Shown here piece by piece: positions 1 through 42,978 of a stretch of DNA of 42,978 nucleotides. Location of the stretch: contig DAHXKX010000037.1 in NCBI GenBank assembly GCA_027366165.1, positions 1 through 42,978 of the forward strand. Reading direction: 5' to 3'. The DNA comes from Actinomycetota bacterium (GTDB lineage: Bacteria; Actinomycetota; Acidimicrobiia; Acidimicrobiales; Acidimicrobiaceae). Both the position numbers and the translations under genes were made by a program. The notes under the pieces are model-generated. The model ran no database searches, was not told the origin of the DNA, and saw only the letters and a program-made list of their open reading frames with translations. Every line of letters begins with the position of its first letter. The first letter of the stretch is position 1.

Positions 1-165
1 CTACCTTTCCCAATCCATCTCATGAGACAAATCATCAATTGAAGCTGAATAAGAACTTTTCCGAAAACCCAGGGCCTGAGTCGTCAACGCAAAATCTTGA
101 ATTTCTTCTCTCAGCCGTGCCCTGCGTGAGTCTCTGAATCCGCCGATCTTTTCTTCCAGGCGATA
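1..165 (-). other. Coding-like minus-strand fragment without a start codon
   Basis: Reading the minus strand from the TAA at 166-168 to the TAG at 1-3 gives 54 uninterrupted codons. The amino-acid mix is protein-like and charged (it includes RLEEKIGGFRDSRRARLREE and ends SHEMDWER). There is no ATG, GTG or TTG at the head of the frame. It may be the C-terminal end of a gene broken by a frameshift, a gene using an unusual start, or chance. I do not recognise the family. Confidence 0.25.
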
Positions 166-388
166 TTACACCTTGGCTATAATAATGTCTCGCAAAAACA
201 CAATATATTGATAGTCACGTCTCACTGAACACAACATCCTGTGTAATTTCACCACCGTAGTTCAGCCATGTCAAGAACCAAATGGAAGATTTCGTACCAG
301 AAATTAAAAAGAAGCCAACTAGCTGGCAATACACCGGTCAGTGTTTTGTGTGGCAATCAATTTGCTGAATGGTTAGCCTATTTACATT
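166..388. other. Intergenic region upstream of the GT2 gene
   Basis: No convincing gene is visible. A TATAAT hexamer at 178-183 could be a plus-strand -10 element, but no good -35 is seen. A 52-codon plus-strand frame starting at ATG 268 overlaps the next gene, has no ribosome binding site and is probably chance. Confidence 0.35.
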
Positions 389-1231
389 GTGCTCGAGAAA
401 ATTTTCAATATCACTCCTACGAATAGAGAGCTTCTCGAAAAAGGACTGCCCAAAGATCTTTCCGAATCCTTCCGAAAAATCTCGATGAATAAGGTGGAAG
501 TACCTCCGAACGTGATACTCGTATTGATTCCGGCCTTCAACGAGGAAGGCTCGGTCAAAGACGTCATATTAAGAATACCAAGAATCGCTTGCGGATTGAA
601 GACCCAAGTTCTGGTGATCAATGACGGATCTACCGACAACACGCCATCAATCGCAGAAGCAGCGGGTGCAATGGTGCTTGACATGCCTCGTAACTCTGGC
701 CAGGGAGCCGCATTGAAGGCCGGATACCTGTTTGCGCTGCACAACAAGACCCAATTCGTTGCGGTCGTGGATGCCGATGGCCAATGGGATCCAAGCGACC
801 TTGACGCGATGATGACCCCGCTGATAAAGGGAGATGCCGATTTTGCCCAAGGGTCGAGACGTCTGGGGACGACCGAGGTTCAGGACCGCTTCCGCAATCT
901 CGGAGTGGAGTTTTTCACACGCCTCATATCATTGGCCACCCATACCCCCGTCGGAGACACCTCCTCGGGCTACCGGGCTTACAACTGCGAGGTGCTGGAA
1001 AAGGTCAGATTGCACCAAAGGCAGTATCAATCGTCGGAAATACTGATCTCCGCCATCTGCAGCGGAGCGAGACTATATGAACATCCTGTGGCGATGTCGG
1101 TTCGCGCCTCGGGAGTATCTAAAAAGGCAGCCAACTGGAAGTACGGGCTAATGTACCTGCGTGCGGTCCTTCAGACCGTCATAAGGGATAGGTACCTCGT
1201 TCCCCTGTTGAAAAAACACCAGACCGCGTAA
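389..1231 (+). CDS. Family 2 glycosyltransferase (dolichol-phosphate mannosyltransferase-like)
   Basis: This is a 280-residue GT-A fold glycosyltransferase of family 2, predicted to transfer a sugar from a nucleotide donor to a polyprenyl phosphate or polysaccharide precursor at the inner face of the membrane. The N-terminal domain has LIPAFNEEGSV near residues 47-56, VINDGSTDN near 77-84, the loop RNSGQGAALKAGY near 101-113 and the metal-binding DADGQWDP near 128-135. No C-terminal membrane helix is evident, so it resembles the soluble DPM1 type. The GTG at 389 lacks a ribosome binding site; ATG 485, just before the catalytic domain, is a possible alternative. The stop is one base before the next start, so the two are co-transcribed and probably act in the same surface-glycan pathway. 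The acceptor cannot be read from sequence. Confidence 0.88.
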   Translation: MLEKIFNITPTNRELLEKGLPKDLSESFRKISMNKVEVPPNVILVLIPAFNEEGSVKDVILRIPRIACGLKTQVLVINDGSTDNTPSIAEAAGAMVLDMPRNSGQGAALKAGYLFALHNKTQFVAVVDADGQWDPSDLDAMMTPLIKGDADFAQGSRRLGTTEVQDRFRNLGVEFFTRLISLATHTPVGDTSSGYRAYNCEVLEKVRLHQRQYQSSEILISAICSGARLYEHPVAMSVRASGVSKKAANWKYGLMYLRAVLQTVIRDRYLVPLLKKHQTA

Positions 1232-1232
1232 C

Positions 1233-3968
1233 GTGACCGCCACCATGGGCTCTTCAGTCACGCGGATCGCGTCCAAGGCCTGGATCCAGTTTCTCGTTCT
1301 CGCCATTGCGATCTTTTTCATTCCGAGTATTTTTGGCCATCCCTTCGCAGCGGGTGACAATCTGATCCAGTTCAACCCTCTGCGCGTACTTGCAGGCCGC
1401 ATCGAAAGGCACGGAAACCTTCCTTTGTGGAATCAGTTCATCTGGTCTGGCGATCCACTTCTTGCTGGATTCAATGCCGGAGTATTTTTCCCGACCTCCT
1501 GGCTGTATGCTTTCCTGCCGGCAACTTGGGCATGGGGTATGAGCCAAACCTTCCCTTATTTTCTGGCCTCATTTGGTTTCTACCTTCTGATGAGAGAAAT
1601 TAAGATCTCTGACTTCACATCAAGGATCACCGCACTGGCCTTTGCTTATGCAGGGGTGATGATAGGACAAGGCGTCCACCTTGACATGATCATCGGAATC
1701 TCTCTGGCTCCTTGGATGCTTCTTTGCGCCTCCAGAATCATCGATTCGGGGGGTCATTCGAGACTCCGCTATGCGGTCTATCTGGCGATTTGCTACTCCC
1801 TTGTTGTCCTCGCTGGAGCACCGGAGGCAATGCTGGATGAAGTAATAATGCTTATCGTATTCTCGTTGGCAAAGCTCGCGAAATCCAGAAACGATTGGGC
1901 CAGGAAGCTACTGTGGCTGGCGGGAGCAGGCACTCTTGCCCTTGGCATGTCAGCGGCACAATGGGTGCCGGGACTTGAGTTTCAGAAAATCTCCCAACGC
2001 GCCAGCCCGACCGTCGCATTTGTGGCCTTTGGCGCCTTTGCGCCGCAATATTTTTACTCTCTCTTCGCACCATACCTGTTCGGCGGGCCAAGTGCGCTCT
2101 CCGTATCGGGCTACTTCGGACCGTTCAACTGGGAGGAGGTGACAATTTACCCAACGATCGGCCCCATCATCGCCCTCTTTGCAACTATCGGCCGGGCCCT
2201 CAGGAGAACACTTGAAAGTGAACTCCTTCCATATCTGCTGGTGGCGATGGTGGGGACTATCTTGGCACTTGGCTCATACACACCGGTGGAATCATGGCTC
2301 TATCACCTCCCACTCTATGGTCAACAACGACTGCAGGGCCGAAACATCCTTGCTCTGGATGTCGCAATTTTTGCTTTCTTTGGAGTCTGGCTTGATCGGC
2401 TCCTCAAGGGTGAGGGCGAGCGGAAGGTCTGGCCCCGATCGATTGCATTTCTCCCGGCAGCCGTCATCGCGGCTCTGTACTTGACATTTCTTCGATCCAA
2501 TACCTTTATCACCAAGCTGTTGCACGCTCAACCCCGTGCAATTCAGGTGACAACTTCTGAAGAATCACTCCTGTTTTCCGTCAGCCTGGCAATCGCGATA
2601 TCAAGTGGCCTTGTCTATTTTTTCGCCAGCGGTGCCGCGCCAAGAGTCGCAAAGCGTCTGATCGTGGTCATCATCCTTTTGGATCTCGCCGTATTCAATG
2701 CCTTTGGAGGTCTTGGGACTCCAACCCACCTTTCCCAATTCAACTCCTCAAGTCAGCAGATGGCCTATCTTCATTCACTAATTGGCGACTCCTCAAGGTT
2801 CGCCGTCTATGATCCCTTCCTCTATACCTACAGCCAACTGAACGCATTTGGTGAACCCGATCTGAACATAGCAGCAGGCAACCACTCGATTCAGGGCTAT
2901 AGTTCGCTTTCCCTTGGCGCATACCAAGACGCCACTCAGACCCACGCACAGGCGACCCTATCTCCCAAACTTCTCATAAATCCACTGATTGACACACTCG
3001 GCACCAAAGTACTGCTCACGAACTGGCACTATCTGATGTCTAGGTACGGTTCGCCAACTGCAGTGCCACTTCCGCACTTTTACACCCCTGCTGCACAGAC
3101 GAACGTATACCCGTCATCGGCTGCGGGGTATCCCGACTACCTCTATGCAGCTGTTCAATCGAATGCCACCGACACATACGGCCTTTTCGGACGGACCATG
3201 GAGGTAAGCGGCATAAACGTAAGTATCGGGCACACCTTTTCAGCCAGGACGATTCGACAGGTAGGTCTTCTGCGAGCAGATGGATCTATAGTGTGGCTTT
3301 CACCCATAAGCCCAGAAACTGGCCAAGCGGTTCCCGGAGCACTGCACTATGGAATCCAAGGCAAGATGACAACCAAGGAAATAAAGTCGTGCGGAGTGGT
3401 GGTGCGACAGTTCCTGCCTACAGCTTTGTCCGATCCCCAGCAGGCGCTCGTCACAGGAGTTGGGATCAGTTCCACCGAGGGCTACTTTGCCTTGAATGGT
3501 CAGCTGGCCTCTTACCTAACCTACCCGCACTTTCGTCAAGCAGAAACTATCGGAAACCTGTCAATCTTTCAAAACTCCAAGGCAAAGGCGATCCTCCAGC
3601 ACTCATCACGAGTCAAAATCATAAGCCAGAGAACGGACCTGAATGGTACCCTTCATTTGAGCGTCCATGCCACGGCCAATTCCAACATCTCGTGGGCGGA
3701 AGCATATGCACCCGGATGGAAGGCGGATTACACCTCAGTCGGAGACAACCGCACTCTGAATTTGCCGACGACTCAGAACGGTGCACTGCAGAAAATCTCC
3801 GTTCCAACAGGAGACTGGAACATCACCGTCTTCTACCACCCGTCCTCTGTCTATGAGGGGATCTGGATTTCCATAGCTTCAGTAATTGTCACCTTAGCCT
3901 TAATCGCAGTGGCGTTTCTCAAAAGGAAGGTGCCAGACCAGCCAAAGGATAGTCCGGCAACCCACTAG
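1233..3968 (+). CDS. Large YfhO-type integral membrane protein (putative GT-C glycosyltransferase)
   Basis: The 911-residue protein has many hydrophobic segments through about residue 490, then a long soluble region, then a final helix near residues 876-897 followed by a basic tail (FLKRK). The first extracytoplasmic loop carries the YfhO/GT-C-like pattern of an acidic residue (AGDNLIQF) followed by NLPLWNQFIWSGDPLLAG and a GVFFPTSWLY stretch. YfhO proteins of other bacteria are linked to glycosylation of surface polymers with lipid-linked sugars; that role here is inference. The GTG start at 1233 directly follows the stop of the GT2 gene, and an ATG lies at 1244 in a different frame. The GT2-made polyprenyl sugar would be a natural substrate. 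Confidence 0.75.
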   Translation: MTATMGSSVTRIASKAWIQFLVLAIAIFFIPSIFGHPFAAGDNLIQFNPLRVLAGRIERHGNLPLWNQFIWSGDPLLAGFNAGVFFPTSWLYAFLPATWAWGMSQTFPYFLASFGFYLLMREIKISDFTSRITALAFAYAGVMIGQGVHLDMIIGISLAPWMLLCASRIIDSGGHSRLRYAVYLAICYSLVVLAGAPEAMLDEVIMLIVFSLAKLAKSRNDWARKLLWLAGAGTLALGMSAAQWVPGLEFQKISQRASPTVAFVAFGAFAPQYFYSLFAPYLFGGPSALSVSGYFGPFNWEEVTIYPTIGPIIALFATIGRALRRTLESELLPYLLVAMVGTILALGSYTPVESWLYHLPLYGQQRLQGRNILALDVAIFAFFGVWLDRLLKGEGERKVWPRSIAFLPAAVIAALYLTFLRSNTFITKLLHAQPRAIQVTTSEESLLFSVSLAIAISSGLVYFFASGAAPRVAKRLIVVIILLDLAVFNAFGGLGTPTHLSQFNSSSQQMAYLHSLIGDSSRFAVYDPFLYTYSQLNAFGEPDLNIAAGNHSIQGYSSLSLGAYQDATQTHAQATLSPKLLINPLIDTLGTKVLLTNWHYLMSRYGSPTAVPLPHFYTPAAQTNVYPSSAAGYPDYLYAAVQSNATDTYGLFGRTMEVSGINVSIGHTFSARTIRQVGLLRADGSIVWLSPISPETGQAVPGALHYGIQGKMTTKEIKSCGVVVRQFLPTALSDPQQALVTGVGISSTEGYFALNGQLASYLTYPHFRQAETIGNLSIFQNSKAKAILQHSSRVKIISQRTDLNGTLHLSVHATANSNISWAEAYAPGWKADYTSVGDNRTLNLPTTQNGALQKISVPTGDWNITVFYHPSSVYEGIWISIASVIVTLALIAVAFLKRKVPDQPKDSPATH

Positions 3969-4114
3969 ACACTCACGCCCCTAAAACAGTTCCGCGGATC
4001 GGTGCACATCACCGTATACTCCACTGTGGCCAGTTCAGGCGCCACAATTATCATCTCCGCGCTGGGGCGTGGACCAGAGAGCGCCTTAACACTGGCAGCC
4101 AGCTGTTGAAAACC

Positions 4115-5065
4115 CTAGGTATCCAGCAAGGTGGGCGCGAAGATATCTTCCACCTGGAATGGATGGCCGGTCAATCCCTGCTCAAATGAATACTTCACAG
4201 CCGCCTCAAGAGACGGGCGGTTGCGGGCGACTCCGTACGCATATGGATTCCCGCCGAACACCCTCCTCTCAGCCTCAAAGTAGGCGTTTGCCCACGCCAG
4301 ATTTACTACCCGCGGAAAGCGCTCCATCTGATCGGCGTATTGAAGGGATTGATCAAAGACGTCGTAAAGGCTCCGTGGGAGCCATGGGAATTGAGCCACC
4401 AATCCCGCCTTCACGGCCAGGATGTGCATTATCGGATAGATGCCGGTTCGGCGGAAATAGTCCGCTTCGACCTCTGGAAAATTCGGGAATAGACGATCCA
4501 CTTCAGGATCCTCGAGCCAGCGCTGCTCAACCTCCTCTATGACGATGACCGCGTCGAGCTTCCCCTGCGCAAAGAGTTCTTCCACGGGCTCTGATTCAAC
4601 GGTGATGCTGACCCCATCTGATACAAATGGCACGAGTTCCTCGCGCTCGGTAATCCATTCGATCTCCTCTGGTTCGATGCCGTACTCGTGCTTGAGCATC
4701 CCACGCACCCACAACATGGTTGTGGTCTGATACATGGGAGTACCCACCTTCCGCCCCTTTAGGTCTTTAGGTTCGGCAATGCCCCTACCTTTGCGCACCA
4801 GCATGAACTGATGGCGAAACATGCGGTAAGGAAATACTGGGAGAGCAATAAGCTCTTGCCCCCTCTCCTTTGCCATCAGATAAGAGGAAAGCGACAGTTC
4901 CGATACGTCAAATTCCTCATTGCGAATCATCCTTTGGTGACGATCCCAGGCATCTGAGATCGGAAGAATGTTCAGATCGATTCCAACGGGGGCCACCTGA
5001 CCTGAAATCAGAGCTATCGTGCGGTCGTACTCCCCCACCGCCAAACTGATTCGACATTTACTCAT
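4115..5065 (-). CDS. 4,5-dihydroxyphthalate decarboxylase-like protein (periplasmic-binding-protein fold)
   Basis: This 316-residue protein resembles the 4,5-dihydroxyphthalate decarboxylase family, which has a type 2 periplasmic-binding fold but is cytoplasmic. Seen features are an opening LAVGEYDRTIAL, a GIDLNILP segment, the lobe motif DLKGRKVGTP near residues 103-112, and a late GIYPIMHILAVK. No signal peptide is visible, which argues against an ABC-transporter binding protein. The ribosome binding site AAGGGG lies 5 bases before the ATG. No aromatic-degradation or transporter gene is nearby, so the true substrate is unknown. It is read against its polysaccharide neighbours and may be an insertion in that cluster. 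Confidence 0.75.
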   Translation of the reverse strand: MSKCRISLAVGEYDRTIALISGQVAPVGIDLNILPISDAWDRHQRMIRNEEFDVSELSLSSYLMAKERGQELIALPVFPYRMFRHQFMLVRKGRGIAEPKDLKGRKVGTPMYQTTTMLWVRGMLKHEYGIEPEEIEWITEREELVPFVSDGVSITVESEPVEELFAQGKLDAVIVIEEVEQRWLEDPEVDRLFPNFPEVEADYFRRTGIYPIMHILAVKAGLVAQFPWLPRSLYDVFDQSLQYADQMERFPRVVNLAWANAYFEAERRVFGGNPYAYGVARNRPSLEAAVKYSFEQGLTGHPFQVEDIFAPTLLDT

Positions 5066-5829
5066 TTAAACCCCTTGCCCATACTGTGCGCTACGCCCTT
5101 TCTCATTGACCATCGAACGCTTGCCCCGGTCCCGCGATCCAATGCATTCTCAGCACGCCTCTTCTCATCGCTTGCCAGCAGCCATAAAGATCCGGAGGTT
5201 GAACCGGCACTGGCGGCCCGTATCATAGTCAAGTCCCGAACCAAGATCTCAGGTCCGCCCGCCCCGCACCAGCCGTTCTCTCCGCAGAAGAACCCCGGCA
5301 AGGCCATCTGACAAGCGACATCATCCTTTTGTCCCATAGGTCGCAACCCGCAACCATTCGATCGTCGTATTGAAGTTAGCACCTGGTGAAGAGCCCAGCG
5401 GCGAAGCTTCAAAATGTCGTGGCACCTTAGGCCGAGCTAAGGACGTTTGGCCTTGTCTGCGCAACCTTGGTTCTCCCACCTCCCGAGCATATTTAAATCC
5501 ACCCAGAATCTCCTTCAGCTGCCTCGATCACCAATAGAAACCTCACACCCAAAACAGGGCTGAATCTCTGAGCCGCCCATCAATACCAATGGCCACTCTG
5601 TTGATCCCTGGCAGTTCCCATCCCACGGTCCGTCACCAGCAAAGGTTAGCTGATGGAAAAGCAATATTCCAGGAAATGCATCCGACACCTACCCACGTAT
5701 TGCTCCGACGGAAAACTCGAACTCCCCACGTCAATTGCGCAAGAACAACGTGAGGTTCCGGCTCTCGCCAAAACCGCTATTCCTTCGCTTGGAAAAAGAT
5801 GTGCTCTGAGACGCGTTCACATCCCAGCG
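5066..5829. other. Gene-free stretch between decarboxylase-like gene and gtrA
   Basis: I see no gene I can support here. The 116-codon minus-strand frame at 5062-5412 overlaps the decarboxylase start by ATGA but has odd composition and no family resemblance. Short minus-strand frames at about 5530-5700 look faintly protein-like but have no recognisable motif. The stretch may contain decayed coding DNA. Confidence 0.4.
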
Positions 5830-6315
5830 TTACGCGGACACCTTCTCAGACCCCGAGGGCGACTTCACGAACAGTATTCGGTCCATGAAGGTGTACTTGG
5901 CAAACCAAAGGATCACGAAGGAGGCAATGTAGGCGCCATCCACAAACATGAGTTGCACGACATGAGATGCCCCGACGATGTCCTTGTGCGAAGAGGCGAA
6001 GTCGGCTGACCAGGTTGAAAACACCAGCGAAACAGCCGCCATGACGAAATAGGGAATGACCTCTTTGGAAAGATGTGACCTGCCTTGTTTCTGCCAGGCC
6101 CAATAACGGTTCATGAAATACGACGGTACGGCCCCAGCCATTGTCGCAATGATCGACGAACTGCGGGCATCGAAAAGGTGCAGAACACCATAGGAGGCGA
6201 TGAACACGACCTGCGAGATAAAAAATGAGATTCCGGACCCAAGGGTGTAACGAAATGCCCTCTGGCCAACTGGGCTTCTGAACCAGTGCCTAAACTCTCT
6301 GGGATAAGAACTCAT
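5830..6315 (-). CDS. GtrA-family membrane protein
   Basis: GtrA-like proteins are small four-helix membrane proteins thought to help flip or present polyprenyl-linked sugars. This 161-residue protein has the family pattern: FRYTLGSGISFFISQVVFI (helix 1), a helix after SSIIATMAGAVPSYFMNRYWAW (the NRxWxW motif is the best family mark), a third helix at about IPYFVMAAVSLVFS, and a fourth at YIASFVILWFAKYTFMDRILF. I chose ATG 6315; the longer frame to 6393 would run into the divergent epimerase gene. It faces that gene divergently and fits the surface-glycan cluster formed with the GT2 and YfhO-type genes. Confidence 0.85.
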   Translation of the reverse strand: MSSYPREFRHWFRSPVGQRAFRYTLGSGISFFISQVVFIASYGVLHLFDARSSSIIATMAGAVPSYFMNRYWAWQKQGRSHLSKEVIPYFVMAAVSLVFSTWSADFASSHKDIVGASHVVQLMFVDGAYIASFVILWFAKYTFMDRILFVKSPSGSEKVSA

Positions 6316-6387
6316 ATGAATTAAGTCTAGGTCGTATCGACAAAAAGATGAGTTCGCCCGCTCATTTAGTTGAATTCGGAGAGACTG

Positions 6388-7305
6388 ATGCAACTAGGCC
6401 ACCTGCTAATCACCGGAGGATCGGGATTTATCGGGTCACATCTGACCTCGCTTGCCTTGGAACATTCGCAGAGCGTAACCGTAATCGACCTGCAGCCCGA
6501 ATCAAATCCATTCGCTCGCCACCTAGTGGGAGACATTTCGGACCGCAACTTACTCATGTCCCTTGTTCCCAGAAGAATCGACACCATCATTCACCTTGCT
6601 GCCCGAACGTCGGTACTTCAGTCGATCAAGGACCCACAAGGTGTATTCGACACAAATGTCCTCGGAACACAGAATCTCTTGGAGGTGGCACGAGACAGAG
6701 GGAGCAGCAGAATTCTCCTTGCCTCAACAAATGCCGTCGTTGGCAACTTTACAGATGACAGGATAACCGAGACTACGCCACTTCGGCCCATGACACCGTA
6801 TGGCTCCACCAAGGCAGCCGCCGAAGTGCTTTCCAACGCCTACAGTGCCAGCTACGGAGTGGTGGCCACTCAGCTCAGACTGACAAATGTATACGGTGAG
6901 GGGATGGCGAAGAAGGACTCCATAGTTCCAAGACTCATGCGCGCAGCACTTGGCATGTCCCATTTCTCGGTCTACGGCGACGGAGAGCAGTACCGCGACT
7001 ATGTCTATGTCAACGACGTAGCCATGGCATTTGTCGACCTGGCGAAGACTGATTATCAAGGTCCAGTCATAATTGGTTCGGGCACTTCAGTCAGCGTAAA
7101 TACCTTGGTTCAAAAGACATCTAATGCCACCGGAATAGAGATTCCATTCGACCGAGTTGATGCAAAAGCAGGCGAAATGCGCGGTGTCAAAGTTGACAAC
7201 TCGCTCGCACGGTCCCTTGGAATCGGCTTCAAGGTCGACATTGATCATGGCTTGGTCAGGACCTGGCGGGATTTCAAGCGCAACAGGAATTTTCTTAAAC
7301 TGTGA
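6388..7305 (+). CDS. NAD-dependent sugar epimerase/dehydratase (extended SDR)
   Basis: The protein is an extended short-chain dehydrogenase acting on nucleotide sugars. It opens with the NAD-binding motif GGSGFIGSH, has HLAARTSV at the coenzyme strand, the catalytic pair in YGSTKAAAE (Y-x3-K) and the typical RLTNVYG and YGDGEQYRDYVYVNDVA motifs. I chose ATG 6388, with GGAGAG at 6378-6383 just upstream, over TTG 6370; this gives 305 residues, about the family norm. UDP-glucose 4-epimerase-like activity is most likely but the exact sugar cannot be assigned. Glycerol kinase follows after 35 bases on the same strand. Confidence 0.88.
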   Translation: MQLGHLLITGGSGFIGSHLTSLALEHSQSVTVIDLQPESNPFARHLVGDISDRNLLMSLVPRRIDTIIHLAARTSVLQSIKDPQGVFDTNVLGTQNLLEVARDRGSSRILLASTNAVVGNFTDDRITETTPLRPMTPYGSTKAAAEVLSNAYSASYGVVATQLRLTNVYGEGMAKKDSIVPRLMRAALGMSHFSVYGDGEQYRDYVYVNDVAMAFVDLAKTDYQGPVIIGSGTSVSVNTLVQKTSNATGIEIPFDRVDAKAGEMRGVKVDNSLARSLGIGFKVDIDHGLVRTWRDFKRNRNFLKL

Positions 7306-7340
7306 GACTCTTGTCATCGAGTGAACTAATTTTCTAGACC

Positions 7341-8810
7341 ATGAGTTACGTCGGCCTTGACATAGGCACAACATCGGTTAGAGCCATCGCCTTTGAGGTT
7401 GACGGCACCATACTGGCCACCTCGTCACGAGATCTCACCACCCTGCATCCCGGCCAAGGACGGGTCGAACAGGATCCAAATGAAATTGCGATTCACTCCA
7501 TCGGGGTGTTGCATGACCTTGCCATGAATCTTGACCAGTCCCCACGGTCGATCGGAATAGCCAACCAGCGCGAAACCGTCATCGCATGGGAAAACAAAAC
7601 ACTTAAACCGTTGGCCATGGCGATCTCCTGGCAGGATCGTCTAAGTGCGTCACTCTGCGAAGAATTGAAGCTCTCCGGAAACGAAGAGCTAATCAGGCAG
7701 ACAACCGGGCTGACGCTCGACCCCTACTTTTCAGCGACAAAATATGCCCGCCTGGTCTCGGAACTTGGGAAATCCCCGCCCAAGGGGACTCAGTTGGGAA
7801 CGGTAGACAGCTGGCTCTTGGCAAATCTCACCTCCAACAAGCAGTCACTTACTGACCTCACCAACGCCTCTCGAACATCTCTGCTGAATATCAGTTCCAA
7901 CAAATATGACGAGCAACTCGGTGAGCTTTTCGGTGTGCCTCTGGACCTGCTGCCTGTGCCGCTATCATCGAATGCCATGTTCGGTGAAATCACCCACCCC
8001 AGCTTGCAGCCTTGGCTCGGAGTGCCGATTCATGCGGTACTGGGAGACCAACAGGCCTCTCTTTTCGGCCAGGGTTGTATAGCCATCGGCGACACCAAAG
8101 CAACCATGGGAACCGGGACATTCCTTCTCACCAACTCCGGTACCAAAAGACCTGAACCACAAACCGGCCTGATTACCTCAATTGCCTGGAACCTGGGCGG
8201 AACTGAAAACACTTTTTGCCTTGAAGGCTCGATCTTCACAACCGCCTCCCTACTGGAGTGGCTCATTGAAGTCATCGGCATTGCTTCCAACATCGAAGCA
8301 CTCCAAGAGTTGGCAAAATCCGTCCGGACCTCAGAACAGGTGACAATCCTTCCATTTTTCACCGGGACTGGGTCACCGTGGTGGGGCAACGACACCGCGG
8401 CAGTTCTGGCTGGATTGGATTCCTCGAGTTCAAAGGGCCAAATAGCCCGAGCAGCTTTCGAATCGATTGCACTTCAAACTGCCAATATAACCGAAGAGAT
8501 CAGCAACCAGCTTGGCAGCCAAATCAGTTCTTTAAAGTTAGACGGAGGCCTTTCTAACCTTGACTTCCTATGCCAGCTGATTGCTGATCAGACAAATCTC
8601 GAGTGCCATGCCTCCAATTTGGCTGAGTCAACGGCGTTTGGCGCGGCGATGATGTCGGCGGTGGGCATGGGAGACATTCAACCCGAGAGCCTTCGAAGCG
8701 GCTACAGTGCGCGCCAGACATTCACTCCCTCCGCAAGTAGAATCAGCGCAAAGTCAAGGGAGAAGCGTTGGACCGCCTATCTCAACAAGCTCGGACTAGA
8801 CGGGAAATAA
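7341..8810 (+). CDS. glpK: Glycerol kinase
   Basis: This 489-residue FGGY kinase phosphorylates glycerol to sn-glycerol 3-phosphate with ATP. The N-terminal phosphate loop is LDIGTTSVRAI. All glycerol-contact positions known from E. coli GlpK are present: R77 and E78 (NQRET), W97 (WQDR), Y129 (DPYFSATK) and D236-Q237 (GDQQAS). The family signature TDLTNASRTSLLNI and the C-terminal ATP-site LDGGLSNLDFL are also intact. No strong ribosome binding site precedes ATG 7341. The last 15 bases overlap the convergent ACT-domain gene. A glycerol facilitator or glycerol-3-phosphate dehydrogenase gene is not in the window. Compare the second FGGY kinase at 20056. Confidence 0.92.
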   Translation: MSYVGLDIGTTSVRAIAFEVDGTILATSSRDLTTLHPGQGRVEQDPNEIAIHSIGVLHDLAMNLDQSPRSIGIANQRETVIAWENKTLKPLAMAISWQDRLSASLCEELKLSGNEELIRQTTGLTLDPYFSATKYARLVSELGKSPPKGTQLGTVDSWLLANLTSNKQSLTDLTNASRTSLLNISSNKYDEQLGELFGVPLDLLPVPLSSNAMFGEITHPSLQPWLGVPIHAVLGDQQASLFGQGCIAIGDTKATMGTGTFLLTNSGTKRPEPQTGLITSIAWNLGGTENTFCLEGSIFTTASLLEWLIEVIGIASNIEALQELAKSVRTSEQVTILPFFTGTGSPWWGNDTAAVLAGLDSSSSKGQIARAAFESIALQTANITEEISNQLGSQISSLKLDGGLSNLDFLCQLIADQTNLECHASNLAESTAFGAAMMSAVGMGDIQPESLRSGYSARQTFTPSASRISAKSREKRWTAYLNKLGLDGK

Positions 8811-9434
8811 TACCAGTTTCACATCGCCGATTCTGGCGATAGCCTCCAGCTGAGACCGCTCCAAGTCGCGGAAAGGTCGTTCCGGTCTTCCAAGGAGAAC
8901 CGCAACCCTCGAACGACGCATCACCACCAAGGCTATATCAGAAGGATCGTTATGCCCGTCGGCGGACTCGACCATCACACCTTTGAGAAACGCTTCAACC
9001 CATCCTTGATTGGGCGCCTCGCCAGTTGCCGCAATGACTGAATTTCCTATGAGATCAAATGCCACGACCCAAAGCGTTGTGTAGTCAAAACACAGTCGAG
9101 ACAACAACTCATCAAAGAACTCTGGACGGCTCCCAGTTTCCATGATCGCCGCGGCCGTCAAGATCGGGTCCATTCGGGAATCCCGGTCGGGATTTGACTC
9201 CAGACTCACATTCTCAACATCAACTCCGTCCACTTCCTGTATTTCCCTCACCATGAGATCGACTAACTCGTCGTTCGGCAGGTCGACCATGATTTCGTCG
9301 ATGACTCTGCCTCCACCTCGCTCAAGAATCTCAATTCCAACTAAGTCTCCTTTGACCGAACCAATTCGGGACGCAACGGATCCCAGGGCACCGGGACGAT
9401 CATCTAACCATATTCTCAACACATATCGAGCCAC
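8796..9434 (-). CDS. ACT-domain protein with GAF-like C-terminal half
   Basis: The 212-residue protein begins with an ACT domain at about residues 3-75 (YVLRIWLDDRPGALGSVASRI, then DLVGIEILERGGGRVIDEI), the fold that binds amino acids in regulatory proteins. The rest, about 85-212, ends in LGRPERPFRDLERSQLEAIA, which resembles the last strand and helix of GAF domains. A role as an amino-acid sensor is inference. It lies downstream of and on the same strand as an alanine-type aminotransferase, though 377 bases away. Its 3' end overlaps the convergent glpK by 15 bases. Confidence 0.75.
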   Translation of the reverse strand: MARYVLRIWLDDRPGALGSVASRIGSVKGDLVGIEILERGGGRVIDEIMVDLPNDELVDLMVREIQEVDGVDVENVSLESNPDRDSRMDPILTAAAIMETGSRPEFFDELLSRLCFDYTTLWVVAFDLIGNSVIAATGEAPNQGWVEAFLKGVMVESADGHNDPSDIALVVMRRSRVAVLLGRPERPFRDLERSQLEAIARIGDVKLVLFPV

Positions 9435-9811
9435 GCTGTGATCCTATAGCGGCAATGTTTCAGTCAGGTTTCACGATGAACGCAGTTCGGTTAACAACCT
9501 GATCACTGATCTTGACAACAAATGATCGCATTCTTGATTACCAATGACACGCTACCTCGTGTTTGTAATGCTATGGCGCTACGCCTAATCGTTACATTTG
9601 GGTGTTACAGGCCCAAGAGACGCTTAGCTTTGGTCACTAACCTCGTGCCGCAACCCGGCCCGGGTCAGGCCGGACGCCCGGGGCAAAGATCTCCTGCAGT
9701 CAGTGTCACCCTCGGGGGCCTGGCAGAAGGACGCCAGACCTGGGGAATCCCCGGATAGATACGTGGGGAGGAGATCAAGGTAGCAAAAGGCCAAGACGGA
9801 ACCTAACAGCT
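9435..9811. other. Intergenic region with a very GC-rich, hairpin-rich block
   Basis: No gene is recognised. The part from about 9641 to 9760 is much richer in G and C than its surroundings and contains several short hairpins: CGGCC/GGCCG near 9655-9672, CTGGC 9720-9724 pairing with GCCAG 9733-9737, and GGGG-AAT-CCCC at 9742-9752. It could be a structured RNA or the 3' end and terminator of the aminotransferase transcript. The conserved GGAAGGAAGCA loop of SRP RNA and the tRNA-like end of tmRNA are absent. Confidence 0.4.
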
Positions 9812-11029
9812 TCAAAGTTTCGGAAGTGCCCGCTTCAGGTTTCGAACAGCCTGATGAATTCTCTGCTCGTTCTCAATCAAGGCGAAGCGGACAAATCCTT
9901 CTCCACCCGGCCCAAAACCAACGCCCGGTGAAACAGCGACCTGGGCCTCGGAAACCAAGAACTTCGCAAATTCAAGCGATGTCATATCCTGGTATGGCTC
10001 AGGAATCTCGCCCCAAACGAACATCGTTCCGCGCGGCTTCTCGATTTGCCATCCGATACGGTTGAGACCCTCACAAAGGACATCCCTGCGCGACTGGTAT
10101 ATACCGTTTACCAAAGGAGGATAGGAGTCAGCTTCATTCAAGGTGACGGTTGCAGCTATCTGAATTGGCTGGAAAGTGCCATAGTCGAGGTAGCTCTTCA
10201 GTTTTATGAGCGCCCCAACGACATCTTTGTTACCTACCATAAACGCAGACCGCCACCCGGCCATCGAATAAGACTTTGTCAGGGTATAGAGCTCCACCGC
10301 AACTTCTTTGGCTCCGGGAACTTGTAAAACCGAAGGAGGTCTGTACCCGTCAAATGCCGTATCCGAATATGCAAAGTCATGCACCACAATGACCTCACGT
10401 TCGCGTGCAAACTCCACGATCTTGGTCATCCAGTCCAAGTCGACGCTAGTCGTAGTGGGATTGTGGGGAAATGAAATGACAATTACCCGTGGCCGTGGCC
10501 ACGACGACTCAAACGCCTCAACCAGGTTCGACAAGAACTCTTCCGGATTGCCTCTTCTGGGTGCCTCCCCAACAGCTTCAGTCCTTGCCACCGGACCGAG
10601 TCGGACCTGCCTCACCTCTGCACCTGCGAACAGCGGCCCCCAAATATGGATTGGATAGGAAGGAGATGGCACGAGCGCCACATCTCCAGGCCCGACCAAC
10701 ACCCACATCAAGTGTGAAAAACCCTCTTTAGCCCCGATGGTCGAGACGACTTCTGTCTCGGGATCCAACTCGACACCGAATTTTCGCATATACATATCAG
10801 CAACGGCTTTACGAAGATTTGGTAGGCCCTTGCTCGAGGAATAACGATGGTTACGTGGATTTCTGGCGGCTTCTACAAGCTTCTCGACGGCTATCTCTGG
10901 GGAGGGAATATCGGGGTTCCCAAATCCGAGGTCAATTACGTCTTTTCCACCTCTTCTTTCCTGCGCCTTAAGTGAATCAATGACTCCAAAGACGTAGGGA
11001 GGCAGCCCAGTTATTCGTCGAAATTCCAT
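9812..11029 (-). CDS. Class I/II pyridoxal-phosphate aminotransferase, AlaC-like
   Basis: The product is a fold-type I aminotransferase, probably transferring amino groups between glutamate and pyruvate or a related oxo-acid. The start MEFRRITGLPPYVFGVID is typical of AlaC-like enzymes, so I prefer ATG 11029 over the longer frame to 11047. Seen motifs are IDLGFGNPDIPSP, YSSSKGLPNLR, PSPSYPIH, FPHNPTT, VVHDFAYSD, and the PLP lysine in YTLTKSYSMAGWR. The C-terminal substrate arginine is in FVRFALIEN. No neighbour fixes the pathway; the nearby ACT-domain gene hints at an amino-acid role. Confidence 0.88.
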   Translation of the reverse strand: MEFRRITGLPPYVFGVIDSLKAQERRGGKDVIDLGFGNPDIPSPEIAVEKLVEAARNPRNHRYSSSKGLPNLRKAVADMYMRKFGVELDPETEVVSTIGAKEGFSHLMWVLVGPGDVALVPSPSYPIHIWGPLFAGAEVRQVRLGPVARTEAVGEAPRRGNPEEFLSNLVEAFESSWPRPRVIVISFPHNPTTTSVDLDWMTKIVEFAREREVIVVHDFAYSDTAFDGYRPPSVLQVPGAKEVAVELYTLTKSYSMAGWRSAFMVGNKDVVGALIKLKSYLDYGTFQPIQIAATVTLNEADSYPPLVNGIYQSRRDVLCEGLNRIGWQIEKPRGTMFVWGEIPEPYQDMTSLEFAKFLVSEAQVAVSPGVGFGPGGEGFVRFALIENEQRIHQAVRNLKRALPKL

Positions 11030-11133
11030 GACATTACCATAGTACACCCGAGTTGGTGATCACCTTAATCCCAAAGATAACTTGCTCCGACAGAACCAGC
11101 AGACTAAATCAGACTAACCGTCAGCATCACTGT

Positions 11134-11594
11134 TCACACCATCACTAAGCCACGGTCGACAAAGGTCGAGAAGTGATCCCACGCCTTCGGCAGCCTCTCG
11201 GCAATATCTATTGCAAGCGCGCCGGATAGCACCACTCTCCCCAGCACAATTGTTGCAATCTGGTTTGCCATTTCGGGCACTGAATTGACGGTCAGCTCCT
11301 CAACCAATCCTTCGAAGATGAACTTCACAACCCACTGGCTGAACACCCCCACGCCTGGAATGGCGCAATATCCCGTATCATCCAAACCGGGCCGTAGCGA
11401 GTTCGTCACCGGCATCGCCTCTTTGCCGCACAGGCAGGGCCTTCAACCCTTTCGATGCAAAGTTGGCCGACCTCGCCAGCAATTCCGGAAGGCCCGCATA
11501 CTATTCCGTGTGGACCATACAACGCGGCACCTAAAATGAGACGCGAATTGTGCGATTCAGACAGACCCTGCCAATCCGGGAAGGCCGATCCAAC
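11134..11594 (-). pseudogene. Decayed ROK-family glucokinase remnant
   Basis: Minus-strand frames here carry pieces of a ROK sugar kinase. One frame, open from about 11594 to the TGA at 11406-11408, reads FPDWQG, then GAALYGP and GIAGEVGQLCIERVEGPAC. This matches the ROK pattern GxAGExGH followed by the start of the cysteine zinc site, but the CxCGxxGC part is scrambled. A second frame (11134 to about 11440) continues with CLCGKEA and ends with LGRVVLSGALAIDIAERL, which fits the ROK C-terminal strand. The phosphate-binding N-terminus (DxGGTK) is not found. Frameshifts and missing parts make it non-functional. In Streptomyces, from memory, the ROK glucokinase gene glkA lies near SRPBCC and PimB-like genes, which is the context here. 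Confidence 0.6.
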
Positions 11595-11778
11595 TCAGTC
11601 GACTTTTGAGTTCGAGTATCAGAAGATGTCCGAGCCATACCGGGGATCACGAGTCGGAGAAGCTTCGCGAGTTATCGGAATTGCGCCGACTGAACAAACC
11701 TCGTGGCCTTCGTGAATGCATTACTTGATATTATTGTGCCCATATCTCACCCAGCTTGCCTGCCACCTAGGACGCCGT

Positions 11779-12270
11779 CTATTTTGGAACAGCAGACTTT
11801 GCACCCATCACCGACTCAACCCTTTCCTTCAAGTCTCTCAAGGCTGCATGAACTATACGAACCTCCGCCCGGCGCTTGACAAATCCCGGAATCGGCACGG
11901 CAAGCTCAACGGTCAATTCGTAAGTGACCTGGGTTTGGTTCAGATCATCTGATTCAAAAACATAGCTGCCATCGAGCTTTGAAGTTATGTCGCCGCCAAT
12001 TTGAACCCACGAGAGAACCTTTGGCGCCCCAGAGTAGTCGTATCTGAGCGTGTATGAAGTTGTGCGGCCAAACGCCCCGGCCCGAAAGGTGACTGCAGCC
12101 GGGCGGCCCTTGTCGTCTCGAGCTACGATTACCACTTCTTTGATATCCTGAGCCCAGGCAGGGTACTCCTCAAAGGAAGCCGCAACCGCATAGCATTGGT
12201 CTGGAGTAGCTCCAATTACCATCTTCTCACGAGCATTTTCCACAGCTCGAGTCCCTTCTGCCTCAGACAA
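11779..12270 (-). CDS. SRPBCC (START-like) superfamily protein
   Basis: This 163-residue protein has the polyketide-cyclase/dehydrase-like START fold, a hydrophobic-ligand cup. The opening AREKMVIGATPDQCYAVAASFEEYPAWAQDIKEV is the usual first strand, helix and W-bearing loop, and the end LKERVES is the long C-terminal helix. Its ligand is unknown. Such proteins are regularly found beside PimB-like glycosyltransferases and a ROK glucokinase in actinobacteria, and here it sits between the PimB-like gene and the glucokinase remnant. Confidence 0.85.
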   Translation of the reverse strand: MSEAEGTRAVENAREKMVIGATPDQCYAVAASFEEYPAWAQDIKEVVIVARDDKGRPAAVTFRAGAFGRTTSYTLRYDYSGAPKVLSWVQIGGDITSKLDGSYVFESDDLNQTQVTYELTVELAVPIPGFVKRRAEVRIVHAALRDLKERVESVMGAKSAVPK

Positions 12271-12346
12271 AACTCAATTAACCCTGTTTCCGGCAGTGCA
12301 AACCAGGAAACATTAAGCAGATTACCCTACACAAGGCCGACACCTG

Positions 12347-13507
12347 TCAGGAATTTGAATCGGTTCTTTCCCAGTTGATCGATGCCAGACACTTGCTCAA
12401 CTTCTCACTTAGGTGATTATATGAAAAATCATCCAAGGCCCTGCGCCTGCCGTTTGCCCCCATCTGCTCTCGAAGTTGGCCGTTGCTGATCAGCATTGAT
12501 ATAGCCTCGGCTGTCTTGCGCGGAGACTTCGGCTGGTAGACAACAAATCCAGTCTGCTCGTGGGTCACGGCTTCGGTTGAACCCCCGGAATAGCCTGCAA
12601 TAACGGGGACCCCACAAGAACTCGCCTCCAAGAACACAATGCCGAACCCCTCCTGCTCCAACCCAACCCACCGGCTACGGCACAACACCGCAAAAGCATC
12701 GCTGGCTCCCAAAAGATATGGAAGTTCATCTTCTGCAACCCTTCCGAACAGCTGCACGGAGGCGTGGCGTCTCCTAATGAGACGCCAAAGACGCCTCTCA
12801 TCGCGTCCAGCCCCGGCAATCACGACCTTCAACTCGGGATGGGCATCCTGAAGCAGACTCACCGCCCCGATAAGTGAATCCATACCTTTTCTTGGCACGA
12901 GTCTCGAAACAGACGATACGAGAAACTCGTCATCGCTGATACCAATAGACTTTCTGTATTTTTTGCGGACCTCGGAACCCAATGGCTGGAATCGAACCGG
13001 ATCCACACCCGGAGGAATTTCAAACACCTCGGGCAGATCCTTGTTTGCCCGCGCAAAAAGACGCTCCAATTCACCTCGCGGATATTGTCCAGCGGCGATG
13101 ATAAATCTCGCCTGAGATAAGACTTTTACAATCCAACCGGAAAGAACCGGCAACCTGGCTGGCACGGTCAGCTCAGCTCCATGGAGTATTACCCCGTACT
13201 GAATGCCCACTTTGGGCGCCAGCATGCCCACAGGTAGAGCCGGATCCCACACTACAAAGGAGGCATTTTGCTCTTCGGCGATCTCGCGGATTTTCCGTGC
13301 CAGGGAGGAGGTCGGCATGAACACTTTGTGAGGGAGGCGAATTATCTCAAAATCCTGTTGAACATCGAAGGCATCTGCATTGGGATGTGGGGTAGTAATA
13401 ACAACAAAGCTCTGCGGGTCAAGCCGTCGCCACAATTCATACAGGTAGTTCTGAATCCCACCCACCTTCGGCGGAAAGTCATTTGTAACTAATAGATGCT
13501 TGACCAT
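12347..13507 (-). CDS. GT4 glycosyltransferase, phosphatidylinositol mannosyltransferase PimB-like
   Basis: This GT-B fold enzyme (386 residues) is related to actinobacterial PimB, which adds mannose from GDP-mannose to phosphatidylinositol mannosides at the inner membrane face. Seen are the N-terminal LLVTNDFPPKVGGIQNYLYEL with the glycine-rich loop, HGAELTVPARLP, the hinge VSRLVPRKGMD, and the donor-site E-x7-E motif in EQEGFGIVFLEASSCG at about residues 285-296. I chose ATG 13507, which has GGAGAG a few bases upstream. Whether this organism makes PIMs or another mannolipid cannot be told. Confidence 0.85.
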   Translation of the reverse strand: MVKHLLVTNDFPPKVGGIQNYLYELWRRLDPQSFVVITTPHPNADAFDVQQDFEIIRLPHKVFMPTSSLARKIREIAEEQNASFVVWDPALPVGMLAPKVGIQYGVILHGAELTVPARLPVLSGWIVKVLSQARFIIAAGQYPRGELERLFARANKDLPEVFEIPPGVDPVRFQPLGSEVRKKYRKSIGISDDEFLVSSVSRLVPRKGMDSLIGAVSLLQDAHPELKVVIAGAGRDERRLWRLIRRRHASVQLFGRVAEDELPYLLGASDAFAVLCRSRWVGLEQEGFGIVFLEASSCGVPVIAGYSGGSTEAVTHEQTGFVVYQPKSPRKTAEAISMLISNGQLREQMGANGRRRALDDFSYNHLSEKLSKCLASINWERTDSNS

Positions 13508-13699
13508 CAACTCTCCAGGTCACCAGAAACGCTTTTGCATCAGCCTAAAACTCACTCCCCCTGTTAACCATCCGCCAACCGTCCAAAGGTTCCCGACTAA
13601 TTGCGAAGTCTCAGGATTTGTGACATAAAACCAGCGATGTTGGAACCAATCTGTGTACTCCAAAGTCAAATTGATACTGGCAAGACGTTGGCATTCGAA

Positions 13700-13948
13700 T
13701 CAGCGGCATCTCAAACCGGCACTTCTCAGTGCATGGGCCAGCACCCTAAAATCAACCGGTGTCGCCCCCAGGGCAATTGCGCGCGCCCGCAAATCATGAT
13801 GCACGTCGTAGTGGTCCTTCTGAAACATGGCTCTTACCAATCCCAAATTCTCCGCGAAGTCATGAAGCTCTTCATAGGATTCGTCAGAGACCAGATGCGC
13901 CCATCTCTTTCCCCTATGAAGCCAAATGGCCTGATCGACCAAGATCAT
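13700..13948 (-). CDS. DUF4031 domain-containing small protein
   Basis: The 82-residue protein matches the short DUF4031 family: it opens with VDQAIWLHRGKRWAHLVSD, has SYEELHDFAENLG, the conserved KDHYDVHHD, and ends with GATPVDFRVLAHALRSAGLR. The function is not known. It is preceded by no clear ribosome binding site and stands alone between the PimB-like gene and the zinc-ribbon gene, all on the minus strand. Confidence 0.85.
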   Translation of the reverse strand: MILVDQAIWLHRGKRWAHLVSDESYEELHDFAENLGLVRAMFQKDHYDVHHDLRARAIALGATPVDFRVLAHALRSAGLRCR

Positions 13949-14276
13949 TGGAACACCTCGAGAACTTGAACTTGATTCACAAACAACTTTAGACCCAACC
14001 CGTCATCTGATTGCTACACCCTGGTAGCACTGTGCAGGCTCCGCATGATCGTGCCCCCAATCCGGAACGGCAGCGCCTCAGATTTGACTAAGCCTGAACT
14101 CGCCGTGACGGAACCGAAATACCAATATCGTGGCCAGGCACCTCCAAGCCTACGGCCTAAAAACAAAGCTGACAACATTGTTCTTCCCACCTTTCTGAGC
14201 CGTTTCGAACTGCCCGTTCAGGCTCACGGCTCCACTGTTGAGGAAATTGCACCACAATGTTCATCCACCTAAATGC
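13949..14276. other. Gene-free stretch
   Basis: Nothing is recognised. A minus-strand frame of 54 codons starting at the ATG near 14180 has a purine-rich stretch upstream but no family resemblance. Confidence 0.35.
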
Positions 14277-14483
14277 TTAGTTCAAACCCTCAATAACCTC
14301 AATAGATTTTGAATGGCCGCACCACCTGCAACTTACCTCATCCACAGTCTCTTCGAGCACTTCCTCACTCTCGACGCGCAGGTCACCGCCAATACTGAAG
14401 TGATAAAAGGACTTTGTCTTCTTGCTCACCGTCACATCGAATCTAGTGACGTTGCCACATGCCGCACAACGATATCTTGTCAT
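14277..14483 (-). CDS. Small zinc-ribbon protein
   Basis: This protein of 68 residues (70 if the GTG at 14489 is used) has two cysteine pairs, CAAC near the N-terminus and CRWC near the C-terminus, separated by a hydrophobic and acidic region. This is a classic two-knuckle zinc ribbon. The opening TRYRCAACGNVTRFDV suggests a conserved actinobacterial family. Function is unknown; nucleic-acid or protein binding is a guess. It lies between trpD and the DUF4031 gene. Confidence 0.7.
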   Translation of the reverse strand: MTRYRCAACGNVTRFDVTVSKKTKSFYHFSIGGDLRVESEEVLEETVDEVSCRWCGHSKSIEVIEGLN

Positions 14484-14756
14484 ATTCACAGAATCGAGAC
14501 TAGCCGAGCAGCCAATTCCTTAGGGGCGGCAAACTCCAACATAATTGACAACTCAAATAGTCTCACAATCTCAAACCGGGACCAGGACGGTGCTCCCATG
14601 ACCGGTTCTTTCCTCGATAACCCCGCCAGCCAGCAATGCCTACAAGTGGAAACGGCCTCAACCAGGTGCACAACCAACCATGATTAGGCGTTCTAAACCT
14701 CAAGAGTCACAGACGGCAGGTTCCTAAACCGCTGGCACGGCCTCAAGAAATCGTTA

Positions 14757-15818
14757 CTAGAGTTGAGAACTCGCGACAAGCAGCTCAAGTGCCCGCAGTG
14801 CCGAACCTGAGGTGATCGACGCCCTCGCACGTTCCACGCCTTCGGCGATTGAAGGAGCTGCACCGCAAATGTACAGGGCTGCACCAGCGTTGAGTATGGC
14901 AATATTCGCCTTGGGTCCTGGCTCGCCTCCGAGAACTCTCCTCACGATTTCAGCGTTCTCACTGGCTTCACCTCCTCGCAAATCTTCGAGCGTCGCAAGC
15001 GGAACTCCAAGATCAGTGGGATCAATCTTGTAACGGTTTATCACGACTCTGTCATCAGCGTCTCGTGAAAGTTCAAGAACCGAAGTGACCGCAGTTGTTG
15101 AGATTTCATCCAATCCGTCATCGCCATAAACGACCATTGCACGCTCAGATCCCTGGTTTGCCAGGACACCAATCATCGTCTCGGCCATTGCCGGGTCGGA
15201 CACACCGACAACTTGATACTTTGCCCTGGCGGGGTTCACAAGCGGACCCAAAAAATTGAAAATAGTGGGAACTCCAAGCTCACGCCGTAGACCGCCAACA
15301 CTCGCCATCGCCGGATGGAACTTGGGAGCAAAACAGAATCCAATGTTTGCCTTGGATATGCACTCCGCAACCAATGTGGGGCCGATATCGACCTTGACGC
15401 CAAGTGACTCCAACACGTCGGCTGAACCGGATTTCGAAGACGAGGCACGACCTCCATGCTTACACACCTTGACGCCGGCTCCTGCAACTATCAGTGCCGC
15501 CATAGTGGAGACATTAATAGTCATAGCCCTGTCACCGCCGGTTCCACAGGTATCGACCACGTGTGGATCAACATCAATTAGGGTCGCCATGTCCAACATC
15601 GCCGCAGCCATACCCGACACTTCGTTGACAGACTCGCCCTTTGTCCTCAACGCGGAGACAAACGCGGCCGCATGGACCATTGACGTCTCACCTGAGAGAA
15701 TCTCGGTGAGCGCAAGCCGTGATAGCTCGAAGCCCAAGTCCTCCCGCCGAAACAAACGTGCCAGAACAGACGGCCAGCCAGGAAATTCTTTTAATATTTT
15801 CGCATCTTCTTGAGTCAC
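14757..15818 (-). CDS. trpD: Anthranilate phosphoribosyltransferase
   Basis: TrpD joins anthranilate to phosphoribosyl pyrophosphate in tryptophan synthesis. The 353-residue protein has the PRPP loop GTGGD at residues 92-96, NVST at 102-105, KHGGRASSSKSGSADVLE at 120-137, and the second metal site as VYGDDGLDE. All the usual active-site segments are intact. The start is GTG 15818 with no clear ribosome binding site. Other trp genes are not in the window; actinobacteria often carry trpD alone near PimB-like genes, as here. Confidence 0.95.
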   Translation of the reverse strand: MTQEDAKILKEFPGWPSVLARLFRREDLGFELSRLALTEILSGETSMVHAAAFVSALRTKGESVNEVSGMAAAMLDMATLIDVDPHVVDTCGTGGDRAMTINVSTMAALIVAGAGVKVCKHGGRASSSKSGSADVLESLGVKVDIGPTLVAECISKANIGFCFAPKFHPAMASVGGLRRELGVPTIFNFLGPLVNPARAKYQVVGVSDPAMAETMIGVLANQGSERAMVVYGDDGLDEISTTAVTSVLELSRDADDRVVINRYKIDPTDLGVPLATLEDLRGGEASENAEIVRRVLGGEPGPKANIAILNAGAALYICGAAPSIAEGVERARASITSGSALRALELLVASSQL

Positions 15819-15968
15819 TCTATAAGAGGATACTCAGTTCATCACTCCACATCCACCAGCAGTCACATGCGGAGATGCTGTAGGCTGCAATGCGCCATGC
15901 CGCGACGAATAGCTCTAGCTTTTCGCTGTCTGAAGACAAAGCCAGGCCGGCAACTCTAATATAAAACC

Positions 15969-16652
15969 ATGGCAGAAGATCAACAGAAGCCACCAGAGTC
16001 ACCAGCATACGGATTCAGGTCGGAGCATGAACACCGTCTACCAGCTACGATAGCCATTCTATTGGCGGTATTTATCTACACTCTCCTGCCAAAAAGACTC
16101 ATTCTTGGACCAAGGTATCTTTTACCCGCCCTTGAACTAATCATTCTGATTGCACATACGGCTTCGAACCCGATGAAAATAACCAGGGAATCCAAGAATA
16201 TAAGAGCCCTGTCATTGGGGCTGATTGGGCTGGTCAACCTGGCCAATGCTAGCAACCTTGCATTACTTAGCTACACCCTCGTGGTCGGTGGAAGCACTAG
16301 CGGCCGCTCGCTTATTTATGCCGCGGTGGCAATTTGGGTCACCAATGTAATGGTTTTTGGCTTGTGGTTCTGGGAGCTGGACAGAGGCGGGCCTTCTGCC
16401 AGATGCTCCAACCTTCGGCGCAATCCTGACTTCCTCTTTCCACAGATGACTTCGCCGGGCACCACAATTGGAAAATGGGTCCCCACTTTCATGGATTACC
16501 TCTACGTCTCCTTCACCAATGCCCTGGCCTTCAGCCCCACTGACACCATGCCACTGACACCCATGGCAAAGTTCCTAATGCTGGTCCAGTCGATGGTCTC
16601 AGTCGTAACAGTCGTCCTGGTTGGAGCGCGAGCAGTGAACATACTCCACTAG
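15969..16652 (+). CDS. Conserved integral membrane protein with channel-like C-terminal half
   Basis: This 227-residue protein has about five hydrophobic segments. The last part, RNPDFLFPQMTSP, then VPTFMDYLYVSFTNALAFSPTDTMPLT and a final helix ending VLVGARAVNIL, resembles the pore-helix, filter and inner-helix layout of two-helix potassium channels, but the filter position reads SPTDT instead of TVGYG. I infer a distant relation only. The gene is divergent from trpD and convergent with the DUF3501 gene. Confidence 0.75.
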   Translation: MAEDQQKPPESPAYGFRSEHEHRLPATIAILLAVFIYTLLPKRLILGPRYLLPALELIILIAHTASNPMKITRESKNIRALSLGLIGLVNLANASNLALLSYTLVVGGSTSGRSLIYAAVAIWVTNVMVFGLWFWELDRGGPSARCSNLRRNPDFLFPQMTSPGTTIGKWVPTFMDYLYVSFTNALAFSPTDTMPLTPMAKFLMLVQSMVSVVTVVLVGARAVNILH

Positions 16653-16711
16653 CAGGCGCGCCAATACCACTACGGCCACCAGGAGATGGAGTTTCCCGCA
16701 TACAGTTGCAG

Positions 16712-17308
16712 CTAGTCACGCCAGTCGGAAAGAAGCGACTCTATGGTGGAGGGCGGCAGTTCCACGCGAGCCTGGTATCTCGGATGATCTATTCCCAGGT
16801 AGACGCTCCCGCCTCTCATCTGGCGCTGCAAATCCTGATCCAAGGTCCATTCAATATAGTGAACCGATGCAGTGACGTATTCTCGAGTCAGCTGCGATTC
16901 ATGCTCGCCCTCCGGCTGCGACGAACTTCTCCTGGCTGAACTACCTATTCCAACCTCCAGGTAGACAGACCTCTCAATGCCCACCAGCGCTGGAAGCCAT
17001 TCCTGAAGCATGTCCTTAGATGTAAGCTCCAGAAAAAGCGTTGCCTTCAGCTCCCCCTTTTCTGGGATCATTGGATTATAAATTGCCAGTTCAGTTTCAA
17101 TTTGTTCGTCGCGGAACATCTTCTCAGCCCGCGCCATTTCCTGGATCTGGAACCTGATAGTATCGCGGTTTTCGAACACTACTGTTATCAAATCCCCGAG
17201 AGCGACTCGCCGAACTGCTTTGAGTGCGATAATTGATCGGCGAAAATCCTCTCGCTCGCGTTCGTACTCACGAAGGTCAACAATATCGCCCATCCCCAAC
17301 TTCGTCAT
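16712..17308 (-). CDS. DUF3501 family protein
   Basis: The 198-residue protein matches DUF3501: it opens with a DIVDLREYEREREDFRRSIIALK segment, then RVALGDLITVVFENRDTIRFQIQEM and ends with VYLGIDHPRYQ. Its ribosome binding site GGGAG overlaps the end of the CCG Fe-S gene, and only 5 bases separate the two, so translation is probably coupled. DUF3501 genes are regularly found beside rubrerythrin and this type of Fe-S protein. The biochemical role is unknown. Confidence 0.88.
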   Translation of the reverse strand: MTKLGMGDIVDLREYEREREDFRRSIIALKAVRRVALGDLITVVFENRDTIRFQIQEMARAEKMFRDEQIETELAIYNPMIPEKGELKATLFLELTSKDMLQEWLPALVGIERSVYLEVGIGSSARRSSSQPEGEHESQLTREYVTASVHYIEWTLDQDLQRQMRGGSVYLGIDHPRYQARVELPPSTIESLLSDWRD

Positions 17309-17313
17309 AGCAA

Positions 17314-18603
17314 TTACTCCCTGATACCGTAAGCCCGGGCAATGATCTGAATTGGATGGAATACTCTGCGTTCCGTCTCCTCGGTGATTGCCGTGTTAGC
17401 AAGATGGCAGTCCCCTGACAAGACCTCGCCTTCACTCTTTTCGATAGCTTTCACCAGCCCGCTGGCGACCTTTTTGGACAGCTCATAGTTTTCTTTGCGA
17501 TAGCCCCACGTCCCGTCTATGCCAGAACACTTATTCACCACTGTCACCTTTGTGCCAGTCAGTTTCAAAAGATCGCGGCTCTTGAAGCCGACATTCTGCG
17601 CCTGAAGGTGGCATGGGGCATGATAAGTGACTGAAGCTGGAGCCGATCCCTTAAAGTCAAGATCAATACCTCCCTTATTTTTGTGAACATACATTAAGTA
17701 TTCGGCGGCGTCATATGTTGCACCTGCGACATCCTTAGCCTCCTGTGACTGGAGATACAGGGGGTAGTCACGCTTTATAACGTAGGCACAGGTGGGCTGG
17801 GAGACAATGATCGGATTGCCCTGACGCGCCTGGCTAACCAGCGCGGTGACGTTTTTCTCCGCGGTCTTCTTGAAGTGGTCAACGTTCCCGCTGTGTAACC
17901 ATGGAGCACCACAACAACTTACGCCATCAGGGAGTGAGCACTCAATACCATTTCTCTCATACACCGACACCAGGTCCTTTCCAATCGCCGGCTCCTGATA
18001 TTCAATGAAGCAGGTGGGGTAGACAACGGCTGTGGCACGTCTATTCTCGACGAACGGCTTTATGCGGTTCTTGAACCAGACCGAGAACCGCTGTTTAGCA
18101 TATGGTGGAAGAACCCGTTGAGCCGCAATGCCCACGACCTTCTCCATTGCCTTTCTCAACAAGGTTGAGTCGGTCGAAAGCGCCTTGTTTGCCAAACCCG
18201 AAAACTTCACTGAAACGGTTCCCAGCAGGTCGGTACGACTCAGGAGTTGATCAGCAAGTTTCTCGCTTGAACTCTGATGATTATTCCTCTTCTTCACCGC
18301 ATTTGCCCGCATCATCAGGCGAGGAAAGTCCAAATCCCACTCGTGGGGCGGGATATAGGGACACTTTATATAGCACAACTTGCACTGATAGCACTCGTCG
18401 ACGACCTGATCCTGCTCTTTCGGCGTCAAACCCTCCACGTCGCCATCTCTCGCATCGATTGAATTGAAAAGCGTCGGAAAAGCCGGACAAAGATGAAGAC
18501 AAAGCCTGCACCCGTGACAGAGATCAAATACCCGTGTCAGTTCCAACCTAAGATCTGGCTCATCGAAATATAAGGTGTGAGATGGATCGTAAGTAGTTGC
18601 CAT
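17314..18603 (-). CDS. Two-cluster Fe-S oxidoreductase with CCG domain (GlpC/heterodisulfide-reductase-like)
   Basis: The protein has two [4Fe-4S] motifs near the N-terminus, CHGCRLCLHLCPAF and CYQCKLCYIKCPYIPP, and cysteine-rich CCG domains in the second half (SCCGAPW, then YHAPCHLQAQNVGF). This is the architecture of GlpC and HdrD subunits, which pass electrons to a partner enzyme at the membrane. I prefer ATG 18603 with AGGAGGG directly upstream; GTG 18621 would add six residues. No GlpA/GlpB gene is adjacent. Its neighbours are DUF3501 and rubrerythrin, so a role in peroxide or redox defence is more likely than glycerol-3-phosphate oxidation (inference). Confidence 0.88.
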   Translation of the reverse strand: MATTYDPSHTLYFDEPDLRLELTRVFDLCHGCRLCLHLCPAFPTLFNSIDARDGDVEGLTPKEQDQVVDECYQCKLCYIKCPYIPPHEWDLDFPRLMMRANAVKKRNNHQSSSEKLADQLLSRTDLLGTVSVKFSGLANKALSTDSTLLRKAMEKVVGIAAQRVLPPYAKQRFSVWFKNRIKPFVENRRATAVVYPTCFIEYQEPAIGKDLVSVYERNGIECSLPDGVSCCGAPWLHSGNVDHFKKTAEKNVTALVSQARQGNPIIVSQPTCAYVIKRDYPLYLQSQEAKDVAGATYDAAEYLMYVHKNKGGIDLDFKGSAPASVTYHAPCHLQAQNVGFKSRDLLKLTGTKVTVVNKCSGIDGTWGYRKENYELSKKVASGLVKAIEKSEGEVLSGDCHLANTAITEETERRVFHPIQIIARAYGIRE

Positions 18604-18770
18604 GTCCCTCCTGACCAGCACCGGTACCCATTAACTATCTCGGGACGAGTGGATTGAATCGCCTATATTTATCACGTCAGATTTCGGCATTTGCACGGCA
18701 CATATTCCTCCGAGCAAATACCGAACACACTATGACGTGGCTAGCTCCACATTTCAATTCTTAGGTGAAA

Positions 18771-19193
18771 CTATGATATGGACTCAAGACCCTGAGTAAA
18801 GCGGCCAGCGTGGCTCTTTTCGGCCCGCGCCAATGTTTCAAACCATTCAGCGATCTCCTGAAAACCCTCATCTCTCGCAGTGCGTGCAAAACCTGGGTAC
18901 ATCTCCGTGTACTCGTAGGTCTCACCCTCGATGGCTGATTTCAGGTTATCTTCAGAGCTACCAACCGGGACACCGGTCACAGGATCGCCCACGCCATCTG
19001 CCAAGAAATCGAAATGGCCGAAAGCGTGCCCAGTTTCACCGTCAGCAACTGACCTGAACAGCGCCGCAACGTCTGGGTAACCTTCCACATCAGCCTTCTG
19101 GGCGAAGTAGAGGTAACGGCGATTTGCCTGACTCTCTCCTGCAAACGCCTCCTTCAGATTCTCCGCCGTCTTGGAACTCTTGAGCTCTGCCAT
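18771..19193 (-). CDS. Rubrerythrin (diiron domain only)
   Basis: Rubrerythrins reduce hydrogen peroxide with a diiron centre. The 140-residue protein has the ferritin-like ligands E20 (GESQANRRY), E53 and H56 (DGETGHAFGH), E91 and E94 (GETYEYTEMY), and E125 and H128 (AEKSHAGRF). The usual C-terminal rubredoxin domain is missing, so electrons must come from a separate donor; the neighbouring Fe-S protein is a candidate (inference). A very good ribosome binding site, AAGGAG, precedes ATG 19193. It lies between the PerR-like regulator and the CCG gene. Confidence 0.93.
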   Translation of the reverse strand: MAELKSSKTAENLKEAFAGESQANRRYLYFAQKADVEGYPDVAALFRSVADGETGHAFGHFDFLADGVGDPVTGVPVGSSEDNLKSAIEGETYEYTEMYPGFARTARDEGFQEIAEWFETLARAEKSHAGRFTQGLESIS

Positions 19194-19284
19194 AATTTAT
19201 CTCCTTGTTATCTAATGCCACTTAAGCCACAAACGAACTGTTGCTCCTACTTCAACTCATAAATCGCAATAGTGGATCCGCCGG

Positions 19285-19716
19285 TCAATCTTCAGAGACC
19301 TCAACCCGACACTTAGCACACAGCCCACGGAACGTAATCTCTGCCACACCTGCCTCGAACCCTTGGAGTTGCTCCTTTGGAATCCTAACATCGTCAATAT
19401 CCAAATAGAGATCTCTCACCAAGTGACATCGCGTACATACCAAGTGATGATGGGTGGACCGGTTGGGATCGAATCTCGACGATCCCGTCCCGAGGTCCAA
19501 CGACGAGATTTCGCCCATGTCTGCCAGCTCATGCAACGTCTGGTACACGGTCTTCAGCGAGACAGAGGGCATCTCTCTAACCAACTCCGCATGGACCGAC
19601 TCTGCAGTGGGATGCGAATCGTTCCCCTGAAGAATCCAAAAGATCCGCTCCCGTTGGGGAGTGACCTTCCTGCCGTGCTCTCTAAAACTCTTCACCAACT
19701 CTTCAGGACTTCTCAT
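19285..19716 (-). CDS. Fur-family regulator, PerR-like
   Basis: This metal-dependent repressor has a winged helix (KVTPQRERIFWILQ, then SVSLKTVYQTLHEL) and a C-terminal metal domain. Counting from ATG 19716, the structural zinc cysteines are C94/C97 (CTRC) and C133/C136 (CAKC). The sensing-site segment reads SRFDPNRSTHHHLVC. The RFD aspartate matches the PerR ligand D85, where Fur proteins usually carry glutamate, so I favour peroxide sensing. A GTG at 19737 would add seven residues; neither start has a clear ribosome binding site. A Fur/PerR-type box lies just upstream, and the rubrerythrin gene follows. Confidence 0.88.
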   Translation of the reverse strand: MRSPEELVKSFREHGRKVTPQRERIFWILQGNDSHPTAESVHAELVREMPSVSLKTVYQTLHELADMGEISSLDLGTGSSRFDPNRSTHHHLVCTRCHLVRDLYLDIDDVRIPKEQLQGFEAGVAEITFRGLCAKCRVEVSED

Positions 19717-19762
19717 CACAAAACATTCTATCACCACTCACTTACACTTACCATCGTCTAGT

Positions 19763-19797
19763 AAATGAAAATCATTGTTCATACCCTCACAGTGAGG
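19763..19797. promoter_or_regulatory. Putative Fur/PerR operator and adjacent palindrome
   Basis: At 19765-19782 the sequence ATGAAAATCATTGTTCAT is an imperfect palindrome (ATGAA and TTCAT arms) with the AATCATT core seen in Fur-type boxes. Directly next to it, at 19785-19797, CCTCAC-A-GTGAGG is a perfect 6-base inverted repeat. Both lie upstream of the PerR-like gene, so autoregulation is likely by inference. Confidence 0.5.
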
Positions 19798-20055
19798 TGC
19801 AAGACGGCTGCACTTAAAACTCGGTAAGCGAGATCTGCAGCCAAAGTAAACTTAGCGCTCCGGGTTGATCGATTACAATAGCCTTTCACCAGGAAAACCC
19901 AGCCAAAAGATCCACCGGTAGGATCAAATTCAATCAAATGGCACGCAAGGGCCACACACCCGAAGTTCGGCTTCGAGCACCTTAGCCAGTGCCTTTAAGC
20001 ATATTATTAAGCAACCGCGACACGGGCGCGATGGACTTCCGACAAGTAGGACACG
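19798..20055. other. Rest of the intergenic region before the second FGGY kinase
   Basis: No gene is seen in this part. It must contain the promoter of the FGGY kinase, but I cannot point to a good -35/-10 pair. Confidence 0.35.
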
Positions 20056-21528
20056 ATGAACCTGCCGCAAGAGACATTGATAGCAGTCCTTGACATTGGT
20101 ACATCAAACATTCGGGCATCCGCCGTAAGTCCTTCCGGCACCGTCGCGGCGGAATTTCGGTCCAGGTTCACGACGCATTCCCCAACACGAGGTTTCGTTG
20201 AGTTCGACGCAGAGGAGCTTTTCCAAACATGCCTACGTCTATTGAAATGCCTCCTATCGGAAACCCCCTGTTCCGCAATTGCCCTAACGAACCAGCGGGC
20301 CTCAACGGTAGTATTCGACCCTTTGACCAAAAGTCCGGTTTGCATGGGACAGAGCTGGCAGGACCTTCGGACAGCCCCTATGTGTTTGGCGCTCAAGGCT
20401 CCTGGCATCTCATTGTCACCTAACCAGAGTGCTACAAAGATCTCCCTCATGATGGATCTCTTCGACAAAGATCGCAGCCGCGGCCTTTTGGGAGGAACCA
20501 TTGACGCTTGGATTTGCTTTCGTCTCACCGGTGAGTTCAAGACAGACCATACCAATGCCGCTATGACCGGCTTGGTCGAGCCAACCGTTACAAGATACGA
20601 TCCCACAATTTTGTCAAAGCTAAACATCCCCCTAAAGGCATTGCCAGAAATTGTGCCGTCAATCGGCTACCTGGGAGAGACAGATATTGACGGACTGATC
20701 CTACCTCTTGTGGCAATGTTGGGAGACCAACAAGCCTCCATGCTCGGTCAGGGGATAACCGAGCCTAAACGAGCAAAGGCGACCTTCGGAACGGGTGCCA
20801 TGGTGGACATTCTTACCGGAGAGAAGGGGCCGACTACGACTGCCCGTCTTTCCCATGGCACATTCCCAATAGTGGCGCGTTCCGAGGGGGACCAAATACT
20901 ATTTGGACTCGAAGCGATCGGGCTCCATGCTGGATCCGCTATTGACTTCGTATGCGCCAACCTTGGAATCGCGGATTCTCCCGCTTCCATTGAGGCACTT
21001 GCGCGAGAATCCCATTTCGGATCCAATGAAGTCTTCGTGCCAGCATTGACTGGTCTTGCAACCCCATACTGGGACTTCGGGGCGCTGGCCTGCTTTGCGA
21101 ATATCACAAAGCTGACCACCAGATCGGACCTCGCAAACGCCACACTCGCAGGTGTGGCACACATGGGTGCAGATCTGATCGAAGCCATAGAGGCAGATAG
21201 CCAGGTGGCATTGGAATCATTGAGCGTCGACGGAGGAATGACCCAAAACCGCCTGTTCCTGCAACACCTCGCCAACTTCAGCCAGAAACGCCTGAGGATT
21301 TCTTCGGCCAAAGAAGCCACAAGCATTGGAGCAGGTCTAGCTGGACACCTTGCCCTGGGTACACTCTCACACGTCAGCTGCATAGATGAACTCATCATGC
21401 CGAAGCTGACCGTCGATCCCGACAGGGCATTCGACATACGTCAAGCGGAAAGGTCGAGAGATACCTGGCTAAAAGCGGTCGAAATCTCACGTAATTCTGT
21501 TCCGGAACTCAGTACAGTGACTTTTTAG
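20056..21528 (+). CDS. FGGY-family carbohydrate kinase, glycerol-kinase-like but with changed substrate site
   Basis: This 490-residue kinase has the two actin-like domains of the FGGY family: LDIGTSNIRASAV for phosphate binding, GDQQAS with D224-Q225, KATFGTGA and LSVDGGMTQNRLFLQHL for ATP. It is closest in layout to glycerol kinase, yet E78 of the window's first GlpK is A82 here (NQRAS), Y129 is N123 (SPNQSATK), and the TNASRT signature is TNAAMT. Only the arginine, tryptophan (SWQD) and aspartate-glutamine contacts remain. The substrate is therefore probably not glycerol (inference); another polyol or sugar is likely. It stands alone, with no transporter or dehydrogenase beside it. Confidence 0.85.
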   Translation: MNLPQETLIAVLDIGTSNIRASAVSPSGTVAAEFRSRFTTHSPTRGFVEFDAEELFQTCLRLLKCLLSETPCSAIALTNQRASTVVFDPLTKSPVCMGQSWQDLRTAPMCLALKAPGISLSPNQSATKISLMMDLFDKDRSRGLLGGTIDAWICFRLTGEFKTDHTNAAMTGLVEPTVTRYDPTILSKLNIPLKALPEIVPSIGYLGETDIDGLILPLVAMLGDQQASMLGQGITEPKRAKATFGTGAMVDILTGEKGPTTTARLSHGTFPIVARSEGDQILFGLEAIGLHAGSAIDFVCANLGIADSPASIEALARESHFGSNEVFVPALTGLATPYWDFGALACFANITKLTTRSDLANATLAGVAHMGADLIEAIEADSQVALESLSVDGGMTQNRLFLQHLANFSQKRLRISSAKEATSIGAGLAGHLALGTLSHVSCIDELIMPKLTVDPDRAFDIRQAERSRDTWLKAVEISRNSVPELSTVTF

Positions 21529-21633
21529 CAATAATGCAGTGTCTCTAACTAATGCAGGACAATTTATGGCTGTCTCAAAGGCTAAAGTGATTGTTATGCA
21601 CCAAGCGCCAATTGCGGGATAGACCAGAGGAAA

Positions 21634-22869
21634 ATGAGCATACAACAGGAACGCCGAACACCAGATTCAGACAACCATTCTGTTTCGAACTCGAAAGTGA
21701 TTGACTGGCCCAAGCTGTCGAAACCCCCGACGATAGGCATAATCGGTGGAGGTCAGCTTGCGCAAATGCTCTACCAGAGCGCAATTTCTCTCGGTATCGA
21801 AGCACATCTTTTCGCGTCGCCCACCGATGAAGCAGCTCCCAAATACTTTCGTGACATTACCAGAGCATCTTCGGAATCGTGGACTCCTCCAGAGATCTAC
21901 CACTTCGCCCAAAAGTGCGACGCGGTGACCTTCGACCACGAACTTGTTTCGCCAAACATCGTCAGGGAACTCGAGAAACGGGGCTGCTTGATTCTTCCCA
22001 CGGCCTCGACCCTTGAATTGTCGGCCAACAAGGCGAACCAGAGGCAACGCCTCACTCAACTCGGCTACCCGCTACCTCCATACCAGATTTGCAACACCCT
22101 CTCAGAAATAACCTCATTTGGAGCCCGATATGGTTGGCCAATCGTCATTAAGCCTTCTACGGGAGGCTATGACGGACGTGGGGTATACATGGTCGATGGC
22201 GAAGCCGATGCAGCAACTATCTTTAACAGTCTTTCCACACACTTGCCATTCGTCGTGGAGCCAAAACTGGAACTTGACGCAGAGGGTTCGGTTCTGGCCG
22301 TGCGCTCCTCCGCCGGAGAGTGTCTCACCTATCCGATGGTGAAGACCTTGCAGGTCGAAGGAATGTGCCGTGAGGTCACCTCACCAGGGGATTTCCCAGT
22401 GGAAATTGCAGCGGAGGCACGGCGGGTCGCCGAAAAGCTGGCGGAGGATCTCGAGGTTGTTGGCATTCTCGCGGTCGAATTCTTCATGATCGATGGAAAA
22501 CTGATGGTAAACGAACTAGCGCCGCGTCCTCATAACAGCGGTCACATCACAATTGAGGCCAACGTCACCTCCCAATTTGAAAATCACTTGCGGGCAGTCC
22601 TTGGGCTGCCATTGGGATCCACAGAACTGAGAGTGCCCGCCGCAGCCATGGTGAACTTAATCTCCAACTCGAACAGTCAGAACTTAATGCCACTACTGCC
22701 GGTTGCACTTTCGGTCAAAGGTGCCTCATTACACCTTTATTCAAAATCATCCAGGAAAAACCGTAAGATTGGCCATGTGACAGTGACGGCCGGGTCGGTA
22801 GAGGAAGCCCTCGAAGCAGCCCATCAAACAGTGGACCATCTATCCGGCCTAGAAATACTTGAGGGATGA
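21634..22869 (+). CDS. purK: N5-carboxyaminoimidazole ribonucleotide synthase
   Basis: PurK is an ATP-grasp enzyme that makes N5-CAIR from AIR, bicarbonate and ATP in purine synthesis. The 411-residue protein opens after a 32-residue leader with IGIIGGGQLAQML, has VTFDHELVSP, the ATP-grasp loop KPSTGGYDGRGVY, and the metal-site ending EFFMIDGKLMVNELAPRPHNSGH. The ribosome binding site AGAGG lies just before ATG 21634. The N-terminal leader is longer than usual and might indicate a later start, though none is well placed. purE follows after 20 bases. Confidence 0.95.
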   Translation: MSIQQERRTPDSDNHSVSNSKVIDWPKLSKPPTIGIIGGGQLAQMLYQSAISLGIEAHLFASPTDEAAPKYFRDITRASSESWTPPEIYHFAQKCDAVTFDHELVSPNIVRELEKRGCLILPTASTLELSANKANQRQRLTQLGYPLPPYQICNTLSEITSFGARYGWPIVIKPSTGGYDGRGVYMVDGEADAATIFNSLSTHLPFVVEPKLELDAEGSVLAVRSSAGECLTYPMVKTLQVEGMCREVTSPGDFPVEIAAEARRVAEKLAEDLEVVGILAVEFFMIDGKLMVNELAPRPHNSGHITIEANVTSQFENHLRAVLGLPLGSTELRVPAAAMVNLISNSNSQNLMPLLPVALSVKGASLHLYSKSSRKNRKIGHVTVTAGSVEEALEAAHQTVDHLSGLEILEG

Positions 22870-22889
22870 CTCAGAAATAGGAGTTCGCA

Positions 22890-23372
22890 ATGACGGCAAT
22901 CGTTGGTATCGTCATGGGATCAGATTCGGACTACCCTGTGATGGCCCCTGCAGCGCAGGTGCTTGAGTCCTTTGGGATCGAATACGAGCTAAGAGTCCTA
23001 TCTGCCCACCGCACCCCCCAGAAGATGCTGGCCTATGGATCGGATGCGTACGGCAACGGACTGCGGGTCATAATCGCCGGTGCAGGAGGAGCTGCCCATC
23101 TTCCCGGGATGCTGGCATCTGTGACAACGATACCGGTGATAGGCGTTCCGGTGGCTTTGAAAAGACTGGATGGGCTTGATTCCCTGCTTTCCATTGTGCA
23201 AATGCCTGCCGGAATACCAGTTGCAACCGTGGCAATCGACAACGCCAAGAACGCCGGCCTACTCGCTGTGAGAATACTCTCGACCGCCGACCCAACCCTG
23301 GGACCCAAACTTTCTACCTACCAAAGTGAAATGGCAGCCGAATCATCAGCAAAGGTACTCCCGCCAGCTTAG
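22890..23372 (+). CDS. purE: N5-carboxyaminoimidazole ribonucleotide mutase
   Basis: PurE converts N5-CAIR to CAIR, the step after PurK. The 160-residue protein has the family core GSDSDYPVM, the signature SAHRTP near residues 39-44, [12 protein letters not shown] and the loop [29 protein letters not shown] sits 6 bases before ATG 22890. With purK directly upstream it forms the class I PurE/PurK pair in one operon. There is no visible terminator immediately after the stop. Confidence 0.95.
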
Positions 23373-23510
23373 TTTACCGCTGTGGTTGGGCGAAAATCAC
23401 TTCAGATGCGTCACTGGACTTGCGACCGAAACCGATCCACCATCTACAGCTTCAGTTCTTTACCGCATCCATGCACAGACGGACGTGATCAACGCTCAAA
23501 TCCGACAGTC

Positions 23511-24090
23511 TTATGGCAATTCCTGAAAGAACGTTTCGCCGCTCTTCGAAATCAATTGTCGAAAGGTTTTCCCCGAGATATCCCTAGCTATGAACGACCT
23601 GAACGACTCTGCTGAATCGAACTGGACGATATCCGGGAGAACGTTGATGTATCTGATGTCGAACCAGACGACCTTCGATCGCATCTCAGCAGTAGCGACA
23701 TCTTAAAAAATAAAAGCCGTCGCCGTCGGATGAATTCAGAATCGCCCCCACGACTTCAGATGTGGATCCAATGTTACCTTTACCCTCGCAATCCCCAAAA
23801 AAGAACGCACAAGGCTTGGGGGCAGTAAAAACTTTTGAGAACTCCAAAGCGTGACCATCAACCCAGTGCAAGGTGGCAACACTGAAACCTGGTTCACGGC
23901 AACCTGGAATTTCCAGATCACCTAGGATACTTGAATACCTGAACTCATGTTGCGGTATATCTTGGCGAATGCAGAATGGACCGTCCTGAACATCGACTCA
24001 GAGTGATCTGTAGCCACAATTCGTCGACCGGGAACAGGTTGAGCCAGTTTCTCGGTGTCGCTACCGGTTCCGCAGCCGATCTTGGTGTTC
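23511..24090 (-). pseudogene. Broken class I SAM-dependent methyltransferase
   Basis: Minus-strand frames hold ordered pieces of a methyltransferase. The first piece, near 23922-24083, reads IGCGTGSDTEKLAQ followed by GRRIVATDHSESM. This is motif I plus the acidic end of strand 2, and it stops at a TAG at 23922-23924. A second frame continues with GDLEIPGC and TLHWVDGHALEFS, and stops near 23686. A third frame, from ATG 23684 to TAA 23511-23513 (57 residues), has a C-terminal-domain look (VVWFDIRYINVLPDIVQFDS). At least two frame changes and an in-frame stop before motif I make it non-functional. Confidence 0.55.
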
Positions 24091-24690
24091 TATTGCTACT
24101 TTATGAAGTACATGAACCATTGAAACCTGAATTCCCCGACTCTACGAAGTAGAACCCTCCCTCATTTCAGGGACATCCTCGAAGCTTTGGGAACTCGATG
24201 CAACCCACCCGTTCGGAACAAGTTGTAAAAAAGTGAAACTGTCAGATTGACCTCTCTCAAGCAGTTCTGATTACCACTCCCGAATGTCTCTCGAACAAAT
24301 CCAAAGTAGATAAAAGGCGCTCTCAACTTAGTATTCGCTGTCACGGGAACTCACCAATAAGCCAGCCCAACAGTCACTTATGGCGCTGGCAACGCGCACG
24401 AAGATCCAAAGGCTGATGAGAACCCAGCCCCAGTCGCGCTTAAGGCGGAACTGCTTCCTCTGAACTCACTATTATTCCTTTTGGCGACACAACTCTTGAC
24501 GAGGTAGGAGATCTCACAGATGGCGAAAATGACGCTTGAGAATCTTGCCTGCTGATCCAAGGCTTCAACCAAGGTGCAAACGTCGGGATAGCCGGCTCCC
24601 CAAGTACCCGTGGCGTCCAGTGAATAATCAGTCAGCCCAAAAGAGAAACAAATCGAAACATGTAAAACACAAAATACCGATCCTGGGAAC
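24091..24690. other. Gene-free stretch
   Basis: I see no supportable gene. A 134-codon minus-strand frame at 24378-24782 runs straight through the long inverted repeat at 24691-24726, has a serine/alanine-rich tail and no family resemblance. It may be chance or decayed sequence. Confidence 0.4.
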
Positions 24691-24726
24691 AATAGACTCC
24701 GACCGCAGCCTGGGTCGGAGTCTATT
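24691..24726. terminator. Perfect 14-bp hairpin downstream of the sigma-factor operon
   Basis: AATAGACTCCGACC at 24691-24704 pairs exactly with GGTCGGAGTCTATT at 24713-24726 around an 8-base loop. It lies about 80 bases past the stop of the minus-strand threonine-rich gene, so it probably terminates or protects that transcript. There is no T run on either side, so a factor-independent terminator is not certain. Confidence 0.6.
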
Positions 24727-24804
24727 GGCATATGGGATACCTTGGCGAGGTCTTCAGGACTTAAGTCCCACATTGATCCCATGTTGTTAAATCGACATCA
24801 TTTT

Positions 24805-25653
24805 TCAATCAGAGCTTCCAATAATCGCCGAAATCGACGCAGAGGCAGCCGTTGTGGTTGGTTGTGTTGTGGTCGTGGTGGTTGGTTGTGTAGTGGTCGT
24901 GGTGGTTGGTTGTGTAGTGGTCGTGGTGGTTGGTTGTGTTGTGGTCGTGGTGGAAGTTGTTGTCGTAGATGAAGTTGTTGTCGTAGATGAAGTCGTTGTG
25001 GATGAAGCCGTTGTGGTTGGCGAACCTGACGTCAAAGGTGAACTAATACTTTCCGAAATCAACGGCAAACAGTTTACCGAATCAGACTTGACGCTCGAAG
25101 TCACAGGCAGTGACGTTGAAGGACCAGCCGCAGACGACGATATGCCAGCGTTAGGTGACGTCTGCTGAGACGTCGTATCACTGCTATGGACACCAATTGA
25201 AACTGATTTCAGAGTGGTCGAAGTAGTTGTGACCGAAGCCGACGGTAGTGAAACTCCAAGATTCGAAACAGCTGCGGAAAATACCTTTTGAATTGGCTCT
25301 GGAAGTGAGCCAGACGCTGCAGCCGCAGAGGCACCGGTAAAAGCCACTGCAGTAGTAACGGCAATAATCGCCTTGACCCCCAAAAAGCGAGCAAGGTAGG
25401 TGCGCTTGTCGTTGGAGCCCGGATGGGAAGCCGAATTCTCTATCTCCTCTGCCATGCGCTCAACGACAGACGAACCCCCAATCAGGGCGTCGGGTGCTGC
25501 AAAACTCGACATCTCGATCAGAGCGTTTTCAAGCTGGGAAAACTCCCTGTCCCGCGGAAGATCCCCGTCGATGAGATGATCTACAAAACGGTCAAACTCA
25601 TCATAATGGAATCCATCAGAACCGTCGTTTGATGTTCGATCGTCGTCCGCCAT
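24805..25653 (-). CDS. Sigma-factor-associated membrane protein with threonine-repeat tail
   Basis: The 282-residue protein has an acidic cytoplasmic N-terminus (1-85), one membrane segment at about 90-112 (FLGVKAIIAVTTAVAFTGAS) and a Ser/Thr-rich exported part ending in four TTTTTTQP-type octads. The matching DNA is a 24-bp tandem repeat. It follows the ECF sigma factor by 33 bases on the same strand, the usual place of an anti-sigma factor. It lacks the HxxxCxxC zinc motif, so anti-sigma function is inference from position and topology. The tail may reach into or across the cell wall. Confidence 0.65.
   Translation of the reverse strand: MADDDRTSNDGSDGFHYDEFDRFVDHLIDGDLPRDREFSQLENALIEMSSFAAPDALIGGSSVVERMAEEIENSASHPGSNDKRTYLARFLGVKAIIAVTTAVAFTGASAAAASGSLPEPIQKVFSAAVSNLGVSLPSASVTTTSTTLKSVSIGVHSSDTTSQQTSPNAGISSSAAGPSTSLPVTSSVKSDSVNCLPLISESISSPLTSGSPTTTASSTTTSSTTTTSSTTTTSTTTTTQPTTTTTTQPTTTTTTQPTTTTTTQPTTTAASASISAIIGSSD
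24857..24952. repeat. 24-bp tandem repeat, four copies
   Basis: Four near-identical 24-base units start at 24857, 24881, 24905 and 24929 (plus strand GTTGGTTGTG followed by a GT-rich half). They encode threonine octads with Gln-Pro in the membrane protein at 24805-25653. Units in a multiple of three bases can vary in number without breaking the frame. Confidence 0.9.
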
Positions 25654-25686
25654 AACATGTACAAATCGTATTGCGAACCTGAAATG

Positions 25687-26277
25687 TTACGCAGAGGTAA
25701 AAAATTTCTTTGATGACTTCCCTTTATCCTCCCCAGTGATCACTTTCTCAAGGTTCTCCAACCCCCGGAAGAAGAGTATCCTCACGGCGCCCTCAGACTT
25801 TCCAATGATCTGAGAGATCTCAAAGTGAGACATCCCGACAATAACTCTTAGCGACACCACTTCAGCCTGGGATGTTGGAATCTTGGACAGCCACTCAAGC
25901 GTTCTTGACGAAGACTCATCAAAAGGAATCTCCGGCTCGGAACAGACCTGTTCGCGAAAAGTGTTTTCATCCACAACCATGAGGGTCGGCCTGGGTCGCC
26001 GATACTCTTTGCGCAATTGATCATAGAGCCTCGCACGCGCGATCTGAAACAACAAACCCTGTAGAGCTGAAATGTTTCCCTGAAATCTCGACAGTACCTT
26101 TGAAAGAGAGATCCAACTCTCCGAAGCTATGTCTTCCGAGGAGCCACAGCCCAAAGAGGACAGATATCTCACGAGTCCTGGATTCAAGAGAGACCAAAGT
26201 CTGGCAAGGGCATCCTTGTCGCCAATCTTGGCCTTTGCAATCGTTTCCGCAGGATCAAACACCAGTCGATTGAACAC
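25687..26277 (-). CDS. ECF-type RNA polymerase sigma factor
   Basis: This 196-residue protein has a sigma region 2 at about residues 20-95 (ending LLFQIARARLYDQLRKEYRRP) and a region 4 at about 128-180 (LSKIPTSQAEVVSLRVIVGMSHFEISQIIGKSEGAVRILFFRGLENL). Regions 1.2 and 3 are missing, as in extracytoplasmic-function sigma factors. The linker is somewhat long. The GTG start at 26277 has only a weak ribosome binding site. The next gene encodes its likely membrane partner. Confidence 0.85.
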   Translation of the reverse strand: MFNRLVFDPAETIAKAKIGDKDALARLWSLLNPGLVRYLSSLGCGSSEDIASESWISLSKVLSRFQGNISALQGLLFQIARARLYDQLRKEYRRPRPTLMVVDENTFREQVCSEPEIPFDESSSRTLEWLSKIPTSQAEVVSLRVIVGMSHFEISQIIGKSEGAVRILFFRGLENLEKVITGEDKGKSSKKFFTSA

Positions 26278-26362
26278 TTTCGTAACGGTATCAGTTTGTA
26301 GGCGCCTCTAACGAAATAAAGCCAAACAATTGACGATCGAGCCAACCGTTTGGGTTAAAGCG

Positions 26363-28657
26363 CTATGCCACTCTAGCCGTCGCCCTCCTCCTACCCACTT
26401 TTACAACCTCGATAGCCCCGGGCATCTGCTCTTTTATCTCGGTACCATGTGTTACCACAATAACCTGATTAAACCGCGCTTTCAGGCTATCTAGCGCTCC
26501 CAGCATCACAAACTTTCGTTGATCATCAAGTGGTCCAAAGATTTCGTCAAGAACTAGCAGGCCAACCTGCTGTCCAAAACTGTGTCCAATCTGTTCTGAT
26601 ATTGCAATGCGGAACGCGAGGTTGGCCAGGTCGCGCTCCGACCCGGAAAATCTGCCCAAATCATGCGCCGAACCGTAATCGGAAATTCGAAGTTGCCAGT
26701 TGGACGTATCAACTTCAAGACGATCGTACTCCGACTCCGTCAGCTCCGCAAAAAGAGAAGCCGACGCAGCTGCCAGCCGGGGACCCAATGCCGAAATGGT
26801 CGAGCGGCGGAACTCGTTCAAGTAGTCAGCCACCCGGCCAACCAATTCAGAACGCACTTCCAGCCGTCCTACAACCGCATGCGACTCCCTGACCTGTTCG
26901 ATGAGCGCATCAACTCTTTCAAGCTTGCCCGCAAGTTGAACTTGCCTCATTATCTCACTCTCATGAAGTTCCTTGGCATGTTGGGCCTCACGTTGACTGG
27001 CCGCGACGGCTTTCGCTTGTCGACAATATCGTTCAAAATCAAAATCCAACTCGTTCAGCCGCAACTTGAGATCCTGAAGCTCGAACTCCACCTCCTTATA
27101 TGCCGCCACTATCCTAGATTCCGACTGCAACGTCCGGTCAAGCTCACGTTTTTCGGCCAACAAAGCAAGGGCATGGGCCTGCGCGTCCCTTGCCTTTTTT
27201 AGCTCGTTCATAACCTTTTCCAAACCGAGCCTCAGTTCCGCCACATTTCCTGACGGATTCAAACCATCAATCGCCTCATCAAGAATCGAGGCCCTAATCA
27301 TGGCCTTTTCAACCGACTCCTTCTGCTGAATCAACTCACACCGCAAGCTTTCAAAAGCTTCCAAATCAGACTTGAGCCCGAGCAGTTCAGGCTCTTTTGA
27401 GCACAGTAACAAAGTCTGATCATCCAAATTAATCCGAGACTGGCTGAGATGGTCCTCAAACTCCTCCCCAAGCTCCTGACCGCATGTTGGGCAGGGCGAA
27501 CCCGATCCGAGGCTCTCTAACATCGCAACGGCATCCTCGGCGGACTGACAATTAGCCTTTAAATAGGCCAAATCGAGTTCCACCGAGCGAATTTCGGTCA
27601 AGACCGTCTGGCGACTTCTCTCGCTCTCCTCCAACCGATCCGCGACTACCGCACTGAGGTGGCGAAGATCCTCGACAGACTGGCATTCAAATTGGTCCAG
27701 CATGGACCTTAGTTCGGTACTGGCCTTTTCCATCTGTATTGTCGTGTCGAGCAAAGCCTTAATCTCACTGGCCTTGACTTCTAGCTCGCCCACCTCATGA
27801 TCAGCGCCAGCCAACTCTAAGAGGTCAACCTCAATTGCGTTAAGCCTTGCCTGGGCAAGAGAAAGTGTGGCAACCTGTGCGGCCAGCTCATCAAACAGTC
27901 GGCGCTTCTCTTTACCGACAGCAATGATCTGATCGCTCTGAACCTTCGCGGCCTCAAGACGCTTCAGCTCCTTCTCCTCAATCTCAACCCGCCGGGATAA
28001 CTCATTTACTCTTTCCAGGCTCTTTTGGAAATTTGCCTTCGCTCTTTGGGTCTCCTGAAGGGACTCCTCTCTTTCAGCCATAAACCGGCCGATGTCAGGC
28101 AGAGAGGCCCTCGCAAACTTAAGCTGTTCCATTTGCATCCTTGCATCCGATCGAGCCATGTCCCGCGCCTTGTCAAGCGGAGTGATGCCCAGCAATGATA
28201 GAACAAGCCTCTGACGATCAGCTGGACTGGCGTCGGAGAAGGCTGAGAGCTGCTTCTGCTCCGCGAACACAGACGACCGGAACCCTTCAATGTCCATCCC
28301 CAACGTCGAGTGAACAAAACGGTTTGTTTCCTTGACACCATCACAAACCAGATCGTTATCGATCCAGCCCCGCGCTTTAACAAGCCCCCTGACAGAAACG
28401 CTGCGCCTCACCCTGTAAAGATGGTCTTCATGTTCAAATTCAATTTCCGTGACACAGTCCTTGTCGCTACCTGAAGTGCGGACATCTTGAACCGAAGTCC
28501 TGCTCCTTCCATAGAGCGTCCACGGTATGGACTCAATCAAGTATGATTTTCCCGCTCCGTTTGAACCGTAAACTCCCACCAGCCCAGACGGAAACTCCAG
28601 TTCAAGTGGATCTTCAAAAACGCGGTAGTTCTGAAGCGAAATCCGATAAATCCTCAT
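26363..28657 (-). CDS. sbcC: SbcC-type SMC/Rad50 ATPase
   Basis: SbcC is the ATPase of the SbcCD nuclease, which cuts hairpins and DNA ends during repair. This 764-residue protein has Walker A GSNGAGKS at residues 31-38, two long coiled coils, the zinc hook CPTCGQ at residues 389-394, the signature FSGSERDLANLAF and Walker B LLVLDEIFGPLDD near residue 700. It is shorter than E. coli SbcC, with shorter coils, as in many actinobacteria. The start overlaps the sbcD stop by ATGA, so the two are coupled. Confidence 0.93.
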   Translation of the reverse strand: MRIYRISLQNYRVFEDPLELEFPSGLVGVYGSNGAGKSYLIESIPWTLYGRSRTSVQDVRTSGSDKDCVTEIEFEHEDHLYRVRRSVSVRGLVKARGWIDNDLVCDGVKETNRFVHSTLGMDIEGFRSSVFAEQKQLSAFSDASPADRQRLVLSLLGITPLDKARDMARSDARMQMEQLKFARASLPDIGRFMAEREESLQETQRAKANFQKSLERVNELSRRVEIEEKELKRLEAAKVQSDQIIAVGKEKRRLFDELAAQVATLSLAQARLNAIEVDLLELAGADHEVGELEVKASEIKALLDTTIQMEKASTELRSMLDQFECQSVEDLRHLSAVVADRLEESERSRQTVLTEIRSVELDLAYLKANCQSAEDAVAMLESLGSGSPCPTCGQELGEEFEDHLSQSRINLDDQTLLLCSKEPELLGLKSDLEAFESLRCELIQQKESVEKAMIRASILDEAIDGLNPSGNVAELRLGLEKVMNELKKARDAQAHALALLAEKRELDRTLQSESRIVAAYKEVEFELQDLKLRLNELDFDFERYCRQAKAVAASQREAQHAKELHESEIMRQVQLAGKLERVDALIEQVRESHAVVGRLEVRSELVGRVADYLNEFRRSTISALGPRLAAASASLFAELTESEYDRLEVDTSNWQLRISDYGSAHDLGRFSGSERDLANLAFRIAISEQIGHSFGQQVGLLVLDEIFGPLDDQRKFVMLGALDSLKARFNQVIVVTHGTEIKEQMPGAIEVVKVGRRRATARVA

Positions 28658-29763
28658 GAAGCCTCGATCGCTTTGTTGATGTACTCCATGCCCGTCTTCG
28701 ATATCTCATGCTTGTCATCATCGGTAACGTCCTGGTGCTCCACGAAACGCATCCATTTCGATGGCATCGATTCAAGCTCCGGAAGCTCGACATCCATGGC
28801 CGCCGAAAGATAGAGAGGCTCCAGCCTGAAGTAAAGTAGATGGCTGCTCAGCTCACGAACCACAGCAGGATCAACTAACCGGTATGCAGCGGGATCAACT
28901 CCATCCAGGCGCAACCTAGCGACCGACCCTTCCGGAGTACAAGCGAGCTGCTCCTCTACCATCTGTTCCAGCTCTCTAGCTCCAAGCCCGAACGCCGGTG
29001 TTAAACCGAGATCGAGCAAAGACCGCTGATTCGTGAGAGCCACATGGGAACACTCACCTGAATCCGTGTCCAAGACGGCGATACCCTTTGACAACTCCGG
29101 ATTGTCCCCAAAGGAAAACGTGTCCGTCGATCCTACGTACCACATGTTCTCTTTGACTTTGGCGTGAAAGTGATAGTGGCCTAGAAGCGCAAAGTCTCCC
29201 TTTATGTCCTCCGCATCCAACTCGATCTCATTGATATCGGCATACGACGGTGCCAACTGCTTCACCCTTGGATGGGTAATGACCAGATTCACTTTGCTGA
29301 GACTCTTATTGGATGAAGCCATCTTCAGAGCTTCAACCGTCTCCGCCTCAGCAAGCATCTGAGGGATGCCATGGATTCGCACTTCCCCAACGTCGAACCA
29401 CTCGTACTGCTGTCGGTATATCAGCCCGAATTCCGGAAAGACATCATTCAACGCACCATATGGACTTTCGGTTCCATAGAGCCTTGGCGTGTCATGGTTT
29501 CCACTGATCGCCACGAGCGGAATACCGGATCCCTTGATAACGAAGAGTCCCTTTTGCACCGTTCTGAATGATCGAAATGATGGTCGGGGAAAGTCGAAAA
29601 TATCTCCCAGAAAAAGTATCAAATCTGGACTCTGGTCCACCAGCAGGTCAACAGCTTCTAGGAACGACCTCTCGAAATCCCTTTCCCGAACGTTTACCCC
29701 GTCACGTGCAACCGGATAGCTTGAACGACCAACATGTGCATCTCCAAGTGCGGCAATCTTCAC
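28654..29763 (-). CDS. sbcD: SbcD/Mre11-type nuclease
   Basis: SbcD is the metallophosphoesterase nuclease subunit of SbcCD. The 369-residue protein has the dimetal motifs GDAHVG (residues 7-12), GDIFD (53-57), SGNHD (87-91), a later THPR and GHYH. The region after about 255 is the capping domain. AGGAGG lies 5 bases before the GTG start at 29763. It is the first gene of the sbcDC pair and is divergent from rnpB. Confidence 0.93.
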   Translation of the reverse strand: MKIAALGDAHVGRSSYPVARDGVNVRERDFERSFLEAVDLLVDQSPDLILFLGDIFDFPRPSFRSFRTVQKGLFVIKGSGIPLVAISGNHDTPRLYGTESPYGALNDVFPEFGLIYRQQYEWFDVGEVRIHGIPQMLAEAETVEALKMASSNKSLSKVNLVITHPRVKQLAPSYADINEIELDAEDIKGDFALLGHYHFHAKVKENMWYVGSTDTFSFGDNPELSKGIAVLDTDSGECSHVALTNQRSLLDLGLTPAFGLGARELEQMVEEQLACTPEGSVARLRLDGVDPAAYRLVDPAVVRELSSHLLYFRLEPLYLSAAMDVELPELESMPSKWMRFVEHQDVTDDDKHEISKTGMEYINKAIEAS

Positions 29764-29866
29764 CTATGCCTCCTAAAACCCACTTTTCTTTATCGACCAC
29801 CATATCCTGAGGTTGGTACAGAGTTGGCGAGCTCACCCACAGCCTGAGACATCTAGACTTTCATTG

Positions 29867-30200
29867 TCGAGTTGGCCAGGTGGTCGCGGGATTAACACTC
29901 CCGAGGAAGGTCGGGGCTCCATAGGGCAGGGTGCTGGCTAACGGCCAGTCAGGGTGACCTGCAGGATAGTGCCACAGAAAGCAGACAGCCAGAAATGGTG
30001 ATGGTGAAACGGTGCGGTAAGAGCGCACCAGCATAAAAGGCGACTTTTATGGCTCGGAAAACCCCACCCGGAGCAAGGCCAAATGGAGTATGGTCGCCCG
30101 CCACGTCAGAAATGATAAAACTCCTGGTAAGCCGCATAGATGGATGACCACCCAAGTAGAGAAATCTACTGGACAGAACCCCGCCTACAGGCCAACTCGA
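29867..30200 (+). ncRNA. rnpB: RNase P RNA, type A
   Basis: The RNA is the catalytic part of RNase P, which trims the 5' ends of tRNA precursors. The outer helix P1 is an 11-base perfect pairing: TCGAGTTGGCC at 29867-29877 with GGCCAACTCGA at 30190-30200. Inside lie the conserved core elements CGAGGAAGGTCGGGGCTCC at about 29912-29930, GTGCCACAGAAA near 29970, the GCAAGGCCAAATGGAG segment near 30075 and GGACAGAACCCCGCCTA near 30170-30187. A TAGACT at 29853-29858 is a plausible -10 box for a start at about 29867. It is convergent with the next gene, which stops two bases away. Confidence 0.93.
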
Positions 30201-30202
30201 CC

Positions 30203-30928
30203 CTACACATAAAGAATGCGACCGCACTGCTCGCAAGTGGGCGGTCTTGAAAAGTCACCGGACAGCGCGCGCCTGACGTTCTCTATTTCTACCGAGGACA
30301 GCTTCAATCGGCAGCCTTGACAGTTGCCATTCTCAACTTTTGCGACAGCAAGCGAAGCAACCCTTGCATAGATATCGTCGTAGATCTTCAAAAGTGCTGC
30401 GTCGATGCCTCCGACAAGACCTGAGCGCTTTCCATCCATGTCTATGATCTCACCATTTAGCCCACTCGCGATGTCCAAATTCTGCTCTTTCAATTTGGAT
30501 AGCTCGGCATCACGTTCGGCGATCCGACTTTCTAAGTCCAGCATTTGAGGTTCAAGGAGTTCGATCTCTGACAAGACCTCAAATTCGGCGTCCTCTAGCT
30601 CGGATCGCTGACTTTCAAGGTGTGAAATCTCCGCTTCCGTCGTTGCGATATCCCTATGAGATATCGCCCCGCTCATCTCCTTGGCTTTGATATTTTTCAC
30701 CTTGCCCATCAGTATCCGTGAACGGTCTTCCAGATCATCTCTCCGCTTCGCAAGGCTTTCCATCGAGACTCTCATGCTGTTGTGACTGAGCTTAAGCGAC
30801 TTCAGATCCTCAGCAAGGGACTTTGCGCCTGATGTTTCTGCCAAATTGACGAGCCTGTGACGCAGCTCACGCAGTCTCGCGTCCACCTCCTGCACAGCAA
30901 AAAGCTGCTCTAATTCAGACTTCTCCAC
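30203..30928 (-). CDS. CT398-like coiled-coil zinc-ribbon protein
   Basis: This 241-residue protein begins with a long coiled-coil hairpin (about 1-175) and ends with a C4 zinc ribbon, CQGC and CEQC near residues 204-236. It contains the conserved segment MSGAISHRDIATTEAEI on the turn side. The family is widespread in actinobacteria but its role is not settled. GGGG lies 6 bases before the GTG start at 30928. Its stop is two bases from the 3' end of the convergent rnpB. Confidence 0.85.
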   Translation of the reverse strand: MEKSELEQLFAVQEVDARLRELRHRLVNLAETSGAKSLAEDLKSLKLSHNSMRVSMESLAKRRDDLEDRSRILMGKVKNIKAKEMSGAISHRDIATTEAEISHLESQRSELEDAEFEVLSEIELLEPQMLDLESRIAERDAELSKLKEQNLDIASGLNGEIIDMDGKRSGLVGGIDAALLKIYDDIYARVASLAVAKVENGNCQGCRLKLSSVEIENVRRALSGDFSRPPTCEQCGRILYV

Positions 30929-30966
30929 TGCTAACCCCTACCTTTGGTAAAAATGATGCGACGTAA

Positions 30967-33081
30967 CTATCCACTCCCTGAACCAGCGCCTGTCGCCGAT
31001 GAAGTAGCTGTACTTGTAGTTGAAATAGTAGTTGTAGTGGTAGAACCGGGCGCCGAGGTCGCTCCTGTGGTGCCTGGAGACAATTCCGCAGGTAAAGTCG
31101 TCGTGGTAGTGGTGGTGGTAGTCGGTGAGGTTATCGAGCCGGGGGAGTCGATGGGAACAATGAATCTCCCAGGCGGGATCAGTGCTGGATTGGGTTGCGG
31201 AAAGTTGATGGCCGGAAGACCGGCAAGAGCCTGGCTCATGTACATATGCCAAATCTCGGCCGGATAGGTTCCACCGTAGACTGGAATTCCTCCGACATCG
31301 GTCATTGGCACTGAGCCGGCAGGATCTCCCATCCAAACAGCCGTTTCGAGCTGGGGTGTAAAGCCGTTGAACCAGCCATCAGTGAAGTTGTCGGTCGTCC
31401 CCGTCTTTCCCGCAATCTCTCGGCCTGGAATCGCGGCGGCGGTTCCAGTTCCATATTGCACCACTGCCTGCATAACCTGATCTTCGACTGCCACATTCTG
31501 GGCAGACAAGACCCGAATCCCCGGAGAAGAGGTCTGGATAATGGTCTTGCCGCTTGGATCAAGAATCTTTGCAGTGAAGTATGGGGTGTGTCTGATTCCG
31601 TTGTCAGCCAGAGTCGAATAGACTTCGGCCATCTCGAGCGGAGTTACGTCTTCGGACCCGATCGCTATCGAAGGAACAGCGGTAAGCGGACTGGTTACAC
31701 CCAGGATGTGGGCCATATTAACGATGTTGTTGTCACCAAGGTTAACACCAAGACGAACGTACGCGCAGTTCACTGAGTCCGCGGTTGCCTTTGTGATGGT
31801 CATCAGACCATATCCGGGTTCAGCGTTGTGAACAATGTAGGGCGAAGGTTTCACGTTCGGAATCACAAATTGACACGGGCCAGTTCCATCTATGATGTCG
31901 TTTGGACTGTACCCCTGCTGCAACAGTGCCGCCAATACGATCGGTTTGAAAGACGAGCCGGGCTGTCTGCCCGTTCCTCCTCTACCCGTGACGACATCGT
32001 ATCCACCATATCCATGCGATGGGTTACCTGACACCAGCGCCTCCACTGCACCGGTGCTGGGGTCCATACTTACAAGCGCCGCGGTGTACTTGCCATTGGT
32101 GTTTGGCACGATCTTCTTCACAGCCGCCTGGGCCTCAGCCTGGTACTTTGAGTTCAAAGTGGTATATATTTGCAATCCACCGCTGTTCAATGCCTGCAGC
32201 CGCTGATTTTGAGAGCTACCGAGTATCGAGTATTTAGGTGAGGTCAAAATCCGATTTATGACCTCTTGCACAAAGGTGGAAGGCGCACTCACCTGTGGTC
32301 TGTAAGAAACCTTCGGCAAGGCCTCGAGCTTGTCCTGATTTGCCTGGGCCTGGGTCAGGTCATTGTACTGGACCATCTGGTCAAGTGCAACGTTTCTCCT
32401 GGCAAGTGCGTTGGCTGGATGAAGGAACGGGTCATTTCCCGATGGGTCTTCAATCAGGATTGCCAGTAGAGCCGCCTGAGCGGTACTTAGTTTGTCCACA
32501 CTCAGATTGAAGTACGTCTTTGCGGCAGCGCCTATTCCGTAAGCCCCATCGCCAAAATATACCGTGTTGAGGTATTTCTCTAGAATCTGGCTCTTGGTGA
32601 ACTGTCCCTCGATGCGGTAGGAATCAATGGCCTCCTGAATTTTTCTGGACAGGGTGCGTTGAGGCGTAAGAATAGTATTTTTCACCAATTGCTGGGTTAT
32701 GGTGGACCCGCCCTCAAGAATCGTGCCCCCGGAGACGTCGGCCGACAAGGCCCGTGCAATCGACTTCAGATCTATCGGTCCATGCTGGTAGAAAGTGTGA
32801 TCCTCCACGTCAAGAACCGCATTTATCACATTGGTTGGCACCTGGGAAAGGGTTACAGGTACTCGATAGCCGTTTCCCTGCATCACATAGAGCAGGTTCC
32901 CCTGTGCGTCATATATCTTCGACGGATAGGCGAGTGTACGCAGCTGCAGTGGCGTCGAAAGCGTACCAGGTTCAATGAAGAGAGCAAGATTTGAAAGAGC
33001 CGGGAATAACAGCAGAGAACCTAAGCCGAGCAACAGGCCGCCAAATATCACCGTGAGCACAAGTTTCGATAAAACCCGCAT
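30967..33081 (-). CDS. Bifunctional penicillin-binding protein (class A)
   Basis: This enzyme makes glycan strands and cross-links peptidoglycan outside the membrane. The 704-residue protein has a membrane anchor at about 6-26, a GT51 glycosyltransferase domain with the catalytic glutamate in EDHTFYQHG (E93) and GGSTITQQLVKNT, and a transpeptidase domain with S376-x-x-K379 (SSFK), SVN near residue 430 and KTGT at K559. The end (about 650-704) is a threonine-rich tail like that of the sigma-partner protein. No PASTA domain is present. It is 116 bases downstream of the nfu gene on the same strand. Confidence 0.93.
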   Translation of the reverse strand: MRVLSKLVLTVIFGGLLLGLGSLLLFPALSNLALFIEPGTLSTPLQLRTLAYPSKIYDAQGNLLYVMQGNGYRVPVTLSQVPTNVINAVLDVEDHTFYQHGPIDLKSIARALSADVSGGTILEGGSTITQQLVKNTILTPQRTLSRKIQEAIDSYRIEGQFTKSQILEKYLNTVYFGDGAYGIGAAAKTYFNLSVDKLSTAQAALLAILIEDPSGNDPFLHPANALARRNVALDQMVQYNDLTQAQANQDKLEALPKVSYRPQVSAPSTFVQEVINRILTSPKYSILGSSQNQRLQALNSGGLQIYTTLNSKYQAEAQAAVKKIVPNTNGKYTAALVSMDPSTGAVEALVSGNPSHGYGGYDVVTGRGGTGRQPGSSFKPIVLAALLQQGYSPNDIIDGTGPCQFVIPNVKPSPYIVHNAEPGYGLMTITKATADSVNCAYVRLGVNLGDNNIVNMAHILGVTSPLTAVPSIAIGSEDVTPLEMAEVYSTLADNGIRHTPYFTAKILDPSGKTIIQTSSPGIRVLSAQNVAVEDQVMQAVVQYGTGTAAAIPGREIAGKTGTTDNFTDGWFNGFTPQLETAVWMGDPAGSVPMTDVGGIPVYGGTYPAEIWHMYMSQALAGLPAINFPQPNPALIPPGRFIVPIDSPGSITSPTTTTTTTTTLPAELSPGTTGATSAPGSTTTTTISTTSTATSSATGAGSGSG

Positions 33082-33197
33082 ATGGATTTAGGATCCCCAG
33101 ACACCTAGACGACAATTCGCAGTTAAGACTTTAGCCTCTCACTAGGTATTTCGGTGATCATGGGCGTTCAAGTATCGTCTGGCATCTTATCGAAACC

Positions 33198-33572
33198 TCA
33201 GATCTTGGGTACGTATCCACCTCGCCCCATCGCGTAGGAGTCCTCAAACTCCATCGAATCGTCAACATCTCCAACCACGCTCGTCACCCAAGGAAGTCTG
33301 CCTGTAAGAATCCTCTCGATTCCAGCCTTCAAGGTTGTCTCCGATATCGCACACGATGAGCACGAACCGACCAGCATCACCTTGATCACACCGGTTTCCA
33401 CATCTGCGGAGAGGAGCATGAGGTCGCCTCCGTCAGACTGCACGGCCGGGCGGATCATCTCGATTAGGGCCTCGAGCTCCCTCTCACGGTCAAGCTTCTC
33501 TTCTTCGGTTAGAATAGTTTCCACTTCAATTTCTACTTTCTCGCCAATTAATCCCATTTTAGCCACTGGCAA
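33198..33572 (-). CDS. NifU C-terminal-domain Fe-S carrier (Nfu)
   Basis: Nfu proteins carry Fe-S clusters to target enzymes. The 124-residue protein has the NifU C-terminal domain at about 37-105, with IRPAVQSDGGDLMLL and the cluster ligands in VGSCSSCAIS (CxxC). A short N-terminal extension and a charged tail flank it. The TTG at 33572 has AGGTG nearby; ATG 33557 is an alternative start. It lies between the pyrophosphatase and the penicillin-binding protein. No suf or isc gene is in the window. Confidence 0.88.
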   Translation of the reverse strand: MPVAKMGLIGEKVEIEVETILTEEEKLDRERELEALIEMIRPAVQSDGGDLMLLSADVETGVIKVMLVGSCSSCAISETTLKAGIERILTGRLPWVTSVVGDVDDSMEFEDSYAMGRGGYVPKI

Positions 33573-33645
33573 GATTTACACCTATTTAGATAGGATAAAT
33601 TCTTCATTTTTTATTTTCAGTGGAAACCTGCTTCGCCCCAACCTT

Positions 33646-34134
33646 TCAATGACCGCCAGAACCGAGGCGGGCCTGTGAGTCTGCCAGCTCTTTTTCCGCG
33701 CTTGCCTTGTCTCTCCAACCTTCGACCGTTACGCTCTTACCAGGCTCGAGATCCTTGTAGTGAGAGAAAAAGTGAGTGATTTCATCCTTGACGCTGGCAC
33801 GAACGTCGTCCACATTTTGGATATGTGACCACCTTGGATCCTTCTCCAATACGCAAAGCAACTTGACGTCCCGCCCGGCTTCATCGCTCATTATGAAGGC
33901 ACCGACAGCCCTAGCCTTCAGGTGACAGCCGGGAAATGTTGGCACATCGAGCAGAACAAGCGCATCCAAGGGATCCCCGTCTTCGCCAAGAGTCCCCTCG
34001 ATGAAACCGTAGTCCGTGGGATAGCCCATTGGGGTAAACAGAGTGCGATCCAACCAGACCTGCCCACTATCGTGATCGACTTCATACTTGTTCTTTGATC
34101 CCTTTGGGATCTCAATTACTACTTCGAAACCCAC
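33646..34134 (-). CDS. ppa: Inorganic pyrophosphatase (soluble, family I)
   Basis: The enzyme hydrolyses pyrophosphate to two phosphates and pulls biosynthesis forward. The protein begins at GTG 34134, with GGAG 5 bases upstream, giving 162 residues, the usual bacterial length; a longer frame to 34212 is not supported. The active-site motifs [36 protein letters not shown] and the metal site segment [12 protein letters not shown] are intact. An unexplained hydrophobic fragment lies just upstream. Confidence 0.95.
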
Positions 34135-34509
34135 ATCGACTCCATTCCCTATCAGCAATCCGCAAACTACATCTAAACGATCCTCCACGCTATGGCAGAA
34201 GAACAAGTTCACTTACCGGACCACTTACCGGTGAAACAGCATTTAGACCACAAACCACAGCGCTCGACAGCCCGCCACTTTCGGGTTGTCCTGCACTATC
34301 GTATACCGCTTCCATCCCTATCGCGACAAGAGCCAGCCACGCCGAAATCGCCAAAAACCGATACTTAAGTGACCGCGAATTTGCCCAAAATCACCTGAAG
34401 TCAGCTGGCTCGACTCATTACCCTTGCAGACAAGCACAGGCTAGCATTGTTCAAAAGCATGCATCCAAACCTCAATTTTAAAATTTGAAACATTTGAGGC
34501 TAATTTCGG
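34135..34509. other. Intergenic region with a hydrophobic coding-like fragment
   Basis: On the minus strand a frame ending in TAG at 34190-34192 encodes a hydrophobic, signal-like segment (SLKYRFLAISAWLALVAIGM) followed by a Ser/Gly/Val-rich part. No ATG or GTG starts it upstream; only a TTG inside the hydrophobic part is available. In many actinobacteria ppa is next to a D-alanyl-D-alanine carboxypeptidase gene, so a remnant is possible, but I cannot show this. Nothing else is recognised. Confidence 0.3.
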
Positions 34510-34536
34510 ATGAGCTGCACGAGTGGGGTAATTCCA

Positions 34537-34872
34537 ATGAAAAAGCGTCACAAACGCAGGCACGCAAAGGCAAACAGCCCCCGCGACCTGCTGCCCGGGT
34601 CGGATGACCGCACCAGCTTCAATCCGGACGACTCCATCATTGACCCTCTAACAGGCTATGAAGCCTCACTACGGGCAATACAAGGGTATCAAGCTACAAA
34701 GACTTACATATGTCCAGAGTGCAATGACATCGTCGAAAAGGGTTCGTCACACGTTGTGGTGGTACCGCTTTACACTCCTGATCTTCGCCGTCATTGGCAT
34801 ACATACTGTTGGGTCAGGCGCCAAAACAGAGTCCCGCCCAATAAAAAGAACGGCAAAAAGAAGTTGCGCTGA
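34537..34872 (+). CDS. Small actinobacterial zinc-finger-like protein
   Basis: This protein of 111 residues has a basic start (MKKRHKRRHAKA), then GYQATKTYICPECNDIVEKGSSHVVVVP and RRHWHTYCW, with one CxxC pair and a later histidine-cysteine site that probably bind a metal. The same pattern is found in a short protein conserved across actinobacteria, often named as ATP/GTP-binding without proof. An in-frame ATG at 34510 would add nine residues; GGGG 8 bases before 34537 favours the shorter form. It is one of few plus-strand genes in this block. Confidence 0.75.
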   Translation: MKKRHKRRHAKANSPRDLLPGSDDRTSFNPDDSIIDPLTGYEASLRAIQGYQATKTYICPECNDIVEKGSSHVVVVPLYTPDLRRHWHTYCWVRRQNRVPPNKKNGKKKLR

Positions 34873-35010
34873 ATCTGGCCGACACTCAGGTGCGGCAAAA
34901 CCCTGGCTCAGGACGACGGCAGGATGGATCGCTGAAGTTTACAAACGAATCGCCACCATTAGCTTGACCCCGAATCAAGCAATTACCACCAGACTTGGTC
35001 TGGATCAACA

Positions 35011-35307
35011 TCAGATCTCTTGATGCTCAGGAAGCTTCTCTATATTGACATCTCTAAACGTCACAACTTTGACATTGTCAACAAAGCGAACCGGCCTGTA
35101 CATGTCCCATACCCAAGCGTCTTTCAACTCGACCTGGAAATAAGACCTGTCACCTTCGCCAAGCGGGGTTATCTTGACCTCGTTGGTTAGGTAGAACCTT
35201 CGCTCCGTTTCAACGGCATACTGAAACATAGGCAGAACCGCCCGATACTCCTGATAAAGGGCGAGTTCAATCTCGGTTTCATAATTTTCAAGATCTTCTG
35301 AGCTCAT
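35011..35307 (-). CDS. DUF2469 family protein
   Basis: The 98-residue protein matches DUF2469, found almost only in actinobacteria: it opens with SSEDLENYETEIELALYQEYR, has YAVETERRFYLTNEV and ends with DAWVWDMYRPVRFVDNVKVVTFRDVNIE. Its role is unknown. GGAG lies 7 bases before ATG 35307. In most actinobacteria it follows rplS, lepB and rnhB; here it follows rplS directly, with a hairpin between. Confidence 0.92.
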   Translation of the reverse strand: MSSEDLENYETEIELALYQEYRAVLPMFQYAVETERRFYLTNEVKITPLGEGDRSYFQVELKDAWVWDMYRPVRFVDNVKVVTFRDVNIEKLPEHQEI

Positions 35308-35334
35308 AGGTACTCTCCAACCTTTAAATGAACA

Positions 35335-35368
35335 ATGGAGTGGCCAGAGATCACCGAAGCCACTCCAT
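35335..35368 (-). terminator. Hairpin after rplS
   Basis: ATGGAGTGGC and GCCACTCCAT form a perfect 10-base stem around a 14-base loop between rplS and the DUF2469 gene. The T content after it on the minus strand is modest (TGTTCATTT). It may end the ribosomal operon or attenuate reading into DUF2469. Confidence 0.5.
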
Positions 35369-35400
35369 CTGAAAAAACGTAAACAACCACTAAATAATTC

Positions 35401-35742
35401 TTAGCGCTTTTCTTTGATCTTCGCGGCCTTTCCGACCCGATCTCTCAAATAGTAAAGTTTTGCCCTGCGAACGTCACCCCTAGAGACAACTTCGAGCTTC
35501 GCAATTATCGGAGAGTGAACAGGAAAGATCCTCTCAACCCCAACTCCGAAGGAAACCTTACGAACCGTAAAGGTCTCCTGAAGTCCAGGTCCGGATTTCC
35601 GGATGACGACACCCTGAAAGATCTGAACTCTTTCTCTGGTGCCTTCTACCACCCTAACGTGCACCTTGATAGTGTCACCGGGTCCAAAAGTGGGTACGTC
35701 TTCGCGGAGACTGTCCCTGTCAACTAGGTCGGTTGGCTTCAT
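35401..35742 (-). CDS. rplS: 50S ribosomal protein L19
   Basis: L19 sits at the interface of the ribosomal subunits. The 113-residue protein has [50 protein letters not shown] and the basic end [21 protein letters not shown], all typical. AGGAG precedes the ATG at a rather long spacing. It is the last gene of the rpsP-khpA-rimM-trmD-rplS operon, 21 bases after trmD. Confidence 0.97.
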
Positions 35743-35763
35743 CGTATCTGGAACTCCTAAAAA

Positions 35764-36501
35764 TTATTCAGAGACTTTATAAGAATAACCGTGCTTTGCA
35801 AGAATCCGCTCATCCTCTTTACTCAGACCGCCACGAGCGTTGATCAAATCAGGCCTGTGAACCAGAGTTCTGTAAAGAGCGGCCGCTTTGCGCCACTCGG
35901 CAATCAGGGCATGGTTACCGGAAAGCAACACCTCTGGAACCTCCAAGCCCTTAAAGCTAGCCGGTCTAGTGTAGTGGGGATACTCTAAGAGTCCGCCCGT
36001 GAAGCTCTCCTCCACCGGAGATTCCTCGTTACCGAGCACTCCCCTGAGAAGACGGACCGTGGCTTCAATCACCGTAAGCGCCGCAAGTTCCCCTCCCGCA
36101 AGCACATAGTCTCCGACAGACAGCTCAAGGTCAGCCAAATTATCAACGATTCTCTGATCAAATCCCTCGTATCGCCCGCACAGGAGTGTAAAACCCTCAC
36201 CTGTACTGAGCTCCATGGCAACCGCCTGGTTGAATACCCTACCCCCAGGAGACAACACGATCATCGGTTTAGGTGGCTTGCGGTCAGCAATCAGATCAAA
36301 GACCGGCTGACACTTCACAACCATGCCTGGTCCTCCGCCAAATGGGGCGTCGTCAACCGTCTTATGCGGGTCAGTGGCGTATGACCTTGGGTCATAGACC
36401 TCGACGCTGAAAACCCCACGCTCACGAGCCTTGGAAAGCAAAGAGACGGAAAGGTAGGATTCGATCACCTCAGGAAATATCGATACGACGCCGATCCGCA
36501 T
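35764..36501 (-). CDS. trmD: tRNA (guanine-N1)-methyltransferase
   Basis: TrmD methylates G37 of tRNAs that read CNN codons and prevents frameshifting. The 245-residue SPOUT enzyme has GGGPGMV, LSPGGRVFNQ, CGRYEGFDQR and the knot segment VGDYVLAGGELAALTVIEA, then VLGNEES. It starts one base after the rimM stop. Confidence 0.97.
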   Translation of the reverse strand: MRIGVVSIFPEVIESYLSVSLLSKARERGVFSVEVYDPRSYATDPHKTVDDAPFGGGPGMVVKCQPVFDLIADRKPPKPMIVLSPGGRVFNQAVAMELSTGEGFTLLCGRYEGFDQRIVDNLADLELSVGDYVLAGGELAALTVIEATVRLLRGVLGNEESPVEESFTGGLLEYPHYTRPASFKGLEVPEVLLSGNHALIAEWRKAAALYRTLVHRPDLINARGGLSKEDERILAKHGYSYKVSE

Positions 36502-36990
36502 CTATGACTCGCTCTCGAGAAGCCCCTCGGGGATATTCACGTGAATCTCGCCGCATCGGCGATAGGCCAACTCACCCTCAACGATAAACACGAGCGGAAT
36601 AAGGACTCCTGAATCGAGCACCAGGAGATCTGACGCTGGATTCGCCTGAAGGGCATCGACTACGCCCAGCTTGTTTCCTACCTGATCGAATACCGGCAAA
36701 CCCACGATCTCATCGACCCAGATTTCATTCTCATCGACAATTGGCGGTGCATACATTACCATGCCCCTAAGTGCCTCCGCCTGATTACGGTCGACGATAC
36801 CTTCAAAGCGGACAATCCATCTACCCTGGTGCGCAGACGATGAGATAATCTTCAACTCCGTGCCGGAGCAGCCTAGCGTGGAACCCGGTTCAACTCTTTC
36901 AGACCTATTGGTGGTCAAGGCTACGATCACTTCGCCCTTTAGGCCATGCGCTTTGACTACATAGCCGACTTCCAGCGTTTTTTCGGCCAC
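36502..36990 (-). CDS. rimM: Ribosome maturation factor RimM
   Basis: RimM helps mature the 30S head and binds S19. The 162-residue protein has the N-terminal domain beginning EVGYVVKAHGLKGEVIV and the PRC-barrel domain with WVDEIVGLPVFD and the final RCGEIHVNIPEGLL. Its end touches trmD, and it follows khpA by 16 bases. Confidence 0.95.
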   Translation of the reverse strand: MAEKTLEVGYVVKAHGLKGEVIVALTTNRSERVEPGSTLGCSGTELKIISSSAHQGRWIVRFEGIVDRNQAEALRGMVMYAPPIVDENEIWVDEIVGLPVFDQVGNKLGVVDALQANPASDLLVLDSGVLIPLVFIVEGELAYRRCGEIHVNIPEGLLESES

Positions 36991-37006
36991 AATGACACTA
37001 AGGTCC

Positions 37007-37300
37007 TTATCGCTCTACGATTTCCACTGAGGCATCCAGACCTTCACGGGCACCTGCCGCCCGCACGATCGTCCTAATAGAATAGGCAACCCTACCCTTG
37101 CGGCCAATGACCTTGCCCATATCGTCGTCGGCCACCTGCAATGTAAGATGCAACTTGCCATCGTCGGAGATCTCGCGCTTAATGTTGATGGCATTGGGGT
37201 CGTCTACCACCTGTGAAGCCAGATACCTCAGAACTGAGACCGCGAGTTCTTCCTCGGTCTCTTCGGATTCTTTATGATCTAACGGCTCTATTGTGCTCAC
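37007..37300 (-). CDS. khpA: KH-domain RNA-binding protein KhpA
   Basis: This small protein holds one KH domain with the RNA-binding loop VIGRKGRVAYSIRTIVRAAG and an N-terminal acidic leader. Related KhpA proteins bind RNA with KhpB in Gram-positive bacteria. I chose GTG 37300, four bases after the rpsP stop, giving 97 residues; a longer frame would overlap rpsP. Its place between rpsP and rimM is typical. Confidence 0.9.
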   Translation of the reverse strand: MSTIEPLDHKESEETEEELAVSVLRYLASQVVDDPNAINIKREISDDGKLHLTLQVADDDMGKVIGRKGRVAYSIRTIVRAAGAREGLDASVEIVER

Positions 37301-37304
37301 GTGA

Positions 37305-37574
37305 TTACTCAGCAGCCTTTGCCTGGAACTCATCCCAGGCACCAGAAATTTTCAGTAGCTTGCCAACGGTCTCGGTGGGCTGGGCGCCCTGGCGCAACCA
37401 CTTTATTGCAGCCTCATTGTTTATCACAATTTTTGACTGTTCCAGCTTGGGATCATAGTGTCCCAAAATCTCGATAAACCGACCATCCCTTGGCGAACGG
37501 GAATCTGCAGCAATGATCCGATACGTAGGCTGCTTCTTCTTTCCCATTCGAACTAAACGTAGCTTAACCGCCAC
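37305..37574 (-). CDS. rpsP: 30S ribosomal protein S16
   Basis: S16 is needed for 30S assembly. The protein has the usual start [33 protein letters not shown] and LGHYDP, and an end rich in alanine. I chose GTG 37574, with AAGGAG 6 bases upstream, giving 89 residues. It is the first gene of the operon with khpA, rimM, trmD and rplS. About 160 bases separate it from ffh, where its promoter should lie. Confidence 0.97.
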
Positions 37575-37734
37575 CAACTACTCCTTATTCTTCCCAAAAC
37601 CAATCGGACTGAAACCATTACAATGAAGCTCTAAAATCGGCATCAGTCATCAGCCGCTATAGTCTAAGGTCTATTCCCCCAAATTACTGCACCGCCCGCC
37701 CGTCCATTAAGGACCGCCTGACCGCCAGTTTAGG

Positions 37735-39078
37735 CTAGCGGCGCTTCTTCTTCTTGCTGATTGCCCGATTTGGAGATTTTTTGGTTGCAGACGGACCACC
37801 CATACCCATCGACCGCATCATCTTCTGCATATCCTTGAACTGCTTCAACAGCGTGCCGACTGCTGCGGTCGTGGTCCCAGCCCCCCTGGCAATCCTGAGG
37901 CGCCTCGAACCATCGATCATGTCAGGGTTACTTCTCTCGGCTCTTGTCATCGATGAGATTATTGCCTCGACCTTGACCAGTTCACCTTCATTTATGTCGG
38001 CGTTTCGAATCTCTTTCGGCACTCCAGGGAGCATAGAGAGGACACCTTTAAGCGGACCCATCCTCTTGACCTGCTGCATCTGCTCCAGGAAATCCTCGAG
38101 ATCAAACTTGCCACCTTTGAGCTTCTTGGCTCCTTTTTCGGTTATCTCCTTGTCGAGGGTCCTTTCCGCCTGTTCAATGAGAGTAAGAACGTCACCCATT
38201 CCGAGAATACGGTTAGCCATGCGATCCGGGTAGAAGAGATCGAAATCTGCAAGCTTCTCACCGGTTGACACGAAGCTGATCGGCTTGCCAACCACCTGAC
38301 GCACAGATAGCGCGGCCCCGCCACGCGCATCACCGTCAAGCTTCGTGAGAATAATCCCATCCAGGGACAGCGCTTCATTGAAAACTTTGGCGGAGTTGAC
38401 TGCGTCTTGACCTACCATCGCATCGATCACGAGAAATGTGTAGTTTGGCGAGATCGAACCTGATATCTTCCTGACCTCATCCATCAACTCCTTATCAATG
38501 GATAATCGTCCTGCGGTGTCGACGATCACGACGTCGCGGCCAATCCGGCGGGCCTCTTCGACACCGGCCACTGCCGTTCTCACGGGATCGCCCTCCAATG
38601 AAAAAACAGTTACATTTGCCTGTCCCCCGAGGACTTTGAGCTGCTCGACGGCAGCTGGACGTTGGAGGTCGGCGCCAACCAACAACGGATTCCTACCTTG
38701 GTGGCGAAACCAAAGGGCAAGCTTCGCCGCAGCTGTCGTCTTTCCAACACCCTGAAGTCCCGCCATCAGCACCACGGTCGGCGGCTTGCTGGCGTACATT
38801 ATCTTCAGATTTTCACCACCGAGCGCGTTGGTGAGTTCGGCGTTCACCATCTTGATTACGTGCTGAGCCGGCGAAAGACTCCGCTGAAGTTCCTCTCCAA
38901 CCGTATTGGCCCTCACGCGCTCAACAAATAACCGCACCACGCCGACGTTGACATCGGCTTCGATCAAAGCCGCCCTGATTTCACGAAGAACCGCGTCAAC
39001 CTCAGCTTCGCTAAGCCGTCCCTTGCCTCGTATACGGGAGAAGATTTCTTCAAAGCGGTCGGTAAGGTTATCGAACAT
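37735..39078 (-). CDS. ffh: Signal recognition particle protein Ffh
   Basis: Ffh binds signal sequences and SRP RNA and directs ribosomes to the membrane. The 447-residue protein has an N domain, a GTPase domain with GLQGVGKTTAAAKLA near residues 107-121, DTAGR, TKLDGDARGG, and a methionine-rich M domain with RRLRIARGAGTT and MQKMMRSMGMGG. The end is lysine-rich. Its start shares one base with the ftsY stop (TAATG), so the two are coupled. Confidence 0.97.
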   Translation of the reverse strand: MFDNLTDRFEEIFSRIRGKGRLSEAEVDAVLREIRAALIEADVNVGVVRLFVERVRANTVGEELQRSLSPAQHVIKMVNAELTNALGGENLKIMYASKPPTVVLMAGLQGVGKTTAAAKLALWFRHQGRNPLLVGADLQRPAAVEQLKVLGGQANVTVFSLEGDPVRTAVAGVEEARRIGRDVVIVDTAGRLSIDKELMDEVRKISGSISPNYTFLVIDAMVGQDAVNSAKVFNEALSLDGIILTKLDGDARGGAALSVRQVVGKPISFVSTGEKLADFDLFYPDRMANRILGMGDVLTLIEQAERTLDKEITEKGAKKLKGGKFDLEDFLEQMQQVKRMGPLKGVLSMLPGVPKEIRNADINEGELVKVEAIISSMTRAERSNPDMIDGSRRLRIARGAGTTTAAVGTLLKQFKDMQKMMRSMGMGGPSATKKSPNRAISKKKKRR

Positions 39079-40211
39079 TAGTTTGCACCCAAGTCTTCAT
39101 CTGACAATCCATATTGAGGTTCAACCTCCAGCAGTGCATCCAGGAATTCGTCCGGAGAAAAGACAATCAGATCATTCACCTTCTCGCCAATACCGACAAG
39201 CTTTATCGGCACTCCCAATTCGGCCTCAGCCGCCAGAGCAATACCTCCTTTTGCGGAACCATCGAGCTTAGTAAGAATCACCCCTGTAATCTGTGCCGCC
39301 TTCGCAAACTCCCTGGCCTGCACCAAACCATTCTGTCCGGTAGTGGCGTCCAGCACCAAGAGAACTTCCATCAAATGGGCAGGCTCCTTTTCCGCTGTAC
39401 GCCTAAGCTTTCTCAGTTCATCCATTAGATTCGACTTTGTGTGCAGTCTCCCAGCCGTATCTGCGATCACCATGTCGAAACCGCGAGCCGCGGCCTTTTG
39501 AATCGAGTCATACACCACTGAGGATGGATCCGCCCCAGGGACTGAACGGACAATATCAGCTCCGGTTCTCTCTGCCCACATTTGAAGCTGATCCGCTGCC
39601 GCAGCTCGGAAGGTATCTCCAGCCGCAAGAACCACTTTTTTACCGTCAGCTGCCGCCATTGCGGAGAGTTTCCCTATGGAGGTGGTCTTGCCAACGCCGT
39701 TCACCCCAACCACCAACCAGACCGTGGGGGACTCGCCGGCGTATTCGAGGTCCCGCTCGCCCTCCACAAAGAGACCTCTCAGTTCCATCCGGACGGCATT
39801 GGCCATCGCACTCCCGTCTCTTTGGCCGGATGCCTCCAAAGCTTTCTTTGCGCCCTCAATTACCCTTGTGGATAGCTCTAAACCAAGATCGGAAAGCAAA
39901 AGGGTCTCTTCTAGCTCGTCCCAGACTTTTTGATTAGATCCATCACTCCCTAGGATGTTTCCAAAGAGCCTGCCGAACGACAAACCCGCCCGCCGCACAC
40001 CCTTTTTCAGGTCTCCCGGTGGAATTAGGAGTTCGGTCGCCACCACATCGGGGGTAGGTGCTACTGCCGCGGAGGAAGACACGACGGTCGACCCACCAGC
40101 AGTCTTCGCTGGAATGGAGAGCGTCGACCTCCCCCTTTTTGACACAAGGTAAATTGTCGATGCAATTACCACCAACAGAACAGCTATCACCACAATAAAT
40201 TCGGTTGTCAT
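39078..40211 (-). CDS. ftsY: Signal recognition particle receptor FtsY
   Basis: FtsY is the membrane receptor for SRP. The 377-residue protein begins with a membrane helix at about 4-23 (EFIVVIAVLLVVIASTIYLVSK), as in actinobacteria, instead of the long acidic domain of E. coli. The NG domain follows, with VNGVGKTTSIGKLSA, DTAGRLH, TKLDGSAKGG and VGIGEKVNDL. It is coupled to ffh and lies about 50 bases after smc. Confidence 0.97.
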   Translation of the reverse strand: MTTEFIVVIAVLLVVIASTIYLVSKRGRSTLSIPAKTAGGSTVVSSSAAVAPTPDVVATELLIPPGDLKKGVRRAGLSFGRLFGNILGSDGSNQKVWDELEETLLLSDLGLELSTRVIEGAKKALEASGQRDGSAMANAVRMELRGLFVEGERDLEYAGESPTVWLVVGVNGVGKTTSIGKLSAMAAADGKKVVLAAGDTFRAAAADQLQMWAERTGADIVRSVPGADPSSVVYDSIQKAAARGFDMVIADTAGRLHTKSNLMDELRKLRRTAEKEPAHLMEVLLVLDATTGQNGLVQAREFAKAAQITGVILTKLDGSAKGGIALAAEAELGVPIKLVGIGEKVNDLIVFSPDEFLDALLEVEPQYGLSDEDLGAN

Positions 40212-40260
40212 CGCTAAGCCAGCCTAGACAATCGGGGAATAAGATCGACGAAATTCACGC

Positions 40261-42978
40261 TCATTGCGCATTGATAGCCACATTGGACATCCTTTGAGAC
40301 ACAACTTTCGTCGAACCTCCCTCAACCATCGTGACACCGTAAAGTAGATCGGCTATCTCCATGGTGCGTTTTTGATGGGAAATGATCAGCAATTGCGAGG
40401 TCTTGCCGAAAGAAGTTATCAGTTTCAGGAATCTGTTCAGATTTATGTCATCAAGGGCAGCCTCAACCTCATCGAGAATATAAAAGGGCGAAGGCCGGGA
40501 CTCGAAGATCGAAAATAGAAATGCCAATGCAATCAGCGACCGCTCTCCGCCGGAAAGCAGTGACAGCTTCTTGACGCTCTTCCCGGGTAAGGCAACCTCG
40601 ATATCCAAACCGGACTGCAGGGGGTCATCCGGCTCTGATAGAACCAGCCGTCCCTTACCTCCTTGGAAAAGCTGTTCAAACAGGACAGAAAAGTTTCCGG
40701 CAACGTCGGCGATAGCACGTTCGAACACTTGGAGCATTTCCGTGTCGATCGACCTGATAACTTTGCCAAGCTCCCGTCGCGAGCCTTTGATGTCCTCGAG
40801 CTGTGACTCCAGAAACTCCAACTTCTCTGTCAACTCCGCCAACTCAATCTCGGCGAGTTCGTTGATGGGACCTAAACCAGAAAGCTCCTCCTCAAGCTGC
40901 CTCAAGACATACTCGGCCTGGGTCGGGTGCACGCCTTCGGGTATAGGAGTATTTTTTGCAATCTCTGTTTCGATGCCAAGCTCTCGTCGTATCCGCTCGG
41001 CCATGGTCTCAATGCGTACTCTCGTCTCTGAACGACGGATGGTACTCAACTGCAAAGCTTCACGCTTTGATTCAAGTCCTGTTTCCAATTGCGATCGCCT
41101 GGTTCGCGCCTCATGCAGACGGTCAGATCTGATCTGCGCCCCTTCAATGAGACGCAGCCTCTCGCCCTTTGCCTGCGAGACAAGAGCCGAGGCCTCAAGC
41201 CCGAGGGCCGAGGACCGCGCCATGACGTATTCGAGACCGACAATGGCACGGGTCCAGCCGGCGAGTTCGAACTCGGAAGCTCTCTGAACCTCGACCTCAT
41301 TGGCCAGCCTATTGCTCGTTGCCTCTTTGGCGCGCTCAAGACCTATCCTGCTTTGCTCAAGCTTGGCTGCTCTGAGTTCCAGGTCCACTCCCCTGGCATC
41401 CAGCTCCTTTCTTCTTGAGAACTGGTCCTTCATCTTCAGCTGAAGCTGGCCTATCTCTGATTCGAGTGCCGAAATAAGTCCTATCTGCTCAACGATCTGG
41501 GGTTCAATCTGACTTATCTCCACCGCCGCCTGCTGCTCCAGCCGGAGAAGAACTGCCTCTTCCTCGTCCATCGTCTGGATTTCAGATTGCGCAACCTTGA
41601 TATCCGACTGCAACCTATCTGGCAAAGACTCCAGCCGAGCTAACTCCTCGCGGACGCTGTCCATCTCGACACGCATCCTCTCAGTCATTGAAGATGCATT
41701 GCGGTGCTCCTCTTGAAGACGACGAAGATCCTCCCCGTACTCAGCAAACTCCCTCTCAACGACCTCAAGTTCCCGCCTCGTTCTTTCAAGTGCCAGGCCC
41801 GTCCCCTGCATAGGCCGCGATGCCGTCCAAAGACCATCGGGACCGAGACGCTCACCGTCAAGCGTGACAAAGACCAGCTGTGGAAATCTCTGGTGATAGT
41901 CGATCGCCTCATCTAGAGTCCCGGAGACGACAAATGTGTTCAGCAGGATTACATCCAAGAACTTGTTGAGCTCCACGCCTGATGTGGAAACATGTGAGCG
42001 CAAGGAGGTCGCTGGTAATGAAGGCGGCAACTCCATCGGCCCGATGCGACTCCCATACTGACCAACAGAAATCAATGACCCTTCGAGACTGTTCGACTTG
42101 AGATACTTGAGTCCCTCCACGGCCGACTCCTGATCCATTGTAAGGACCGAAGCCGCCAGGGCCTGAACTGCCGCTGAGAAGGCGCTCTCATATCCGGCCT
42201 TGACATCGATCACATCTACCAGCGCTCCTAAGAAACCGGTCAGCTGCTTCAAGACCCTGGCCTGCGTTTTAGATCTTCCTTCTTCAATGGCGGCTTCATA
42301 GGCAGCTGCCCTGGACCTGATTGAACTGAGCACGACCTCGTGCTTTGAATAGGTCTCTGCAACCTGGTCCAAGCGCATCCTCAATGACTGTTCAACCCTC
42401 AACTGGCTTTCGTATGCAGGTGACTTCTCCGCGCGTTCTCGAAGAAGTTCGTCAATTCGGGTCCGCACACCGTCCAGTTCAATCTTCTTAACGCTTTGTT
42501 GCATCTCCAGACGCGACCGCCGAGATTCCAGCTCGTTTCGTTGCAACCCAACCCTATTCAGGGCCTCAGAAAGGTCGTTGCGTCTTGAGCGAAAAAATCC
42601 ATTTTCACTTGTCAACTCGCTGAACCGATAGTTCAGCTCCTGGAGCTTCTCAGCGATCTCAGGATTCTCCCCGACTCTGAAATTTGCCTCCTCAAGCTCA
42701 AGCTTCTCCAGCTCCGACCCCAGCTCGACAATCTCAGTCTCGGTGCTCTGTATCTCCGACGATAGCCCGTCCAACTCCTCGCGCAATGAATCGATTGTCT
42801 GGCTCCGATCACCAGACTTCAATTTTTCCGAAATTGACTGCCTCTTTTGCTGCGCGATACTCACCGTGGCCTTTAGCCGTTCCGATAAAGCCTCAGAGCG
42901 TGTGATCAGGTCGAACAAGTCCTCCGCACTAACGTCAGGGCCATCAGCCTCCCAGATTGCGATCGCCTCGTCTAATCG
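40261..42978 (-). CDS. smc: Chromosome partition protein Smc (N-terminus outside window)
   Basis: Smc with ScpA/ScpB condenses and segregates chromosomes. The frame is open to the window edge, so the first part, including Walker A, is missing; the visible 905 residues cover most of the protein. They show coiled coil, the hinge region at roughly 210-365 (LTGFLGALVDVIDVKAGYE, later LVFVTLDGERLGPDG), a second coiled coil, and the head with LLSGGERSLIALAFLF and FYILDEVEAALDD. It precedes ftsY and ffh on the minus strand, a common actinobacterial order. Confidence 0.95.
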   Translation of the reverse strand, partial: RLDEAIAIWEADGPDVSAEDLFDLITRSEALSERLKATVSIAQQKRQSISEKLKSGDRSQTIDSLREELDGLSSEIQSTETEIVELGSELEKLELEEANFRVGENPEIAEKLQELNYRFSELTSENGFFRSRRNDLSEALNRVGLQRNELESRRSRLEMQQSVKKIELDGVRTRIDELLRERAEKSPAYESQLRVEQSLRMRLDQVAETYSKHEVVLSSIRSRAAAYEAAIEEGRSKTQARVLKQLTGFLGALVDVIDVKAGYESAFSAAVQALAASVLTMDQESAVEGLKYLKSNSLEGSLISVGQYGSRIGPMELPPSLPATSLRSHVSTSGVELNKFLDVILLNTFVVSGTLDEAIDYHQRFPQLVFVTLDGERLGPDGLWTASRPMQGTGLALERTRRELEVVEREFAEYGEDLRRLQEEHRNASSMTERMRVEMDSVREELARLESLPDRLQSDIKVAQSEIQTMDEEEAVLLRLEQQAAVEISQIEPQIVEQIGLISALESEIGQLQLKMKDQFSRRKELDARGVDLELRAAKLEQSRIGLERAKEATSNRLANEVEVQRASEFELAGWTRAIVGLEYVMARSSALGLEASALVSQAKGERLRLIEGAQIRSDRLHEARTRRSQLETGLESKREALQLSTIRRSETRVRIETMAERIRRELGIETEIAKNTPIPEGVHPTQAEYVLRQLEEELSGLGPINELAEIELAELTEKLEFLESQLEDIKGSRRELGKVIRSIDTEMLQVFERAIADVAGNFSVLFEQLFQGGKGRLVLSEPDDPLQSGLDIEVALPGKSVKKLSLLSGGERSLIALAFLFSIFESRPSPFYILDEVEAALDDINLNRFLKLITSFGKTSQLLIISHQKRTMEIADLLYGVTMVEGGSTKVVSQRMSNVAINAQ

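Follow-up and report, generated by a model that had tools for sequence, protein, structure and literature searches.

Decay of a ROK-family sugar kinase gene, and a conserved tail at its 3' end, at one locus in a genus of Acidimicrobiaceae

Genes of the locus and the kinase remnant

The window analysed here, meaning the whole stretch of 42,978 nucleotides of contig DAHXKX010000037.1 (assembly GCA_027366165.1; Acidimicrobiaceae, genome G000), carries a SRPBCC gene and an aminotransferase gene on the minus strand, and the slot between them is occupied by the remnant of a ROK kinase gene. The features of the locus, all on the minus strand, are:

9812-11029, class I/II aminotransferase gene (PF00155)
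11030-11047, conserved block 2, directly upstream of the aminotransferase ATG; putative -10 of a leaderless promoter
11066-11090, conserved block 1, the last codons of the dead kinase gene, at -61 to -37 from the aminotransferase ATG; putative cis-regulatory site
11068-11534, ROK kinase gene remnant (tblastn, frameshift-aware alignment, shuffle control)
11535-11781, 247 nt standing in place of the N-terminal half of the kinase of relatives; the first three bases are the SRPBCC stop codon
11779-12270, SRPBCC gene (polyketide cyclase/lipid transport; PF10604, PF03364), upstream of the slot
12347-13510, GT4 glycosyltransferase gene (PF00534), PimB-like according to a previous reading; no specific model passed

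That reading, made from the sequence only, had placed SRPBCC, PimB-like and TrpD-type genes around the slot, and all three neighbours were recovered as described. The best NCBIfam model for the aminotransferase was alanine transaminase, with a score below its cut-off, and its start is probably the ATG at 11029 rather than the listed GTG at 11047, six codons earlier, because in orthologues from outside the genus the first residue is the one that corresponds to 11029. Compared with the congeneric genome G003, the GT4 gene (12350-13510) was only 91% identical to its counterpart (L038), as against 98% for the SRPBCC gene and 99% for the aminotransferase gene.

Six-frame translation yielded GIAGEVGQLCIE on the minus strand, and more ROK-like fragments were spread over other frames. 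A tblastn search with the intact protein from the congener G001 returned two matches on the minus strand in different frames, 11415-11534 (57.5% over 40 aa, E = 9.9e-7) and 11068-11472 (33.8% over 139 aa, E = 2.9e-12). In a frameshift-aware protein-to-DNA alignment positions 11068-11534 corresponded to residues 135-294 of an intact 298-aa relative, i.e. its C-terminal half, with one frame jump, two in-frame stops and 66 identities in 160 columns relative to the copy of G007. The score of this alignment was 245, against a mean of 40.8 (sd 5.6, maximum 56) for dinucleotide shuffles (n = 60) and 31 for the opposite strand. The description of ROK pieces decayed and split over frames thus held, as did the ROK similarity expected from a frameshift-aware search; the interval first given for it, 11134-11594, does contain remnant, its low end falling 66 bases short and its high end reaching 60 bases too far. 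No trace of residues 1-134 was detected in the window by frameshift-aware alignment, and 11535-11781 showed no ROK similarity; the stretch preceding the remnant measures 247 nt here versus about 412 nt in the intact G007 locus.

The longest open frame of the region (93 aa, 11134-11415) gave on its own no Pfam match and a single weak, unrelated NCBIfam match (E = 0.039), so that the remnant would escape routine annotation and its assignment to the ROK family rests on the intact orthologue. The intact orthologues of G001 and G007 scored 168 and 163 bits on the PF00480 profile (gathering score 22.9) and contained DND, which we take to be the catalytic motif, as well as GxxGH and CxCGxxGC, presumably the zinc-type motif of ROK proteins. 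DND lies at residue 104 of the intact copies, within the vanished N-terminal half, and is gone from the window copy, in which Gln replaces the His of GEVGH and a frame change together with a 13-nt gap disrupts the Cys motif. With a disrupted frame, an intact orthologue at the same place and constraint lost, the window copy is, on sequence grounds, a pseudogene of the ROK family and not a working member, from which a working enzyme can evidently no longer be made.

States of the slot among relatives and age of the loss

An intact 298-aa ROK copy was found in the slot in the congeners G001 and G007. Over the nine genomes of the genus the gene was intact in two, decayed in place in four (G000, G003, G008 and G004), deleted in one and partly seen or unseen in two. 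The deletion, in G002, left 154 nt between the flanking genes, with the tail of the kinase kept. The locus of G005 is distributed over two contigs and only a tail was recognised, and in G006 the contig ends 41 nt after the SRPBCC gene; in G004 the slot is whole, though the aminotransferase gene is cut by a contig end. Frameshift-aware scores relative to the respective shuffle maximum were 154/67 (G003), 122/61 (G008), 70/53 (G005) and 58/53 (G004), the body of the G004 remnant being barely above chance and its assignment resting on position and tail.

Outside the genus, a ROK gene was linked to the SRPBCC gene, the aminotransferase gene or both in 13 of 14 genomes from other families of the order (G036-G049, the exception being G039) and in 7 of 13 from other genera of the family (G009-G021, excluding G012, G013, G014, G018, G019 and G020; among these six only G014 is a single contig). 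Linkage was defined as presence on the same contig within about 7 kb, and positions of the three genes were compared by hand, leaving out G022-G035. The view that the locus is conserved and that relatives carry the gene intact in this position was thereby borne out, both in the genus (G001 and G007) and through linked genes in other genera and families. We take it that SCO2126 of Streptomyces coelicolor stands in a similar neighbourhood.

The remnants of G000 and G003, which come from separate assemblies, share gaps relative to the intact copies, including one of 13 nt, indicating that the inactivation predates the split of the two. With the last 45 nt left out, their distance was 0.41 substitutions per site (0.39 when these are included), about equal to the dS of three flanking genes (0.362), while the last 45 nt alone gave 0.12. 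Eight small indels separate the two remnants, seven of which are not triplets, and over the 61 codons still in a common frame dN was 0.44 and dS 0.52 (ratio about 0.85). For the intact pair G001/G007 the kinase showed dN 0.165 and dS 1.23, and the flanking genes dN 0.035 and dS 1.05; the intact kinase is constrained, though not as strongly as its neighbours in these two genomes.

Flanking genes were used for the trees because rpoB could not be found in several genomes: as an independent marker, it was not found in G000 and G005 in one search or in G005, G007 and G008 in another. The tree genes all come from the same stretch of chromosome, and the trees share the history of the locus itself. 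The intact pair grouped with the decayed G008 with support of 62 (three-gene protein tree), 93 (DNA tree) and 100 (11-gene tree), which, if the gene was never regained, implies three losses on the three-gene protein tree and four on the DNA tree. Forcing all seven other genus genomes into one clade was 19.7 log units worse, with an AU p-value of 0.095, so a single loss was not rejected; rooting inside the genus is weak, with supports of 33 and 63 near the root of the 11-gene tree.

The conserved tail and the start of the aminotransferase gene

The last ~25 nt of the kinase gene were kept in all genomes with data (8/8), even in G002, where the rest is deleted. Conservation was measured in an alignment anchored at the aminotransferase start, using four lineages (G000, G008, G002 and G005) between which every pairwise synonymous distance is saturated or exceeds 4. 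Invariant columns made up 16/25 of block 1 and 17/18 of block 2, compared with 4/18 in the stretch between them, 8/100 further upstream and 4/83 of the fourfold sites in the first 187 aminotransferase codons. When G004 replaced G005 the counts were 17/25, 17/18, 4/18, 2/100 and 5/83 in the same order, and with all eight genomes 14/25, 16/18, 4/18, 0/100 and 2/79. Pairwise identity between saturated lineages was 0.83 in the tail versus 0.25-0.35 in the rest of the dead gene. Block 1 is confined to the genus as far as was checked, by eye, in four outgroup genomes.

Block 2 contains TATGGT (11036-11041), six bases before the ATG at 11029. A TANNNT ending 5-9 nt before the aminotransferase start was present in every genome with a true orthologue (28/28; eight of the genus and 20 from outside it), against a background elsewhere of 0.006 per position per genome; its spacing to the start was, for instance, 6 nt in G017 and 9 nt in G038. 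The 18 nt of this block are also part of an open frame that starts with GTG, and some of their conservation could come from coding constraint. A sigma-70 consensus scan of 10900-12400 returned two promoters, both away from the conserved blocks, a number close to that obtained in shuffles.

Block 1 is probably kept as cis-regulatory DNA, as a putative site for a regulator or an upstream promoter element. It could instead be nothing but a coding relic, given that the tail bases encode the C-terminus of the kinase in the intact relatives and that a C-terminal Gly-Ala pattern is common to ROK proteins. We regard this as rather doubtful: elsewhere in the dead gene similarity between saturated lineages is gone, the deletion in G002 spares the tail, and the variable columns of block 1 in the six decayed or deleted copies are spread evenly over the old codon positions (3/8, 3/9 and 4/8 for positions 1, 2 and 3), unlike what a coding relic would show. 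Going one step further, the 3' end of the kinase gene may be dual-use DNA, coding for the C-terminus and at the same time carrying a putative regulatory site of the next gene; as the kinase died, probably in several lineages independently, decay or deletion would have removed the remainder as far as the border of that site. We put the odds of this about even; if true, the dead gene would map a hidden control element in the manner of a natural deletion series.

Identity, loss and significance of the kinase

The lost gene had been called a glucokinase of the ROK type. Membership in the ROK family was upheld by the PF00480 scores of the intact orthologues; the glucokinase assignment was not, none of the 12 locus copies tested reaching the cut-off of TIGR00744 (ROK glucokinase, 260.35 bits). 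Scores were 191-228 bits in other families (six copies, out of 13 linked), 113-147 bits in three of the four copies tested from other genera of the family (seven linked; the fourth gave no family at 1e-30), and 122.5 and 113.9 bits in the intact copies of the genus, one of which did slightly better on the allose kinase model (116.0 vs 113.9 bits). For this locus "glucokinase" is a subfamily label only, and the product is a predicted ROK-family sugar kinase; the fall of the scores toward the genus suggests that selection was relaxed or changed before the loss.

A second ROK kinase is encoded in the window genome (G000:C137), with an open frame whose 5' end is cut by a contig end and with DND, GHIGH and the Cys motif. 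Each of the eight congeners yielded a ROK match of a common 837-nt length, and in a ROK tree C137 grouped with its counterparts of G001, G002 and G003, the three congeners for which orthology was tested, apart from all 20 locus copies. A further off-locus ROK kinase was observed in G008 (G008:C181; L045, 135-1004), sharing 27.5% identity with the G001 locus copy, and the window itself holds a FGGY kinase gene at 7341-8807 (plus strand) whose best model was glycerol kinase (426 bits, cut-off 590). The search for another glucokinase that the sequence-only reading had suggested thus produced a second ROK kinase. The other glucokinase family (PF02685) gave nothing above its cut-off in 20 genomes and a single weak match under it, in G009.

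Phosphofructokinase (PF00365) was absent from all 12 family genomes examined (G000-G011), including G001 and G007 with their intact locus copy, and was found in 7/8 genomes of other families of the order. A partial phosphoglucose isomerase (PGI) domain match was present in 8/9 genus genomes, within an open frame of, in most cases, close to 950 aa, which we presume may be a transaldolase-PGI fusion; in the window genome it lies at G000:C10:9683-10330, with counterparts in 7/8 congeners. To the extent tested, upper glycolysis is the same whatever the state of the locus kinase.

We propose that an ancestral ROK-family sugar kinase gene once stood between the SRPBCC gene and the aminotransferase gene. 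In the window lineage its inactivation came before the separation from the sister species G003, and decay under no detectable constraint followed. Other lineages of the genus also lost the kinase by decay or deletion, in separate events on the best tree. The loss was probably tolerated thanks to the remaining second ROK kinase and to a putative leaderless promoter of the aminotransferase gene's own, which would make that gene independent of readthrough from the dead one; the last ~25 nt would have been conserved as part of the upstream control region of the aminotransferase gene. We assign this reading a probability of roughly 0.85.

The sequence-only reading had taken the loss as a change in sugar use, in an organism that does not live on glucose. 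The locus kinase is indeed dead or deleted in 5/7 genus genomes whose slot was seen whole, and phosphofructokinase is lacking; since genomes with an intact kinase lack it just as much, the loss does not follow the state of glycolysis, and with the second ROK kinase retained and the PGI domain so widely present in the genus, this interpretation was not supported and appears improbable. An error of sequencing or assembly in an intact gene, conceivable in a fragmented draft genome of 144 contigs, was rejected on account of the same decay, with shared gaps, in the separately assembled sister G003; the N-terminal half is moreover missing and divergence is spread along the remnant, leaving such an error hardly credible. 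Somewhat less remote, and still very unlikely, is a functional role for the 93-aa frame as a shortened descendant of the kinase. The frame is open, and G003 has one of equal length (L032) that overlaps the same region, yet the two differ in sequence at their ends and the window frame has neither the catalytic DND nor any Pfam or relevant NCBIfam match; a functional fragment was rejected on the dN/dS of about 0.85 over the common-frame codons.

Under the preferred reading, of an ancestral kinase that died and decayed in place, the locus is a confirmed, fairly old pseudogene and a case of ordinary gene loss, the preserved tail being its one unusual touch. It offers a clean case in which one gene, at a single position within one genus, is seen intact, decayed and deleted; the graded states allow the loss to be dated relative to species splits, and the spared DNA points to the probable position of the next gene's control DNA. 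A further lesson is that a lost "glucokinase" should not be taken for lost sugar use when the genome retains another ROK kinase. Titles and abstract openings of the papers listed in literature searches contained nothing on glucokinase in Acidimicrobiaceae MAGs, on ROK glucokinase pseudogenes or on a dead gene combined with a leaderless promoter, which is no proof of absence in print.

ROK-family ATP glucokinases of Actinobacteria, as exemplified by GlkA (SCO2126) of Streptomyces coelicolor (PMC8115908), belong to the same family, PF00480, and among NCBIfam models TIGR00744 ranked first or second for the intact copies of the genus; these differ in scoring only 114-122 bits against a cut-off of 260, and the window copy is dead. 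Decaying bacterial pseudogenes, described by Kuo and Ochman as mostly young in Salmonella (PMC2916853), resemble the remnant in their neutral rate, several inactivating changes and syntenic place. The window remnant is older than most of theirs, predating a species split with a dS of 0.36, and here several states of the same gene occur within one genus. In leaderless genes of Actinobacteria a TANNNT about 12 nt before the start is a published hallmark (PMC3160421, PMC3898074), and the TANNNT of the aminotransferase gene likewise begins about 12 nt before the start codon; the difference is that in this genus a second conserved block lies upstream, inside the dead neighbouring gene.
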